This document shows, piece by piece, positions 1-64,000 of a stretch of DNA of 64,000 nt (position 1 is its first letter; every line of letters starts with the position of its first letter). Source of the stretch: Marinobacter gelidimuriae (GTDB lineage: Bacteria > Pseudomonadota > Gammaproteobacteria > Pseudomonadales > Oleiphilaceae); assembly GCF_000372805.1 (NCBI RefSeq), contig NZ_KB889828.1:1-64000 (forward strand), written 5' to 3'. The translations under genes were made by a program, and so were the position numbers. Under the pieces are notes generated by a model. It did not search any database. It was given only the letters and a program-made list of their open reading frames with translations, and was not told the origin of the DNA.

Positions 1-60
1 TTGCATGTGTTAAGCCTGCCGCCAGCGTTCAATCTGAGCCATGATCAAACTCTTCAGTTT
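1..60 (-). rRNA. rrs: 16S ribosomal RNA, 5' end (partial)
   Basis: Read on the minus strand from 60, the sequence begins AAACTGAAGAGTTTGATCAT and continues through the universally conserved start of bacterial 16S rRNA (the 27F primer region, then GAACGCTGGCGGCAGGC). Only the first ~60 nt lie in the window; the gene and the rest of the operon run off the left edge. The neighbouring leader, boxA and promoter support a real rRNA operon transcribed leftward. Confidence 0.97.
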
Positions 61-184
61 AAATCATACAAGATCCGAAGATCTTAAATCTGCTCAAGAC
101 AAAAACTCAATTCTTGACGAGTCGTTGACTTGGTATTTCTTACCGAAATACTCCCGTCAGCGCCCACACGAATTACTTGGTTGA

Positions 185-198
185 TTTTTTAAAGAGCG
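185..198 (-). promoter_or_regulatory. rRNA leader boxA-type antitermination element
   Basis: On the minus strand this reads CGCTCTTTAAAAAA, close to the boxA core TGCTCTTTAACAA, and it lies about 125 nt upstream of the 16S 5' end inside the transcribed leader. BoxA recruits the NusB/NusE antitermination complex in rRNA operons. The match and position are seen directly; function is inferred from the family. Confidence 0.75.
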
Positions 199-226
199 TT
201 TGAGCCGTGGCTCAATCAGGAGGCGA

Positions 227-254
227 ATCATACATCGTTTCGCTGCCCTGTCAA
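227..254 (-). promoter_or_regulatory. rRNA operon promoter (P1-like)
   Basis: On the minus strand a perfect -35 TTGACA (249-254) is followed by a 16-bp spacer and a -10 TATGAT (227-232), then a C/G-rich discriminator (TCGCCTCC). This is a strong sigma-70 promoter of the rRNA type; a GC-rich discriminator is the usual target of ppGpp/DksA control, and dksA and spoT are both in this window. Transcription would begin near 219 and run through boxA into 16S. The stretch 255-436 up to tyrS holds no convincing gene. Confidence 0.8.
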
Positions 255-436
255 CCGTTTTCGCGTTCAAAGTTTGAATCACATTTCCTAAACTTTTCAA
301 CGTCTTACCAAACAGTTTCCGCTTAATCTCTGCCCCCTCTAATCCGGGGTGTCCCTCAAGCGAAATGCGCATTCTACAGACTTCTCGGGACAGGTCAACG
401 GGGAAAGTGAAAAAAGCTCAAATCCCCGTCATCGGC

Positions 437-1639
437 CTATTTCACCATAGTAATACGCGCAACCTTCTTCTTGCCGGCCTGGATAACACAGGTGTCGCCT
501 TCAGCAAACATTCTGTCGCCCTCAAGCTTTACGCCATCTATAAAGACGGCACCACGGCCCAACACATCCCGCGCTGCTGCACCGTTCTTAACCAATCCGG
601 CCATACGCAGCACCGTGCCAATTGCCAACTGCTCCTGCCCCTCCAGCGCAACGCTTACCTCTGGCACGTTGTCGGGTATTTCGCCTAGCGTCACACGGTT
701 GCCCGCGGACTTGTGAGCAGTCTTCGCAGCTTCTTCATTATGGAAGCGGGTAATCAGTTCTTCTGCCAGCAGCTTCTTATAGTCCTGCGGGTTAGCTCCG
801 GAACTTACTTGGGCCTGAAACTCTTCTATTTCAGCCAGAGGCCGGAAGCTCAGCAATTCAAAGTAACGCCATAACAACTCATCGGGTACCGATAGCAGCT
901 TGGCGTACATTTCACCAGGCGCGTCATTCACACCCACATAGTTGCCCAACGACTTGGACATCTTCTGCACCCCATCCAGACCCTCAAGAATGGGCACCGT
1001 CAATATGACTTGCGGCTTCTGACCGTAGTTCTTCTGCAATGCCCGCCCCATCAGCAGGTTAAACTTCTGATCGGTGCCGCCCAGCTCGACGTCTGCCTCC
1101 AGGGCGACCGAATCGTATCCCTGAATGAGAGGGTATAGAAATTCGTGTATCGCAATCGGCTGACCACCGGTGTAACGCTTGTCAAAATCGTCGCGCTCGA
1201 GCATGCGAGCCACCGTGTACTGCCCCGCCAAAGCAATCATGTCGGCGGCGCTCATTTTGCTCATCCATTCGGAATTAAAAGCAACGCGGGTTTTGGCGGG
1301 GTCCAGAATTTTGAACACCTGCTCTTTATAGGTAACCGCATTAGCCGCTACCTGCTCACTGGTCAGCGGCGGCCGGGTAGCACTCTTGCCCGACGGGTCG
1401 CCAATCATACCGGTGAAGTCGCCGATCAGGAAAATGACTTCGTGACCCAAATCCTGGAACTGGCGCAGCTTGTTAATAAGCACCGTGTGGCCAAGATGAA
1501 GATCAGGCGCAGTGGGATCAAAACCAGCCTTAATACGCAGCGGGCGCCCTTCTTTAAGTTTGGCGACTAGCTCCTCCTCGGGAATTAGCTCGTCGATACC
1601 ACGCTTGATCAGCGCCAGCGATTCATCAATCGATGCCAT
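437..1639 (-). CDS. tyrS: Tyrosyl-tRNA synthetase
   Basis: Charges tRNA-Tyr with tyrosine in the cytoplasm. The ~400-residue protein has the class I signatures: a HIGH-type motif (PDLHLGH, about residue 50), KMSKS near residue 230 ([10 protein letters not shown]) and a C-terminal S4 RNA-binding domain of roughly 60 residues. The length and the direct fusion to S4 fit the TyrS type common in Pseudomonas and relatives. The ATG at 1639 is preferred because GAGGTGG (1647-1653) lies 7 nt upstream; a GTG two codons earlier would sit on top of that site. It is transcribed toward the rRNA operon and diverges from the M23 peptidase, as in Pseudomonas. Confidence 0.97.
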
Positions 1640-1828
1640 GAACACCCCACCTCATAATTTGACTTGAAACAGTTCCAGTTCACAGAGTTCGATAACAACC
1701 CTGCCTATTCGCCGCGACTTTGCTAAGATACAATTGTTCAATTTTTAACCATCACTGAGTAGTCGTGGCGACGCATTATAACAATCGCGCTCCGAGAAAT
1801 CCGCGCAACAAACACCGCAACTGTAATG

Positions 1829-1858
1829 TTGACGTCTGTTGCCGATGATTCTTATACG
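1829..1858 (+). promoter_or_regulatory. Possible promoter for the M23 peptidase gene
   Basis: TTGACG (1829-1834), an 18-bp spacer and TATACG (1853-1858) lie about 75 bp before the GTG start at 1933, in the 293-bp divergent gap with tyrS. The -10 is weak and the spacer long, so this is a candidate only. Nothing else gene-like was seen in the gap. Confidence 0.35.
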
Positions 1859-1932
1859 GTAATCTATCAGCTAGACTATTAAAATCAGATTTAATACAGC
1901 GGCACAAACTGCCGAAATATCGACTTAAACGG

Positions 1933-3384
1933 GTGAAATACGTGTTCAAAACATTCCCCAAGACCCACATTACCATCGTAGCAGCGGCCACCGTTGTTGT
2001 TACCACTGCCGTGCTGATGAGCCCGAGTGCAGATGTAGAAGCCAAGCGCATGTCCATCGCTCTTGATCTTGAATCGGGCGCAGCCACTACCGTTGTTACT
2101 ACTCCTTCTTCGGTACCAGCATCGTTAGCGCCTGGGGCACAAGCAAAAGCAACCCAAGCATCGAGCACCTCAACCAACGTAAATTCAAACCTGACAACTG
2201 CCGTCACGCCTTCGACCGCGCTTACAGCCGAAGCAGAGGAGGCCCTTCTCCCTAGCCATGGCAAGCCGACCATAGACTGGCAATTTTTTGATGTTCGCTC
2301 GGGTGATACTCTATCGACTCTGTTCAAAAAAGCCGGCTTTAACGATGGCATTATGCTGTCGGTTATTCACGGAGCAGGCGAAGCGAAGAAACTGCAGCGC
2401 CTCTACGCTGGTGAAACCATCCGCTTCGCCACGGATTCTGAAGGTGCCCTTACAGGGGTTGAGCTGCAACGCAGCAAACTGGAGCGTTTAAGCATAACCC
2501 TTGGCGCAAACGGCTTCACTGGCAAAAAAGTGGTTCGAGAGCCAGAGGTACGAACAGCGTTTGCCAAAGGCACCATCGATGGCTCCCTTTATCTGGCCGC
2601 CCGCGCCGCCGGTATGGACGACCGGCTAACGATGGAAATGTCTGGCATTTTTGGCTGGGACATCGATTTTGTATACGACGTGCGCAAGGGCGATCGCTTT
2701 GAAGTGGTTTACGAAGACCTGTATCTGGACGGCGAGAAATTTGGCAGTGGACGCATCCTGTCGGCGAACTTCGTTAATCGCGGCGAAGACAACATCGCCA
2801 TGTTGTACACAGACGCTCAGGGTGACACCGATTACTACAGCCCCACCGGCAGAAGTATGCGCAAAGCCTTTTTGCGCGTACCACTGAACGCGCGGGTTTC
2901 GTCATCCTTTAACTTGCAGCGCCGGCATCCGGTATTGGATGTTGTCAGGCCCCACGAAGGCACCGACTATGCAGCCCCCCCCGGAACACCCATTAAAGCG
3001 GTGGGCAACGGGCGGATCAAATTTGCCGGCTGGAAAGGCGGTTACGGCCGTACGGTTGTGTTGTCACACGGCGACAATATTACAACGCTTTATGCCCACA
3101 TGAGCAAACTTGGCAAAGGCATCAAAAATGGCGGGCGAGTTAAGCAAGGTGAAACCATCGGTTACGTTGGCTCTTCCGGCATGGTCACAGGCCCGCACTT
3201 GCACTATGAATTCCGGGTTAACGGTGCACCGCGCAACTCACGCACCGTTAAGTTGCCAGACGCCAAGCCTATTCCAAAAACCGAACTGGCCCGCTTCAAG
3301 AAATTCACTCAGCAACAGCTGGCACAGCTAGACGATTTGCGCGGTAACGAAAAACAGTCTTTGACTCTGGCTTCAGGGAAGTAA
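1933..3384 (+). CDS. M23-family murein endopeptidase (MepM/OapA-like)
   Basis: Predicted periplasmic peptidoglycan endopeptidase of 483 residues. A hydrophobic N-terminal segment (residues ~13-30, rich in Ala/Val/Thr) is a signal anchor, followed by a low-complexity Thr/Ser/Ala linker to ~110, a LysM/OapA-like region beginning VRSGDTLSTLFKKAG, and a C-terminal M23 domain (~320-430). The zinc ligands are visible in HEGTDYA and in GPHLHYEF. The start is GTG at 1933; no strong ribosome-binding site is seen, and another GTG lies three codons in. It is followed 2 nt later by anmK, so cell-wall cleavage and recovery of anhydromuropeptide sugar are linked. MepM is the closest known relative by domain order; exact cross-link specificity is not evident. 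Confidence 0.9.
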   Translation: MKYVFKTFPKTHITIVAAATVVVTTAVLMSPSADVEAKRMSIALDLESGAATTVVTTPSSVPASLAPGAQAKATQASSTSTNVNSNLTTAVTPSTALTAEAEEALLPSHGKPTIDWQFFDVRSGDTLSTLFKKAGFNDGIMLSVIHGAGEAKKLQRLYAGETIRFATDSEGALTGVELQRSKLERLSITLGANGFTGKKVVREPEVRTAFAKGTIDGSLYLAARAAGMDDRLTMEMSGIFGWDIDFVYDVRKGDRFEVVYEDLYLDGEKFGSGRILSANFVNRGEDNIAMLYTDAQGDTDYYSPTGRSMRKAFLRVPLNARVSSSFNLQRRHPVLDVVRPHEGTDYAAPPGTPIKAVGNGRIKFAGWKGGYGRTVVLSHGDNITTLYAHMSKLGKGIKNGGRVKQGETIGYVGSSGMVTGPHLHYEFRVNGAPRNSRTVKLPDAKPIPKTELARFKKFTQQQLAQLDDLRGNEKQSLTLASGK

Positions 3385-3386
3385 AC

Positions 3387-4484
3387 ATGACCGCCTGGAT
3401 AGGGCTGATGTCAGGCACCAGCATGGACGGCATAGACGCCGTGCTGGTGTCGTTTGAAACCAACACCATAGAATTTCACGCCCGCCACACCCTGGCCTAC
3501 CCCGCCGAACTTCGATCCAGGCTAGAACTGGCCGCCCAGAATCACGCAACACCCGACGAGTTGGGTGAGCTGGATACACTGACGGGCCAGTTGTTTGCCA
3601 AGGCTGCCAACACCGTTATTCAGCAATCCGGCATACCTGTAGAGAGTATTGGCGCGGTGGGCAGCCATGGCCAGACAATACGCCACCAGCCTAGCGGCAG
3701 CGCACCATTTTCCCTGCAAATTGCTAACCCAAGCATTATCGCCGAGTACACCGGAGTCGCGACCGTTGCCGATTTTCGTCGCCGCGACATGGCCGCTGGA
3801 GGGCAAGGCGCGCCGCTGATGCCACTGTTTCACCAGTCATTCTTCAGCAGCGTAGAGGAAGATCGCTGCATCATCAATTTGGGCGGCATTGCTAATATTA
3901 CCTGGCTACCGAGAGCCGGAACAGGAAGCGTTTACGGGTTTGATACAGGCCCGGCCAATGCCCTGTTAGATGCCTGGTGTGCCGACCAGACTGGCCGTCA
4001 TTTTGACTGTGACGGCCGCTTGGCCGAAGAAGGCATTGTCAACGAGGCGTTGCTTGGTGATTTTTTTACTGACGCCTACTTTGCAAGCCCGGCACCAAAA
4101 AGTACCGGCAAAGAACGCTTTAATCTAGGCTGGATAAAAACCCGGCTGCAGCGTTACCCGGACTTACGTGCCTCCGATGTGCAGCGCACACTACTACAGC
4201 TTACGGTGCTCAGTATTGCCCGGCAGATGCCACAATCGACGGCGTTTACAGTGTATGTGTGTGGCGGCGGGGCGCTGAACCCTGTGTTAATGCGCGAACT
4301 GTCCCGGGCGCTTAGCCCGGCTGCCGTGTGCAGCACTGAGGAACTTGGGCTCGACCCGCAATGGGTGGAACCTGTCGGATTTGCCTGGCTGGCTCGCCGC
4401 ACCGTTCTGGGACTGAGTGGCAACCTGCCAGAAGTAACCGGCGCCAGCGGGCCGAAAGTATTGGGAGCCATCTACCCAGCCTGA
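3387..4484 (+). CDS. anmK: Anhydro-N-acetylmuramic acid kinase
   Basis: Phosphorylates and opens 1,6-anhydro-N-acetylmuramic acid to MurNAc-6-phosphate during cell-wall recycling. The 365-residue protein starts WIGLMSGTSMDGIDAVLV, the family's N-terminal phosphate-binding signature, and contains GSHGQTIRHQP, NLGGIANITWLP and GFDTGPANALLD, all typical of AnmK. It starts 2 nt after the M23 endopeptidase stop, so the two are almost certainly cotranscribed. It converges on erpA downstream. Length matches the family. Confidence 0.97.
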   Translation: MTAWIGLMSGTSMDGIDAVLVSFETNTIEFHARHTLAYPAELRSRLELAAQNHATPDELGELDTLTGQLFAKAANTVIQQSGIPVESIGAVGSHGQTIRHQPSGSAPFSLQIANPSIIAEYTGVATVADFRRRDMAAGGQGAPLMPLFHQSFFSSVEEDRCIINLGGIANITWLPRAGTGSVYGFDTGPANALLDAWCADQTGRHFDCDGRLAEEGIVNEALLGDFFTDAYFASPAPKSTGKERFNLGWIKTRLQRYPDLRASDVQRTLLQLTVLSIARQMPQSTAFTVYVCGGGALNPVLMRELSRALSPAAVCSTEELGLDPQWVEPVGFAWLARRTVLGLSGNLPEVTGASGPKVLGAIYPA

Positions 4485-4555
4485 CGAATGCCGAGCTCCA
4501 ACAGCTCATCACCCAATGCCGGCAGCCAATAGACAACGCCAACAGTCTGTTAGAT

Positions 4556-4909
4556 TTAGATGGAGAAGGAACTGCCGCAGCCGCAAGTGGCGCTGGCGTT
4601 GGGGTTATTCACCACAAATTGTGATCCCTGTAGACCTTCCAGATAATCGACTGTAGAACCTACCAAATACTGATAACTCATCGGGTCTACCAGTAATTTC
4701 ACGCCGTCGCGCTCGATAATTGTGTCTTCATCGTCTTGGGCGTCATCGAATGAAAACCCGTACTGAAAGCCAGAACACCCTCCACCGGTTACATACACCC
4801 GCAACTTGAGGTCGGCGTTGCCTTCTTCATCAATAAGCTCTTTGGCTTTGGCCGCCGCACTGTCACTGAAAAACAGCGGGGCTGATACCTGTTGCTGAAC
4901 TACGCTCAA
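4556..4909 (-). CDS. erpA: Iron-sulfur cluster insertion protein ErpA
   Basis: A-type carrier that delivers Fe-S clusters to apoproteins such as IspG. The 117-residue protein shows the three conserved cysteines of the HesB/IscA fold: one in [11 protein letters not shown] and two in the C-terminal [10 protein letters not shown]. Start is TTG at 4909 with GGAGG five bases upstream. A promoter with an IscR-type operator lies immediately upstream (4943-4975), which agrees with known IscR control of erpA in Escherichia coli. Confidence 0.95.
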
Positions 4910-4942
4910 GTTCGCCTCCGGAATGTTGGCTGAATTTTAATG

Positions 4943-4975
4943 ATTATCGTATTCCTGACTAAAACAATCAACTAT
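4943..4975 (-). promoter_or_regulatory. erpA promoter with type-1 IscR-like operator
   Basis: On the minus strand TTGATT (4966-4971), a 17-bp spacer and GATAAT (4943-4948) form a sigma-70 promoter. Overlapping the -35 and spacer (4951-4975) is a 25-bp sequence matching the E. coli type-1 IscR consensus (ATASYYGACTRWWWYAGTCRRSTAT, from memory) at 23 of 25 positions. Binding of cluster-loaded IscR here would occlude RNA polymerase, so erpA should rise when clusters are scarce. No other gene is seen in the 225-bp gap to argC. Confidence 0.7.
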
Positions 4976-5134
4976 TACCAGAGCGCAAACATTGCGCAGC
5001 GCGACGCCTCTGCCCGCGGGCTAGTTCGCCACCAGTTTGCTCCATAAAAAAGTACGCTTGGCCTGCACGTTTTGTTGTTTAAAGGCAGAGTTAACAACCC
5101 TTGAGCCCCGCGCCAGCAGTTCGCTTTGCGGCTC

Positions 5135-6169
5135 TCATGGCAGCATGGCTGGCGCTTCCAGGCCCATGGTTTCGGGCAGGCCAAACATGACGTTCATATT
5201 CTGTACGGCCTGACCGGCAGCACCCTTCACCAGATTATCAATCACCGAGGTAACAATAATCACGTTGCTGTTTTCCTGGCGGTGCAGCGCCATGCGGCAG
5301 TGATTCGCGCCGCGCACACTGCGGGTTTCCGGGTGACTGCCAAACGGCATTACATCCACAAAGGGCTCATCGCGATAACGCTCTTCGTACAATTCCTGCA
5401 GCCGGTCAAAATCGCCTAGGTCATGCAATTCAGCGTAAAGCGTTGCTTCTATGCCGCGAATCATTGGCACCAAGTGCGGCACAAATGTAACGCCCACCGC
5501 GGTTCCTGCGGCCTGGCTCAAGCCTTGGCGAATTTCCGGCAGGTGGCGATGGCCAGACGCGCCATAGGCTTTGAAACTTTCACCAACCTCGCCGTGCAAC
5601 ATACCCACACTGGGCTGACGGCCCGCACCACTGGAGCCCGATTTGGCGTCGGCAATTAAGCGGGAGCTGTCTACCAGCCTGTTTTCCAACAAAGGCAGAA
5701 AACCCAGTTGCACCGCAGTAGGATAACAACCGGGGTTAGCCACCAGCTGGGCATCATAGAGTTCACTGCGCACGACTTCGGGCAGACCGTAAACGGCCTT
5801 TTCCGCCCACTCCGGACACTCATGTGGCATACCATACCATTTGGCCCACACGTCCAGATTTTTCAAGCGGAAATCGGCCGACAAATCCACGACGCGCACA
5901 CCCGCTGCCATCAACTCCGGCACCATTCGCATGGCTACACCGTGTGGCGTGGCAAAAAACACCAGATCACATTGGCAAAGTACAGCAACATCGGGTTCTG
6001 AAAACGCCAGATCAAAGTGGCCGCGCAGATTTGGGTAAAGGTCAGAAACGGGCATACCCGCTTCCGAACGCGAGGTAATGCAATGCACTTGTGCCTGGGG
6101 ATGCACCGCCAGAACCCTCAACAATTCCACGCCGGTGTATCCGGTGCCACCTACAATACCTACTTTCAT
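5135..6169 (-). CDS. argC: N-acetyl-gamma-glutamyl-phosphate reductase
   Basis: Third step of arginine biosynthesis: NADPH-dependent reduction of N-acetyl-glutamyl phosphate to the semialdehyde. The ~344-residue protein starts [18 protein letters not shown] (NAD(P)-binding GxxGxxG) and carries the catalytic cysteine in [15 protein letters not shown] at 6169 is chosen; a GTG one codon earlier (6172) is equally possible because a GGGAG sits 7 to 10 nt away. It is monocistronic here and diverges from the ClC channel gene across a ~180-bp gap. Confidence 0.96.
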
Positions 6170-6349
6170 CACGTTTAAGCTCCCACTCGTCTGTTTCCTG
6201 AAATTGCATTTTTAACCATCATTCTATCATGATAAGCCAACCGCTTATTGCAGCCCTGACCGAGGTGGCTACAATACCAAAGACAGTCTGCGCCGGATTA
6301 GTACCGGTATGAAAATCATCAACCGGCCCAGGCCCTGCATGCACCCCTT

Positions 6350-8140
6350 ATGATCCGTTCCACACGCCAGCTAATGGCGAAAATGAAAGCCAGTTTCCGG
6401 CGCCGGTTATCCGGGGCAGATGCGCTGCCGCAACTAGCCTTGCTGGGCCTGCTTTCCGGCTTGATCACCGGCGGCGTTATTCTGATCTTCCGCCTCGCCA
6501 TTGAATGGCCCTTGAAATATTTTCTACCCGGGGATGGAGCCGGGGCTTTTCCCTCCGAGGCTTTCGAGGGTCTGGATGTTGTTACACGGGGAGTTTTACC
6601 TCTGGTCGGCGCGCTTGGCCTTGGCTTGCTGTTGCATCGTCTGGCAACTCATGACCGTAAAGTCGGTGTTGTTCATGTTATGGAACGCCTGAACTACCAC
6701 CAGGGCTATATCACTGCCAAAAGCGCCTTTATTCAGTTCATTGTAGGCGTTGCAACCGTTGTTACCGGGCAATCTGCAGGCCGGGAAGGGCCCGCCGTTC
6801 ATTTGGGGGCGGCTTTTTCAAGTTTGATGGGTCAGTGGATGCGGCTGCCCAACAACAGCATCCGCACCCTGGTGGCCTGCGGCTGCGCTGCGGCCATATC
6901 GGCATCGTTCAACACGCCTATTGCAGGGGTGATTTTCGCGATGGAAGTGGTGATGATGGAATACACCATCGCCGGCTTCACACCCATCATTCTTGCGGCC
7001 GTCAGCGCCGCGATAGTCACCCAGATCGTGTACGGCCCAGATCCCGCGTTTAATGTTCCTGCACTGATGACGAACTCACTCCTCGAGATACCCTGGATTT
7101 TGGTCATTGCAGTCATTATTGGTGTTGCAGCGGCGCTTTTTATTTACCTGGTGGAATCCATGGGGCGCTTCAGCCACCGTCCCATCTTATTACGCGTCAT
7201 TATTGCCGGCGTTCTAATGGTTCCCTTCGCTATTTTCGTACCCCAAACCATGGGGATCGGCTACGACACGGTCAATGACGCCATAAACGGCGGACTCGGC
7301 TTCTGGCTGCTCTTGAGCGTGGGCGTCGCAAAGCTCTTGATTACCGCTCTAACGGTTGGCCTGGGTATGCCCAGCAGCATCATAGGGCCGACGCTTTTCA
7401 TGGGCGCGACGCTCGGCGGAGCCATGGGATTGATCGGTGCAGAAATCATGCCGGGCCACACCTCGTCTGTTGGTTTTTACGCCATGCTGGGCATGGGCGC
7501 GATGATGGGCGCGGTATTGCAGGCGCCTTTAGCGGCGCTGATGGCCTTGATGGAGTTAACCCGTAACCCCAATATTATTTTGCCGGGCATGCTCATTATC
7601 ACCACCTCAAGCCTGGTGACCAGCGAAGCGTTTGGCCGTAAATCGCTATTTTTGACCATTCTCAAATCCCAGGGCCTGAGCTATCAGAACTCTCCGGTGA
7701 TTCAAGCATTGCGGCGGGTATCGGTGGCAGCCATCATGGATAAGAGTATCCTGCGTATCCAACGTCGGCTGACGCCGGAAGAAGCCCGTAAAATCCTGAA
7801 ATCCGAGCCTAAGTGGCTGATAATTGAAGGCAGCAGCGGACCAACGTCGCTGATGCCGGCGGTAGATCTGGCACGTTTTCTGGAGGACAGCGAAAAACTG
7901 CTGAAAACCGAAGACCAGCCCCTGCCCGAGCAGATTAATCTGATGGACATACCGGCAAATCGTCGCGACCTGGCGCCGGTGCAATATCAGGCCACGCTTG
8001 AAGAGGCATTGTATGAATTTGATAACAGCAGCGCAGAAGCTTTGTATGTTCAGCGTTATGTGGCGCCAATGATCCAGAGAATTTATGGCGTTGTGCTGAA
8101 ATCAGATATCGAAAGTTACTATCAATATCGGCGGAGTTAG
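6350..8140 (+). CDS. ClC-family chloride channel/transporter
   Basis: Integral membrane anion protein of 596 residues, about ten or more hydrophobic helices over residues 25-430 followed by a ~150-residue cytoplasmic tail that is CBS-like only in outline. The gating-glutamate motif GREGPAVHLGA is present. The usual GSGIP segment is replaced by KVGVVHVM, and the position of E. coli ClcA Glu203 (the internal proton glutamate) is valine in FAMEVVMMEY, as in eukaryotic ClC channels. It may therefore be a passive channel rather than a 2Cl-/H+ exchanger; this is inference. hemJ starts 2 nt after its stop. Confidence 0.88.
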   Translation: MIRSTRQLMAKMKASFRRRLSGADALPQLALLGLLSGLITGGVILIFRLAIEWPLKYFLPGDGAGAFPSEAFEGLDVVTRGVLPLVGALGLGLLLHRLATHDRKVGVVHVMERLNYHQGYITAKSAFIQFIVGVATVVTGQSAGREGPAVHLGAAFSSLMGQWMRLPNNSIRTLVACGCAAAISASFNTPIAGVIFAMEVVMMEYTIAGFTPIILAAVSAAIVTQIVYGPDPAFNVPALMTNSLLEIPWILVIAVIIGVAAALFIYLVESMGRFSHRPILLRVIIAGVLMVPFAIFVPQTMGIGYDTVNDAINGGLGFWLLLSVGVAKLLITALTVGLGMPSSIIGPTLFMGATLGGAMGLIGAEIMPGHTSSVGFYAMLGMGAMMGAVLQAPLAALMALMELTRNPNIILPGMLIITTSSLVTSEAFGRKSLFLTILKSQGLSYQNSPVIQALRRVSVAAIMDKSILRIQRRLTPEEARKILKSEPKWLIIEGSSGPTSLMPAVDLARFLEDSEKLLKTEDQPLPEQINLMDIPANRRDLAPVQYQATLEEALYEFDNSSAEALYVQRYVAPMIQRIYGVVLKSDIESYYQYRRS

Positions 8141-8142
8141 AC

Positions 8143-8565
8143 ATGCTTTGGGTTAAGGCTTTTCACATAATTTCGATGGTGTGCTGGTTTGCCGGCATTT
8201 TTTACCTTCCACGACTCTTTGTTTACCACGCGGCCTGCGAAGACGAACCGGGCCGCGAACGCTTCAAAATCATGGAGCGCAAGCTGTATCGCGGGATTAC
8301 CACTCCGTCTATGATTGCCACCGTATTTTTTGGCGTGTGGCTGATCAGCTATAACGCGTCTGGCTACTTCAGCCAAGGCTGGTTGCACGTCAAACTCGTA
8401 TTAGTGGCGCTGTTGATCGTTTATCACTTTTACTGTGGCCACTTGGTCAAAGTGTTCCGCGACGATCGCAACACCCGCGGCCACGTGTTTTACCGCTGGT
8501 TTAACGAATTGCCCGTATTTGTGCTGCTGGCGGTGGTTATTCTTGCGGTTGTACGGCCATTCTAG
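8143..8565 (+). CDS. hemJ: Protoporphyrinogen IX oxidase HemJ
   Basis: Small membrane protein of 140 residues with four predicted transmembrane helices, matching the HemJ (UPF0093/CopD-related) family that oxidises protoporphyrinogen IX in the penultimate step of heme synthesis in bacteria lacking HemG/HemY. The conserved His in the first helix (WVKAFHIISMVCWFAG) and the LYRGITTPSM segment are visible. It begins 2 nt after the ClC gene and precedes thiD-thiE-hemL, so a second tetrapyrrole gene (hemL) lies in the same run. Confidence 0.93.
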   Translation: MLWVKAFHIISMVCWFAGIFYLPRLFVYHAACEDEPGRERFKIMERKLYRGITTPSMIATVFFGVWLISYNASGYFSQGWLHVKLVLVALLIVYHFYCGHLVKVFRDDRNTRGHVFYRWFNELPVFVLLAVVILAVVRPF

Positions 8566-8617
8566 GCCGCCACTACACTATTATTCTCAACAACAATCTC
8601 AGCGCAAGGAGAGAGCC

Positions 8618-9406
8618 ATCAAACTCCGCAGCCGTCCTCAAGTATTGATTTTGTCCGGGCTGGACCCCTCCGGCGGTGCCGGTGTGCAAGCCGACATTCA
8701 GTCTGTTACTTCCCTGGGCTGTCATCCGCTGCCAGTGCTGACTTGCCTGACCGTGCAAAACACCCGCGACGTTTATGCTGCGGTGCCGGTTGACGCCGAT
8801 CTGATTCGTCGTCAACTTGAATGCCTGGCTGGCGACACGCCTATTCACGCCGTAAAAACCGGCGCCCTGGGTAATGCTGACGTGGTGGACGTGCTGGTAG
8901 AATTTGTTCGCAAACGCCCGCACATACCGCTGATTGTAGACCCTGTGATTAAAGCCGCCGGCGGCGGTGATCTGGCAGATTCGGAACTCATTAATGCCAT
9001 GCTGACGCGGCTGTTCCCTTTGGCGGAAATGATCACGCCCAATGGCGTGGAACTGGAATTGCTGACCGGCGAACCTGATCCGCAAAAAGCCGCCGCGAAA
9101 CTCCAGCTAGCTGGCTGCCGTGACGTGCTAGCCACAGGTGGCCACGGCACCGGCGAAACCATCATCAATGTGCTGTACCGCCGTGATGCCGAGCCCGAGC
9201 GTTGGCATATCGAGCGTATTGGTGGCGAATATCACGGCACCGGTTGCACGCTGGCATCCTCGATTGCCGCAGGCCGCGCCTGTGGCCTGTCGCAGCGCGC
9301 CGCTATCACGCAAGCGCAGAACTACGTGCACCGTGCAATCCTTCAGGCGCTGAAAGTGGGTGAGGGGCAACCTGTGCCCGATCGGGGGATTCTATGGCAA
9401 CATTAA
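8618..9406 (+). CDS. thiD: Hydroxymethylpyrimidine/phosphomethylpyrimidine kinase, apparent ATC start
   Basis: Phosphorylates HMP to HMP-PP in thiamine synthesis. The family N-terminus (RPQVLILSGLDPSGGAG) and the C-terminal anion-hole motif EYHGTGCTLASSIAAG are clear. No ATG, GTG or TTG fits the start: the only upstream ATG in frame (8435) lies inside hemJ and would add 61 alien residues. A strong ribosome-binding site AAGGAG (8606-8611) is followed after 6 nt by ATC (8618), which gives 262 residues, the normal length. ATC initiation (known but rare, IF3-sensitive) is the best reading; an ATG-to-ATC change or sequencing error is the alternative. thiE overlaps its end by 13 nt. Confidence 0.9.
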   Translation: MKLRSRPQVLILSGLDPSGGAGVQADIQSVTSLGCHPLPVLTCLTVQNTRDVYAAVPVDADLIRRQLECLAGDTPIHAVKTGALGNADVVDVLVEFVRKRPHIPLIVDPVIKAAGGGDLADSELINAMLTRLFPLAEMITPNGVELELLTGEPDPQKAAAKLQLAGCRDVLATGGHGTGETIINVLYRRDAEPERWHIERIGGEYHGTGCTLASSIAAGRACGLSQRAAITQAQNYVHRAILQALKVGEGQPVPDRGILWQH

Positions 9407-10056
9407 CGCTGAAACCCGGTCTGTATGCCGTTACCGACAGCCGCTTAACCCCCGGCGATACACTGATAGCGGCGGTGGAAGCCGCCCTGGAAGGCGGCGC
9501 AGTACTGGTGCAATACCGTGAAAAAAACTTGCCGACAGCAGAACAGCTGCGCCAGGCCAGCGCCCTGCAATCCGCCTGCAGCAATGCCGGTGTGCCGCTA
9601 CTGATTAATGACAACATCGAGATGGCCTTGCGGGTGCAAGCAGCCGGTGTGCATCTGGGCCAAGGCGATACCGCCTTGGCCGACGCTCGGCGTCTGCTCG
9701 GTGAGCAGGCCATTATTGGCATTACCTGCCACGCCGACTTAGCGCTGGCGCAAGCCGCCTACGAGCAAGGTGCAAGTTATCTGGCATTTGGCCGGTTTTA
9801 TCCATCAGCCACAAAACCCGACGCTTCCGCGGCCGACACGCAAGTGCTGGGACTGGCCAAAAAGTTCAAGCTCCCGGTGACCGCTATTGGCGGCATTACC
9901 CTGGGCAACGCCGAACCTCTGATTCGGGCTGGTGCCGATTTGCTGGCGGTGGCCGGTGGGCTTTTCAGCACCGACATTAATGCCACCGCAAAACGCGCCC
10001 GCGAATTTAGCCGGCTGTTTGCCCAACATCGTTCTCAATTTTCTCAAAGCATTTAG
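9394..10056 (+). CDS. thiE: Thiamine-phosphate synthase
   Basis: Couples HMP-PP with thiazole phosphate to give thiamine monophosphate. The 220-residue TIM-barrel protein shows [27 protein letters not shown], a phosphate-binding stretch [13 protein letters not shown] and [23 protein letters not shown]. The ATG lies within the last codons of thiD (13-nt overlap), so translation is probably coupled and ThiD product is handed to ThiE. No TPP riboswitch was found upstream of this pair. Confidence 0.96.
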
Positions 10057-10069
10057 CAGGAGCCCAGAC

Positions 10070-11350
10070 ATGACGCACTCCGAAACCCTGTTCGAACAGG
10101 CCCAGAAATACATTCCCGGTGGAGTTAACTCCCCGGTACGGGCTTTTCGCGGTGTTGGCGGTACGCCCATCTTTTTCAAAAGTGCTCAAGGCGCGTATCT
10201 TTACGATGAAGACGATCGCCGTTACATCGATTACATCGGCTCTTGGGGACCAATGATTATTGGCCACTCCAACCCGCTTATAAAAGAAGCTTTGCACGCG
10301 CAGATTGAAAAAGGCATAGGCTACGGCGCACCAACCGCCATCGAAACCGAGATGGCCATGAAAGTGTGTGAACTGGTGCCGTCCATCGAACTGGTGCGCA
10401 TGGTGAACTCCGGCACCGAAGCCACCATGAGCGCACTGCGCCTCGCCCGCGGTTACACCGGCCGTGACAAAGTGGTCAAGTTCGAAGGTTGCTACCACGG
10501 CCACGTTGATTCACTGCTGGTGAAAGCCGGTTCCGGCGCGCTGACCCTGGGCATACCAAATTCTCCGGGTGTACCCGCTTGCCTGGCCGAACTTACCCTG
10601 ACCCTGAACTTCAACGATATTGATGACGTGCGCGAAACCTTTCGTACCGTGGGCCACGAGATCGCGGCCATTATTGTAGAGCCAGTCGCCGGCAACATGA
10701 ACTGCATTCCACCGATTCCGGGGTTTCTGGAAGGCCTGCGCGAGATCTGCGACGAGTACGGCACGGTGTTGATCTTTGACGAAGTGATGACCGGTTTCCG
10801 GGTGTCACTGAGCGGCGCCCAGGGTTTGTTCGGCGTAACCCCAGACCTGACGGCGCTGGGCAAAGTGATCGGTGGCGGCCTACCGGTAGGTGCTTTCGGC
10901 GGCAAACGCGAAATTATGGAACACATTGCGCCTTTGGGCCCGGTTTACCAGGCGGGCACTTTGAGCGGTAATCCGCTGGCGATGACCGCTGGCCTGGCCA
11001 CCCTGAACGCGATTTCCGAACCCGGATTTCACGACGCCCTGACCCGTAAAACTGAAAAAATCTGCGCTGGCCTGAAGGCAGCGGCCGACGAGGCAGGTAT
11101 TCCGCTGGCGGTACAAGGGGCTGGCGCTATGTTTGGCTTCTTCTTCAGCAAAGAGTCGTCCGTCACCCGCTTTGACCAAGTGATGGAATGCGATATCGAA
11201 CGCTTCAAGAAGTTTTTCCAGGGCATGCTGGCCGAAGGCATTTACCTGGCGCCGTCGGCTTTTGAAGCCGGCTTTACCAGCGCCGCCATTTCCGATGAGG
11301 ACATCGAGTTCACTCTGAACGCAGCACGCAAGGTATTCGCAACGATTTAA
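10070..11350 (+). CDS. hemL: Glutamate-1-semialdehyde 2,1-aminomutase
   Basis: PLP enzyme converting glutamate-1-semialdehyde to 5-aminolevulinate, the first tetrapyrrole precursor in the C5 pathway. The 426-residue protein starts [45 protein letters not shown] and the PLP lysine in [18 protein letters not shown] are present. AGGAG seven bases before the ATG at 10070 sets the start. It follows thiE by 13 nt and is closed by a strong terminator, making it the last gene of the clc-hemJ-thiD-thiE-hemL run. Confidence 0.97.
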
Positions 11351-11374
11351 AACACCGTGAGGCGTTACCCAAGC

Positions 11375-11409
11375 AAAAAGGCCACCGCTAAACGCAGCGG
11401 CCTTTTTTT
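11375..11409 (+). terminator. Rho-independent terminator after hemL
   Basis: A 9-bp perfect stem AAAAAGGCC / GGCCTTTTT (11375-11383 with 11399-11407) encloses a 15-nt loop with possible inner GCT/AGC pairing, and ends in a run of seven T. Confidence 0.85.
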
Positions 11410-11444
11410 CTGCCCGCTTTTCCCAAGCTACCGTTTTGCCTGAA

Positions 11445-12041
11445 TTACAGCCGCGCGGCGCGGCTTTCGGCCTGCTGCGCACCAGCCACATTGCCCCGAG
11501 CTCTGCGAATATCGGCCAACAGCAACCAGCCTGAACGCTGCAGGCGCTCATCACGCCCCGCCAGCGACAACCCCTTAAGAGTAAACTGTTCGGCGCTGCC
11601 AAGCTGGCCGGTCATCGCGTAAACTTCAGACAGTTTGAAATACACCGCCGCAGACCGCGGTGCAATGCGCTGCGCCCGTTCCAGGCGGGTAATCGCCGCA
11701 GCCCCATTACCCTGCGCCATCAGGGTAATGGCCTCTTTTACCAGGCCCGCTGCCGCCGCAGGCATTTGGTCACCGGATTCGCGGTATTCGGGCACGCCTG
11801 TTTGCTGTTGTGCTTTCTGTTGCGATTTCTGCCCAAGCGGCTGTTCGCTTTTGCGCCATACCTGCGGTTCATCGGCTGGCTTGGCGGCGCCGTCGGTCAG
11901 CGGCGGTTTAGGCACCTGCGGACGCTCTCCGGCAGGCACGTAAATACCGTCACCTGGTCCGCTGGCACAGCCCGCCAGTAACAAAACGGCACAAACAACT
12001 GCCCTGCGCAACACCTGTGCTCTCATCTGCACTCTCATCAT
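11445..12041 (-). CDS. TPR-containing lipoprotein
   Basis: A 198-residue protein with a lipoprotein signal (VVCAVLLLAGCASG; lipobox Cys about residue 25), a Pro/Gln-rich linker to ~90 and a short tetratricopeptide region (residues ~90-170: AITRLERAQRIAPRSAAVYFKLSEVYAMTGQLGSAE region). The start ATG overlaps the mrcB stop in an ATGA, so it is translationally coupled to PBP1b. It may be an outer-membrane partner of PBP1b, in the way that lipoprotein activators such as LpoB or LpoP act; LpoP of Pseudomonas is a TPR lipoprotein encoded beside PBP1b, and this gene fits that description in size, TPR content and position. The assignment is by context and not proven. Confidence 0.8.
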   Translation of the reverse strand: MMRVQMRAQVLRRAVVCAVLLLAGCASGPGDGIYVPAGERPQVPKPPLTDGAAKPADEPQVWRKSEQPLGQKSQQKAQQQTGVPEYRESGDQMPAAAAGLVKEAITLMAQGNGAAAITRLERAQRIAPRSAAVYFKLSEVYAMTGQLGSAEQFTLKGLSLAGRDERLQRSGWLLLADIRRARGNVAGAQQAESRAARL

Positions 12042-14368
12042 TGAAACAATCCTTCAAACCAACCACGAATTTTTTGTGGCAGAGCGCCAGCGCAGGTGAT
12101 TGTCTGCGTTGGCTCGCTGCCGGTGATAAACGGCATCAGGCGCGCATTCTCGCATTGTTCATCGGTTAACGCCTGCTGTTGTACATTTACCCAATGGTAT
12201 TGCACGCCGTCAGGTACCACCGGCGTGAAACTGTTTTGCGGCACCTGAGCCATAAAATTCGACCACACCGGCAAGGCTCCGCTGGCTCCAGTTAACCGGG
12301 TAGCGCCGTTGTCGTCTCGCCCTACCCAGACGACCGTCAGCAAGTCGCCGCTAAAACCGGCAAACCAGGCATCGCGGCCGTCATCGGTGGTGCCTGTCTT
12401 ACCGGCCAACGCCAAAGCACGGGGCACAGTGTTATAGGCCGAGCGGCCCGTGCCCTCTTGCATGGTTTCCTGCATGGCGTATTGCAGCAGGTGCACTGCC
12501 GCCGGGTCGGCCACCTGGTTCACCTGCAAGCTGTAGCGACTAAGCCGCTCACCGCCCGCGTCGGTCACTTCTCGAATGGTGCGCAGGGGGGTGTTAAACC
12601 CTGACGTCGCCAGGCCCTGGTATATCTGCGCCACATTCACCGGCGTCATCGCGACGGCGCCCAAAAGCATAGACGGATAGTCGGAAATAGCCGAGCTGGT
12701 GCCAAACGCCTGCAGCGTGGATTTCACCTCGGCCAACCCAATGTCCAGACCCACCCGAACCACCGGCAGGTTATAGGATTTAGACAACGCCTGATGCAAG
12801 GGTACTTCGCCCCGTTCCAGACCGTCGTAGTTTTTTGGCTGCCATACCGTGCCATTCTCGAATTTCAGGGTAAAGCGCGTGTCCTGCAACGGCGTAATCA
12901 GCGTGTAACGCTGCGGCTGCGACAACGCGGCCAGGTACACAAAGGGCTTCACCAATGAACCAATCTGGCGGCTGGCATCCAGTGCTCGGTTAAAACCGGC
13001 GTAACGCGGGTCACGCCCGCCGACCAGAGCCAGCACTTCGCCGCTGTCTTTCGCCGTCACCACCAACGCCGACTCCAGCGCTTTGTCGCCCAGCCGCGGC
13101 AGCGTTTCCGTTACCGCTTTCTCCGCAGCCATCTGCATAGCGGGGTTAAGAGTGGTAAAAATCCGCAGGCCTTCGCTGCGCAGGTCTTCCTCTTTGTAAT
13201 CCCGTGCCAGGTGGCGGCGAACCAGATCGATATAGGCCGGGTAGCGATTCTGCGAAAAAGAAGCCTTGTCACTCACGCCCAAAGGCAAAGACCGGGCGCG
13301 CTGCGCGTCAGATTCACCCAAAAGGCCTGCTTGCTGCATTTGGTCCAGCACCAGGTTGCGCCTTGCGGTGGCCCGCTGTGGATGGCGGCGGGGGTTGTAA
13401 TAACTGGGGCCCTTGACCATGCCCACCAGCAGCGCCAGTTGGTGGGGCAGCAAGTCCTCTAATGCCTCGGCAAAATAGAACTGGCTGGCCAGGCCAAAAC
13501 CGTGAATACTGCGTGTGCCCGCCTGGCCCAGATAAACCTCGTTAAGATAGGTTTCAAGAATGTCGCTCTTGCTGTAATGCAGCTCCAGCAGAATCGACAT
13601 CAAAGCTTCGTTACCCTTGCGCAGCAGAGTTTGCTCGCGGGTCAGGAAAAAGTTTTTCACCAACTGCTGGGTCAGCGTGCTACCACCCTGAACAATGCCA
13701 CCAGCGCGAATGTTCGCCAGCATGGCGCGGGCAATCGACAGCGGCGCAATACCGTGATGGTCGTAAAAACGGCGGTCTTCCACCGACATCAGCGCAGCCG
13801 GCAGCAACTCTGGCAATTTATCCAACTGTACTAAAATCCGGTCTTCCTGATGCGCCGGATAAATACCGCCAATCTGCGCCGGTTCCAGGCGCACAATCCC
13901 ACTATCAGGGCCTTTAACAACCTTCAAACTCTGCACCTGGTCACCCGCTATATTCAGCGCCAGGTGCCGCCGCGGCTCCTTGCCATCGGGGAAATCAAAG
14001 CCGCGACTGCTGATCAGAAAGCGCCCACCGCTGCGCTGATAACTGCCCGAGCGCGAACCATCGCCTTTGTGAAAGCCCGCCAATGCCAGCTCCTGCTCAA
14101 GCGCAGCGGCACTTACTGGCGCACCGCTGTAAAGTTCCAGCGGCCGGGCGTAAACCCGCGATGGCACCTCGAAGCGGCGACCCTCAAAGCGCGATGTGAC
14201 CTGCGCATCCAGATACACCATCCAGCCCGCCAGCAATACCAGGCCAAGCAGTGCCAGACGCAGTAAAATACGCCAGAAACCCTTGCGGCGGGACTGTGCG
14301 GCGGCGGGCTGTTTACGAGAAGCCGGTTTTTTGCGGCCGGGCTTGCGGGCCTTGTCGGTATTTTTCAT
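12038..14368 (-). CDS. mrcB: Penicillin-binding protein 1B
   Basis: Bifunctional peptidoglycan glycosyltransferase/transpeptidase of 776 residues, anchored in the inner membrane. Order: basic cytoplasmic N-terminus (to ~30), one transmembrane helix (~33-50), UB2H-like region, GT51 domain with the catalytic glutamate in EDRRFYDHHGI and GGSTLTQQLVKNFFL, then the transpeptidase with the active serine in GSLVKPFVYL, the SKSYN motif and KTGTT. It is transcribed first, with a TPR lipoprotein coupled at its 3' end. The gene diverges from the kinase-fusion gene at 14562. Confidence 0.96.
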   Translation of the reverse strand: MKNTDKARKPGRKKPASRKQPAAAQSRRKGFWRILLRLALLGLVLLAGWMVYLDAQVTSRFEGRRFEVPSRVYARPLELYSGAPVSAAALEQELALAGFHKGDGSRSGSYQRSGGRFLISSRGFDFPDGKEPRRHLALNIAGDQVQSLKVVKGPDSGIVRLEPAQIGGIYPAHQEDRILVQLDKLPELLPAALMSVEDRRFYDHHGIAPLSIARAMLANIRAGGIVQGGSTLTQQLVKNFFLTREQTLLRKGNEALMSILLELHYSKSDILETYLNEVYLGQAGTRSIHGFGLASQFYFAEALEDLLPHQLALLVGMVKGPSYYNPRRHPQRATARRNLVLDQMQQAGLLGESDAQRARSLPLGVSDKASFSQNRYPAYIDLVRRHLARDYKEEDLRSEGLRIFTTLNPAMQMAAEKAVTETLPRLGDKALESALVVTAKDSGEVLALVGGRDPRYAGFNRALDASRQIGSLVKPFVYLAALSQPQRYTLITPLQDTRFTLKFENGTVWQPKNYDGLERGEVPLHQALSKSYNLPVVRVGLDIGLAEVKSTLQAFGTSSAISDYPSMLLGAVAMTPVNVAQIYQGLATSGFNTPLRTIREVTDAGGERLSRYSLQVNQVADPAAVHLLQYAMQETMQEGTGRSAYNTVPRALALAGKTGTTDDGRDAWFAGFSGDLLTVVWVGRDDNGATRLTGASGALPVWSNFMAQVPQNSFTPVVPDGVQYHWVNVQQQALTDEQCENARLMPFITGSEPTQTITCAGALPQKIRGWFEGLFQ

Positions 14369-14561
14369 GGCGGCAGTATAACGAACGCTCTGGTGTCTGG
14401 TGTGACTAATTGGTAAACCTACTGACCTTCTGGGGGGCTTGCGAATTAGCCAGACAAGACACTAGCCTTCGCAGCAGGCCAGTTGTGTGTTATTTCCGTA
14501 ATCTAGCCATTATGATGTCACATAGACAATTAATGGGTTCAAGCAACACGAGGAAAACACT

Positions 14562-16139
14562 TTGAGCGATTCGCCTGCGAACACACTGGTTCAAGCTTTA
14601 CAAAATCCGGCTTTGTACGATCATCCGGTTCACCAGTTTCAGGTTATCGAAACTCACATTTCCCAGGTTCTTCTGACCGGTGAGTTTGCCTACAAAATCA
14701 AGAAGCCGATGGATTTTGGCTTCCTCGACTTTTCCACCTTGCCGCGGCGCAAGCATTTCTGCGAAGAAGAGCTGCGGCTGAACCGGCGCCTGGCAGCGCC
14801 TTTGTATCTGCAAGTTATCCCCATTACCGGCACGCCACAAAATCCGGTGCTGGGTGGCAGCGGGGAAGCCTTTGATTACGTTTTGAAAATGCGCCAGTTC
14901 CGCCAGGACGATTTGTTCGATCGCCAGCAGGAACGGGGCGAACTGGAACCGGGCCGTCTGGTAACACTGGCGCGACAAGCAGCAGAGTTTCACGAAAGCC
15001 TGCCGCCGGTTGACCCCTCCAGCCCGCTAGGAGCACCCGACGCGGTCTACGCCGCCATGCAGGAGAATTTCGACCAGATTCGGCCGCTGCTGAGCGATGC
15101 CAGCCAGCTTGCACAGCTGGACAATCTGGAAATCTGGACCCGCACCACCTTCGAGCGCCAAAAGCCACTGATTGCCGCGCGCCACCAACAGGGCCTGGTG
15201 CGTGAATGCCATGGCGATCTGCATCTGGCGAACATCACTCTGTATAACGATCAGGTAACGGTGTTTGACTGCATCGAGTTCAACGAGCCGTTCCGCTGGA
15301 TTGATGTTATTAACGATCTGGCGTTCCTGCTAATGGACTTGGAATCGAGGGGCGAAACCGCCAAAGCCAACTTGGTGCTGAACACCTACCTGGAATATCG
15401 CGACGATTTTGAGGCGCTGCCTCTGCTGCCGCTTTACAAGGCTTACCGGGCAATAGTGCGAGCGAAGATTGCGCTGTTCACTATGGGTAATCCGTCCTTG
15501 GGCGACAGTGAAAAAGAAGAGCTGAGGCAGCGTTATAACGCCTACGCTCAGCTTGCAGAAGATTACAGCAGCATTCCTAACCGCTACTTTATTGCCACCG
15601 TCGGCTTATCCGCAAGCGGCAAAACCTGTGTCAGTGCCGCTCTGGCAGCCGAACTGGGTCTTATTCGGCTGCGATCGGACGTTGAACGTAAACGTCTGTA
15701 TGGGCTGGCGCCGCTGGACGGCAGTCAGTCGCCTACCGGGGGCAACCTGTACTCCGTCGAAGCCAACACAAAGACTTATGAACGCTTGGCGAAGCTTGCC
15801 AGCAGGCTGCTTGCTGCGGGTTTCCCGGTTATAGCCGACACGGCCTGCCTGAAAGAACAGGAACGCGCGCTGTTTGCCGCTGTTGCGGAAAGCCAGGGAG
15901 TGCCCTTTGCGCTGATTCACTGCGAAGCACCAGAGGGGCTGCGAAAAGAATGGGTACGCAAGCGCAAAGGCGACGCCTCGGAAGCCACAGAAGAATTGCT
16001 GGATGCCCAGAAAGACTGGTTTGAACCCCTGACAGCTGAAGAAAAAATCTATACCGCCCATCTTCGTACCGATCAGGAATATGTGGCAGAAGCCGTTGCA
16101 GACCGAATTCGACAGTATTTTGGCCTTCCCCCCAGGTAA
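14562..16139 (+). CDS. Aminoglycoside-phosphotransferase-like / P-loop kinase fusion protein
   Basis: A 525-residue two-domain protein. Residues ~1-330 form an APH/choline-kinase-like fold with the Brenner-type motif ECHGDLHLANITL and the metal Asp in VFDCIEFNEPFRWIDVINDLA; residues ~345-525 form a P-loop kinase with Walker A GLSASGKTCVS. This matches the COG2187-COG0645 fusion found across proteobacteria; its substrate is unknown. Start is TTG at 14562 with GAGGA seven bases upstream. It diverges from mrcB and converges on sfsA. Nothing visible suggests drug resistance. Confidence 0.85.
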   Translation: MSDSPANTLVQALQNPALYDHPVHQFQVIETHISQVLLTGEFAYKIKKPMDFGFLDFSTLPRRKHFCEEELRLNRRLAAPLYLQVIPITGTPQNPVLGGSGEAFDYVLKMRQFRQDDLFDRQQERGELEPGRLVTLARQAAEFHESLPPVDPSSPLGAPDAVYAAMQENFDQIRPLLSDASQLAQLDNLEIWTRTTFERQKPLIAARHQQGLVRECHGDLHLANITLYNDQVTVFDCIEFNEPFRWIDVINDLAFLLMDLESRGETAKANLVLNTYLEYRDDFEALPLLPLYKAYRAIVRAKIALFTMGNPSLGDSEKEELRQRYNAYAQLAEDYSSIPNRYFIATVGLSASGKTCVSAALAAELGLIRLRSDVERKRLYGLAPLDGSQSPTGGNLYSVEANTKTYERLAKLASRLLAAGFPVIADTACLKEQERALFAAVAESQGVPFALIHCEAPEGLRKEWVRKRKGDASEATEELLDAQKDWFEPLTAEEKIYTAHLRTDQEYVAEAVADRIRQYFGLPPR

Positions 16140-16201
16140 AACCCCGGAGCTACCAAGACCAAAACGAACTGCGTGGGCGATTCTCGTTGTAGAGCCGGAC
16201 G

Positions 16202-16933
16202 TCAGACTTCAAGAATAACCGGCACCGGTTCGGTTAGAGTCATCTTGCCGGACGGGCTGCCGTCATCGTTGGCCAGGTTTGCCCGGTAGGCCATGATCTC
16301 TACGCCTGCATCACAGGCTTGTCGCAGCAACTGGCCGTAATGCTGGTCTATTTGATCTGCCGGCCGCACCGTTTCGATAGCCGTGTGATTCACCACAAAA
16401 AACAGCACCGCACGATCACCCAGCGCAACCTGAGCCATAAGCTCTCGCAGGTGCTTCTGCCCGCGAGTTGTCACGGCGTCTGGGAAAAAGCCCTGGCCGT
16501 TGTCCTCAAGCGTTACGTTTTTCACTTCCACCCAGGCATCCGGCCTCGCTTCATGCCCGGAAAGTAACAGATCAATCCGGCTTTTTTCTTCGCCATATTT
16601 TACTTCTGGGCGGCAATGGCTATATCCAGTCAGCTCACTGATACGGCCCGCTTCAATCGCCTCGCGGGCCTGGGAATTCGGTCTTGCCGTATTTACACAA
16701 GCCAAAGTGCCAGGAGCCGTTTCAACAAGTTCCCAGGTATACAACAGCTTGCGCGCTGGATTATCGCTGCGGCTCAACCACACCCTGCCGTCCGCCGGCT
16801 GACAACCCAGCATACTGCCGGTGTTTGGGCAATGGGCGGTTACTTCACTGCCATCAGCCAGTCGCACATCGGCCAAAAAGCGCTTGTAGCGGCGAATAAG
16901 CTGCCCCTCCAGTAACGATTGTTCAAACTTCAT
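16202..16933 (-). CDS. sfsA: SfsA family protein (sugar fermentation stimulation)
   Basis: The 243-residue protein matches Sfs[16 protein letters not shown] near the N-terminus (OB-like part), then a nuclease-like domain with [25 protein letters not shown] and [17 protein letters not shown]. The D..E-x-K arrangement resembles PD-(D/E)XK nucleases, and SfsA is a DNA-binding protein reported to affect maltose metabolism in E. coli; its precise role is unresolved. It lies next to dksA, as in E. coli and Pseudomonas, and is divergent from it. Confidence 0.94.
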
Positions 16934-17119
16934 GCATACCTCTTAGTCGTATGTATTGCCAGCAAAGCTGGTACCCCCGCAACTTATCTGCTATTTTCCG
17001 CCAAATCCCGTTTCAGGGCGAATGCTTTATAATCCAGGTTTTATACCGCACAGCCACGGGGGCTGACGCGAAAGGAAGCAAAGCGTTCTTGTAGCAGTAC
17101 TCACAAGAGGCCGGGTTCA

Positions 17120-17560
17120 ATGACCAATAAAACAGCCAATTCAAGCGAAAACTTCACCAACTTCACTCCTTACGAAATGAAAAAGGGTGAAGAATACATG
17201 AGCGCGCACATGCTTGAACACTTCAAAGGCCTGCTGCTGAAGTGGAAGCAGGAGCTGATGGAAGAAGTGGATCGCACCATGCACCACATGCAGGAAGATG
17301 CTGCCAACTACGCAGACCCCAGCGACAGAGCTACCCAAGAGGAAGAGTTCAGCCTGGAACTGCGCACCCGTGACCGCGAGCGCAAACTGATCAAAAAGAT
17401 CGACAAAACCGTTGATCGCATCGACAAAGACGATTACGGCTTTTGCGACCAGTGCGGCGTGGAAATAGGCGCCCGCCGGCTTGAAGCACGGCCCACTGCC
17501 ACGTTGTGCATTGATTGCAAAACCCTGGCGGAAATCCGCGAGCGCCAGACCGGCATCTGA
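17120..17560 (+). CDS. dksA: RNA polymerase-binding transcription factor DksA
   Basis: Enters the secondary channel of RNA polymerase and, with ppGpp, represses rRNA promoters and activates amino-acid promoters. The 146-residue protein has the coiled coil with the tip aspartates (DPSDRATQEEEF) and the four-cysteine zinc finger (CDQCG ... CIDCK). It precedes gluQ, as in Pseudomonas and E. coli. The rRNA promoter at 227-254 and spoT in this window are functional partners. Confidence 0.97.
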   Translation: MTNKTANSSENFTNFTPYEMKKGEEYMSAHMLEHFKGLLLKWKQELMEEVDRTMHHMQEDAANYADPSDRATQEEEFSLELRTRDRERKLIKKIDKTVDRIDKDDYGFCDQCGVEIGARRLEARPTATLCIDCKTLAEIRERQTGI

Positions 17561-17617
17561 CCTGCCTGCTAACCTGCCAAAACGGCGCCGGCCGCTATTG
17601 CGCCGGCGTTGTTCGCC

Positions 17618-18538
17618 ATGACGCCTAACGTTTCTTACCGCGGCCGCTTTGCGCCATCGCCCACCGGCCCCCTGCACTTCGGCTCACTGGTGAGCGCGCT
17701 GGCCAGCTATCTGGAGGCCAAGCACCACCAGGGCCAATGGCTGGTACGCATTGAAGATCTGGACCCACTGCGCCAACCGGTAGATGCGACGCCCCGAATA
17801 CTCCACAGCCTAAGCGCCCACGGCCTGATTAGTGATGAGCCTGTACGTTATCAGTCCCAACGCCATAGCGCTTATCGCGCCGCCGCTGAAACCCTGTTGA
17901 AAACCGGGTACGCCTATTTTTGCCGCTGTTCACGCAAGCAGCTGCTGGCCAACCAGGGCCAACACCCCAACCATTGCCGCAAACATTCCCTCAACCACTA
18001 CCTCAACCCCAGCGCACCAAACGAGCAGCCCTGGCCGCCCGGTGACTTCGCCCTGCGCTTTGCCTTGCGCAGCCAACGCTGCCGCTGGACTGATCAGCTG
18101 CTGGGTGAACAGCAACAGAACCTGAAGGCAGAAACAGACGACCCGGTGATACTGCGCAAAGAGGGCTTCTACGCTTACCAATTAGCCGTCGTGGTTGACG
18201 ATATCGATCAGGCCATCAGCCACGTTGTGCGCGGTTCAGACCTGCGCACCATGACCGCCGCCCAGCACCAGATGTTTCAGGCGCTGGGTGCCGCCGTGCC
18301 GCAGTTTTTGCACATTCCTGTGATACGTAACCAGCAAGGCCAGAAGCTGAGCAAACAGAACCACGCCCCGGCGCTGGACGACGCCAATGCCAGCGCAAAT
18401 CTACTGGCCGCGCTGAACGCTTTAGGGCAGCAACCGCCAGCGCAACTGGCCCAGCAACCACCCGCCACCGTTCTTGCCTGGGCCCATGCCCATTGGCAGC
18501 GCAGCGCGATTCCTGTGCTCACCGCCCAGCACTGGTAG
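17618..18538 (+). CDS. gluQ: Glutamyl-Q tRNA(Asp) synthetase
   Basis: Attaches glutamate to queuosine in the anticodon of tRNA-Asp. It is a truncated GluRS paralogue of ~306 residues: the class I start YRGRFAPSPTGPLHFGSLVSAL, the zinc-binding insert around YFCRCSRKQL, and the KLSKQN (KMSKS) loop are present, while the anticodon-binding domain is absent as expected. ATG at 17618 is used; a TTG three codons earlier is possible. GC-rich inverted repeats at 17581-17610 between dksA and gluQ may attenuate read-through. Confidence 0.95.
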   Translation: MTPNVSYRGRFAPSPTGPLHFGSLVSALASYLEAKHHQGQWLVRIEDLDPLRQPVDATPRILHSLSAHGLISDEPVRYQSQRHSAYRAAAETLLKTGYAYFCRCSRKQLLANQGQHPNHCRKHSLNHYLNPSAPNEQPWPPGDFALRFALRSQRCRWTDQLLGEQQQNLKAETDDPVILRKEGFYAYQLAVVVDDIDQAISHVVRGSDLRTMTAAQHQMFQALGAAVPQFLHIPVIRNQQGQKLSKQNHAPALDDANASANLLAALNALGQQPPAQLAQQPPATVLAWAHAHWQRSAIPVLTAQHW

Positions 18539-18610
18539 CCCGCCATTTCTGACAGCAACGCCGCGATCGTGTTATAAAGCCATGAATCCACTGCGGCACG
18601 GTTACCCTAG

Positions 18611-18787
18611 ATGTATATCTATCGTCTGGTTTTTTTGTTGGTCCTGGCGATTTACGTCTTCTCTCCCAACATCCTCAACTGGTGGATGTCGTCCGGCAGT
18701 GCCTGGTACAGCCCGTATCTGATCTGGGCCGGATTGATTGTCATTGGCGTATGGTTGGAATGGCGGCGTGATCCCAATGAATTTTAG
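18611..18787 (+). CDS. Small membrane protein overlapping cbrA (CbrX-like)
   Basis: A 58-codon frame running from ATG 18611 to TAG 18787: MYIYRLVFLLVLAIYVFSPN, then a Trp-rich turn and a second hydrophobic stretch (residues ~35-50), ending WRRDPNEF. Two membrane helices are predicted by eye. Its last 11 bases overlap the cbrA start at 18777, which suggests translational coupling. From memory, a small upstream frame called cbrX has been described at the same position in Pseudomonas putida; sequence identity was not checked. No strong ribosome-binding site is visible. Confidence 0.75.
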   Translation: MYIYRLVFLLVLAIYVFSPNILNWWMSSGSAWYSPYLIWAGLIVIGVWLEWRRDPNEF

Positions 18788-21758
18788 TGCTGCCGGCCTG
18801 CTGCTGGTCAGCGTTGCGTATCTGAGCCTGCTGTTCGGCATTGCCTGGGTATCAGAGCGTGGCTTGCTGCCACGCAAGCTGGTGCGCCACCCGCTCATTT
18901 ACGTTCTTAGCCTGGGCGTGTACGCCGGCATTTGGTCGGTGTATGCATCGGTGGGTGCGGCGGCGGAAACCGGTTATGGCTTTCTGGCCTACTATGTGGG
19001 CATCAGCGGTGCGTTTTTGTTGGCGCCGGTGTTGCTGAATCCTTACCTGCGTATTGGGCGGGCGTATCAGTTAACCTCGTTGGCTGACCTTTTTGCCTAT
19101 CGTTACCGCAGTCAGTGGGCGGGCACTTTGGTCACACTGTGTTCTGGCGCAGCCATTCTGGCTCTGTTGAGCATGCAAATTCAGGCCGTCACCAGTTCTG
19201 CCAGCATTCTTGCCCCCGATGTGTCGCCTAACGTTATTAGCGCTCTGTTCAGCGTAACCGTGGTGCTGTTCGCTATTTTGTTTGGCACCCGCCGCAACGC
19301 CCACGCCAGCAACCACCGCGGGCTAGTGGTGGCCATCGCCTTTGACTCACTGGTTAAGCTGTTAGCCCTACTTCTATTGGGCGGCATCATTCTGTTTGGT
19401 GTGTTCGGCGGCCCTGAGGCCCTTCAGCTCTGGCTGGATCAAAACGAAGCACCCGTCGTTGACATGGCTATGAGTATCGACGACGCCAGTTGGCGGGCGG
19501 TTATGCTGATGTCTTTCGCGTCGGTACTGGTACTGCCACACATGTACCACATGATTTTCAGCGAGAATCCGTCTCCGGCGTCGCTGGCCAAAGCCAGTTG
19601 GGGCCTTCCCTTGTACTTGTTGCTACTGGGCCTGCCGATACCGCTGATTCTTTGGGGCGGCCAGGAGCTTGGGGTAACCACCGCGGCCAATTACTACAGC
19701 ATTGGTATTGGCCAGGCCTTGGGCAGCCCCGCGTTAACGCTGATGATGTACATTGCAGGCCTCTCTGCCGCCAGTGGTTTAATGATTGTAAGCACCCTGG
19801 CGCTTGCAGGCATGGCCCTGAACCACATTGTACTGCCGTTGAAAACGCCCAAAGATCAGGCCGACATCTACCGCTGGCTGCAATGGGTCAAGCGGCTGCT
19901 GATTGCTCTGATCCTGTTTCTGGCTCTGATGTTTCATGAAATCCTGGGCAAAAATCTGCAGCTGTCGATTCTTAGTGCAATCTCTCTGACCGGTACCCTG
20001 CAGCTGTTACCCGGCGCCCTGGGAGTCATCTTCTGGCCCGAAGGCAATCGCCGCGGCCTGATCGCCGGCCTGTTGACCGGGCTGGCAATCTGGGTGACCA
20101 CCCTGATGCTCCTCTTTTCCGGCGCTGCAAATCTGCTGCTGTGGCTGGGCAGCCCGGTAGTGCCGACTGCCGGTAACTGGCACCTGTTTATGTTCCTCAG
20201 CCTGGGCGCCAACGTCGCGATGTTCGTGGTGGTGTCTGTGCTTAGCTCCAGCAACAGTGAAGAACGCAGCGCCGCCCAAGCCTGCTCGCTTGGGGCCTTG
20301 TCGCGGCCGCAGCGGCGCGAATTGCTGGCCACATCGTCTGCAGACTTTGTACGCCAGCTCAGCGATCCTCTGGGACAAGATGGCGCCCAGCGCGAGGTGG
20401 AACGTGCACTGCTGCAACTGAAACTGCCCGAAGTAGAGTACCGCCCTTATCAGCTAAGGCGCCTGCGAGACCAGGTGGAAGCCAATCTGTCGGGCCTGAT
20501 GGGGCCGGAAATCGCCCGTGATATGCTCAAGCGCCATTTGGGTTTCAAACCCATGCAGCGAGCAGCTCAGGATATTCGCTACGTGGAAGGCGCCTTGGGC
20601 GACTATCAGAACCGGCTCACCGGGTTAGCCGGTGAGCTGGACAGCCTGCGCCGGCATTATCGTCAGACCCTGCTAAATCTGCCCATACCCGCCTGTTCAG
20701 TGGGTGAAGACGGCGAAATCCTGATGTGGAATCAGACCATGGAGCGCCTGACGGGCATCAGCGCCGACGAAGTGGTTGGCGCGCGCCTGGCCACCTTGCC
20801 GCCGCGTTGGCACCAGCTTCTGGACGACTTTAACCAGGGCGAAGACGTGCACCGCTACAAACACCGCCTGGACCTGCGTGGCCGGCCACACTGGCTGAAC
20901 TTGCACAAAGCCGCCCTGAGCGGGCCCGACCATGCCGAGAGCGGCAGCATTATTATGGTCGAAGACCAAACCGAGATTCGCTTGCTGGAAGACGAACTGA
21001 TGCACAGCGAACGGCTAGCCTCAGTGGGCCGGCTGGCTGCCGGTGTCGCTCACGAGATCGGCAACCCGGTTACCGGCATTTCTTCGCTGGCGCAAAATCT
21101 GCGACTGGAAACCGATAACCCGGATATTCTGGACACCGCCGACCAGATTCAGCAGCAAACCCGGCGCATCTCGAATATTCTGCAGTCACTGATGAATTTC
21201 GCCCGCACCGGCAATCACGCCCCCGCCAACCGTTATGAGCCGGTGCAAATACGCCGCTGCGTGCAGGAGTCCATTAATTTATTGTCGTTGAGCGACAAGG
21301 GGCTGGGCATTTCGTACCTCAACGCCTGTCCGCCAGAACTGCTCATTCTGGGAGATGAACAGCGGCTGGTGCAGGTGTTTGTAAACCTGCTGACCAACGC
21401 CCTTGACGCCTCGCCAGATGGCGGCGAAGTGCGGGTGATTGGTAAGGCCGATGGCTACTCGGCTATCATCGAAGTCATCGACCAGGGAAGCGGTATCGCC
21501 GCGGACAAGCTTGACCACATTTTCGAGCCGTTTTACACCACCAAGCCCACCAATAAAGGCACAGGTCTTGGTCTTGCGCTGGTTTACAGCATTGTTGAAG
21601 AGCACTATGGCAACATTCAGGCGCAGAGTCCGGCGTATAGCCCGGCGCAGCTCAACGCCGCAGACAGCCGCAATCCGGGCACCTGCATTCGCCTGAAGCT
21701 GCCTGCTTACGAGCCCGAAGATACACCCGCTGCCCACAGCCAGAATCAAAGGTCCTAG
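18777..21758 (+). CDS. cbrA: Sensor histidine kinase CbrA (transporter-kinase fusion)
   Basis: Sensor of the CbrAB system controlling carbon/nitrogen balance. About 993 residues: a sodium/solute symporter-like membrane domain with ~13 helices (to ~490), a linker, a PAS domain (~640-745, [18 protein letters not shown]), HisKA with phospho-acceptor His759 in [12 protein letters not shown], and a HATPase with [25 protein letters not shown] and [11 protein letters not shown] 18777 is preferred over a TTG at 18738 because homologues start near MNFSAAGLL and it overlaps the small upstream gene. The order dksA-gluQ-cbrA-cbrB-pcnB matches Pseudomonas and supports the name. Confidence 0.95.
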
Positions 21759-21765
21759 CATAGAT

Positions 21766-23181
21766 ATGCCGCGTATCCTGATTGTTGAAGATGAAGAGAT
21801 CATTCGCTCCGCAGTCCGCAAGATGCTGACCCACGCCGGCTACGACGTCACCGACGCAGGCTCGGTGGAGGAAGCCGAAGAGCATGACCTGGGCAGTTTC
21901 GATCTGATCATATCCGATCTGCGATTACCCGGCGCTCCGGGCACCGAAATGATCCGACGCGCACCGGCAACGCCGGTGCTGATCATGACCAGCTACGCCA
22001 GCCTGCGCTCCGCCGTTGACTCGATGAAACTGGGGGCCGTGGAGTACATCGCCAAGCCTTTTGATCACGACGAAATGCTGGCGTCGGTGGCCGCCATTCT
22101 GGCGCGCAAATCCACGCCGGCGGCGGCTGATGACAGCGGCGCCGTGACCACCAAAACAGTGACCCAGGCCGCCGAGTCAGACCCGGCCAGCATCATGTTT
22201 GGTCAGTGCGAACCGATGCAGCGGGTGTTCACCCTGATTCGTAAAGTGGCACCCACCGAAACGACGGTGCTTATCCTGGGCGAGTCCGGCACCGGCAAAG
22301 AACTGGCGGCCCGCGCCCTGCACTTGCTGAGCCCACGGGCGACGGCTCCACTGATCTCCGTTAACTGCGCAGCCATTCCTGAAAGCCTGATTGAGTCAGA
22401 ACTGTTCGGCCACGAAAAAGGCGCGTTCACCGGCGCAGTCGGCGCCCGCACCGGGCTGATCGAGGCGGCCAACGGCGGCAGTTTGTTTCTGGACGAAATA
22501 GGCGAATTGCCCGCCGAAGCTCAAGCCCGGCTGCTGCGGGTTTTACAAGAAGGCGAAATCCGTAAGGTGGGTTCTACCCAAAGCCTCAAAGTAAACGTGC
22601 GCATGCTGGCCGCCACCCACCGCAATTTGAAAGCCATGACCCGCAGCGGCGAATTCCGTGAAGATTTGTTCTATCGCCTGAACGTAATGCAGGTGCGCAT
22701 TCCCCCTCTGCGCGATCGCCAGGGAGATATTCTGATACTGGCACGGCGCTTTTTAAAGCGCCAAGGTGCCAAAATGGGCAAACCCGATTTGCAGTTCAGC
22801 GCAGACGCCGTGCGCACTATAGAGAGGCATCGCTGGCCAGGAAACGTGCGGGAATTGGAAAATGCCATTGAACGGGCCACTATTTTGTGTGATTCGGAAC
22901 TGATTACCCCCGCACTGCTGGATCTGAACGGCGACGGCGACAGTGAGTACATCCCCGAAACCCTGGTGGCTGGTGACAACAAGCAAGCCCAAGCCCAAGG
23001 TGCAGACAGCCAGGGCGATCTGTCGCTGGAAGACTACTTTCAGCACTTCGTACTGGAGAATCAGGAACGAATGAGTGAAACCGAATTGGCCCAAAAGCTG
23101 GGCATCAGTCGTAAATCTTTATGGGAAAGACGCCAGCGCCTCGGCATTCCGCGAAAAAAAACGTCTGGCAGCTCACACTAA
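21766..23181 (+). CDS. cbrB: Sigma-54-dependent response regulator CbrB
   Basis: NtrC-family activator of 471 residues. Receiver domain with phospho-acceptor Asp51 ([11 protein letters not shown]) and Lys in YIAKPF; AAA+ domain with Walker A GESGTGKE and the sigma-54-contacting GAFTGA loop at residues 219-224, Walker [13 protein letters not shown]-terminal Fis-type helix-turn-helix ([20 protein letters not shown]). Starts 7 nt after cbrA. Candidate DNA targets (paired GTAACAC repeats) lie just past its stop, upstream of the sigma-54 promoter of the CrcZ-like RNA. Confidence 0.95.
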
Positions 23182-23203
23182 CCGCTGCCGGCCATGTTCA
23201 CTT

Positions 23204-23287
23204 GTGTTACCAACTGTTTCTCTTGGTAACACTTTCCCCGCCATTTATGACCTACCGGTAACACTTTCCCCAAATACGGGGTAACAC
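23204..23287 (+). promoter_or_regulatory. Putative CbrB enhancer cluster (GTGTTAC/GTAACAC repeats)
   Basis: A perfect 10-bp inverted repeat GTGTTACCAA-N9-TTGGTAACAC occupies 23204-23232. Two further half-sites follow, GGTAACAC at 23257-23264 and GGTAACAC at 23280-23287; the 15-mer GGTAACACTTTCCCC is repeated exactly at 23225 and 23257, 32 bp apart (about three helical turns). The cluster lies about 80-160 bp upstream of the predicted start of the CrcZ-like RNA, the normal place for NtrC-type enhancers. Similar TGTTAC/GTAACA elements are, from memory, CbrB targets in Pseudomonas. Confidence 0.75.
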
Positions 23288-23305
23288 CTATCCAGAAGAA
23301 AACGC

Positions 23306-23318
23306 CAAGCCATTGTTT
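23306..23318 (-). promoter_or_regulatory. IHF-like site between enhancer and sigma-54 promoter
   Basis: On the minus strand AAACAATGGCTTG matches the IHF core WATCAANNNNTTR at all but one position. It lies between the enhancer cluster and the -24 element, where a bend would bring CbrB to RNA polymerase. A short degenerate motif, so only moderately supported. Confidence 0.45.
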
Positions 23319-23336
23319 ATAGTCATATTCATAAAA

Positions 23337-23353
23337 CTGGCACGGCGACTGCT
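23337..23353 (+). promoter_or_regulatory. Sigma-54 promoter of the CrcZ-like RNA
   Basis: CTGGCACGGCGACTGCT matches the consensus YTGGCACGNNNNTTGCW with one mismatch (CTGC for TTGC). The invariant GG (23339-23340) and GC (23351-23352) are separated by exactly 10 bp. A start about 12-14 nt downstream, near G23366, fits the first base of the conserved GCACAACAACAA 5' end. Confidence 0.88.
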
Positions 23354-23365
23354 ATGTATTATAGG

Positions 23366-23753
23366 GCACAACAACAAAAACAAGACGTAACAGTGCAGCG
23401 TGCCAACAAAAACAAAAAAATAGCTGCGAGAAGCGCTCAGCAACAAAAATAAAAATAGAGCGCGAGCGAATAGCGAATAGAGTGTTTTGGATGCCTGGCT
23501 TTTTAGCGGTTCCTTAGCTTGTGAAGGTTGTTGAAGCAGATAAGAATCGTCAACCAGACGGCGCTGCGGATACGTAAGACTTGAACAACGCTTTTGACCA
23601 CTCTAAGTATTCAAAGTATTCTGTTTGTTTGAAATACCCTGATATTGGGGCTTACGGTGGGACACAAAAAGTAAGAAAAATCCCGGCAATAACAAAAATA
23701 ATTTAGATCGTTAGATTTTAGTGGGCGGGTTCGTGTAAGCGGATCCGCCCTTT
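23366..23753 (+). ncRNA. crcZ: CrcZ-like small RNA (Hfq/Crc sponge)
   Basis: Predicted ~388-nt RNA between cbrB and pcnB, the same locus as Pseudomonas crcZ (about 400 nt). It begins GCACAACAACAAAAACAAG, very like the CrcZ 5' end as remembered. Four exact matches to the catabolite motif AANAAYAANAA lie at 23370-23380, 23408-23418, 23445-23455 and 23688-23698, with a looser A-rich run at 23665-23679. The RNA ends in a hairpin and T-tract (23723-23753). No plausible protein frame occupies the segment. In Pseudomonas such RNAs titrate Hfq/Crc from target mRNAs when preferred carbon sources run out. Here the promoter, enhancer, cbrAB and crc are all present; activity itself is inferred. Confidence 0.85.
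23723..23753 (+). terminator. Terminator of the CrcZ-like RNA
   Basis: An 11-bp stem (23723-23733 with 23740-23750, including two G-U wobbles, core GGGCGG/CCGCCC) with a 6-nt loop TGTAAG, followed by TTTAATTTA. The remaining ~130 bp to pcnB shows no gene. Confidence 0.8.
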
Positions 23754-23884
23754 AATTTATGGGCCCAGGTAAATAACCGGGCATGGGCAAATCATAGCAA
23801 TCCGCAGCAAACGTGTGCAAAAGCGGCGCAAACCGTTAAACTCATGGTTTTTGTTCATCGCCGCTATGGCCGCAACGGATTTCA

Positions 23885-25249
23885 ATGCCTAAAAGACTCG
23901 TCGACAAACTGCGCTCGTTCATGCCCGGCAGCTCCCGGGAAAAACCCCTTGGCTATCAGCGGAGGGACATTTCACGGGACCAGCACAGCGTTTCCCGCAC
24001 GGCCATCAGTGAGCCCGCCAAAAAAGTTCTGCATCGCCTCAACAAAGCCGGCTACGAAGCCTATCTGGTGGGGGGCGGCGTGCGCGACATACTGCTCAGT
24101 GGCCAACCCAAAGATTTCGACATTGCGACCGACGCAACGCCGGAAGAAGTGCACGAACTGTTTCGCAACTCGCGCCTGATTGGCCGCCGGTTTCGCATTG
24201 TACACGTGGTCTTCGGCCGCGAAGTCATCGAGGTAACAACCTTCCGCGGCAATGCCAACCCCGCCGATGATGACGATGACGATCGAAAAACCAGCGAACA
24301 CGGGCAGCTGCTGCGCGATAACGTCTACGGTAACCTCGAAGAAGATGCGCTGCGCCGGGATTTCACAATCAATGCCCTTTATTACTGCATCCGCGATTTC
24401 AGCGTTATTGACTTCGCTAACGGCGTTGATGACCTGAACAACCGCCAGATGCGGTTGATTGGCGACCCGGAAACCCGTTACCGGGAAGACCCTGTACGCA
24501 TGCTGCGCGCCATTCGTTTCGCCGCCAAGCTCGATTTTGCCATCGAGCCGGCCACCGAAGCCCCCATTCGCGAGCTGGCACCGCTGCTAACTCACATTCC
24601 CGCGGCGCGGCTGTTTGACGAAGTGCTAAAACTGTTTTCCGCCGGCTACGGCGAAGCAACCTTTGACAAACTACGCCACTACGGCTTGCTGGCACCGTTA
24701 TTTCCCGACACCGCCAGCGCGCTGGCAGCCGGTGAACCCGACGAGCTAATCCGCCAGGCCCTGCGCAACACCGACTCACGCATAGCCCAAGGCAAATCCG
24801 TTACCCCGTATTTCCTGTTCGCCGCCATGTTGTGGCCTGCGCTGCAAGACGAATGGCGTCGGCGCCAAGACAACGGCGATCCGGTACAACCGGCTCTGCA
24901 CAGTGCGATTTCCAAGGTGATTGGCCGCCAGGTACAGGCAACGTCTATCCCCAAGCGCTTCTCCGGGCCCATGAAGGAGATCTGGGAACTGCAGATGCGC
25001 CTGCCACGGCGCCAGGGCAAACGCGCACTGATCACCTTAGGGCATCCGCGTTTTCGCGCCGCCTATGATTTCTTATTGGTACGTGAGAGCGCCGGCGAGA
25101 TTGAACCCGGTCTGGGCCAGTGGTGGACACAGTTTCAGCGCCTGGACGAGCGCGCCCAGGAACGCATGATTACAGATCTTGACAGCGGTGAAGCCAAACC
25201 TCGCAAGCGCCGGCGTAAACCGGTTAAGCGGCCACCGCAGGATTCATGA
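23885..25249 (+). CDS. pcnB: Poly(A) polymerase I
   Basis: Adds 3' poly(A) tails that promote RNA decay. The 454-residue protein has the nucleotidyltransferase core YEAYLVGGGVRDILLSGQPKDFDIATDATPE region with the catalytic DFD, the LIGRRFRIVHVVFG motif, the RNA-binding head domain, and an Arg/Lys-rich C-terminus (PRKRRRKPVKRPPQ). The start ATG 23885 lacks a clear ribosome-binding site, but N-terminal homology (a SREQ..VSR.AIS-like segment) begins within 35 residues. The stop overlaps folK by 4 nt. Confidence 0.94.
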   Translation: MPKRLVDKLRSFMPGSSREKPLGYQRRDISRDQHSVSRTAISEPAKKVLHRLNKAGYEAYLVGGGVRDILLSGQPKDFDIATDATPEEVHELFRNSRLIGRRFRIVHVVFGREVIEVTTFRGNANPADDDDDDRKTSEHGQLLRDNVYGNLEEDALRRDFTINALYYCIRDFSVIDFANGVDDLNNRQMRLIGDPETRYREDPVRMLRAIRFAAKLDFAIEPATEAPIRELAPLLTHIPAARLFDEVLKLFSAGYGEATFDKLRHYGLLAPLFPDTASALAAGEPDELIRQALRNTDSRIAQGKSVTPYFLFAAMLWPALQDEWRRRQDNGDPVQPALHSAISKVIGRQVQATSIPKRFSGPMKEIWELQMRLPRRQGKRALITLGHPRFRAAYDFLLVRESAGEIEPGLGQWWTQFQRLDERAQERMITDLDSGEAKPRKRRRKPVKRPPQDS

Positions 25250-25752
25250 TGACCGACGTATTCGTTGGCCTGGGTAGCAACCTGGCAGACCCAGCTGCGC
25301 AGCTGGGTCGCGCCATTGCGGAACTGGCAGCGTTGCCAAACACCACGCTGGTTGCGCAATCCCCATTTTATGCCAGCAAACCGGTGGGCCCTCAGGACCA
25401 GCCAGATTATGTTAACGGTGCAGCATGGCTGAATACCAGCCTGACGCCTCACGTTCTGCTAGACCATCTGCAGAATATTGAACAGGCCCACGGCCGCGAG
25501 CGCCTGCAACACTGGGGGCCACGCACGCTGGACTTGGATGTTCTGCTGTTCGGCCAGCAAACGCTAAACGATGACCGCCTGACAGTACCCCACGCACAAC
25601 TGTCGCAACGGGACTTTGCCCTGCAACCCCTGCTGGACTTAAACCCGAAACTGACCCTACCCAACGGCACCACATTAGCCCTGCTGCGCCAGCAGTGCCC
25701 TGATAACCAATTACGCAAACTGCCCCCAGTCGCTAGAAACGAGCACTCCTAA
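25246..25752 (+). CDS. folK: HPPK, 2-amino-4-hydroxy-6-hydroxymethyldihydropteridine pyrophosphokinase (copy 1)
   Basis: Transfers pyrophosphate from ATP to the pterin in folate synthesis. 168 residues with FVGLGSNLADP at the N-terminus, the GPQDQPDYVNGAAWL segment and the signature WGPRTLDLDVLLFG containing the two magnesium aspartates. It overlaps pcnB by 4 nt (translational coupling), as in Pseudomonas and E. coli. A second, divergent HPPK gene lies at 29201. Confidence 0.95.
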   Translation: MMTDVFVGLGSNLADPAAQLGRAIAELAALPNTTLVAQSPFYASKPVGPQDQPDYVNGAAWLNTSLTPHVLLDHLQNIEQAHGRERLQHWGPRTLDLDVLLFGQQTLNDDRLTVPHAQLSQRDFALQPLLDLNPKLTLPNGTTLALLRQQCPDNQLRKLPPVARNEHS

Positions 25753-25867
25753 CCGCCCGAAATTTGCTAGTGTTAGGGTTGGAACGATACTGCTTCAGCA
25801 GCAGATTCAATTGTGGAGATCCGGCATAGCCGGTATTTAAACCAACCATCGCAAAGGCGAGGAATTT

Positions 25868-26662
25868 ATGGCCGTTACCATCAACACACTGCGGGAATAC
25901 AAACAGCGCGGCGAAGCATTTTCCGCGCTGACCTCCTACGATGCCACCTTTGCCCAGCTGGTCAGCGAAGCCGGCGTAGACGTCATTCTGATTGGCGACT
26001 CGCTTGGCATGGTACTGCAAGGCAACGACAGCACCTTGCCCGTCACCATGGATCAAATGGTGTACCACGTCAGCTGCGTCGCCAAAGGCAATCGCGGCTC
26101 GCTGGTGATGGCCGACATGCCATTTATGAGCTACGGCACCACCGAAGCCGCACTGGAAAACGCGGCAGAGCTGATGCGTGCCGGCGCCCACATGGTCAAA
26201 CTGGAAGGCACCGACTGGATGCGAGATACCGTTCAGGCGCTCAGCGAACGCGGCGTTCCAGTGTGCGCGCACTTAGGCCTGACACCGCAATTCGTCAACA
26301 AGTTCGGCGGCTATAGAGTGCAAGGGCGAGACGGAAAGGCCGCAGACCTGATGGTTGAACACGCCTGCGAGCTGGAGGCCGCCGGCGCCGATGTTATTCT
26401 GCTGGAATGCGTGCCCGCCGCACTGGCTGCACGCATTGCAAAAGCCGTCAAGGCACCGGTGATCGGTATTGGCGCCGGTGCCGACACCGACGGCCAGGTG
26501 CTGGTGGTACACGACATGCTGGGCATGACCCCTGGCCGCAAACCGCGCTTTGTGAAAGACTTTCTGGCTGAAAACGGCTCCGTTGCCAACGCCCTGGCAG
26601 CCTACGCCAAAGCCGTTAGCGAGCGCACATTCCCCGCCGAAGAGCACACGTTTAAAGCATGA
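25868..26662 (+). CDS. panB: 3-methyl-2-oxobutanoate hydroxymethyltransferase
   Basis: First committed step of pantothenate synthesis: adds a hydroxymethyl group from methylene-THF to ketoisovalerate to give ketopantoate. 264 residues; GDSLGMVLQGNDSTLPVT and YRVQGR are family signatures, and the Mg ligands sit in the two loops VILIGDSLG and VMADMPF. Its stop overlaps panC by 4 nt. A small GC hairpin (CCGGC/GCCGG, ~25821-25832) lies in the leader, of unknown use. Confidence 0.97.
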   Translation: MAVTINTLREYKQRGEAFSALTSYDATFAQLVSEAGVDVILIGDSLGMVLQGNDSTLPVTMDQMVYHVSCVAKGNRGSLVMADMPFMSYGTTEAALENAAELMRAGAHMVKLEGTDWMRDTVQALSERGVPVCAHLGLTPQFVNKFGGYRVQGRDGKAADLMVEHACELEAAGADVILLECVPAALAARIAKAVKAPVIGIGAGADTDGQVLVVHDMLGMTPGRKPRFVKDFLAENGSVANALAAYAKAVSERTFPAEEHTFKA

Positions 26663-27507
26663 GAACTGTCAATACCATTAAAGAGCTGCGCGCCATGGTG
26701 CGCAGCTGGCGTCAGCAAGGCAAAACCATCGCGCTGGTGCCCACCATGGGCAGCTTGCACGAAGGCCACCTGTCGTTGGTTCGAAGAGCCGCAGAAGTCG
26801 CAGACATCGTGGTCACCAGCATCTTCGTGAACCCCATGCAGTTTGGTGCCAGCGAAGATCTCGACAGCTACCCCCGCACCCTGATGGAAGACCAGAGCCT
26901 GCTGGTTGAAGCCGGTAATACGCTGCTGTTTACGCCTTCCGCCACGGACATTTATCCGGCGGGTCTGGCTCATCAGACCAAAGTGGTGGTGTCTGATATC
27001 AGCGAAGGCCACTGCGGTGCCAGCCGGCCGGGCCACTTTGACGGCGTGGCCACCGTTGTCACTATACTGCTAAATATGGTGCAACCGGATTTTGCTCTGT
27101 TTGGCGAAAAAGACCTGCAGCAGTTAACGATTATTCGCAAGCTAGTGCGCGACCTGATGCTGCCGGTCGAAATTATTGCCGGCGCCATCGTACGCGACGG
27201 CGACGGCCTGGCAAAAAGTTCCCGTAATGGCAATCTCAGCATTGAAGACCGGGCACTTGCGCCGGCTCTGTACAAGATTCTTCAGACCATTGCAAAAGAC
27301 CTGCAATCTGGCGACACCCACTTTGCACGCCTGTCTGAACACGCGAAAACAGAACTGCTGAATGCGGGTTTGCGACCCGATTACGTTAACATCGTTAACA
27401 GCCAGACCCTGAAGCCAGCAACCGCGGATGATCGCGAGCTTGCCATTCTGGCCGCGGTGTTTCTGGGCACTACCCGGCTCATCGACAATATTTCACTGGT
27501 CCGCTGA
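26659..27507 (+). CDS. panC: Pantothenate synthetase
   Basis: ATP-dependent joining of pantoate and beta-alanine. 282 residues with the adenylation-family motifs VPTMGSLHEGHLSLVR (HxGH) and FGEKDLQQL, DGLAKSSRNG. It overlaps panB by 4 nt. PanB and PanC form a two-gene operon here; panD is not in the window. Confidence 0.97.
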   Translation: MRTVNTIKELRAMVRSWRQQGKTIALVPTMGSLHEGHLSLVRRAAEVADIVVTSIFVNPMQFGASEDLDSYPRTLMEDQSLLVEAGNTLLFTPSATDIYPAGLAHQTKVVVSDISEGHCGASRPGHFDGVATVVTILLNMVQPDFALFGEKDLQQLTIIRKLVRDLMLPVEIIAGAIVRDGDGLAKSSRNGNLSIEDRALAPALYKILQTIAKDLQSGDTHFARLSEHAKTELLNAGLRPDYVNIVNSQTLKPATADDRELAILAAVFLGTTRLIDNISLVR

Positions 27508-27580
27508 CCGGCTTCGCCCTGTTACGGAAGACTCTGTGCCCGGCGACCCAAGCGCCGGCCATTTTGCGAAGGACGCCATC

Positions 27581-29248
27581 ATGCAAGGCCACGCATCTAT
27601 ACCAACCGCTACAAAAGCCTGGCAGGCGCTGCTGCGCCACCAAAAGCGGCTAGCAACACAGCCCATGGCACAGCTGTTCGCCGAGGACAGCCAACGGGCA
27701 TCACGCTATTTGCTTGAAGCAGCCGGCCTGACTCTGGATTTCTCCAAGAATCGCCTTGATGATGGCGCCCTCGCCGCGCTGATGGCCCTGGCCGAAGAGT
27801 GCCAACTGGCCTCTCGTCGCCGGGCACTGTTTGCCGGCGAGCCGGTGAACAACACTGAGAACAGGCCTGCGCTTCATACCGCCTTGCGAGCAAGTGCAGA
27901 TCAGACTATTCAGGTGAACGGCAAGAACGTGATGGAGGAAGTTCACGCCACGCTGGAACACATGCAGCAGTTTGTTAACGCTGTCACCGGCGGTGAACGC
28001 CGCGGTTGCACGGGCGAGCGTTTTACCGACGTGGTCAGCATTGGCATTGGTGGCTCTTTCCTGGGGCCAAAGTTGGCTACAGAGGCGCTAACGCCTTATC
28101 ACCACGGCGGCATACGCTGCCATTACGCAGCCAATATCGACGGCACTGAAATCTGCGAGATTTTGCGCCAGGTAAGCCCGCACACCACGCTGTTTCTGGT
28201 GCAGTCAAAATCCTTCAAAACCCCCGAAACCCTGGAAAACGCCAAAGTAGCCCGTGAATGGCTGGTTCAGCACTGCCCGCAAACAGACGCTGTTGCGCGC
28301 CACTTTGCGGCAGTATCCGCTAACGTCGACGCCGCTCAAGCCTTCGGTATCGAAGCAGACAGCCTGTTCCCGATGTGGGGCTGGGTCGGTGGGCGCTATT
28401 CGCTCTGGTCGGCCATTGGTTTACCGGTTGCCCTGAGCATTGGCATGGACAATTTTCGCCAATTGCTGGCGGGTGCCCAAGCCATGGACGAACACTTCAT
28501 GCAAGCGCCATTGGCGCAGAATATGCCTGTGGTGATGGCCATGCTGGGTGTCTGGTACAGCAATCTGTGGGGCGCCTGCAGCCACGCCATTTTGCCCTAT
28601 GACCAATATTTACGCAGCCTGCCAGATCACCTTCAGCAGTTGGACATGGAAAGCAACGGCAAGCGCGTGACTCGCGCGGGCGTTGCGGTCACCTACCATA
28701 CCGGCCCGATCATCTGGGGCGGGCTCGGCGCCAACGGACAGCACGCCTACCATCAGCTGATTCACCAGGGTACCCGGCTAATTCCGGCAGACTTCATTAT
28801 TCCGCTGGTCAGCCATAACCCCATTGCGAATCATCACGCCGATCTGTTCGCCAACTGCCTGAGCCAGTCCCAGGCCATGATGGCCGGAAAAACTCTGGAA
28901 CAAGCCCGGCGCGAACTGATTGCCGAAGGCCGGTCAGCGCAAGACGTCGACCGCCTGGCCTCGCACAAAGTAGTACCTGGAAACCAACCCAGCAACACTC
29001 TGGTGATGCAGCAGCTTACGCCTTATACACTGGGCGCGATGATCGCCTTGTACGAACATCGCACCTATGTACAGGGTGTTATCTGGGATCTGGATTCGTT
29101 CGATCAGTGGGGGGTAGAGCTGGGCAAGCAGCTGGGACAAAACATTCTGCCGCGCCTGATGGGCCAGCCGGCACCGGCAAACGCGGGTAATAGCGACAGC
29201 TCAACCGATGCCCTGATCGCTCGCTTCCGCGCCGCCAACGGCGCTTGA
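27581..29248 (+). CDS. pgi: Glucose-6-phosphate isomerase
   Basis: Interconverts glucose-6-phosphate and fructose-6-phosphate. 555 residues from ATG 27581 (AAGGA 8 nt upstream). Family signatures: GIGGSFLGPKL, VQSKSFKTPETL and MWGWVGGRYSLWSAIGLPVA; catalytic Glu/His/Lys region SNTLVMQQLTP. It follows panC by 73 bp. Its final 48 bp overlap the 3' end of the second folK on the opposite strand. Confidence 0.96.
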   Translation: MQGHASIPTATKAWQALLRHQKRLATQPMAQLFAEDSQRASRYLLEAAGLTLDFSKNRLDDGALAALMALAEECQLASRRRALFAGEPVNNTENRPALHTALRASADQTIQVNGKNVMEEVHATLEHMQQFVNAVTGGERRGCTGERFTDVVSIGIGGSFLGPKLATEALTPYHHGGIRCHYAANIDGTEICEILRQVSPHTTLFLVQSKSFKTPETLENAKVAREWLVQHCPQTDAVARHFAAVSANVDAAQAFGIEADSLFPMWGWVGGRYSLWSAIGLPVALSIGMDNFRQLLAGAQAMDEHFMQAPLAQNMPVVMAMLGVWYSNLWGACSHAILPYDQYLRSLPDHLQQLDMESNGKRVTRAGVAVTYHTGPIIWGGLGANGQHAYHQLIHQGTRLIPADFIIPLVSHNPIANHHADLFANCLSQSQAMMAGKTLEQARRELIAEGRSAQDVDRLASHKVVPGNQPSNTLVMQQLTPYTLGAMIALYEHRTYVQGVIWDLDSFDQWGVELGKQLGQNILPRLMGQPAPANAGNSDSSTDALIARFRAANGA

Positions 29249-29749
29249 AATTATACGGCCGCGCCAGCTGAAGTTGAGCTTATGCAAAGGTGGGCCGGCG
29301 CGGTGTAACTGCCATAAATCCTGATAGCTTTGTCCGCACTGGGGGTGCAAACGCGACCCGGCCACATCCGCTAAGGGCTTAAGCACAAACGCGTTCACCA
29401 ATATTTCGGCACGTGGTAATTCCACACCGCAAAACACGCCAACCTTTTCACCGTAAGTCAGAATGTCGATATCCAGCGTTCGCGCTGTGAAGCGGGTGCT
29501 GCCCCGAACCCGGCCATGGTCGGCCTCTAGCTTCTTAAAGCGGCGCGACAACTCGGCCAGCGGCATAGCGGTATTGAATCCCGCAACCATATTCAAAAAC
29601 GGGGAACCGTCAAAACCCACCGCCGGGCTTTCATACACCGGCGACAAAGCCAGCTCGCCAAACCAGTCGGCCAAGGCATCTAACGCGGCCTGCAAACAGG
29701 CTTCGCGGTTTTGGTTGCTACCAATACCCACCAGCACCGGAGTGCTCAC
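29201..29749 (-). CDS. folK: HPPK-like pyrophosphokinase (folK copy 2)
   Basis: A second HPPK of 182 residues: VGIGSNQNREACLQAAL at the N-terminus, RFTARTLDIDILTYG with the metal aspartates, and FVLKPLADVAG. It is clearly divergent from the copy at 25246, so it is an old paralogue, as in Pseudomonas where one folK sits next to folB. It overlaps the 3' end of folB by 4 nt and pgi tail-to-tail by 48 nt. Both copies appear intact; a different role for either is not evident. Confidence 0.93.
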   Translation of the reverse strand: MSTPVLVGIGSNQNREACLQAALDALADWFGELALSPVYESPAVGFDGSPFLNMVAGFNTAMPLAELSRRFKKLEADHGRVRGSTRFTARTLDIDILTYGEKVGVFCGVELPRAEILVNAFVLKPLADVAGSRLHPQCGQSYQDLWQLHRAGPPLHKLNFSWRGRIISSAVGGAEASDQGIG

Positions 29750-30102
29750 AGGCGGCGCCCACGCGCGATGCTGACGCCCACCGCAGAGGCCGCCACGGCG
29801 CCGGGCTTGCGAATGCTCAGCCGCAAAAACTCGATACCAAACGTCCGTTGCAACTCGGCCGCCAGTACCTCTGCTGCGTGCTCCAGCAATTTCGGTTGCA
29901 GCGCCTGCAGACAGCGAATAACGCAGTCGCTCACCGCGGCGTAGTCCAGCGCGTCCTTGACGTCATCAGACGCGCCGGGCACGCGGTTGTCCCAATCCAT
30001 GTCCAAGTCTACCAGCAGGCGCTGGGTAATGTCCCGCTCCCATTCGTATACCCCTACAACGGTTTCGACCTCCAGGCCCTCAATAAACACACGATCTGCC
30101 AC
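29746..30102 (-). CDS. folB: Dihydroneopterin aldolase
   Basis: Cleaves dihydroneopterin to the HPPK substrate, so folB and folK here encode consecutive folate steps. About 118 residues starting VADRVFIEGLEVETVVGVYEWER region, with the catalytic glutamate in GVYEWER and the conserved Lys in LRKP-like SIRKPGAV. GTG 30102 is chosen because GGAG lies five bases upstream and the family begins there; an ATG at 30183 would add 27 non-homologous residues. Confidence 0.93.
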   Translation of the reverse strand: MADRVFIEGLEVETVVGVYEWERDITQRLLVDLDMDWDNRVPGASDDVKDALDYAAVSDCVIRCLQALQPKLLEHAAEVLAAELQRTFGIEFLRLSIRKPGAVAASAVGVSIARGRRL

Positions 30103-30242
30103 AGGCACTCCAGATGATGCTGTACTCTTTTCGGATTGAATCGGCCCGACAGCGCAGCTAAGGTTAGCTATCAGACTCGACAAATTTAACTATTTTCGCA
30201 CAGTTTGACTCAAGCCGTCTGCGCCAGCCAGGACACATCTCT

Positions 30243-30836
30243 ATGACATTTGCCAGTGCGCCCGTTTTAACGGTACTGCTGTGTGCCGCAGCTTATCTTG
30301 GCGGCTCGGTGCTGTTCGCCCTACCCGTCAGCCGTGCCTGGCAACTGCCAGACCCGCGCGCTCAGGGCTCCACCAATCCGGGCGCCACCAACGTATTTCG
30401 CAGCGGAGGCTGGGCGCCAGCAGCGCTAACGCTGATACTGGATGCCGGCAAAGGCTGGCTGCCAGTATGGACGGCGCAACAATGGGGGCTATCAACAACC
30501 ATTCAGGCGGCGGTCGCCCTGTGCGCAGTCACCGGCCATATGATCCCGGTGTTCTATCGCTTCAAGGGCGGAAAAGGCGTCGCTACGGCTCTCGGTGCCG
30601 GCCTGGCACTGGCACACACAACCACATTGTTGATGGCCGCAATATGGCTTTTGGTCATGTGGCGCTGGCGCATCCCGGCGATGGCGTCCTTGGTAGCAGT
30701 GCTCAGCGGGCCTTTGCTCAGCGCGCTGCTTCAACCCCACACTCTGCCAGTGTTCAGCCTACTGGCGTTACTGGTGTTAGTTCGCCACCGCAATAACCTG
30801 ATTCGAATGGCGCAGGGGCGCGAAACCCGCTTCTAG
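30243..30836 (+). CDS. plsY: Glycerol-3-phosphate acyltransferase PlsY
   Basis: Inner-membrane acyltransferase that uses acyl-phosphate to make lysophosphatidate. 197 residues with about five membrane helices and the three PlsY loops: GSVLFALPVSR, GSTNPGATNVFRSGG and RFKGGKGVATALGA. It diverges from folB and converges on tsaD. The folB-plsY-tsaD-rpsU arrangement is the common Pseudomonas order. Confidence 0.96.
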   Translation: MTFASAPVLTVLLCAAAYLGGSVLFALPVSRAWQLPDPRAQGSTNPGATNVFRSGGWAPAALTLILDAGKGWLPVWTAQQWGLSTTIQAAVALCAVTGHMIPVFYRFKGGKGVATALGAGLALAHTTTLLMAAIWLLVMWRWRIPAMASLVAVLSGPLLSALLQPHTLPVFSLLALLVLVRHRNNLIRMAQGRETRF

Positions 30837-30886
30837 CCAGCACTGCCTCAACTCATCAGTGCTACATGCACTTCAGGTTCTAACCA

Positions 30887-31945
30887 TCAGGCACCCGCCA
30901 GGCCGTCATCGCAACGCTGATTCAAGGGCGGCAAGGTATCCAGCGGCCAGCGCGGCACCGCCGCAATGCGATCACCGTCTTGCTGCCCTGCCCGCAAGCG
31001 CTGGGCCCCGGCATAGGCAATCATTGCCCCGTTATCGGTACAGAACTCCGGCCGCGCGTAAAACACCGATGCGCCAAGTTTCGCCGTCATCGCCTCAAGC
31101 CCGGCCCGAAGCCGCGTGTTGGCGCTGACGCCACCGGCGATCACCAATCGTTTGCACCCAGTGAGCTGTAACGCGCGCTTACATTTGATCGCCAGGGTGT
31201 CCACCACCGCAGATTCGAAGGCCAGGGCAATATCAGCACGGGTCTGATCGCCCAGATCACCGGCTTCACGCGCCGCATTAACGGTATTCAGAGTAAAGGT
31301 CTTCAACCCGCTGAAGCTGAAATCAAGCCCCGGGCGGTCTGTCATTGGCCGCGGAAAGCGATAACGCCCGGCCTGCCCTTTTTCAGCCAATGCCGCGACT
31401 CTGGGCCCACCCGGGTAATCCAGTCCCAGCATTTTGGCAGTTTTGTCGAACGCTTCTCCGGCGGCGTCGTCAACCGACTCACCCAAAAGAATGTACTCGC
31501 CGATACCGCTGACCTGCACCAGCTGGGTATGGCCACCGGACACTAGCAACGCAACGAAAGGAAAAGCCGGTGGGTTCTGCTCCAGCATTGGCGCCAGCAA
31601 ATGCCCTTCCATATGATGCACACCCAGTACTGGAATGCTCATACTGAAACCCAGAGCGTGAGCCACGGCGGCGCCCACCATTAACGCGCCCACGAGACCG
31701 GGACCTGCGGTGTAAGCAATGCCTTCGATGTCTGCACGTACAAGCCCGGCCTCGGCCAGAATTTGCTCGATCAATGGCAACAGCTTGCGAACGTGGTCGC
31801 GGGAGGCCAGCTCGGGCACCACCCCGCCGTAGTCAGCGTGTATCGCTACCTGACTGAACAACGCATGGGCCAGCAAACCACGCTCGGTGTGGTAGAGTGC
31901 CACGCCGGTTTCGTCACAAGACGTCTCAATACCTAAAATCAGCAT
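30887..31945 (-). CDS. tsaD: tRNA threonylcarbamoyladenosine transferase TsaD
   Basis: Catalytic subunit for t6A37 formation in ANN-decoding tRNAs. 352 residues; [17 protein letters not shown], the metal-binding HHMEGHL motif, [10 protein letters not shown] and [13 protein letters not shown] are present. It diverges from rpsU across a 240-bp gap. The tRNA-Ile2 at 36306 decodes an ANN (AUA) codon and would be a substrate. Confidence 0.97.
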
Positions 31946-32038
31946 AGTTATTAGCCATTAAAGTAAAAGAAGCAAAATGCAGAGGCGGAGCATTTTAGCA
32001 GAAACCCGAGGCGCACCTGCAGTTTCACAGAATAAACA

Positions 32039-32068
32039 TTGACCTCAGCTCTACCCAGGGGATATAGT
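32039..32068 (+). promoter_or_regulatory. Promoter of the rpsU-dnaG-rpoD operon
   Basis: TTGACC (32039-32044), an 18-bp spacer and TATAGT (32063-32068) lie in the tsaD/rpsU gap. The implied transcript would have a ~110-nt leader before rpsU. Confidence 0.7.
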
Positions 32069-32185
32069 TGCCGCCCTAAATTACGCACTGGTCGAGTTTT
32101 AATCATTCCTGCCAGTGTTAGAACCGCACAGGGCAAGCCCGGCGGAACCCATAGAACCGAATATACCCAGGTAGGTGATTTTCGA

Positions 32186-32401
32186 ATGCCAGCTGTTAAA
32201 CTGAAAGAGAATGAGCCGTTTGACGTAGCCCTACGTCGCTTCAAGCGTTCCTGCGAGAAAGCAGGCGTTCTTTCCGAAGTGCGTCGTCGTGAGCACTACG
32301 AGAAGCCGACTTCTGTTCGTAAGCGTAAAGCTGCTGCTGCCGTTAAGCGTCACCTCAAGAAGCTTCAGCGTGAACAGCGCAAGTTTGAGCGTTTGTACTA
32401 G
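32186..32401 (+). CDS. rpsU: 30S ribosomal protein S21
   Basis: 71-residue protein, starting [20 protein letters not shown] and ending in a basic [14 protein letters not shown] tail, exactly the S21 length. S21 is the last small-subunit protein to join and supports initiation. The ATG at 32186 has AGGTGA about 8 nt upstream. First gene of the macromolecular synthesis operon. Confidence 0.98.
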
Positions 32402-32469
32402 GTTTTAGCAACGCTGCTTGACTGCAAAAATTAATCGCCTGAACGGCTGCAGGCCGCTCAAAGCGATTT

Positions 32470-32506
32470 AAAAATGCCGCCGAGGCCTGGCTTCGGCGGC
32501 ATTTTT
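32470..32506 (+). terminator. Hairpin between rpsU and dnaG
   Basis: A perfect 13-bp stem AAAAATGCCGCCG / CGGCGGCATTTTT (32470-32482 and 32494-32506) ending in T5. This internal terminator keeps dnaG expression below rpsU in the classical operon. Confidence 0.85.
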
Positions 32507-32549
32507 GTCTATTGTCTATCCTGCTATTACGGCCACACCCGGAGCCCGA

Positions 32550-34286
32550 ATGAGCGGACTGATCCCGCAACGGTTTGTTGAAGATCTGCTAGACCGGATC
32601 GATCTGGCCGAGCTGATTGGCTCTCGCGTTACCCTGAAAAAAGCCGGTGCGAATTACAAAGCCTGCTGCCCGTTTCACGATGAAAAAACACCGTCGTTCA
32701 ATGTGCGGCCAGACAAAGGCTTTTACCACTGCTTCGGATGCGGCGCACACGGCGACGCGATCAGTTTTTTAAGGGAATTCGAAGGCCTGGGTTTTACCGA
32801 AGCAGTTGAAGATCTGGCGCGCAGAGCCGGAATGGAAGTGCCCTACGATCAGGCTGCCAAGCAGGAAATACAACAGGCTCGAACGCTGACAGAGGCACTG
32901 GATTTCGCCAGCCGTTTTTATCAGCAGGCGCTGAGCAGCGAAGCCGGTGCTTTTGCCCGCGACTACCTGCAGCAGCGCGGGCTGGATCAGGCCATTATCC
33001 AGCAATATCAGCTGGGATTTGCCCCCGCCGGCGGCACAGCATTATGCGACGCTGCGGGCACCAGCTTTAAAGAACCGCTGCTGGAAACCAAAACGGTATC
33101 CGACCAATATGGCCGGCCCAGAGATCTGTTTCGCAACCGGGTGATGTTTCCAATCCGCAACACCCGCGGCAAAACCATCGCCTTTGGCGGGCGTACTCTG
33201 GGTGACGACAAAGCCAAATACATCAACTCGCCGGAGTCTGACGTTTTCCATAAGAGCCGTGAAATATACGGCCTGTATGAAGCGCGGCAAAACCTGAAAC
33301 AGCTGGACAAGTTGTTGGTTGTTGAAGGCTACATGGACGTCATCGCCCTGGCCCAGCATGGCATCCAGTTTGCCGTGGCCACATTGGGTACCGCCACCAA
33401 TCAGGACAACCTGAGCGCCTTAATGCGCCAGGTACGCCACATTGTGTTCTGTTTTGATGGCGACACAGCGGGTTTTCGCGCGGCAGATCGCGCACTGGAA
33501 AACGCACTGGAACTGATGGCCGATGGTCTGCATCTGCAATTTCTGATGCTGCCCCAAGGCGAAGACCCGGACACCCTGATTCGCAAAGAAGGCGCCGAAG
33601 CCTTCAGCAAACGGATTGAAGCGGCTATACCGCTGTCACGCTATCTGTTCGATCGCCAGAGCGACGGCCTCGACTTGCAGCTGCCCGAACACCGCGGAGA
33701 ATTGCGCGCCCGGGCCGAGCCCATGCTCAACAAGATGCCCAAGTGCACGCTGCGCGACGCCATGTGGCATGAAATGCTGCGCCTTTGCAGCGGCCGCGAC
33801 CAATGGCAGAAAAAACCCTGGCAGGAACGGGGCGGCAGCAAAGGCTGGCAGCGGGAACGAATACAAGAACAGCGGATTGACGTAAAACTGAGCAAAGACA
33901 GCTTGCTGTGTCTGGCTTTGACAGAAGCGCCAGATCTGGCCGCAGAAGTGGCCGAAGCCGCTCGGGGCTCACGGCAATTTATTCAGGCGGCGGCGTTCGC
34001 CAGCTGGATTCTGGAACGCAAACTTACCAATCAACCGGCACTGATTAGTGCTTTGGCTACGGACATTCAAGCCAGGGACCGTTTTTTCCATTTGTTTGAC
34101 GGCATTGAGCATATACCCGCCCGCGAACACACACTGGAAGCGGCACGGGAACTTCTCAGCCCAACCGAAGAGGCATCGCGGCAACAAAGGTTTGCCGAAT
34201 TGCTGCGCAATTTGCCCAATCTGAGTCCTGAAGAGCGCATTGAATTACGTACATTAGGCAGTGGCACAAAGAACAACGGGACTTGA
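32550..34286 (+). CDS. dnaG: DNA primase
   Basis: Makes RNA primers for replication. 578 residues: N-terminal zinc ribbon (CCPFHDEKTPSFNV ... HCFGCGAHG), TOPRIM core with VVEGYMDVIAL and FCFDGDTAG, and a C-terminal helicase-binding domain. ATG 32550 follows GGAG by five bases. An upstream in-frame TTG at 32505 lies in the terminator hairpin and is rejected. Confidence 0.97.
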   Translation: MSGLIPQRFVEDLLDRIDLAELIGSRVTLKKAGANYKACCPFHDEKTPSFNVRPDKGFYHCFGCGAHGDAISFLREFEGLGFTEAVEDLARRAGMEVPYDQAAKQEIQQARTLTEALDFASRFYQQALSSEAGAFARDYLQQRGLDQAIIQQYQLGFAPAGGTALCDAAGTSFKEPLLETKTVSDQYGRPRDLFRNRVMFPIRNTRGKTIAFGGRTLGDDKAKYINSPESDVFHKSREIYGLYEARQNLKQLDKLLVVEGYMDVIALAQHGIQFAVATLGTATNQDNLSALMRQVRHIVFCFDGDTAGFRAADRALENALELMADGLHLQFLMLPQGEDPDTLIRKEGAEAFSKRIEAAIPLSRYLFDRQSDGLDLQLPEHRGELRARAEPMLNKMPKCTLRDAMWHEMLRLCSGRDQWQKKPWQERGGSKGWQRERIQEQRIDVKLSKDSLLCLALTEAPDLAAEVAEAARGSRQFIQAAAFASWILERKLTNQPALISALATDIQARDRFFHLFDGIEHIPAREHTLEAARELLSPTEEASRQQRFAELLRNLPNLSPEERIELRTLGSGTKNNGT

Positions 34287-34393
34287 AAATTTAAGCACTG
34301 GTCACCATCTAACCATTCGGTGGCAGAGCATTAGGTCGGCAGCTATACTGGTTGCTTAATATTTATTTACTTTAGCGGGCTTACAGGGTGTCT

Positions 34394-36208
34394 ATGTCGG
34401 GCAATTCGGAAAAATCACGTTTAAAAGACCTCATCGCGCGAGGCAAGGAACAAGGTTACCTGACTTACGCCGAGGTGAACGATCACCTTCCGGAAGACAT
34501 CGCTGACCCGGACCAGGTCGAAGACATCATTCGCATGATCAACGACATGGGCATTCAGGTATCTGAAGTTGCACCAGACGCTGATACGTTGATTATGACT
34601 GATGGTGATTCAACCGCCGATGAAGCGGCGACTGCCGAAGCCGCAGCGGCTCTGGCCGCAGTAGAATCCGACGCCGGGCGCACCACCGACCCGGTGCGAA
34701 TGTACATGCGCGAGATGGGTACCGTTGAACTGCTGACCCGCGAAGGCGAAGTTGTTATCGCCAAGCGTATCGAAGAAGGCATTCGCGACGTGATGGCGGC
34801 GGTTGCGCACTTTCCCGGCACCACCGGCACCGTAATCCAAGGCTACGATCGCATTGTCGAGAATGAAGGCCGGTTGAGCGATATTGTTGCCGGGTTTCTG
34901 GATCCGGATGACGCCGAGCCGTTCATGCCAGAAGAGTCTGCCCCGGCGGCGCCTGCCAGCGCCGAAGAAGAAGAAACCGAGAGCGGTCCAGATCCCGAAG
35001 AGACCCGCCTGCGCTTTGACCTGCTAAAAGAAAAACTGGCAGTCGCCAATGAGCTGTTGGAACAGCACGGCCGCAGCGACAAGCGCACCCAAAAAGCCCT
35101 GAACGAGCTGGGCGCGGTGTTTGCCCCGTTCAAGCTAGGCAACAAAGCGTTTGATGGACTGGTGAACGTTGTTCGTTCCACCAACGACATGATCCGTCAG
35201 AATGAGCGCACCATCATGCGCATCTGCATTCGCGAAAGTAAGATGGATCGTAAAGAATTTATCAAATCGTTCCCAGGCAACGAGATCAACTTAGACTGGG
35301 CTGAAAAAATTGCTCGCAGCAAGAAGCCCTATGCTTCTGCGATTTCCGAGCGCCTGGACGAAATCGCGCGCTTACAAAAGCGCATCAAAAACGTACAGTT
35401 GGATGTAGATTTAGACGTTGTCGACATCAAGGAAATCAACCGCCGGGTATCCATTGGCGAAGCCAAGGCCCGCCGCGCCAAGAAAGAAATGGTAGAGGCG
35501 AACCTGCGCCTGGTGATTTCCATTGCCAAAAAATACACCAACCGCGGCCTTCAATTTCTCGACCTGATTCAGGAAGGCAACATCGGCCTGATGAAAGCAG
35601 TCGACAAGTTTGAATATCGCCGGGGCTACAAGTTCTCAACCTACGCTACCTGGTGGATTCGCCAGGCCATTACCCGCTCCATCGCGGATCAGGCCCGCAC
35701 CATCCGTATTCCGGTGCACATGATTGAAACCATTAACAAGCTGAACCGAATTTCGCGCCAGATGTTGCAGGAAATGGGCCGCGAGCCCACGCCGGAAGAG
35801 CTGGGCGAGCGCATGGAAATGCCGGAAGACAAGATTCGCAAAGTGCTGAAAATCGCCAAAGAGCCGATTTCCATGGAAACCCCGATTGGCGACGACGAGG
35901 ACAGCCATCTGGGCGATTTCATTGAAGACATCCAGGCCTTGTCGCCGGTAGATACCGCCACCGCCGAAGGCCTGCGCGAAGCCACCCGCTCGGTATTGGC
36001 CGGCTTAACCGCCCGCGAATCAAAAGTACTGCGCATGCGCTTTGGTATCGAAATGAACACCGACCACACGTTGGAAGAGGTCGGCAAACAATTTGATGTT
36101 ACCCGCGAGCGGATTCGTCAAATTGAAGCCAAAGCCCTGCGTAAACTGCGGCATCCATCGCGTTCGGACCATTTGCGCGGCTTTATCGACGATCAAGGCA
36201 ACACTTAA
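34394..36208 (+). CDS. rpoD: RNA polymerase primary sigma factor RpoD
   Basis: Housekeeping sigma-70, 604 residues. Region 1.1 ([18 protein letters not shown]), region 1.2 ([21 protein letters not shown]), a ~240-residue non-conserved region with an acidic stretch ([20 protein letters not shown]), region 2 ([35 protein letters not shown]), region 3 and region 4.2 ([22 protein letters not shown]). ATG 34394 is preferred to GTG 34388 because the AGGG box fits better. Last gene of the operon. Confidence 0.97.
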
Positions 36209-36220
36209 GCGTCACAACAC

Positions 36221-36264
36221 TGGCGAGCGCCTGCTCTCATCGTTATAATGGCGCTCGCTTTTGT
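36221..36264 (+). terminator. rpoD terminator containing a possible tRNA promoter
   Basis: A 9-bp stem GCGAGCGCC / GGCGCTCGC (36223-36231, 36250-36258) ends in TTTTGTTT. The loop holds a perfect -10 TATAAT (36244-36249), preceded at 17 bp by a weak -35 TGGCGA (36221-36226). The same DNA may end rpoD transcription and start the tRNA 60 bp downstream. Confidence 0.7.
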
Positions 36265-36305
36265 TTGTACTTCGCAAACAGAAGCATCGGAATACCCCGC
36301 GTTAC

Positions 36306-36382
36306 GGGCCTTTAGCTCAGTTGGTTAGAGCAGTCGACTCATAATCGATTGGTCGCTGGTTCAAGTCCAGCAAGGCCCACCA
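36306..36382 (+). tRNA. tRNA-Ile2 (CAU, lysidine-modified)
   Basis: 77-nt cloverleaf: acceptor stem GGGCCTT/AAGGCCC, anticodon loop CTCATAA, T-loop GTTCAAGTC and encoded CCA. The CAT anticodon could mean Met or Ile2. The anticodon and T arms (AGCAGTCGACTCATAATCGA region then TGGTCGCTGGTTCAAGTCCAGCA region) follow E. coli tRNA-Ile2 closely and not elongator Met, and the acceptor pair at 1-72 rules out initiator tRNA. It should therefore read AUA after TilS modification; automated tools often label it Met. Confidence 0.85.
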
Positions 36383-36450
36383 CCCGTATATCTGTCAAAG
36401 CTTGAAGCACCTCCAAAGCCCGCAAACATATCGTCAACACGGAGCATTTC

Positions 36451-36921
36451 ATGGAAAGCTGGCAAGAATGGCTGCTAATTGCATTTGGCTTGGGCGCTAT
36501 TGTCCTTCTGGCACTTTTTATATATCGCCAACGCGATGCATTAAGCGCTGATCAGCGACGTAGCGAAAAGGCGAGCGAGTTCGCGCGCAAGCGGAGGGAA
36601 TCGATGATTAAAAGTATCCGTATCTTGGCACAGGCGGTAGAGGCGGATCAGGTTGAGTATTCTGAGGCCTGCTTGCGCATCAAAGGCCTGCTGGATCATG
36701 TGGAGCCAACGCTGCTGCAAAAATCGCCGTTTGCCGTTTTTCAGCAGGTGCACGACAAGCTACAACACATGCCTACCCATCAGGCCCGACTGGAAACTGA
36801 GCCGAAGTTTGTCAATAAGATGGACAAAGAACGTTATGCCATTGAACATGGCCACGCCGACGAAATTCGCCGCGCAGCCACTGCCATTCGGGTGCATGTA
36901 TTCAGCGAGGGTGTGAACTAG
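36451..36921 (+). CDS. DUF2489 domain protein
   Basis: 156 residues with one N-terminal membrane helix (residues ~6-24) and a cytoplasmic helical domain (RRESMIKSIRILAQAVEADQ, SEACLRIKGLLDHVEP), matching DUF2489 of gammaproteobacteria. Function unknown. GGAG sits 7 nt before the ATG. The stop overlaps the opposite-strand HDOD stop in CTAG. Confidence 0.85.
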   Translation: MESWQEWLLIAFGLGAIVLLALFIYRQRDALSADQRRSEKASEFARKRRESMIKSIRILAQAVEADQVEYSEACLRIKGLLDHVEPTLLQKSPFAVFQQVHDKLQHMPTHQARLETEPKFVNKMDKERYAIEHGHADEIRRAATAIRVHVFSEGVN

Positions 36922-37454
36922 TAGGGCGTCAAGGCGTTAACATGCTGGCCAGAGCACCTGGCTATAAACTTGATGCTCGCCCGCAGCGGCAGAGTGCCGA
37001 AATTATGCAGCACCCAGTCTAGCGATAGCCCCATTGCCAGGTTCATCACCATATCAAATCCCAACACACGGGATATGGCATCGTACACCGAGTTTACCCG
37101 GCCGGGAGCCGCGTAAAACGACGACGATGCCCAGCTGATGACTTGCGCTGCAAGGCTGGGGTCGCTCTCCACGATGTCTACCAGATCAGCCATTACAGAA
37201 TTGGGATCTGTGCGCAGGCGAATAATACGGCGGGCCGTTTCCGGAAGCGGCGCGTAACTGTGGCCCAGCTGTGTGTTCAGCGTTTCAAGGTCCAGCAAGT
37301 CACAGCTGCGGTAAATGACCTGAAGCTTGTGGCAGCCGTCGCTAAGCAACACCATTCGCAGCAGTTGATCCGGGTCGGCCATATCGACATCCCGCAATGC
37401 AATGCTGGTTGCGCATTTACCAAGAGCCCGGCGAACCATGGCCGGAACTTCCAT
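36918..37454 (-). CDS. Short HDOD-domain protein, probably truncated
   Basis: 178 residues. Residues ~70-150 carry an HDOD core (DPSLAAQVISWASSSFYAAPGRVNS...AISRVLGFDMVMNLAMGLSLD region). The N-terminal ~65 residues resemble the end of a YbaK-like domain often fused to HDOD (LLDLETLNTQLG). Full-length relatives are about 300-460 residues; the C-terminal half of HDOD is missing and the last ~20 residues (IKFIARCSGQHVNALTPY) do not look like the family. It is likely a degraded remnant; a compact functional form is less likely. Confidence 0.65.
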   Translation of the reverse strand: MEVPAMVRRALGKCATSIALRDVDMADPDQLLRMVLLSDGCHKLQVIYRSCDLLDLETLNTQLGHSYAPLPETARRIIRLRTDPNSVMADLVDIVESDPSLAAQVISWASSSFYAAPGRVNSVYDAISRVLGFDMVMNLAMGLSLDWVLHNFGTLPLRASIKFIARCSGQHVNALTPY

Positions 37455-37543
37455 TGGACATAACCTCGTGTTGATCGTTCTTCAACTGTCACAGTAGCCC
37501 ACCTGAGATGCGAACGTTGCGTTTTATCAAATTCAGATGAGGT

Positions 37544-39619
37544 TTAGACTTCTCCGTAGCGGGTTTTTTCGCCCAACCAGCGTCGAATTAATCCCTGTAC
37601 CGCGGTTTTATCGGCCATAACACGAGGAGCTATTTCCCGAACCACTTCAATCCAGTGCTGATCGCGCTCGAAATCAGCCAGCCTGAACTGCATCATGCCG
37701 GTCTGGCGAGTACCCAAAACCTCACCGGGACCCCGAATTTCAAGGTCTTTTTCCGCAATCACAAAACCGTCCTGGCTGTCGCGCAAGGCCTGCAGCCGCG
37801 TTTTACCGTTCAGCGATAGCGGTGGGTGGTACATCAGCACGCAGTAACTGGCCTGTTCGCCACGCCCTACACGGCCCCGCAACTGGTGCAGCTGGGCCAG
37901 ACCCAGGCGTTCGGGGTTTTCAATAATAATCAGCGACGCGTTGGGGACATCTACTCCCACCTCTATGACGGTGGTGGCTACCAAAAGATCCAGCGTACCG
38001 CTCTTGAATTGCGCCATAACCTCGGCTTTTTCCTTACTTTTCAATCGCCCGTGAACCAATCCGATGCGCAGGTTTGGCAGGCGTTCGGCGAGCTCGGTCG
38101 CACTTACTTCTGCCGCCTGACACTGTAACACCTCGGATTCTTCAATCAGTGTGCACACCCAATATGCCTGCCGCCCGGCCTGACAGGCATTGCGTACCCG
38201 CTCTACCACATCGTCTCGGCGACCGTCGGGCACAACAATGGTTTCGATGGGTTTGCGCCCCGGAGGCAGCTCGTCAATGACCGATGTGTCCAGGTCGGCG
38301 TAGGCACTCATGGCCAATGTACGCGGAATCGGCGTGGCAGTCATAATCAGCTGGTGGGGCGCCAGCGCGCCGGCAGCGCCTTTTTCCCGCAATGCCAGAC
38401 GTTGATGAACGCCAAAGCGGTGCTGCTCGTCAATAATCACCAACGCCAAACGATCGAATGCCACATCGTTCTGGAACAGCGCATGGGTGCCAATAGCAAT
38501 ACCGGCGGCACCGCTTGAAACCGCCTCCAGAGCTTGTTGGCGAGCCTTGCCTTTCACTTTGCCCGACAGCCAGGTGAGCTGGACACCCAGCGGCGCAAGC
38601 CAGGCGCAAAAATTCTGGTAGTGCTGTTCCGCCAGAATTTCGGTGGGTGCCATCAAGGCCACTTGAGTACCCGCCGCAATGGCCTGCAAGGCCGCCAGCG
38701 CCGCGACCACGGTTTTGCCGGAGCCCACATCGCCTTGCACCAAACGCAGCATGGGTAGGGGCTGGGTAAGGTCCTGGCGGATTTCCTGAAGCACCTGGCG
38801 TTGAGCGTCGGTTAGGCGAAATGGCAAAGACTCTAGAAAGCGCTCGCTTAAATCGCCCTGCGGCAGCAACGGCAGCGCCTGGCGTGTCTGAATCTGTTCG
38901 CGCACTTGCAACAGACTTAGCTGGTGCGCCAGCAGTTCTTCCATCACCAACCGCTGCTGGGCCGGATGGCGCCCTTCCAGCAATTGCGCCGCCGAAGCGC
39001 TAGCAGGTGGTGAATGCACCAGTTCTACCGCGGCGGTGATGGCCGGTAACTGATAGTCCGCCAGTACCCAGGGCGGCAGCCAATCGTAAATTGGGTAACG
39101 CTTCAAATATGCCACCGCCTGCTGGCACAAAGCCCGCACCCGGGGCTGCTGAATACCCTCGGTAAGTGGGTATACCGGAGTTAATGTGGCGCTGCCTTCA
39201 TCCGCCATAGGCGTCGGATTGGTCTGGTATTCGGGGTGGTACAGCTCGTAGCCGGAACGGCCCGCCCGCACTTCGCCAAAACAGCGCACCTGGGTGCCTT
39301 CGGCAAGCTGGTTCTTCTGGCCCGCGTTAAAATGAAAAAAGCGCAGACTGACAAAGCCGCTGTGGTCTTTGAGGGTAACCTGCAAGCTGCGGCGCCTGCC
39401 CATCACAATGTCGGTTTTCATGACCTCACCTTCCACCACCGCCACGTCGCCAATGCGCAGGCTGCCCATGGCTGTAATGCGGGTGCGGTCTTCATAGCGG
39501 TGAGGCAAGTGAAACAGCAAATCCTGAAGCGAGGCGATACCCAGCTTGCCCAGCTTTTCTGCGAGCGCGTTGCCCACGTCCTTAAGCTGGGTGACCGGTA
39601 TATCGTCCAGTGCCATCAT
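37544..39619 (-). CDS. recG: ATP-dependent DNA helicase RecG
   Basis: Branch-migration helicase that remodels stalled forks and Holliday junctions. 691 residues: N-terminal wedge domain (DIPVTQLKDVGNALAEKLG, LLFHLPHRYEDRT), Walker A QGDVGSGKTVVAALAAL, DEQHRFG (motif II), and C-terminal helicase domain LRGRVGRGEQASYC. Start at 39619; ATG follows ATG so 39616 is equal. It begins 7 nt after the oxyR stop, giving an oxyR-recG operon as in Pseudomonas. Confidence 0.96.
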   Translation of the reverse strand: MMALDDIPVTQLKDVGNALAEKLGKLGIASLQDLLFHLPHRYEDRTRITAMGSLRIGDVAVVEGEVMKTDIVMGRRRSLQVTLKDHSGFVSLRFFHFNAGQKNQLAEGTQVRCFGEVRAGRSGYELYHPEYQTNPTPMADEGSATLTPVYPLTEGIQQPRVRALCQQAVAYLKRYPIYDWLPPWVLADYQLPAITAAVELVHSPPASASAAQLLEGRHPAQQRLVMEELLAHQLSLLQVREQIQTRQALPLLPQGDLSERFLESLPFRLTDAQRQVLQEIRQDLTQPLPMLRLVQGDVGSGKTVVAALAALQAIAAGTQVALMAPTEILAEQHYQNFCAWLAPLGVQLTWLSGKVKGKARQQALEAVSSGAAGIAIGTHALFQNDVAFDRLALVIIDEQHRFGVHQRLALREKGAAGALAPHQLIMTATPIPRTLAMSAYADLDTSVIDELPPGRKPIETIVVPDGRRDDVVERVRNACQAGRQAYWVCTLIEESEVLQCQAAEVSATELAERLPNLRIGLVHGRLKSKEKAEVMAQFKSGTLDLLVATTVIEVGVDVPNASLIIIENPERLGLAQLHQLRGRVGRGEQASYCVLMYHPPLSLNGKTRLQALRDSQDGFVIAEKDLEIRGPGEVLGTRQTGMMQFRLADFERDQHWIEVVREIAPRVMADKTAVQGLIRRWLGEKTRYGEV

Positions 39620-39626
39620 GGCCGGC

Positions 39627-40583
39627 CTAGCCCTTTGCCGCTGCTGGCTGGGCGGTACTGGCCTTTGCCACAACCCGGCACTGGCTCGTCGCCAGCGACA
39701 GCACGTCAATGGCTTTGGGCCGCGGGAAAGTGACCCGCCAAGCCAGAGCTACGGTGCGAAATGGCACGGGTGCCGCAAAGGACCGTACCGCCAGCACACC
39801 TTCGTGATAGTGCATGCCGGTGGCCGCTGACAGCGGCACAACGGTCACACCCAGGCCCGAGGCTACCATGTGGCGAATGGTTTCCAGCGAGCTGCCTTCG
39901 GTCACCAGCGTGGGGCCATTGCCTTCGCTGCGCCGGGTAACAGTTGCAACCAAAGGCGGGAAGGACTCCAGTACCTGGTCGCGGAAGCAGTGCCCCGGCC
40001 CCAACAGCAGGAGTTGCTCTTGCGCCAGCTGCTCCGCGGTAATTTCATCGCAGCCGGTCAGCGGATGATCTGCCGGCAGCAGCACCACAAAGGGTTCGTC
40101 ATAAAGCGGCAGGGTAACCACTTCCGCTTCTTCAAACGGCAACGCCACAATGATGGCGTCCAGTTCTGAATGGCGCAGTTTCTGGCGCAGACTCGCGGTG
40201 TAATTTTCTTCTATATACAACGACATGTCTGGCGCAGCGCGCCGCAGCTCCGGCAGTAAATGCGGAAAAAGGTAGGGACCTATGGTGTAAATGGCGCCGA
40301 CCTTTAGCGGAGAGCTAAGCTGGTTTTTGCCATCCTGGGCCAGGTCTTTAATCACACCCACTTGGTCCAGCACCCGCTGCGCCTGTTCAACAATGCGCAG
40401 CCCGCTTTCGGTGACCCGAATGTTGCTTTTACTGCGTTCAAACAACGGGATACCCAACTCATCTTCAAGCTTTCGTACCGCCACACTGAGGGTGGGCTGA
40501 CTAACGTGACAGCGCTCCGCGGCACGGCCAAAATGCCTTTCACGGGCGAGCGTAACAACGTATCGTAACTCGGTAAGAGTCAT
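39627..40583 (-). CDS. oxyR: OxyR-like LysR regulator lacking the resolving cysteine
   Basis: 318-residue LysR regulator of the OxyR group (HTH: RHFGRAAERCHVSQPTLSVA; IEENYTASLRQKLRHSELDAII region). Cys199 is present in GPGHCFRDQ at the E. coli position, but residue 208, the partner cysteine of the redox disulfide, is Phe (VLESFP; DNA GAG TCC TTC). Other cysteines exist (HTH, LTGCDEI, C-terminal SQCRV). It may sense peroxide by a Cys-sulfenate or by other pairs, or not at all. Located upstream of recG, as in Pseudomonas. Confidence 0.93.
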   Translation of the reverse strand: MTLTELRYVVTLARERHFGRAAERCHVSQPTLSVAVRKLEDELGIPLFERSKSNIRVTESGLRIVEQAQRVLDQVGVIKDLAQDGKNQLSSPLKVGAIYTIGPYLFPHLLPELRRAAPDMSLYIEENYTASLRQKLRHSELDAIIVALPFEEAEVVTLPLYDEPFVVLLPADHPLTGCDEITAEQLAQEQLLLLGPGHCFRDQVLESFPPLVATVTRRSEGNGPTLVTEGSSLETIRHMVASGLGVTVVPLSAATGMHYHEGVLAVRSFAAPVPFRTVALAWRVTFPRPKAIDVLSLATSQCRVVAKASTAQPAAAKG

Positions 40584-40657
40584 GGCGGGCTCCGGTGCTG
40601 AACAGCGTTCGGTGTCTGATTTATCTATGGCTCAAAGCATAAGGATTGATATTGTCT

Positions 40658-41536
40658 ATGGCAATCGCTGAAAGCCTGAAAACCCAACGAATTTTGCTGG
40701 CCGGGTGCGGCAATCTGGGGGGCGCCATTGCCACCTTGCTGCTGCAATCCGGGGCCGACGTGTTTGGCCTGCGCCGCAGAACGGATCAACTGCCCCAAGG
40801 TATCACGCCGGTAGCCGCGGATTTGACCCAGCCTGTGACCCTGAAAAACACACTTCCATCACGGCTGGACCAGGTTATTTATTGCCTGACGCCGTCCGAT
40901 TATAACGAACAGGGCTACCACGCGGCTTATGTGACCGCCCTGGAGAACCTGCTGGTTGAATTACAGGGGCAGACGCCAAGCCGGTTGTTCTTTATCAGTA
41001 GCACCGGGGTTTACGGGCAAGACGATAACGGCTGGGTGGATGAGGAAAGCCCTACGCAGCCGAGCGGGTTCAGCGGCCAGCAGGTGTTGCTGGGAGAGCA
41101 GACGGCCTTGGCCAGCCGTATTCCCGCCACAGTGGTCCGGTTCAGCGGCATTTATGGCCCGTCGCGCCAGAGTTTTCTGCAAGCAGTGATCGATGGGCGA
41201 CTGAATCCGCCGACCCACTCACATTACAGCAACCGAATTCACGAGCAAGACGCTGTTCGAGCTATCGTGCATTTAAGCACCATGGCGGCGGAAAGTGACA
41301 CTCTGCAATCCTGCTACCTGGCCAGCGACTGCGAGCCGGTTCGGCTGGATCAAGTGGTGCAATGGGTTCGCCAACATACCGATTGCGAAGCGCCGGCCGA
41401 GGACGCTCGCGATGGTGGCCGGGTGGGCAGCAAACTGTGCAGTAACCGGCGCCTGTTGAAAACCGGCTTTCAACTCCGGTACCCGGACTTCCGCGCCGGA
41501 TACCGTGAACTGATTGATCAGCGCAAGGGCGCTTAG
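40658..41536 (+). CDS. NAD(P)-binding epimerase/reductase (YeeZ-like)
   Basis: About 292 residues, extended short-chain dehydrogenase fold with Rossmann motif [17 protein letters not shown], and [13 protein letters not shown]; the YxxxK pair usual for the family is not obvious. Similar to YeeZ-type proteins of unknown substrate. TTG starts at 40646 or 40652 are possible; 40652 has AAGGA six bases away, so the true start may be two codons before the ATG used here. Its stop overlaps the ridA stop tail-to-tail. Confidence 0.85.
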
Positions 41537-41919
41537 GTCAGCACCATCACCGCTTCCATTTCGATGGGCACGTCTTTTGGTAGCGCAGCAACGGCCATCG
41601 CTGCGCGAGCCGGGTAAGGCTTTTGGAAGTAGGTGGCCATGATTTCGTTCACAACCGCGAAATTGGCCAGATCGATCATATAAATGTTCAACTTGACGAT
41701 GTCCTGCAATGAACCACCGGATGCCACACAAACCGCTTTCAGGTTCTCGAATACCTGACGGGTGTTTGCCGCAAAATCGCCCTGTACCAGTTCCATGGTT
41801 TCTGGCACCAGCGGAATCTGGCCAGAAATGTACACGGTGTCACCAGCCTTCACAGCCTGAGAATAAGGCCCGATTGCCTGCGGTGCATTTTCGGTTTCAA
41901 TAATCGATTTGTTGGTCAT
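41533..41919 (-). CDS. ridA: RidA family enamine/imine deaminase
   Basis: Removes reactive 2-aminoacrylate. 128 residues; the YjgF/RidA family signature [22 protein letters not shown] region contains the catalytic arginine (Arg~104). Follows spoT by ~100 bp on the same strand, the same order as in Pseudomonas. Confidence 0.95.
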
Positions 41920-42019
41920 GGTTATTTATATCCCTGTTGTTAATAAATAAAAATCCTCACCCGCCATAACGCCAGGTGTTAAATCCGACAAACCTACGAT
42001 AGCAGAGACCCATGTGCCT

Positions 42020-44167
42020 TTAGTAGCGAACCCGGCTGATGTGGGTAACCGCCCGAATATTGCGTACCCGTCGCATTACCCGCGCCAGATGGCGGCGGCC
42101 AGTCACGTGTACCACCAGGCAGACAACGCCAAAACGAGCGTTTTGATCTTCCACGTTAATGCGTTCAATATTGCCGTCGGCCATAGCGACGGCGCTGGCC
42201 ATTTCCGCAATAATGCCACGCTGACGCTCCATTTCCACCCGCAACTCCACCGAAAACTGATCGGTAATGTCCTTGGCCCATTTCAGATCGGTCAGCATGG
42301 CGCGGCCCTGCTCGTCGTCTGGCAAGTGTGAGCAGGTATCTGAGTGAATCACCATGCCGTTACCCGAATCCATGATGCCCACAATCGGGTCACCAGGAAT
42401 GGGTTTGCAGCAACTGGCAAATTTCAGCAGCAGGCCGTCTGAGCCGCAAATGGTCACCGGGCCCTGGCGCCCGCTTTCCTGAAGCGCTGCAGCCGCCGGG
42501 GCATCACCTTCGGTCTCCGGCGCGCCCACCACCAACTGGCGCGCCACCAGAAACGCCATACGGTTGCCCAGGCCAATTTCGCTAACCAGATCCTCAAAAC
42601 TGTTGACCTGATTGTGAGCCACAACCCGCTGCTTCTGAACGTCAGTGATATCACCAAGACGCGTACTGAAACCTTTTAGGGAACGCTTAAGCAACGTATG
42701 GCCCAGCTCAAGAGATTCCGCATGCTTATCGTTTTTCACCACATGGCGAATACTGCCACGGGCCTTGCCGGTTACCACAAAGTTGAGCCAGGCGGGGTTC
42801 GGTCTGGCGCCGGGCGCGGTGATAATTTCCACCGTCTGCCCACTTTGCAAAGGCTGGCTTAGCGAGCCCAGATTGCGGTTGATACGGCAGGCCACGGTAG
42901 CGTTGCCAATATCGGTATGGATGGCATAGGCAAAATCCACCGGCGTGGCACCGCCGGGCAGTTCCATGATTTTACCGCGGGGCGTAAATACGTAAATTTC
43001 GTCAGGGAACAGGTCTTCTTTAACGCTTTCAATAAACTCCAGCGAATCATCAGCGCGCTCGCGCATTTCCATCAGACCCTTCACCCAGCGGTCTACCCGG
43101 GTCTGGTTTACGCTGGTGCCGTTAGACGGCTCATTCTTGTACAGCCAATGAGCGGCAATACCGTTGTTGGCAATGTGCTCCATTTCTTCCGTGCGAATCT
43201 GAACTTCGATATTTACGTGCATACCAAACAAAGTGGTGTGCAGCGACTGATAGCCGTTCACCTTGGGCATGGCAATATAGTCTTTGAAGCGCCCGGGCAT
43301 GGGCTTGTACAAACTGTGCACGGCACCCAGGATTCGATAACAATCGTCTTCGTTGTCGGTAATGATGCGGAACGCGTATACATCCATGATTTCATGGAAT
43401 GATTTCTGCTTGAACTTCATCTTGTTATAAATGCTGTTCAAGTGTTTTTCGCGCCCTAAAATCCGGCCGGGCATACCCCGCTCTTCCAGCTTTTCGTGCA
43501 GGCGGCCACGAATTTCATCAATGATTTCCCGATGGCTGCCGCGCAGCTTGGTCACCGCTTTGGAAATGAACTTCGAACGCATGGGATACATCGTCGAGAA
43601 CCCGAGGTCTTCCAGCTCCGTCGAGATACTGTGCATGCCCAAGCGATTGGCGATGGGTGCGTAAATGTCCAGTGTTTCAGTCGCGATGCGTTTGCGCTTT
43701 TCATAGGGCATAGGGCCCAAGGTGCGCATGTTGTGCAGGCGGTCCGCCAGCTTTACCAGAATCACGCGAATATCGCGGGCCATGGCCAGCGTCATTTTCT
43801 GGAAATTTTCGGCTTGGGCTTCGGCGCGGGTGCGAAATTCAATCTGGGTCAGCTTACTGACGCCATCCACCAGCTCGGCGACATCCTCACCGAACTGGTC
43901 AGCGAGCGCATCTTTGGGTATGCCGGTGTCTTCAATCACATCGTGCAGCATGGCGGCCATCAGGCTTTGATGATCCAGCCGCATTTCAGCAAGAATGCGG
44001 GCGACGGCCAAGGGATGGCTTATGTAACGATCACCACTCTTGCGCATTTGCCCTTCGTGGGCCTGTTCCGCAAAGTAATACGCTCGGCGCACCTGATTGA
44101 TGCGATTGGTGTCCAGATAGCTGCTTAGATCTCTGGTTAACATGTCTACCGCTGCTTCTGATGACAC
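42020..44167 (-). CDS. spoT: Bifunctional (p)ppGpp synthase/hydrolase SpoT
   Basis: 715 residues: HD hydrolase domain (HPLAVARIL...AAMLHDVIEDTG region), synthetase domain (YKPMPGRFKDYIAMPKVNGY), TGS (YVFTPRGKIMELPGGATPVD) and C-terminal ACT (RRHLARVMRRVRNI). Both catalytic halves look intact. The apparent start is GTG 44167 after AGGTGAGGG; a later ATG at 44143 is possible. In the run gmk-rpoZ-spoT-ridA; together with DksA it regulates rRNA promoters like the one at 227-254. Confidence 0.96.
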   Translation of the reverse strand: MSSEAAVDMLTRDLSSYLDTNRINQVRRAYYFAEQAHEGQMRKSGDRYISHPLAVARILAEMRLDHQSLMAAMLHDVIEDTGIPKDALADQFGEDVAELVDGVSKLTQIEFRTRAEAQAENFQKMTLAMARDIRVILVKLADRLHNMRTLGPMPYEKRKRIATETLDIYAPIANRLGMHSISTELEDLGFSTMYPMRSKFISKAVTKLRGSHREIIDEIRGRLHEKLEERGMPGRILGREKHLNSIYNKMKFKQKSFHEIMDVYAFRIITDNEDDCYRILGAVHSLYKPMPGRFKDYIAMPKVNGYQSLHTTLFGMHVNIEVQIRTEEMEHIANNGIAAHWLYKNEPSNGTSVNQTRVDRWVKGLMEMRERADDSLEFIESVKEDLFPDEIYVFTPRGKIMELPGGATPVDFAYAIHTDIGNATVACRINRNLGSLSQPLQSGQTVEIITAPGARPNPAWLNFVVTGKARGSIRHVVKNDKHAESLELGHTLLKRSLKGFSTRLGDITDVQKQRVVAHNQVNSFEDLVSEIGLGNRMAFLVARQLVVGAPETEGDAPAAAALQESGRQGPVTICGSDGLLLKFASCCKPIPGDPIVGIMDSGNGMVIHSDTCSHLPDDEQGRAMLTDLKWAKDITDQFSVELRVEMERQRGIIAEMASAVAMADGNIERINVEDQNARFGVVCLVVHVTGRRHLARVMRRVRNIRAVTHISRVRY

Positions 44168-44197
44168 CGCGCCCTCACCTATTTATGAACCCCGGAA

Positions 44198-44226
44198 ACA
44201 AAAAACCCGAATGCATGCATTCGGGT
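44198..44226 (-). terminator. Palindromic terminator between rpoZ and spoT
   Basis: On the minus strand the perfect 22-bp palindrome ACCCGAATGCATGCATTCGG GT (44205-44226) is followed by TTTTTTGTTT. It lies after rpoZ, so spoT may rely on read-through or on its own promoter. Confidence 0.75.
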
Positions 44227-44300
44227 CCTTCCATAGTCCTTATGGCACGCTGCTATAGTGACACTATAAAACCGTGTGGACAGATTTCAATGCCTTATTA

Positions 44301-44513
44301 CTAATCGTCTAAGTCTTCGGTCAGCAACGAACGGCTGACCAAACCCGCAGCGATTTCACGCAGCGCGATAACAGTCGGCTTATCGTTTTCTGGCGGCACC
44401 ATGGGCTCCGCACCTTTGGTGGCAATCTGGCGCGCGCGCTTGGTAGCCAGCATCACCAGCTGAAAGCGGTTATCAACGTGTTCAAGACAATCTTCAACGG
44501 TAACTCGTGCCAT
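44301..44513 (-). CDS. rpoZ: RNA polymerase omega subunit
   Basis: 70-residue omega: [20 protein letters not shown], then [15 protein letters not shown], ending LLTEDLDD. Omega assists beta' folding and contributes one ppGpp site. This copy is shorter than the E. coli (91) and Pseudomonas (~88) proteins because the C-terminal tail is missing, though the conserved core is complete. Transcribed with gmk and spoT. Confidence 0.95.
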
Positions 44514-44598
44514 GATTTTCCCGACAAATAAAATGACTGGATTGTGCAGACCAGCCAGTATACTGCCAGGCGATACAATTTGTATACCGTAAAAGCCC

Positions 44599-45345
<747 letters not shown>

Positions 45346-45365
45346 CTACTATTGGCGCAATTGGC

Positions 45366-45680
45366 CCACCTTGCCGTCACTTTGAGGAAACCCTGCTGCC
45401 CGAACTGGCAGCGCTGGCACAAAGCTCAAAAGCCGAAGATCAGCACTTTCTGAAAGAGGCGCTCAAAGCCAAAGTTTCCGAACACACACTGGCCCACTGG
45501 CAAGCGCTTTTCCAGACCCAGGACGCCTGCGTGGAACCCGTATTAAGCATTGCAGAGGCGGCAAATCACCCACAGATTAAGGCTCGTGGCCTGGTGCGCG
45601 ATGTTGACCGTGGGGATGGCATTACGCAGAAACAGATCGGGAGCCCGATCCGGTTCGTAACAGGGGCAGATTCACAATAG
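45366..45680 (+). pseudogene. CaiB/BaiF CoA-transferase fragment (C-terminal)
   Basis: An open frame whose ~105 residues match only the C-terminal end of class III CoA transferases: a helical stretch (FLKEALKAKVSEHTLAHWQA), QDACVEPVLSIAEAANHPQIKARGLV and IGSPIRF, ending at TAG 45680. The N-terminal ~280 residues, including the catalytic Asp, are absent and no start fits. Frame and boundary upstream of ~45366 are approximate. A decayed relic in the accessory patch. Confidence 0.75.
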
Positions 45681-45692
45681 TGGCGGGGCGCC

Positions 45693-46213
45693 ATGCACCC
45701 AGAGCAACCGTTCATCAATACAGTTTGGTTTAAACGCGATCTCAGGCTAACCGACCACGCTCCCCTCCAAGCGGCCTGCAAGGCGGGGCGTACATCACTT
45801 GGCACGGCTGTTTCTGGATTACGAACCGGGTATTCATTATTCGCAATTCCAAATGCAGGCCGGGGTCACGGGCATTAACACCATTCGGATTTATAACCCG
45901 GTACTGCAATCGCAGGAGCAAGACCCACAGGGCACGTTTATTCGCCAATGGGTGCCGGAGTTGGCAGAGCTGCCAGACACTCTATTGCATAAGCCTTGGT
46001 TACTGACGCCGATGGAAGAACAGATGTTCGACCTACACGATTGGTGACCACTACCCAGCACCTCTGTTCGAACTCGCGCCGGCAGCTGCTGCTGCCAGGG
46101 ATCGTTTGTGGGATTGGCGCAGCCGGCCGGACGTAAAACAGGAAGCCGAGCGCGTATTACAACGCCACGTGAATACTCCCGGCAGTAACAACTTTCACCA
46201 AAGACGACGCTAA
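45693..46213 (+). pseudogene. Cryptochrome/photolyase-family remnant
   Basis: Pieces of one gene in three frames. ATG 45693 starts [20 protein letters not shown] (N-terminal photolyase motif), then the frame changes at about 45785-45795 and continues [20 protein letters not shown] with [11 protein letters not shown]-terminal FAD-domain motifs; roughly 340 residues between are missing. A second frameshift near 46040 leads to [21 protein letters not shown] to TAA 46213. Internal deletion plus frameshift: no function expected. Confidence 0.85.
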
Positions 46214-46238
46214 TGACCGCCAAAAAACCGTTTACAGT

Positions 46239-46285
46239 GATATCTAAAAATACAATATTTTAGCTATAATGGATACAACCGTATC
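46239..46285 (+). promoter_or_regulatory. hipBA promoter and candidate operator
   Basis: A perfect -10 TATAAT (46265-46270) lies 30 bp before hipB. Around it are an imperfect palindrome CTAAAA-N8-TTTTAG (46244-46263) and a perfect inverted repeat GATAC-N4-GTATC (46272-46285), and TATCTAAA occurs twice (46241, 46282). These are suitable HipB autoregulatory sites; the -35 is not clear. Confidence 0.55.
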
Positions 46286-46299
46286 TAAATGGTGACTCC

Positions 46300-46599
46300 A
46301 TGCCGCGATTTCTCTTACTTGACGATACCGATGTGCAACGCGCTTTTGCCGCTCACCTGCGAGGCCTGCGCGAGACTGCCAAGCTATCCCGAAACGCCCT
46401 TGCAGAGCGCAGCAGCGTGCCGGCACCAACGATCAAGAAATTCGAGCTGACAGGACAGATTTCGTTTCGCCAGTTATTGTTGCTTTGGCAATCGTTAGAT
46501 GACCTGAAGCGATTGTACGGTCTTACTCAAACACCGAATCCGCACAGTAGTGGGCGCTTGCCCACCTCAATTGACGAGGTGCTGAAAGATGCGTTTTAA
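46300..46599 (+). CDS. hipB: HipB-like antitoxin, XRE-family regulator
   Basis: 99-residue helix-turn-helix protein (LRGLRETAKLSRNALAERSS and PAPTIKKFELTGQISFRQLL). HipB binds and neutralises HipA and represses the operon. Its last 11 bp overlap hipA. Candidate operators precede it. The pair sits in the accessory patch beside decayed genes, suggesting horizontal arrival. Confidence 0.85.
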   Translation: MPRFLLLDDTDVQRAFAAHLRGLRETAKLSRNALAERSSVPAPTIKKFELTGQISFRQLLLLWQSLDDLKRLYGLTQTPNPHSSGRLPTSIDEVLKDAF

Positions 46600-47923
46600 A
46601 CCCGTCCAAAAACTGGTTGTTAGCAGAACGCTTTCCAAAGGTGACGTGGTATCTGTGGGGACATTAGCGCAAAACCGGCAAGGCGTTTTCTTTCAATACA
46701 ACACTCACTATCTTGAACGGTTTGGCAACCTGTCGCCCTTTACTCTAACGGCTTCTACCGACCTTCAACTTGCACCCAAACAGCCACACGGCGGATTACA
46801 CGGTGTATTTTCCGATAGCCTTCCAGATGGCTGGGGGCTGCTCTTGCAAGATCGGATGTTTCGCCAGCACGGCATTTTACCCAAACAAGTGACGGCGATG
46901 GATCGACTCGCCTTTGTTGGTTCACGCGGCATGGGCGCTTTGGCGTTTGCGCCAGAATCTGAGTTACAGGTAAACGACCCGAACAATTATGAGATAGCGG
47001 CACTAGGCTTAGAGGCTCAAGCTCTTTTTGATAGAACACTATCAGATGAACTCGATGGCAACCCCCAGGAAGTGTTTTCCGCCCTGGTGGCCGCGGGCAG
47101 TTCAGGCGGCGCCCGACCCAAAGCGCAACTGTTTCTGAACCCTGAAAACCCGAAACAGTGCCGCACTCATGCCAAGCCCGGTGACGAGGCCTGGCTGGTG
47201 AAGTTCACATCAAAGAATCTCACGCTAGGCCATGAAGAAGGGTTGTGTGAAGCCGTGTATTTACAGCTGGCAGAACAAGCCAATTTACAACCTCCAGGCT
47301 GGCAGCTTATTCAAGCCCCCCCCAGAAGTGGCGCAAAAGCCTGGCTTGCAGTTAAGCGCTTTGATTATGTAAGCCTGCCATTAAATGGCAGAGCTAACAC
47401 CGCCATGCCCGGAAAATTGCACATGCACAGTGCCTGCGGCTTACTGGATGCGGATTTTCGTACGCCAAGCCTGGATTACGAAGAGCTGATCAAAGCCAGC
47501 CGGCAACTGTGCAAATCGCCCGCGGTAGGCCAACTGCAATTTCGCCGAGCCATGTTCAATCTTTTTTCTGCCAACCAGGACGATCACAGCAAAAACTGGT
47601 CATTCTTGCAGAGTGATGATGGAAGCTGGCAGGTTGCCCCTTTTTATGATGCCACATTTAGCCCCCATCCTTTCAATGAACACGCCACAGCATTTGCTGG
47701 CTATGGCAAACAGCCGCCGTTAAAAACCATACAAAGACTGGCGGCGACGGCTGGCTTTTCATCCTGGACGCAAGCGCAACGAGATATTCGTGAAACTGTT
47801 GAAATATTGTGCGGCTTCAACGAGATCGCCAGGCTAGAGGGCGTGCGAAAAAGCACCGTTGACGCTATCCAAAAAACACTGGAGCAGCGCAGAAAGGAAA
47901 ATAGCACCTTGTTGCGGAGCTAA
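46589..47923 (+). CDS. hipA: HipA-family toxin kinase
   Basis: 444-residue Ser/Thr kinase toxin. N-terminal subdomain with HGVFSDSLPDGWG, G-loop AAGSSGGARPKAQLFL region, the catalytic loop NLFSANQDDHSKNWSFL (D..HxKN) and the metal motif YDATFSP. E. coli HipA (440 aa) phosphorylates GltX; targets vary in relatives. Catalytic residues look intact, so this is probably functional. It overlaps hipB by 11 nt. Confidence 0.9.
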   Translation: MRFKPVQKLVVSRTLSKGDVVSVGTLAQNRQGVFFQYNTHYLERFGNLSPFTLTASTDLQLAPKQPHGGLHGVFSDSLPDGWGLLLQDRMFRQHGILPKQVTAMDRLAFVGSRGMGALAFAPESELQVNDPNNYEIAALGLEAQALFDRTLSDELDGNPQEVFSALVAAGSSGGARPKAQLFLNPENPKQCRTHAKPGDEAWLVKFTSKNLTLGHEEGLCEAVYLQLAEQANLQPPGWQLIQAPPRSGAKAWLAVKRFDYVSLPLNGRANTAMPGKLHMHSACGLLDADFRTPSLDYEELIKASRQLCKSPAVGQLQFRRAMFNLFSANQDDHSKNWSFLQSDDGSWQVAPFYDATFSPHPFNEHATAFAGYGKQPPLKTIQRLAATAGFSSWTQAQRDIRETVEILCGFNEIARLEGVRKSTVDAIQKTLEQRRKENSTLLRS

Positions 47924-47947
47924 GCTTTGGGGCGGCTCGATCATCCT

Positions 47948-48637
47948 CTAATCCGGCGGGTCTGCCCGCTCGGTGCTGGTGGTGTTCACCCGAAACCAGC
48001 CAGCGATGGCGTAGCGGTCGCGCTTGGCAGGGAGGACTTCGTGGGGAAATTCTTCGCTAAGGAAGGCCACCAGGGTGCCCATGATGGGGGTTACTTTGAG
48101 CATGCTCTGACTCCGTTCACCGTGATGGCTCTGATCGCTGTGATAAAGCGCCAACTCGCCGCCATCGTCCGGCATCCAGTCCGGGTTCAGATACAGCACC
48201 ACCGACAACACCCGGTTTGATTGCCCTTTGAAAGCATCCAGATGCTTTTTATAGAAATCACCCGGCGCGTAGTGCGAAAAATGACTTTCAAAGGAAAATA
48301 AGCCGAGAAATAAGCGGCGATTAAGATACTGCTGCAACTCAGCGGCCCAGTTCAGCCAGTCCTCGCCCGCAGCCGCGTCGCGCTCTATCCAGCTTATGGC
48401 GTCGCTGCGTATAAAATTATTGACTGTGTGGGCTTGCTGCCTCCCAACACCGGCGAGATCAAGCTGGTGACGGGGCATGCTACGCAGCTGTTGCCAAAGC
48501 CCGCCTGATAAGGGGATTGGAACGGCATTGGGTTTAATGCTGTAACCTTTTTTCAGCAAGTCTGCCGCAATGGCCTCAAAAACGTGCAAGCTATCACCCG
48601 CGCCACAGTCATCATCAAATTGAGCCAGTGCACTCAT
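47948..48637 (-). CDS. 2-oxoglutarate/Fe(II)-dependent oxygenase (prolyl hydroxylase-like)
   Basis: About 229 residues from ATG 48637 (GGAG upstream at normal spacing; an ATG at 48658 would add seven residues). The facial triad is visible: H and D in FYKKHLDAFKG, distal H in FPHEVLP, and the 2OG-binding Arg in RYAIAGWFR. Similar to P4H-type proteins that modify small proteins or EF-Tu; the substrate is unknown. Lies in the accessory patch between hipA and yicC. Confidence 0.87.
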   Translation of the reverse strand: MSALAQFDDDCGAGDSLHVFEAIAADLLKKGYSIKPNAVPIPLSGGLWQQLRSMPRHQLDLAGVGRQQAHTVNNFIRSDAISWIERDAAAGEDWLNWAAELQQYLNRRLFLGLFSFESHFSHYAPGDFYKKHLDAFKGQSNRVLSVVLYLNPDWMPDDGGELALYHSDQSHHGERSQSMLKVTPIMGTLVAFLSEEFPHEVLPAKRDRYAIAGWFRVNTTSTERADPPD

Positions 48638-48707
48638 GCGTTCACTCTCCACTGTCATACACCGGGCTTACTTCACGCTTTATTGATAAGCGAAAATCCC
48701 AAGGACA

Positions 48708-49574
48708 TCACTCTATGTTCTGCACCTGCTCCCGCAACTGCTCAACCCACACTTTCAGGTCCACCGCGGCGCGGGTCAGGCCGGCGTCTATACTTTTGCT
48801 GCTCAAGGTATTGGCTTCGCGGTTCAGCTCTTGCATCAAAAAATCCAGGCGTCGGCCGACGGCGTCTTCACTGGCCAGAGTATCGCGTACTTCGGCCACG
48901 TGGGCATCCAGCCGATCCAATTCTTCGGCGACATCGCTTTTTTGCGCCAGCATCACCATTTCCTGAGCTATGCGTTCCGGGTCGAGCTCTATTTTGGCTT
49001 TTTCAAAGCGTTCGCGCAGCTGTTGCTCCTGAGCCTGAAGCAGCTGCGGCATGCGCTCACGCACGTCAGCCACTTGGGCGTGTATGGCGACCAGACGCTG
49101 TTCCAATATAGCCAGCAAGCGCTCGCCTTCGCGTGTTCTTGCCGCTATCAGTTCGTTTATGGTTTGCTCAAACAGGCTGGCCGCGGCGGCTTTGGCCTCG
49201 GTGTAATCCTGCTCGGGCGTTGCCATAACACCTGGCCAGCGCAATATATCCAGCGCACTGATGTGGGCAGGGTTGTCCAGAATCCGGCTAATGCGCTTGG
49301 CCGCGTCGTTCAGCGCCTGGGTTAGCGGCTCATCGATGGCGAAGCTGTGTTGGGCCTGGTCGCTGGCGTGCAGGCGAAGGCTCACGTCTACCTTGCCGCG
49401 CTTCAGTTGTTTGCGTAGCTGTTCGCGAAAATCGTTTTCCAGCTCTCGCAGGCACTCCGGCAAGCGGAATAACGGCTCCAGGTAGCGATGGTTAACGGTG
49501 CGAATTTCGCAAGTCAGTACACCCCAGGCTCCACGAGTTTCCTGGCGCGCAAAGGCAGTCATACTTCGAATCAT
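48708..49574 (-). CDS. yicC: YicC-family endoribonuclease
   Basis: 288 residues: N-terminal MIRSMTAFARQETRGAWGVL with LTCEIRTVNHRYLEPLFRLPE, and C-terminal DUF1732 (AEELDRLDAHVAEVRDTL, STRLDF-like RRLDFLMQELNREANTL). Family members cleave RNA or guide PNPase on small RNAs. Divergent from rph, which is its usual neighbour, and separated from gmk by the accessory patch. Confidence 0.94.
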   Translation of the reverse strand: MIRSMTAFARQETRGAWGVLTCEIRTVNHRYLEPLFRLPECLRELENDFREQLRKQLKRGKVDVSLRLHASDQAQHSFAIDEPLTQALNDAAKRISRILDNPAHISALDILRWPGVMATPEQDYTEAKAAAASLFEQTINELIAARTREGERLLAILEQRLVAIHAQVADVRERMPQLLQAQEQQLRERFEKAKIELDPERIAQEMVMLAQKSDVAEELDRLDAHVAEVRDTLASEDAVGRRLDFLMQELNREANTLSSKSIDAGLTRAAVDLKVWVEQLREQVQNIE

Positions 49575-49805
49575 GGTAACTCCGGCATCGTTTTATCAGC
49601 CTGTTCAGCCAAGCTTTTACAGAGTCTATCAGGCTAGAGCGCCGAGCAGCGAACCGCAGTAAGCGGATTCCGCGGCGGCGCCACGCCGCTTGGGTCTGGC
49701 GGGTCGGAAGCCGGCACGGCCGTGCTATGCTGCGCGCCCATTCATTTGCACAAGCGGGCCTGCAGCCCAGGCACGCTGCTCATTAACCGATCAGGAATCT
49801 TTTAT

Positions 49806-50522
49806 ATGCGACCCAGTGGCAGAACCCCCGAACAACCCAGAGACATTCGCATTACCCGTAACTACACCCGTCACGCCGAAGGCTCGGTGCTGATCGAGTT
49901 CGGCGACACCAAGGTGATTTGTACGGCATCGGTGGAAAACAAGGTGCCGCCGTTTTTGCGCGGCGAAGGTCAGGGCTGGATTACCGCGGAATACGGCATG
50001 CTGCCCCGCTCTACCAATAGCCGTATGGGGCGCGAAGCAGCCCGCGGCAAACAAGGTGGCCGCACGGTTGAAATCCAGCGCCTGATTGGCCGCTCCCTGC
50101 GCGCTGCGGTGGACCTGAAAGCACTGGGCGAGCACACCATCACCATCGATTGCGATGTTATTCAAGCCGACGGCGGCACCCGCACCGCCGCCATTACCGG
50201 TGGCTGCGTAGCGCTGGTAGACGCGCTGAACTTCCTGGTGGCAAAAAAGCGGCTGAAGAAATCGCCCCTGAAGCAGATGGTTGCCGCGGTGTCCGTCGGC
50301 GTTTTCAAAGGCAAACCGGTTGTGGATCTGGACTACCCGGAAGATTCGGTTGCGGAAACCGATATGAACGTGGTGATGACGGATAAAGGCGGCTTTATCG
50401 AAATTCAGGGCACGGCAGAAGGCGCGCCTTTCGTTCAGGAAGAACTGGACAGCATGCTGGTGCTGGCAAAACAGGGTATTGAAACGTTATTTGCGCTGCA
50501 GAACGAAGCGCTTAACGGCTAA
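49806..50522 (+). CDS. rph: Ribonuclease PH
   Basis: 3'-5' phosphorolytic exoribonuclease that trims tRNA 3' ends. 238 residues from ATG 49806 (AGGAA upstream); [39 protein letters not shown] and [20 protein letters not shown] are family-specific. Appears intact, unlike the truncated rph of E. coli K-12. Ends in front of paired inverted repeats that separate it from crc. Confidence 0.97.
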
Positions 50523-50550
50523 CTCAAAACCCTGGGTGTCGAGGGCCAGA

Positions 50551-50590
50551 GATTTGATCCAAATCGGGGACGGATTTTAAATCCGTCCCC
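50551..50590. repeat. Paired inverted repeats between rph and crc (REP-like or bidirectional terminator)
   Basis: Two adjacent palindromes: GATTTG-ATC-CAAATC (50551-50565) and GGGGACGGATTT-T-AAATCCGTCCCC (50566-50590, 12-bp arms, 1-nt centre). They lie in the 84-bp gap between convergent genes. The GGGGACGGATTT-type palindrome resembles repeats seen beside REP-associated transposases in many gammaproteobacteria; a terminator role is equally possible. Confidence 0.6.
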
Positions 50591-50606
50591 TATGCTCAAG
50601 GTCAAC

Positions 50607-51413
50607 CTAAAATCCAATCTCGATGTCGTAATCCATCACCACCGGCGCATGGTCAGAAAAACGGGTGTCATCATCAATCCAGCCATCTTGAATGGTCTTG
50701 CGAATACCCGGCGTAGCAATCTGATAATCCACCCGAATACCCGACTGTTTGCGCCAACCTGAAGCCCACTCCGGCCACCAGGTAAACTGATTGCTTTGTT
50801 TGTTAATATCACGGAACGCATCAATGCTGCCCATTTCGTCGAACAGACGGTCTAGCCAGGCCCGTTCGTGAGGCAAAAAACCGGACACGTCCAGTTTGTG
50901 ATAGCGCGAGCTGGCGTCGGTGACGTGGTGAGCGCTTTGCAGGTTGGCACACACAATAAACTGCCGGCGTTTACGCAGGGTTTTTTGCATGTGTACGGCA
51001 AACGCGTCCATAAAATCGTCTTTATGGTCCAGAACGGTCAGGTCGTCATCACCAATCGGGTCGTCTTCCAGGCCAAGGGCACAGGGCGCCAGCACGCAGG
51101 CTACGGAGACCTTGTCGAAATCGGCCTGAATAAACCGACCTTCGCGGTCGGCCTGCTCATTGGCAAAGCCATACATGATGGCTTTCGGGAAGTGGCGGGT
51201 GTAAATTCCAACACCGCCATCTTCATTGTTTTCGCCGTCAATAAAATAGGCTTGGTAGCCTTCTGGCACCAGTTGGCGATCTTCAACCTCGTAGGCGCGC
51301 ATGCGGTGGTCCTGAACGCAGATAACGTCGGCATCTTGCCCTGCTATCCAGTCAAAAAAACCTTTTCCAACAGCCTGTTCAAGACCGTTGACGCTGATTG
51401 ATACTACCCGCAT
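50607..51413 (-). CDS. crc: Catabolite repression control protein Crc (ExoIII-fold, non-nuclease)
   Basis: 268 residues with the exonuclease III fold. Context (rph and pyrE) and sequence, for example [39 protein letters not shown] and [13 protein letters not shown], match Pseudomonas Crc (~259 aa). Active-site residues of ExoIII are altered: E34 is Asp35, D151 and N153 correspond to Asn157 and Gln159 (CANLQ in place of GDxN), while His255 remains. It should act by stabilising Hfq-mRNA complexes on A-rich motifs, not as a nuclease. Start ATG 51413. Likely annotated elsewhere as exodeoxyribonuclease III. Confidence 0.88.
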
Positions 51414-51493
51414 ACGTATTCCCTGATTCGGTTTGTGTGTATGATACCGATTTTAAGCAGATTTTAAAGACCAACAGCCCTAGAAGCCGCGCC

Positions 51494-52132
51494 ATGCATG
51501 ATTATCAGAAAGATTTCATCGAGTTCGCCATACAGCGAAATGTGCTGCGTTTTGGCAAATTTACACTCAAATCCGGTCGCATCAGCCCCTACTTTTTTAA
51601 CGCGGGCCTGTTCAATACCGGTAATGATCTTCTACAGTTAAGCCAAGCCTACGCTGCAGCCATTGAACGCAGCGCTCTGAATTATGACATTATTTTCGGG
51701 CCCGCCTATAAGGGCATTCCGTTGGCTACCGTAACGGCTATGGCGTTAGCAGAAGCTGGTAACAATAAACCTTTTGCCTTTAACCGTAAGGAAAAGAAAG
51801 ATCACGGTGAAGGCGGAAGCATCGTCGGTGCGCCCTTAAATGGCAGGGTGCTGATTATAGATGATGTCATTACCGCTGGCACCGCTATTCGCGAAGCAAT
51901 TGAGATCATTCATCAGGCGGGTGCCGAACCCGCCGGGGTACTGATCGCTCTGGACCGCCAGGAAAAAGGCAAAGGCAAATTGTCTGCCATTCAGGAAGTA
52001 GAACAACAGTTCGGCATACCCGTGGTCAGCATTATCGGGCTCGATCAGGTACTGGACTACATCAGTCGCAACCCCGCCTTCGGCCAACACGCTGATGCGG
52101 TGACGCGCTACCGGGAATCTTACGGAGTTTGA
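51494..52132 (+). CDS. pyrE: Orotate phosphoribosyltransferase
   Basis: Converts orotate and PRPP to OMP. 212 residues; [20 protein letters not shown] at the start and the PRPP-binding motif [19 protein letters not shown]. Residues [13 protein letters not shown] form the flexible loop. No good ribosome-binding site precedes ATG 51494. Divergent from crc, the same arrangement as Pseudomonas; a DUF4124 gene follows after 3 nt. Confidence 0.96.
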
Positions 52133-52135
52133 CGA

Positions 52136-52762
52136 ATGGCAAAACACCTGACCGCTTCACTCCTCATGTTCAGCCTGATTGGCACCAATGCCATCAGTGC
52201 CACTTCGGCCCACGCCGGCATGTACCGGTATACGGATGAAAACGGCCAGGTGGTCATTGGCAGCAGCATTCCGCAGGAAGCAACGCAACGCGGCTATGAC
52301 ATTCTTAACAACAATGGGCGAGTCGTTACCATTATTGCGCCCGCCCCTACGGAACAGGAACTGGCCAAGCGCAGTGCCGAGCAACAACGCCAGGACGCCC
52401 TGGCGCTCCAACGCGAACAGGACCGAAAACTGCTAAAGCGCTTCAGTCACCCAGATCAGGCGCGCAGCGCTATGAACCGGAAAATTCGCGAGCTGGAAGG
52501 GCTGATCAGCCTGAAAAAAGGCAAGATTACGGTCATCTCCGGGCAGTTGAACGCCGAACAAAGCCGCGCCGCCGACCTGGAACGCTCTGGGCGAAAAATT
52601 CCCGAGGCAACCCTGGAAAAAATTCGTCGACTGGAAACTCAGATCCTGGATATTGAACAGGAAATTGAAATCCAGACCCAAGACATTCAGACCCAGCAGG
52701 AAATCTACGAAATAGATATTCGCCGGCTGCGACAATTAACCGACAAAAAAAAGGAAGACTAA
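52136..52762 (+). CDS. DUF4124 domain protein with coiled coil
   Basis: 208 residues: signal peptide (to about Ala28), a DUF4124 region (MYRYTDENGQVVIGSSIPQE) and a long Glu/Lys/Gln-rich helical tail (residues ~75-208) predicted as coiled coil. Periplasmic, function unknown. It starts 3 nt after pyrE, so they are cotranscribed. A terminator overlaps its stop codon. Confidence 0.85.
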   Translation: MAKHLTASLLMFSLIGTNAISATSAHAGMYRYTDENGQVVIGSSIPQEATQRGYDILNNNGRVVTIIAPAPTEQELAKRSAEQQRQDALALQREQDRKLLKRFSHPDQARSAMNRKIRELEGLISLKKGKITVISGQLNAEQSRAADLERSGRKIPEATLEKIRRLETQILDIEQEIEIQTQDIQTQQEIYEIDIRRLRQLTDKKKED

Positions 52763-52779
52763 AACAGTCTTCCTTTTTT
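52747..52779. terminator. Bidirectional terminator at the DUF4124 stop
   Basis: A perfect 14-bp stem AAAAAAGGAAGACT / AGTCTTCCTTTTTT with a 5-nt loop (AAAAC), 52747-52779, includes the last codons of DUF4124. Both strands end in a T-run, so it can also stop transcription from the leftward gene at 52843. Confidence 0.88.
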
Positions 52780-52842
52780 ATTGGCATTCGCCGATTTCAA
52801 CCGGCCCGCGCTCTTGGTGAGCTTGCGGGCCGCTGAACGCAA

Positions 52843-53349
52843 TCAGGCAGAAGCCGTTTCTTCAGTTTTCGCATCGCTGGCTTTAGCCGGCTCAGCTTCT
52901 TCCGCTTTTACTTCTTTGCTGTCTTCGGCTTTTTCGGCCTTGGTAGCGGCTACCGGAGCGGCTTTGGCTTTCTTCGGGCTGCTCTTGCGTGCCGACTTGG
53001 TGGGCTCAACAGCTGCTTTTACGTCTTCCGCTGTTGCAGCAACATCGACTGCGCCTTCTTCTACGGCATCAGCGCCTTCAGCTGCTTGCTTTTCAACGCG
53101 TGAGATCAGCTGGGCGGTGAATTCACCAACCATGCCGTTCAGTTCGCGCAATTGGTCAAACACGTTTTCGCTGTAGCCATAATAGCTCTTACGAAGGGAT
53201 TTTACGCTGTGAGTGCGAGCGCTTTCTTCCAGCTTTTCAGCCATGTCAAAAGGCTTGGCAGACAAACGCTTCTGCTGCTTTTCAGCGGCGTCGATACCCT
53301 TGTTAACCATATCCTGAAGCTGTTGCTGATAAGTGGTAAGTACACCCAT
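52843..53349 (-). CDS. Phasin-like protein with acidic Ala/Lys/Glu tail
   Basis: 168 residues. The first ~95 are helical (MGVLTTYQQQLQDMVNKGID, EESARTHSVKSLRKSYYGYS, LRELNGMVGEFTAQL) with the pattern seen in phasin-type PHA granule proteins; the tail from ~100 is low-complexity Ala/Glu/Lys with SARKSSPKKAKAAPV as a basic core. ATG 53349 has AGGAG nearby (CAGGAGAATTACC). The family assignment is tentative: no signature motif is decisive. Function otherwise unknown. Confidence 0.7.
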   Translation of the reverse strand: MGVLTTYQQQLQDMVNKGIDAAEKQQKRLSAKPFDMAEKLEESARTHSVKSLRKSYYGYSENVFDQLRELNGMVGEFTAQLISRVEKQAAEGADAVEEGAVDVAATAEDVKAAVEPTKSARKSSPKKAKAAPVAATKAEKAEDSKEVKAEEAEPAKASDAKTEETASA

Positions 53350-53493
53350 GGTAATTCTCCTGTGCTGCGTTTGTTGATCAAAAGTGTTTCCGATCGATGG
53401 GTGTAGATTAGGGAGAAAAGTTAGAGTGTTCACACTAAAACCAAAAATCGTTCAAAAATTATTCTGCCAGCCGGGTTAACGACGCATTCATCA

Positions 53494-53829
53494 CTACCAG
53501 CGGAACAGCACCCAGCTTGGCACCAGCATGCCGGATTCACTTTCACGGGCCCAGCCACCGTCCGCAGGCACCAGGTAGTATTCCGGCCCTATCTGGGGCA
53601 CAACCTTTATTTCCATCACCTGACCATTCACCCGGTACTCGTAATACACCTCTTTTTCGCCGCTGCGGATAACAATCTGGGTGCCGGCGTTAGACGGCTG
53701 ATAGTCCGAGATGATCACAGGCTGTTTTGGCGTTTCTACAACGGTGTCGTCCAGATTGCCGGTTTCCTGGGCAACAACGGTCGCTAACGGCCAGGCCAAC
53801 AACACAAGTGGTAAAATGATTCTTTTCAT
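53494..53829 (-). CDS. DUF2782 domain protein
   Basis: 111 residues: signal peptide (to ~20), then a small domain with GTQIVIRSGEKEVYYEYRVN, GPEYYLVPADG and WVLFRW, matching DUF2782 found beside polA in Pseudomonas. Periplasmic or lipid-associated, function unknown. It diverges from polA. Confidence 0.88.
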   Translation of the reverse strand: MKRIILPLVLLAWPLATVVAQETGNLDDTVVETPKQPVIISDYQPSNAGTQIVIRSGEKEVYYEYRVNGQVMEIKVVPQIGPEYYLVPADGGWARESESGMLVPSWVLFRW

Positions 53830-53918
53830 TTTCGTGATACCCTTTTAACCATCTGTTTATGGTGCGCTTATTGCCGGTTTCCTAGCTTTTTCAAGCCGGT
53901 TTCGCACCCGAAATAATC

Positions 53919-53990
53919 GCCGTATATTTTATCATTGCCGTATATTTTATCATTGCCGAACTTTTTACCATTGCCTTACTTGTTACCATT
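53919..53990 (+). repeat. Four tandem 18-bp units upstream of polA
   Basis: Two identical units GCCGTATATTTTATCATT (53919-53936, 53937-53954) are followed by two degenerate ones (53955-53972 and 53973-53990, consensus GCC..ACTT.TTACCATT). They lie 53-125 bp before the polA start, so they fall in its leader or promoter. Confidence 0.85.
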
Positions 53991-54042
53991 AGAGTTACAC
54001 AAGGCAACCCACGCTTCAATACGATTGCAGGCACAGGCAGCT

Positions 54043-56838
54043 ATGACTGAACAACACACTCCACCCGTGGTTCTTGTAGACGGTTCCTCTTATCTTTTCC
54101 GCGCTTACCACGCACTTCCGCCACTCATGACCAGCAAAAACCACCCAACCGGGGCCATCAAGGGCGTTATTGCCATGATACGCCGGCTAGACCTGGACTT
54201 CCCCGGCTCCAAAATTGTGGTGGTGTTCGATGCCAAGGGCAAAACCTTCCGCAACGACCTTTACGCAGATTACAAAGCAACCCGCCCACCGATGCCTGAA
54301 GACCTGGCCGTACAGATTGAGCCCATTCACCAGATTGTCAGGCACATGGGCCTGCCGTTGCTAATTGTGGATGGCGTGGAAGCCGATGACGTGATTGGCA
54401 CCCTGGCCCACGAGGCCACCAGCAAGGGCATCGATGTGGTGGTGTCCACGGGCGATAAAGACATGGCACAGTTGGTAAGCGCGCACGTAACGCTGATCAA
54501 CACCATGACCAACACCCACATGGACACAGCGGGCGTTGAAGAAAAGTTTGGCGTAACACCGGCGCAGATCATCGATTATCTGGCGCTGATGGGCGACAAG
54601 GTGGATAACATACCAGGCGTAAACAAGTGCGGCCCGAAAACCGCGGTAAAATGGCTGCAGGAATACCAGAACATCGACAACCTGATGGCCAACGCCGATG
54701 ACATCAAAGGCAAGGTTGGGGAATACCTGCGGGATGCCAGGGAAACCCTGCCCTTGAGCCGGATACTGGCCACCATCAAACTGGACGTAGAGCTGGCGTT
54801 CGGGCTGGAAGATCTGCAGGAACGCGAGCAGAACAACAGCGCACTGCTGGAGCTGTTCCGCGAATACGAGTTGCGCAGCTGGATCAACGAACTCGAAAGC
54901 ATAGGCCCCCAAACCACCAGCCCCGCTGCCACGCAACCCAGCGCTGACCAGAGCACGCCTGATCAGCGCACGTCAGATAATAGCACCGCACATCAAAGCA
55001 GCCCTGCTGAACCCGCTCAGCCCCGTGACAAGCACTACAGCATTATTACCGACCAGGCAGAACTCGATGAATGGGTAGAGCGCTTAAAAGCCGCAGAACT
55101 GTTTGCCTTTGACACCGAAACCACCAGCCTGAAATACATGGCTGCAGAGGTTGTGGGCGTATCGTTTGCGGTGCAACCTTTTGCAGCAGCCTACGTACCC
55201 TTTTGCCACGACTACATGGGCGCGCCCGACCAGCTGGACCGCGACACGGTGCTGGCCCAGCTCAAACCTCTACTGGAAAGCCCCGACCATAAAAAAGTCG
55301 GGCAAAATCTGAAGTACGACAAAAACGTGCTGGCCAACCACGACATCTGCCTGGAAGGCATTGCCGAAGACACCATGGTGCAATCCTACGTGCTGAACTC
55401 GGTGTCTTCACGCCACAATATGGACGCCCTGGCCCTGCATTATCTGGACGAGGAAACCACAACCTTTGAATCCCTGGCAGGCAAAGGCGCCAAACAGCTG
55501 ACGTTCAACCAGCTGGAGCTTGATAAAGCCGGCCCCTACGCCGCCGAAGACGCTGACATCACCCTTCGCTTACATCAGGCACTGCGGCCGCAACTAGCCG
55601 CCACCGGTAAGCTGCAGTCGGTGTATGAAGACATTGATTTGCCCTTGGTACCCGTGCTGTCACGCATGGAGCAAAGGGGTACGCTGATCAGCGCCAGCAC
55701 ACTGCGCCAGCACAGCCAGGAACTGGCTGAGCGCATGGCCGAACTGGAAACAGCCGCGTATGAAGCCGCCGGGGAGACCTTCAACCTGGGCTCGCCAAAA
55801 CAACTGCAGGTTATTTTTTATGAAAAGCTGGGCTTGCCAGTTCTCAAAAAAACACCCAAGGGTGCGCCATCAACGGCCGAACCGGTGCTGCAGGAACTGG
55901 CCCACGGCCACGAATTGCCAAGGCTACTGCTGGAACACCGCAGCCTGAGCAAGCTCAAATCCACCTACACGGACACCCTGCCAGAGCTGATCCACCATCG
56001 CACCGGGCGCGTGCACACGTCTTACCATCAAGCAGTCACGGCCACCGGGCGCCTATCATCGTCAGAACCCAACCTGCAAAACATACCCATTCGCAGCGAG
56101 CAGGGCCGGCGCATTCGCCAGGCGTTTATCGCCGAGAAAGGCTACAAACTGCTGGCAGCGGACTATTCCCAAATTGAACTGCGCATTATGGCTCACCTGT
56201 CGGAAGACAACGGCCTGCTAACCGCGTTCGCCAAGGGCGAAGACATTCACAAAGCCACCGCAGCAGAAGTGTTCGGGGTGACGCTAGAAGAAGTGAACAC
56301 CGACCAGCGGCGTAGCGCCAAAGCCATCAATTTTGGACTGATTTACGGCATGTCGGCGTTTGGCCTGGCGCGGCAGCTGGATGTAGAACGCAAAGTGGCA
56401 CAGCAGTACATCGACCGCTATTTCGAACGCTACCCCGGCGTACTGACATACATGGACAACATTCGCAAACAGGCCCACGAAGACGGCTACGTGGAAACTC
56501 TGTTTGGCCGGCGCTTGTACCTGCCCGAGATCAACGCCCGCAACAAGCAACTGCAGCAGGCCGCCGAGCGCACCGCGATTAATGCGCCTATGCAGGGTAC
56601 CGCTGCCGACATCATCAAGCTCGCGATGATTGAAGTGGAACGCTGGCTGCTGGCCGAATACCCGGACAGCGCCCGCATGACCATGCAGGTACACGACGAA
56701 CTGATCATCGAAGTAAAAGAAGAGGCGGTAGAAGCGGTCCGCGAAGGACTGATCAAGCGCATGTCGGGCGCTGCGAAACTCGCTGTACCCTTGCTGGTAG
56801 AGGCCGGCGTAGGTGACAACTGGGATCAGGCCCACTAA
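54043..56838 (+). CDS. polA: DNA polymerase I
   Basis: 931 residues with all three activities. 5'-nuclease domain (VVLVDGSSYLFRAYHALPPL; VSTGDKDMAQLV; GDKVDNIPGVNKCGPKTA), a low-complexity Ser/Thr/Gln linker (~305-330), 3'-5' exonuclease with FAFDTETTSLKYM (DxE), and polymerase motifs A (DYSQIELRIM), B (RRSAKAINFGLIYGMSAFG) and C (QVHDELIIEV). ATG 54043 chosen because the upstream frame runs into the tandem repeat region without homology. Confidence 0.97.
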   Translation: MTEQHTPPVVLVDGSSYLFRAYHALPPLMTSKNHPTGAIKGVIAMIRRLDLDFPGSKIVVVFDAKGKTFRNDLYADYKATRPPMPEDLAVQIEPIHQIVRHMGLPLLIVDGVEADDVIGTLAHEATSKGIDVVVSTGDKDMAQLVSAHVTLINTMTNTHMDTAGVEEKFGVTPAQIIDYLALMGDKVDNIPGVNKCGPKTAVKWLQEYQNIDNLMANADDIKGKVGEYLRDARETLPLSRILATIKLDVELAFGLEDLQEREQNNSALLELFREYELRSWINELESIGPQTTSPAATQPSADQSTPDQRTSDNSTAHQSSPAEPAQPRDKHYSIITDQAELDEWVERLKAAELFAFDTETTSLKYMAAEVVGVSFAVQPFAAAYVPFCHDYMGAPDQLDRDTVLAQLKPLLESPDHKKVGQNLKYDKNVLANHDICLEGIAEDTMVQSYVLNSVSSRHNMDALALHYLDEETTTFESLAGKGAKQLTFNQLELDKAGPYAAEDADITLRLHQALRPQLAATGKLQSVYEDIDLPLVPVLSRMEQRGTLISASTLRQHSQELAERMAELETAAYEAAGETFNLGSPKQLQVIFYEKLGLPVLKKTPKGAPSTAEPVLQELAHGHELPRLLLEHRSLSKLKSTYTDTLPELIHHRTGRVHTSYHQAVTATGRLSSSEPNLQNIPIRSEQGRRIRQAFIAEKGYKLLAADYSQIELRIMAHLSEDNGLLTAFAKGEDIHKATAAEVFGVTLEEVNTDQRRSAKAINFGLIYGMSAFGLARQLDVERKVAQQYIDRYFERYPGVLTYMDNIRKQAHEDGYVETLFGRRLYLPEINARNKQLQQAAERTAINAPMQGTAADIIKLAMIEVERWLLAEYPDSARMTMQVHDELIIEVKEEAVEAVREGLIKRMSGAAKLAVPLLVEAGVGDNWDQAH

Positions 56839-56840
56839 CG

Positions 56841-56879
56841 AAAAACGCCCGCTGAGTGCTAGCTCAAGCGGGCATTTTT
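56841..56879. terminator. Terminator after polA
   Basis: Stem GCCCGCT / AGCGGGC with inner GAG/CTC pairs, flanked by A5 and T5 (56841-56879). It can serve polA and the convergent pilU. The next ~185 bp (56880-57065) show no gene. Confidence 0.83.
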
Positions 56880-57065
56880 GTCGTAGGCGCTGCGATGGCA
56901 GCCAGACTGGTCAGGCGGATAGCACGGCCAAGACGGGTTGATTTCATTTTTTTGATGACGCCTGATTATGAACGGCCGGAGTATACTCAGGTGGTTACGG
57001 CCGTCACAATTGCAATTGCCATCAATTGCTTATAACACATTCTTCGAGACGTTTATCTTAGTGCT

Positions 57066-58187
57066 TCAGTCCTGCTGAATGGTCAGCTTGTCCACCGAAG
57101 ACGACAACTTGTCCACCCCTTGGGCATCGGTTCCAAGCTTTATCATCAAACGCAAATCGTTGGGTGCGTCGGCATGCGCCAGGGCATCTTCATAAGTGAC
57201 TGAACCTTCGGAATACAGCTCATACAGCGCCTGATCAAAAGTGCGCATGCCAATTTCGTTGGATTTGGCCATCAGGTCTTTGAGCTTGTGCACTTCGCCT
57301 TTGCGAATCAGGTCAGCCGCCAGCGGCGTATTGATCAGCACTTCAATAACCGCTTTCCGGCCCTTGCCGTCTGGCGTGGGCACCAGTTGCTGCGCCACAA
57401 TGGCGCGCAGGTTCAGCGACAGGTCCATCCAGATTTGGCCGTGCTGTTCGGGTGGAAAAAACTGGATAATCCGGTCCAGCGCCTGGTTGGCGTTGTTGGC
57501 GTGCAGAGTCGCCAGGCACAAGTGCCCGGTTTCGGCGAACTGTACGGAATATTCCATGGTCTGGCGGGTTCGCACCTCACCTATCAAGATCACATCTGGC
57601 GCCTGGCGCAAGGTGTTTTTCAGCGCCACTTCAAAGCTGGCGGTGTCTATGCCTACTTCGCGCTGGGTCACAATGCAGCCCGCATGCTGGTGAATAAATT
57701 CAATCGGATCTTCGATAGAAATGATATGACCGCGGCTGTTGTGGTTGCGGTAGCCGATCATCGCAGCCAGCGAGGTGGATTTGCCCGTGCCGGTAGCCCC
57801 GACAAACATGATCAGCCCGCGCTTGGTCATGGCCAGCTCTTTAACGATGTCAGGCAGCGCAAGATCGTCGATTCCCGGTATCTTTACTTCAATACGACGC
57901 AGCACCATGCCGCACTGATTGCGTTGGAAAAACGCGCTAACCCGAAAGCGACCAATGCCACGGGCACTGATGGCGAAGTTGCACTCGTGGCTTTCATCAA
58001 ACTCGGCGCGTTGCTTGTCGCTCATGGCGCCGTAAACGAGCTCGCGGGTCATATCGGGTGTTAGGGCGGTCTTTGTGACAGGCCACACCTTGCCGTTCAC
58101 TTTCATACTGGGCGCAACGCCGGCGGTAATGAACAAGTCCGAGCCGCCTTTCTCAACCATCAGCCGCAGTAGCTTTTCAAATTCCAT
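57066..58187 (-). CDS. pilU: Type IV pilus retraction ATPase PilU
   Basis: Accessory retraction ATPase of twitching motility. ~373 residues from ATG 58187 (MEFEKLLRLMVEKGGSDLFI), the start used by PilU homologues; GTG/ATG codons at 58196/58193 are alternatives. Walker A GATGTGKST, Asp box IISIEDPIEFIHQ, Walker B (ILIGEVR) and His box GHLCLATLHANN are intact. pilU follows pilT by ~70 bp. Confidence 0.95.
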   Translation of the reverse strand: MEFEKLLRLMVEKGGSDLFITAGVAPSMKVNGKVWPVTKTALTPDMTRELVYGAMSDKQRAEFDESHECNFAISARGIGRFRVSAFFQRNQCGMVLRRIEVKIPGIDDLALPDIVKELAMTKRGLIMFVGATGTGKSTSLAAMIGYRNHNSRGHIISIEDPIEFIHQHAGCIVTQREVGIDTASFEVALKNTLRQAPDVILIGEVRTRQTMEYSVQFAETGHLCLATLHANNANQALDRIIQFFPPEQHGQIWMDLSLNLRAIVAQQLVPTPDGKGRKAVIEVLINTPLAADLIRKGEVHKLKDLMAKSNEIGMRTFDQALYELYSEGSVTYEDALAHADAPNDLRLMIKLGTDAQGVDKLSSSVDKLTIQQD

Positions 58188-58260
58188 TTTCATCACCTTT
58201 TGTTGGGCGCGCCCAAGCGCCCGAGTCGTTTTGTATCAGCCGGCGAAGATCCCGTCAGGA

Positions 58261-59295
58261 TTAAAAGGCATCGGGCATTTTTGCTTTCAAACGCGCCTGT
58301 TCGCGCGAGATAAGACCCTTTTGCAACAGGCGTTCCAGACACTGATCCAGAGTCTGCATGCCTAGCGAGCCACCCGTTTGTATCGACGAGTACATCTGCG
58401 CGATTTTATCTTCACGGATCAAGTTGCGAATAGCCGAGGTGCCAATCATGATTTCGTGGGCAGCAATACGCCCGCCGCCCATTTTCTTCATCAGGTTTTG
58501 CGAGATAACCGCCTGTAAAGATTCAGACAGCATCGACCGTACCATGGATTTTTCCTGGGCCGGAAACACGTCAACCACCCGGTCAATGGTTTTTGCCGCC
58601 GAGGTGGTGTGCAGGGTGCCGAATACTAAATGGCCGGTTTCAGCTGCAGTCAGCGCCAAACGAATCGTTTCAAGGTCACGCAGCTCGCCCACCAGAATAA
58701 TGTCCGGGTCTTCCCGCAGCGCCGAGCGCAGTGCTTCATTAAAGCCCAGGGTGTCGCGGTGCACTTCGCGCTGGTTAACCAGGCACTTTTTGGATTCGTG
58801 CACGAACTCAATGGGATCTTCAATGGTCAATATGTGTTCGTAACGGTGGTCGTTGATGTGGTCTACCATGGCCGCCAGCGTGGTGGACTTGCCAGAACCG
58901 GTGGGCCCGGTTACCAGAACCAACCCCCGTGGCACCGCGCAAATATCTTTGAACACCTGGCCCATGCCCAGGTCTTCCATGGTCAGCACTTTCGAGGGAA
59001 TGGTCCGGAACACCGCACCGGAACCGCGATTCTGGTTAAAGGCGTTAACCCGGAAGCGGGCAACCCCAGCCACTTCGAACGAGAAGTCGGTTTCCAGGAA
59101 CTCTTCGTAGTCTTTGCGCTGCTTGTCATTCATGATGTCGTAAATCAGCCCGTGCACTTCCTTATGTGGCAAAGGAGGCAGGTTGATACGGCGTACATCA
59201 CCGTCCACACGAATCATCGGCGGCAAGCCAGCAGAAAGGTGCAAGTCTGACGCGCCCTGTTTCGCCGAGAAGGCAAGCAGTTCGGTAATATCCAT
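58261..59295 (-). CDS. pilT: Type IV pilus retraction ATPase PilT
   Basis: Hexameric ATPase that depolymerises the pilus. 344 residues from ATG 59295 (MDITELLAFSAKQGASDLHL). Walker A GPTGSGKSTTLAAM, ILTIEDPIEFVHESKK, GELRDLETIRLAL and AETGHLVFGTLHT are present, with C-terminal AIRNLIREDKIAQM. Divergent from yggS; the same pilT/yggS/proC/yggT order occurs in Pseudomonas. Confidence 0.96.
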   Translation of the reverse strand: MDITELLAFSAKQGASDLHLSAGLPPMIRVDGDVRRINLPPLPHKEVHGLIYDIMNDKQRKDYEEFLETDFSFEVAGVARFRVNAFNQNRGSGAVFRTIPSKVLTMEDLGMGQVFKDICAVPRGLVLVTGPTGSGKSTTLAAMVDHINDHRYEHILTIEDPIEFVHESKKCLVNQREVHRDTLGFNEALRSALREDPDIILVGELRDLETIRLALTAAETGHLVFGTLHTTSAAKTIDRVVDVFPAQEKSMVRSMLSESLQAVISQNLMKKMGGGRIAAHEIMIGTSAIRNLIREDKIAQMYSSIQTGGSLGMQTLDQCLERLLQKGLISREQARLKAKMPDAF

Positions 59296-59432
59296 AGAGT
59301 TCCCCGGGAGTTTTTCTTTTTCGCCGGCTGCCGTAACCAGCACATCAAGACCGGTGATCACTTGGCATTTCAGTGACCTGCGGGTAACGTGTAACGCTAC
59401 CTGACGCTTTACAAGCAGAGCGATTTCACACC

Positions 59433-60137
59433 ATGAGCAGCATAGCAGACAACATCAAGAGCGTAACCCAGCGCATCGAAAAAGCAACACTACAAGCGAG
59501 TCGAAAGCTCCATTCTGTGCGCTTGTTGGCGGTTAGTAAAACCCGCCAGGCAGACGAGTTGCGCGAAGCTGTGGCGACAGGCCAGCAGGATTTCGGTGAA
59601 AATTATCTGCAAGAGGCTCTGGATAAAATGGCGAACCTGCAGGATATACCGGAGTTACGCTGGCATTTCATAGGGCCGATTCAATCCAATAAAACCACAC
59701 AAATAGCGTCTGCGTTTTGCTGGGTACACAGTGTTGAACGCCTGAGAATAGCCCGCCGCCTGAACGACCAGCGCGACACTGCCTTGCCGCCCTTGAATAT
59801 TTGCGTGCAGGTTAATATTGATAATGAACCCAGCAAATCCGGCTGCTCGCTAGGCGAACTGCCGGCGCTGGCAGCCGCGATTGCCGAACTACCGCAACTG
59901 ACATTGCGCGGACTTATGGCTATTCCGGACCCAGAGCGCGGGGAAGCTGCATTGCGCGAGAGCTTTCGGGCCATGAACAATGCCTTGATCCAGTTACGCC
60001 AGGACCAGCCCGGTGCCGGGCCGCTGGACACCTTGTCTATGGGCATGTCTGACGATCTGGAGCTGGCCATTGGCGAAGGCTCAACCTGGGTAAGAGTAGG
60101 CACGGCTGTGTTTGGTCCACGCCAGCAAAAGAGCTGA
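59433..60137 (+). CDS. PLP-homeostasis protein YggS
   Basis: 234-residue PLP-binding protein, single-domain alanine-racemase-like barrel. The PLP lysine lies in RLLAVSKTRQADE; GENYLQEALDK and HFIGPIQSNKTTQIA are family signatures. It controls cytosolic pyridoxal phosphate; no enzymatic activity is known. Precedes proC by 73 bp. Confidence 0.95.
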   Translation: MSSIADNIKSVTQRIEKATLQASRKLHSVRLLAVSKTRQADELREAVATGQQDFGENYLQEALDKMANLQDIPELRWHFIGPIQSNKTTQIASAFCWVHSVERLRIARRLNDQRDTALPPLNICVQVNIDNEPSKSGCSLGELPALAAAIAELPQLTLRGLMAIPDPERGEAALRESFRAMNNALIQLRQDQPGAGPLDTLSMGMSDDLELAIGEGSTWVRVGTAVFGPRQQKS

Positions 60138-60210
60138 AAACATCGATTCCTGTTATAATCCGCAACAGGCACAACCATTTTTTCGATTGGGTCAAACCCC
60201 GGAGTGAATC

Positions 60211-61041
60211 TTGAGCAAATCACCGACCATTTCATTTATTGGTGCCGGTAATATGGCGAGCACCATTATTGGCGGCATGCTGGATAACGGCTATAAAGCC
60301 GGCGAAATTTGGGTCAGCGCCCCAGACGACGAGCATCTGCAAGGCTTGCGCAAGCGTTTCGGCATCTGCGTAACCACCGACAACCGCTACTGCGCCCAAC
60401 AATCTGACATTGTTGTATTGGCGGTAAAGCCGCAAGTAATGGCCAGCGTGTGTGAAGACATTGCTGCGGTGGTGCGCAATACCCGGCCACTGATGGTCTC
60501 AATTGCAGCAGGCCTGACCGCCGACACGATCGACGGATGGCTTGGCGGTGGCGTACCCATGGTGCGGGTAATGCCCAATACGCCGTCACTGGTGGGTAAA
60601 GGTGCCGCCGGCCTGTTTGCCAACTCGCGGGTCAGCGAACAGCAGAAAAATGACGTTACGGCTATTTTTGACAGCGTAGGTTCTGCCAACTGGGTGCAGC
60701 AGGAAGAACAACTACACGCGGTAACCGCGCTGTCTGGCAGTGGCCCTGCCTATTTTTTCCTAATGCTGGAAGCTCTGGAAGAAGCCGCCACTAACGCTGG
60801 CATGGCAGCAGAAACAGCTCGGGAACTGGCCATCCAAACCATGGCAGGTGCCGCAGAAATGGCGGCTCGTAGTGACCTGGAACCGGCGCAACTCAAACGT
60901 AATGTGATGTCACCCGGTGGCACTACCGAGCAGGCAGTGAATACTTTCGAGCAAGGTGGTTTGCGCGAACTGGTGCAAAAAGCCTACTCAGCGGCCTATA
61001 CCCGCTCCCAGGAAATGGCCAAAGAACTGGCCGGTAAATAA
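60211..61041 (+). CDS. proC: Pyrroline-5-carboxylate reductase
   Basis: Last step of proline synthesis. 276 residues; NADP-binding ISFIGAGNMASTIIGGM, VRVMPNTPSLVGKGAAGL, ALSGSGPAYFFLMLEAL and VMSPGGTTEQAV are conserved. Start is TTG 60211 with GGAG six bases upstream. yggT follows after 25 bp. Confidence 0.96.
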   Translation: MSKSPTISFIGAGNMASTIIGGMLDNGYKAGEIWVSAPDDEHLQGLRKRFGICVTTDNRYCAQQSDIVVLAVKPQVMASVCEDIAAVVRNTRPLMVSIAAGLTADTIDGWLGGGVPMVRVMPNTPSLVGKGAAGLFANSRVSEQQKNDVTAIFDSVGSANWVQQEEQLHAVTALSGSGPAYFFLMLEALEEAATNAGMAAETARELAIQTMAGAAEMAARSDLEPAQLKRNVMSPGGTTEQAVNTFEQGGLRELVQKAYSAAYTRSQEMAKELAGK

Positions 61042-61066
61042 CCATAGCAAACGGAGACACCCGCTG

Positions 61067-61651
61067 ATGCTGCCGAAGATTCTGCTCACAATTTTGTCGA
61101 TCGCCTCGTCGTTCTATATGACCTTGGTACTGCTGAGGTTTTTGCTGCAGCTGGCGCGAGCCGATTTTTACAATCCTATTTCGCAGTTCGTGGTGAAGGT
61201 CACCAATCCTCCCCTGCGCGTTGTGCGCAAGCTTGTTCCTGGCTGGGGCGGTATTGATGGCGCGGCTATCGTGCTGGCCATACTGATTCAAGCTATCACC
61301 TTTACCTTGGTATTGCTGCTATATGACGCCGGCGCAGCGCTGTTCAATCCGGCGTGGCTGTTGTCCTGGTCGGTGCTGAACGTGGCGGGACTGGTAGCAT
61401 CTCTGTATTTCTGGGCGGTGATTGCCGTGGTGGTTATCAGCTGGATCGCACCCGGCAGCAGCCACCCGGCGATTCAGCTGGTGGCTCAGATTACCGAACC
61501 GGTCATGCGTCCGGTGCGCAAAGTGGTGCCATCACTGGGCGGCCTGGACCTGTCACCCATTATTGTATTTCTGATACTGCAGGTTATTACCGTGATGATT
61601 GATCACATGAAGGTAGCCACCGGCATGCCGGCGCTGCTGGCAGGAATGTAA
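61067..61651 (+). CDS. YggT-family membrane protein
   Basis: 194 residues with four or more hydrophobic helices in two repeats (each with a NP(P)..R.VRK.VP element: TNPPLRVVRKLVP, TEPVMRPVRKVVP). YGGT family members are linked with osmotic tolerance or cell division; role uncertain. Start ATG 61067 chosen by family N-terminus. Usually adjacent to proC. Confidence 0.92.
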   Translation: MLPKILLTILSIASSFYMTLVLLRFLLQLARADFYNPISQFVVKVTNPPLRVVRKLVPGWGGIDGAAIVLAILIQAITFTLVLLLYDAGAALFNPAWLLSWSVLNVAGLVASLYFWAVIAVVVISWIAPGSSHPAIQLVAQITEPVMRPVRKVVPSLGGLDLSPIIVFLILQVITVMIDHMKVATGMPALLAGM

Positions 61652-61764
61652 CTCAGGTCGGCAGTTGCAGCTCGCTGCTGCCGCCTTTACACTAAACCGC
61701 CTGAGCGTCGTTCCTCTGTGGCGCATCCGTATTTCTCGATTCCAGCCAGGAAGTCATCGCGCCA

Positions 61765-62913
61765 ATGCCCGATCCATTGCCCGCAGATTCTGTTGGGCTT
61801 GTTACCCCGCAGACCTACCATTTTGATACACCGCTGGAGCTTGCTTGCAGCAAGGTGTTGTGCCGCTATGAGCTGGTTGTGGAAACCTATGGCGAACTGA
61901 ATGCCAGCGCCAGCAATGCGATTTTGATTTGTCACGCCCTTAGCGGCCACCATCACGCCGCCGGTTATCACAGCGCCGACGAACGCAAAGCAGGCTGGTG
62001 GGACAGTTGTATTGGTCCCGGAAAGCCCATTGATACCCGCCGTTTTTTTGTGGTGAGCCTTAACAATCTGGGAGGGTGCCACGGCAGCACCGGCCCCAGC
62101 AGCACCAACCCGGACACGGGCTCACTGTATGGCCCGGACTTTCCAGTTGTCACGGTAACTGACTGGGTCAACAGCCAGGCGCGGCTGGCCGACAAGCTCG
62201 GCATAGAATGCTGGGCTGCGGTGGTGGGCGGATCGCTGGGTGGCATGCAAGCACTGCAATGGAGCCTTACCTATCCGGAGCGCATACGCCACGCGGCGGT
62301 TATCGCGTCAACGCCGCGCCTGAGCGCTCAGAACATTGCCTTTAACGAGGTAGCGCGACAGGCCATTACCAGTGATCCAGAATTTCACGCCGGGCGCTAC
62401 AGCGACAATCTCACACTACCCCGGCGCGGTTTGATGCTGGCGCGCATGGTGGGCCACATTACCTACTTGTCTGAGGTTTCCATGGGTGAGAAATTTGGCC
62501 GTGAGCTGCGCGAAGAAGCTTACAAATTCGGCTACGACGCGGAATTTCAGGTAGAAAGCTATCTGCGCTATCAGGGCGAACGTTTTTCCGAATCGTTCGA
62601 TGCCAACACCTACCTGCTGATGACCAAGGCTCTGGACTACTTCGACCCCGCCTACGAATTCGACGGTGACCTGGCCAAAGCCCTGCAGGGCGCACGCTGC
62701 GAATTCCTGGTGTTGTCATTCAGTACCGACTGGCGCTTTGCGCCAGAGCGCTCTGAAGAGTTGGTTAAAGCCATGATCGCCGCTCGCTGCAAAGTCAGCT
62801 ACGCTGAAATTGACGCACCCTGGGGTCACGATGGGTTTCTGATTCCCACGCCACGTTATACCGATGTATTCACCGCCTATATGGACCGTGTTGCGCGGGA
62901 GGTTGGAGCATGA
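61765..62913 (+). CDS. metX: Homoserine O-acyltransferase (MetX)
   Basis: Acylates homoserine (acetyl- or succinyl-CoA) at the start of methionine synthesis. 382 residues, alpha/beta hydrolase fold: nucleophile Ser in [14 protein letters not shown], Asp in SFSTDWRF, His in PWGHDGFLI. Acetyl or succinyl specificity cannot be told safely by eye; proteobacterial MetX proteins paired with MetW are often succinyl-specific. It overlaps metW by 4 nt. No SAM riboswitch was seen upstream. Confidence 0.94.
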
Positions 62914-63515
62914 GAGCCGATCTTGAAATTATCCAGCAGTGGATAAAACCGGGCCATCACGTATTGGATCTGGGTTGCGGTGACGGCATGCTGCTCGATT
63001 TTCTGCAGCGCGAACGCGGCGCAAGCGGCTATGGCCTGGAGATTAATCCGGCGCACATCACACACTGTATGAGCCGCGGTGTATCAGTAATAGAACAAAA
63101 TCTCGACACCCAGGGGCTGGCCAATTTTGACGACAACAGTTTCGATGTCGTGCTGATGACCCAGGCCCTGCAAGCGGTACGCCGACCCGACAAAGTGCTG
63201 GACGAAATGCTGCGCCTGGGCAACGAGGGCATTGTTACCTTTCCCAACTTTGCCCATTGGCGCTTGCGATGGGGATTGGCGTTGAGCGGACGCATGCCCG
63301 AATCCGAAGCACTTCCGTATAAGTGGTATAACACCCCCAACATACGGCTGTGTACGTTCCAGGACTTTGAAGCTCTGTGCCGCCAGAAAAGCATACGCAT
63401 CACCAGCCGCAAGGTTGTAGACGGCCAGCATCAGAACAGCTGGGTGGCCCGTTTGTGGCCAAACCTGCTGGGCGAAATCGCGATTTACCGCATCACCAGG
63501 GAGAATTCACAATGA
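62910..63515 (+). CDS. metW: Methionine biosynthesis protein MetW
   Basis: 201-residue SAM-methyltransferase fold: [17 protein letters not shown] (motif I) and GYGLEIN. Required with MetX for methionine formation in Pseudomonas; the metX-metW pair is a hallmark of these bacteria. Overlaps metX (4 nt) and DUF4426 (4 nt), so a tight three-gene operon. Confidence 0.96.
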
Positions 63516-63967
63516 TGATTGCCAAACACCCGGTTTTTATGCGCTCGGCGTTTGCGCTGGTGCTGCTGTGCCTTGCTGGCCTGGCCCAGGCCGACAGTAA
63601 GGATTTCGGTGAATACACCGTTTCCTGGAGCGTGCTGCCCAGCACATTTCTGACACCGGAAATTGCGAAAGAAAACAATCTTCAGCGCAGTAAAAGCATC
63701 GGCATTGTGAACGTTGCCATTATGCAAACCAACGCCGACGGTACTTTGTCGCCGGTAGCGGGCCAGGTAGAGGGCCGAGTCACCAACGACATCCAGCAAG
63801 TTCGTTTTCTGGCGTTTCGCCGCATACAGGAAGGCAGCGCGATATACTTCATTGCCGAGTACCAGTATGGCACGGCTGAATTGCTGACGTTCAATGTCAC
63901 CGCGCGCCCAACGGGTCACGACCAGAAACTGCCGGTACGATTTTCCCAAGCCTTGTTTAACGACTAA
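63512..63967 (+). CDS. DUF4426 domain protein
   Basis: 151 residues: signal peptide ([20 protein letters not shown], cleavage near AQA-DS) and a DUF4426 domain (FGEYTVSWSVLPSTFLTPEIA, YQYGTAELLTFNV). Periplasmic, unknown function; found directly after metW in Pseudomonas. ATG 63512 overlaps metW. Confidence 0.9.
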   Translation: MMIAKHPVFMRSAFALVLLCLAGLAQADSKDFGEYTVSWSVLPSTFLTPEIAKENNLQRSKSIGIVNVAIMQTNADGTLSPVAGQVEGRVTNDIQQVRFLAFRRIQEGSAIYFIAEYQYGTAELLTFNVTARPTGHDQKLPVRFSQALFND

Positions 63968-63989
63968 GCCTTTAACAACTGAGCCTTCA

Positions 63990-64000
63990 ATGCCCCAAAC
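63990..64000 (+). CDS. Possible start of next gene (rdgB expected by context)
   Basis: ATGCCCCAAAC at the right edge could be the first codons of the inosine/xanthosine triphosphatase gene that follows metW-DUF4426 in Pseudomonas. Only three codons are visible, so this rests on gene order alone. Confidence 0.3.

Follow-up and report, generated by a model that had tools for sequence, protein, structure and literature searches.

The gene lying between rph and pyrE in Marinobacter gelidimuriae raises the question of whether it codes for a DNA-repair nuclease, as its family profile would have it, or for the carbon-use regulator Crc. It lies in a 64,000-nucleotide stretch of DNA (hereafter the window) on contig C2 of an assembly of 3.63 Mb in 136 contigs (Table 1). 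Its product scores 169.7 bits against the xth equivalog profile TIGR00633, above the cut-off of 99.05, and exodeoxyribonuclease III is the name that automatic annotation would assign to it. The first-pass annotation had read the gene as crc and warned that an exonuclease label would hide a regulator. Such masking of a carbon-use regulator as a DNA-repair enzyme does occur in public annotation: in at least one RefSeq record, the pyrE-linked gene of P. aeruginosa, crc itself, is named exodeoxyribonuclease III. The best sequence matches in the PDB were P. aeruginosa Crc (228 bits) and 2myi (218 bits), an entry deposited under the title 'Exodeoxyribonuclease III' that we take to be P. syringae Crc, followed by the Neisseria AP endonuclease NApe (149 bits) and E. 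coli XthA (53 bits). The best named match came from Marinobacter sp. ELB17 (98%). A Marinobacter-type crc with 84% identity was also found on a contig titled Halomonas sp. SAT58 (L246), probably a misnamed metagenome bin.

Table 1. Features of the window discussed in the text, with residue numbers for the crc product.
Feature	Coordinates	Strand	Remarks
cbrX-like 58-aa ORF	18611..18787	plus	11-nt overlap with inferred cbrA start; named from the description in PMC8871633
cbrA, sensor kinase	18777..21758	plus	PAS, HisKA, HATPase_c; long hydrophobic N-terminus; start inferred
cbrB, sigma-54-dependent response regulator	21766..23181	plus	
CbrB subsites	23205..23286	plus	F TGTTAC 23205; R GTAACA 23226, 23258, 23281; motif as given in PMC6296734
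Sigma-54-like promoter TGGCACGGCGACTGCT	23338..23353	plus	pattern TGGCAC-N6-TGCT
CrcZ-like RNA	23364..23757	plus	AANAANAA-type motifs; start inferred from promoter, end from terminator-like hairpin
Terminator-like hairpin	23723-23750		after A-rich repeats of CrcZ-like gene
pcnB, poly(A) polymerase	23885..25249	plus	downstream flank of CrcZ-like gene
yicC-type endoribonuclease	48708..49574	minus	belongs to conserved yicC-rph-crc-pyrE order
rph, ribonuclease PH	49806..50522	plus	start at internal ATG, inferred
crc	50607..51413	minus	268 aa; predicted ExoIII-fold pseudo-nuclease, Crc ortholog (ORF, alignment, tree, surface residues, model)
crc product, changed catalytic sites	S7, D35, L108, N157, Q159		
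crc product, kept catalytic sites	D229, D254, H255		
crc product, conserved surface residues	K77, A78, K144, K148, R149, R150		
pyrE, orotate phosphoribosyltransferase	51494..52132	plus	start at internal ATG, inferred

Alignment with E. coli XthA revealed that the full catalytic set of this enzyme (N7, E34, Y109, D151, N153, D229, D258, H259) is incomplete in the crc protein, where it reads S, D, L, N, Q, D, D, H. Losses at three positions had already been noticed from the sequence (E34 to D35, D151 to N157 and N153 to Q159); the alignment bears them out and adds those of N7 (S7) and Y109 (L108), while D229, D258 and H259 are retained as D229, D254 and H255. The protein thus shares with XthA (TIGR00633) its superfamily and an HMM score over the cut-off, but differs from it at five of the eight catalytic residues. 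With neither the metal ligand nor the active-site Tyr, and with both the catalytic Asp and its adjacent Asn replaced, the crc protein is predicted not to cut DNA. In P. aeruginosa Crc, Ser148 and Tyr150 occupy the positions of the AP-endonuclease catalytic Asp and Asn (PMC3662782). With this protein (4jg3, 4f1r, 6o1k-m, 8bvh, 8bvj, 8bvm) the Marinobacter one has in common the fold, the gene order, the loss of the catalytic Asp and Asn and the presence of D35. They differ in that they are only 40% identical, N and Q in Marinobacter stand where P. aeruginosa has S and Y, SDH replaces SQH, and the Marinobacter protein is nine residues longer around positions 112-125.

To place the protein independently of its active site, we removed the eight catalytic columns from the alignment and built a tree of 85 proteins. 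A single 100/99 branch split 59 degenerate proteins from 26 intact ones, with the crc protein and P. aeruginosa Crc both on the degenerate side. The identification of the ORF as Crc is therefore upheld with the catalytic columns excluded, and the protein did not cluster with the catalytic ExoIII enzymes instead. Of the genus loci L011-L038, 28 in number and all degenerate, 25 were left out of the tree, as were nine distant and uniformly intact rows (L187-L189, L191 and L194-L198) and four duplicate loci (L001, L004, L007 and L010). This topology is consistent with one origin of the degenerate state of Crc proteins. Two pyrE-linked proteins placed within the degenerate clade on long branches, L176 (G124) and L178 (G134), have kept the catalytic Asp and lost other residues. 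An AlphaFold model of the crc protein, built on a 40-sequence alignment (pLDDT 92.2), had its closest structural match in P. aeruginosa Crc (Z 39.9, rmsd 1.3, 257 aligned), ahead of NApe (Z 37.8) and APE1 (Z ~34), so that the structural comparison also agrees with the initial reading; with a gap of only ~2 in Z between Crc and NApe, the fold alone barely separates Crc from active enzymes. Within its own family, the gene has a match in 120 of 121 genomes, strong (E < 1e-70) in 119; the two genomes short of a strong match are G017 (74% complete, weak match only) and G039 (68% complete). Identity reached 58-89% in the 118 other genomes with strong matches, almost all of them full length. The copy of G013 is split across two contigs and that of G032 has a TAA inside the match; otherwise frequent stops or loss were not seen among the family genomes. 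Judged from sequence, the ORF at 50607-51413 is almost certainly an ortholog of Crc and is predicted to be a non-working exonuclease III.

The gene order yicC, rph, crc, pyrE matches that of P. aeruginosa in order and relative strands, P. aeruginosa alone having one additional gene in the interval from crc to rph. The first-pass annotation had used this arrangement as evidence for Crc; the likeness to Pseudomonas stands, but not its value as proof. Indeed, pyrE adjoins crc in all 59 degenerate proteins of the tree, and it also adjoins four of the 26 intact homologues, which have a complete active site (L074 from G180, L085 from G144, L102 from Acinetobacter baumannii and L181 from G154), these counts being drawn from rows of which some have short flanking sequence and one, E. 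coli L103, has no flanks. Since such homologues are pyrE-linked yet intact, synteny alone does not identify Crc and the rph-crc-pyrE order was rejected as a diagnostic. To judge from its residues, the protein housed at the rph-pyrE position is an active-site-intact enzyme in some lineages. Regulatory phenotypes have been reported for Acinetobacter Crc (PMC8312277, citing Zimmermann 2009), and we infer that the protein with these phenotypes is the pyrE-linked intact one. A gene for a HipA-type kinase (HipA_C, Couple_hipA) lies near the crc block, on the plus strand at 46589-47923.

The complex of P. aeruginosa Crc with Hfq and RNA shows which surface residues are engaged: RNA is touched by K135, K139, R140 and R141, the backbone amide of A78 contacts Thr49 of Hfq, and a Crc R140E variant behaves as a crc deletion (PMC6422490). 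The four basic residues correspond to K144, K148, R149 and R150 of the crc protein, which shares with P. aeruginosa Crc this whole patch together with V68, K77 and A78. The residues named for the complex were considered first, and a column scan then compared the degenerate proteins with 16 near intact relatives picked from the tree. In P. aeruginosa numbering, K135, K139, R140, R141, V68 and A78 are present in 59/59 degenerate proteins and K77 in 58/59; among the 16 intact relatives, the same residues occur in 4 (K135), 7 (K139), 8 (R140), 12 (R141), 4 (V68), 3 (A78) and 4 (K77). The scan flagged 14 positions conserved in degenerate but not in intact proteins, of which K135, K139, R140 and A78 alone are contacts named in the available part of PMC6422490; the others (R2, D27, F57, V68, R73, K77, I79, A152, P205 and D252) have no contact named there. 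The KRR patch was also considered as a mark of Crc only and was discarded, because six of the 16 near intact homologues carry it too. A rule separating Crc from its active relatives would combine the loss of the metal ligand, of the Tyr and (in 57/59) of the catalytic Asp with the retention of both KRR and A78. NApe (2jc5, 4b5h), the top-scoring active enzyme among the PDB matches, shares the fold and ~30% identity with the crc protein but has the whole catalytic set and is without the full KRR patch and K77-A78 (N. gonorrhoeae L101). The crc protein has different residues at several further contact positions known from P. aeruginosa, namely E142 (Q151), K155 (V164), W161 (R170), R162 (Y171), F231 (T240), W255 (I264) and R137 (L146). 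Among the 36 other degenerate proteins, E142 is kept in 27, W161 in 17, K155 in 6, and R162 and W255 in 5 each; we consider the contacts of E142, K155, W161, R162, F231 and W255 as a detail of the P. aeruginosa complex and not as defining Crc.

Crc is known to act with CbrA, CbrB, the RNA CrcZ and Hfq in P. aeruginosa, and counterparts of all four partners were located here. A cbrAB pair and an A-rich RNA had been placed 27 kb from crc; this holds for the RNA and cbrB (~27 kb), cbrA being farther. The locus shares with those of Pseudomonas and Azotobacter the cbrX-cbrA-cbrB-crcZ order, the CbrB subsites, a sigma-54-like promoter and A-rich motifs. The 58-aa ORF has no Pfam match and fits cbrX of Pseudomonas as described in PMC8871633. 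A frame with the same end point was present in 12 of the 12 genomes examined, including the Crc-less G184; it is 58 aa long in ten and 57 in one, and in G020 it is 88 aa long with an internal start giving 58. CbrA proteins have an SLC5-type transporter domain joined to the sensor kinase; a search of this CbrA against Pfam found the kinase and PAS domains and no SLC5 match at E 0.001; its N-terminal stretch is 67% identical to its counterpart in the Pseudomonas-like genome G211.

The gap between cbrB and pcnB measures 704 nt and contains five clusters of A-rich repeats for 1.43 expected (p 0.02), and a 332-nt span at the CrcZ-like gene accounts for four of the 16 AANAANAANAANAA sites that the entire genome contains. 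One F and three R CbrB subsites precede the sigma-54-like site, while P. putida crcZ and crcY have one F and two R (PMC6296734). Considered individually, neither the sigma-54-like site nor the terminator-like hairpin exceeds chance, the former being expected 0.62 times in a window and the latter 1.3 times when the stretch is shuffled; the chance figures for the CbrB inverted-repeat and promoter patterns are lower bounds, because these patterns were written after seeing the sequence. An earlier, stricter sigma-54 pattern gave three matches in the window, none at the CrcZ-like gene, with no excess over chance. The Rfam CrcZ model (RF01675) scored 38.7 bits (E 1.4e-8) on the RNA, under its gathering score of 95, hence the name CrcZ-like; the host also sets this RNA apart, Marinobacter being outside the Pseudomonadaceae. 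A second CrcZ-like RNA was sought in the genome through its 16 AANAANAANAANAA sites, which form no further cluster. Possible targets were sought at 11 of the 12 other sites, the minus-strand L298 being left out, as ORFs of at least 60 aa starting between -15 and +60 nt; these 11 sites returned one candidate start, 39 nt downstream of L293.

Hfq, the piece that the first-pass annotation had still been missing, is encoded on contig C1 (G000:C1:112971-113156) as a protein of 86 aa in which Thr49 is present. Its position 25 is Phe, where E. coli and Pseudomonas Hfq have Tyr. With CbrA, CbrB, the CrcZ-like RNA, Hfq and Crc located, the known parts of the circuit are all in the Marinobacter genome. 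No report of the circuit in Marinobacter was found among the matches listed in the open-licence literature.

Taken together, our analysis makes it very likely that the gene is crc and that its product is a dead ExoIII-fold protein, which would co-repress through Hfq on A-rich mRNAs and be relieved by the CrcZ-like RNA. In such a mechanism, Crc would keep the exonuclease III fold without the catalytic set and be unable to cut. By analogy with P. aeruginosa, a Crc dimer would most likely dock, through the basic patch K144, K148, R149 and R150 and the K77-A78 strand, on Hfq bound to A-rich AANAANAA stretches near the starts of catabolic mRNAs, and would stabilise translational repression as long as good carbon sources remain. 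Upon carbon shortage, CbrA-CbrB and sigma-54, for which the parts are present in the sequence, would turn on the CrcZ-like RNA, and its A-rich sites would pull Hfq off, thereby lifting repression.

A Crc-derived regulator whose action no longer depends on Hfq and A-rich sites as it does in P. aeruginosa, for instance one with another dimer or partner, would explain why the 23 family proteins considered have other residues at several positions that make dimer or second-mode RNA contacts in P. aeruginosa, and would suit G155 and G246 (family f36), which have a degenerate Crc, no CbrB match at 1e-100 and only a partial, N-terminal similarity to CbrA, and in which Crc may run without CbrAB. We regard it as very improbable for the Marinobacter protein, given that neither the RNA patch of the first mode nor A78, which faces Hfq, varies (59/59), that CbrAB, the CrcZ-like RNA and Hfq are all in this genome, and that most of the replaced contacts vary in the other 36 degenerate proteins too. 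About as improbable is a nuclease or phosphodiesterase of altered specificity, in which the Asp-His pair and D229 would still hydrolyse some substrate. Such an enzyme would account for the conservation of D229, D254 and H255, for the ExoIII family HMM score over the cut-off and for a predicted fold near-identical to that of NApe. Yet the metal ligand E34 and Y109, D151, N153 and N7 are all changed, the same Asp to Asn replacement is seen in the sequence of 4b5h, an inactive mutant of NApe solved with its substrate bound, and stretches near-invariant in the 16 intact relatives (~62-65, 112-113 and 205-215, P. aeruginosa numbering) have diverged. Moreover, P. aeruginosa Crc retains Asp220 and His246, yet DNase activity is absent (PMC3662782), and the Marinobacter genome has its own intact XthA-type ExoIII gene on contig C126, the separate xthA that the initial reading had proposed to look for. 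A pseudogene decaying after a second ExoIII became dispensable could have lost its active-site residues in the same way, but this is extremely unlikely for a gene conserved almost always at full length in 118 other family genomes, with surface residues invariant in 59/59 proteins and all degenerate copies across the order on one branch.

The finding of Crc and its partners in Marinobacter bears on how widely the circuit is distributed. PMC8871633 presents the Cbr system as unique to Pseudomonadaceae and described only in Pseudomonas and Azotobacter, and PMC6296734 presents CbrAB as exclusive to Pseudomonadaceae. The sequences gathered here do not fit such a restriction: cbrB, a CrcZ-like RNA and Hfq, often with Crc, are predicted in many other families of the order, Marinobacter included. 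We selected 76 genomes of the order by hand, and a CbrB match at 1e-100 was present in 66 of them. The Rfam CrcZ model was tried as a finder outside Pseudomonas and abandoned, as it reached E 0.01 in 6/27 genomes (Marinobacter's own included) and its cut-off in one, and a control for its weak matches was positive in Bacillus subtilis. This model being too narrow, we relied on motif counts downstream of cbrB, calling an RNA CrcZ-like when at least three AANAANAA clusters were accompanied by a promoter-like site or a CbrB subsite. Over the 66 cbrB gaps, 294 such clusters were seen for 83.7 expected; the counted gaps include some that are individually non-significant, such as those of G168 (p 0.345), G131 (0.28) and G212 (0.235). 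A CrcZ-like RNA followed cbrB in 55 of the 66 genomes: it was present in 41/51 genomes with a degenerate Crc, in both genomes with partly degenerate copies, in 6/8 whose Crc relatives are intact near ones only, and in 6/15 where either nothing matched at 1e-5 or the only matches were intact ExoIII types of a more distant kind. Among the 51 genomes with a degenerate Crc, three gave no hit to CbrB at 1e-100, although G005, one of these three, has CbrA; 7/48 of those with CbrB failed the criteria for a CrcZ-like RNA. Hfq was searched for in 64 genomes and turned up in 63, all but G036 (83% complete).

As a gene, crc adds one more member to an established family; of broader interest are the spread of the circuit and the existence of lineages with an intact Crc relative or with none. 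Altogether, 12 of the 23 sampled genomes without a degenerate Crc have a CrcZ-like RNA, and in these the CbrAB-CrcZ-Hfq switch may still be Crc-free. Together with the intact enzymes at the crc position, this suggests that the RNA-Hfq switch came first. We tentatively propose, at somewhat less than an even chance, that the switch predates Crc and that Crc was recruited later, when an AP endonuclease between rph and pyrE, already bearing KRR, lost its active site once. If so, the pyrE-linked intact copies of G180, G144 and Acinetobacter would still represent, in living form, the state before Crc arose and might combine both functions. The lineages with an intact Crc relative or none are where the birth of a pseudo-enzyme regulator can be tested. 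In a tree of CbrB, from which G216 was dropped (cbrB incomplete), nine of the 16 genomes without a degenerate Crc fell together (81/97, not starred), in a topology whose root is left unsettled by a very long outgroup branch and whose bootstraps had not converged. The other seven were placed elsewhere, with G237, G137 and G178 together, G163, G199 and G253 with G124, and G332 unplaced; these placements and the unsettled root make loss of Crc possible as well.

Five of the cbrB-pcnB gaps, those of G156, G186, G148, G258 and G216, contain two sigma-54-like sites each, and the CbrB subsites are repeated in most of them. This organization points to possible tandem crcZ-like genes in these genomes.
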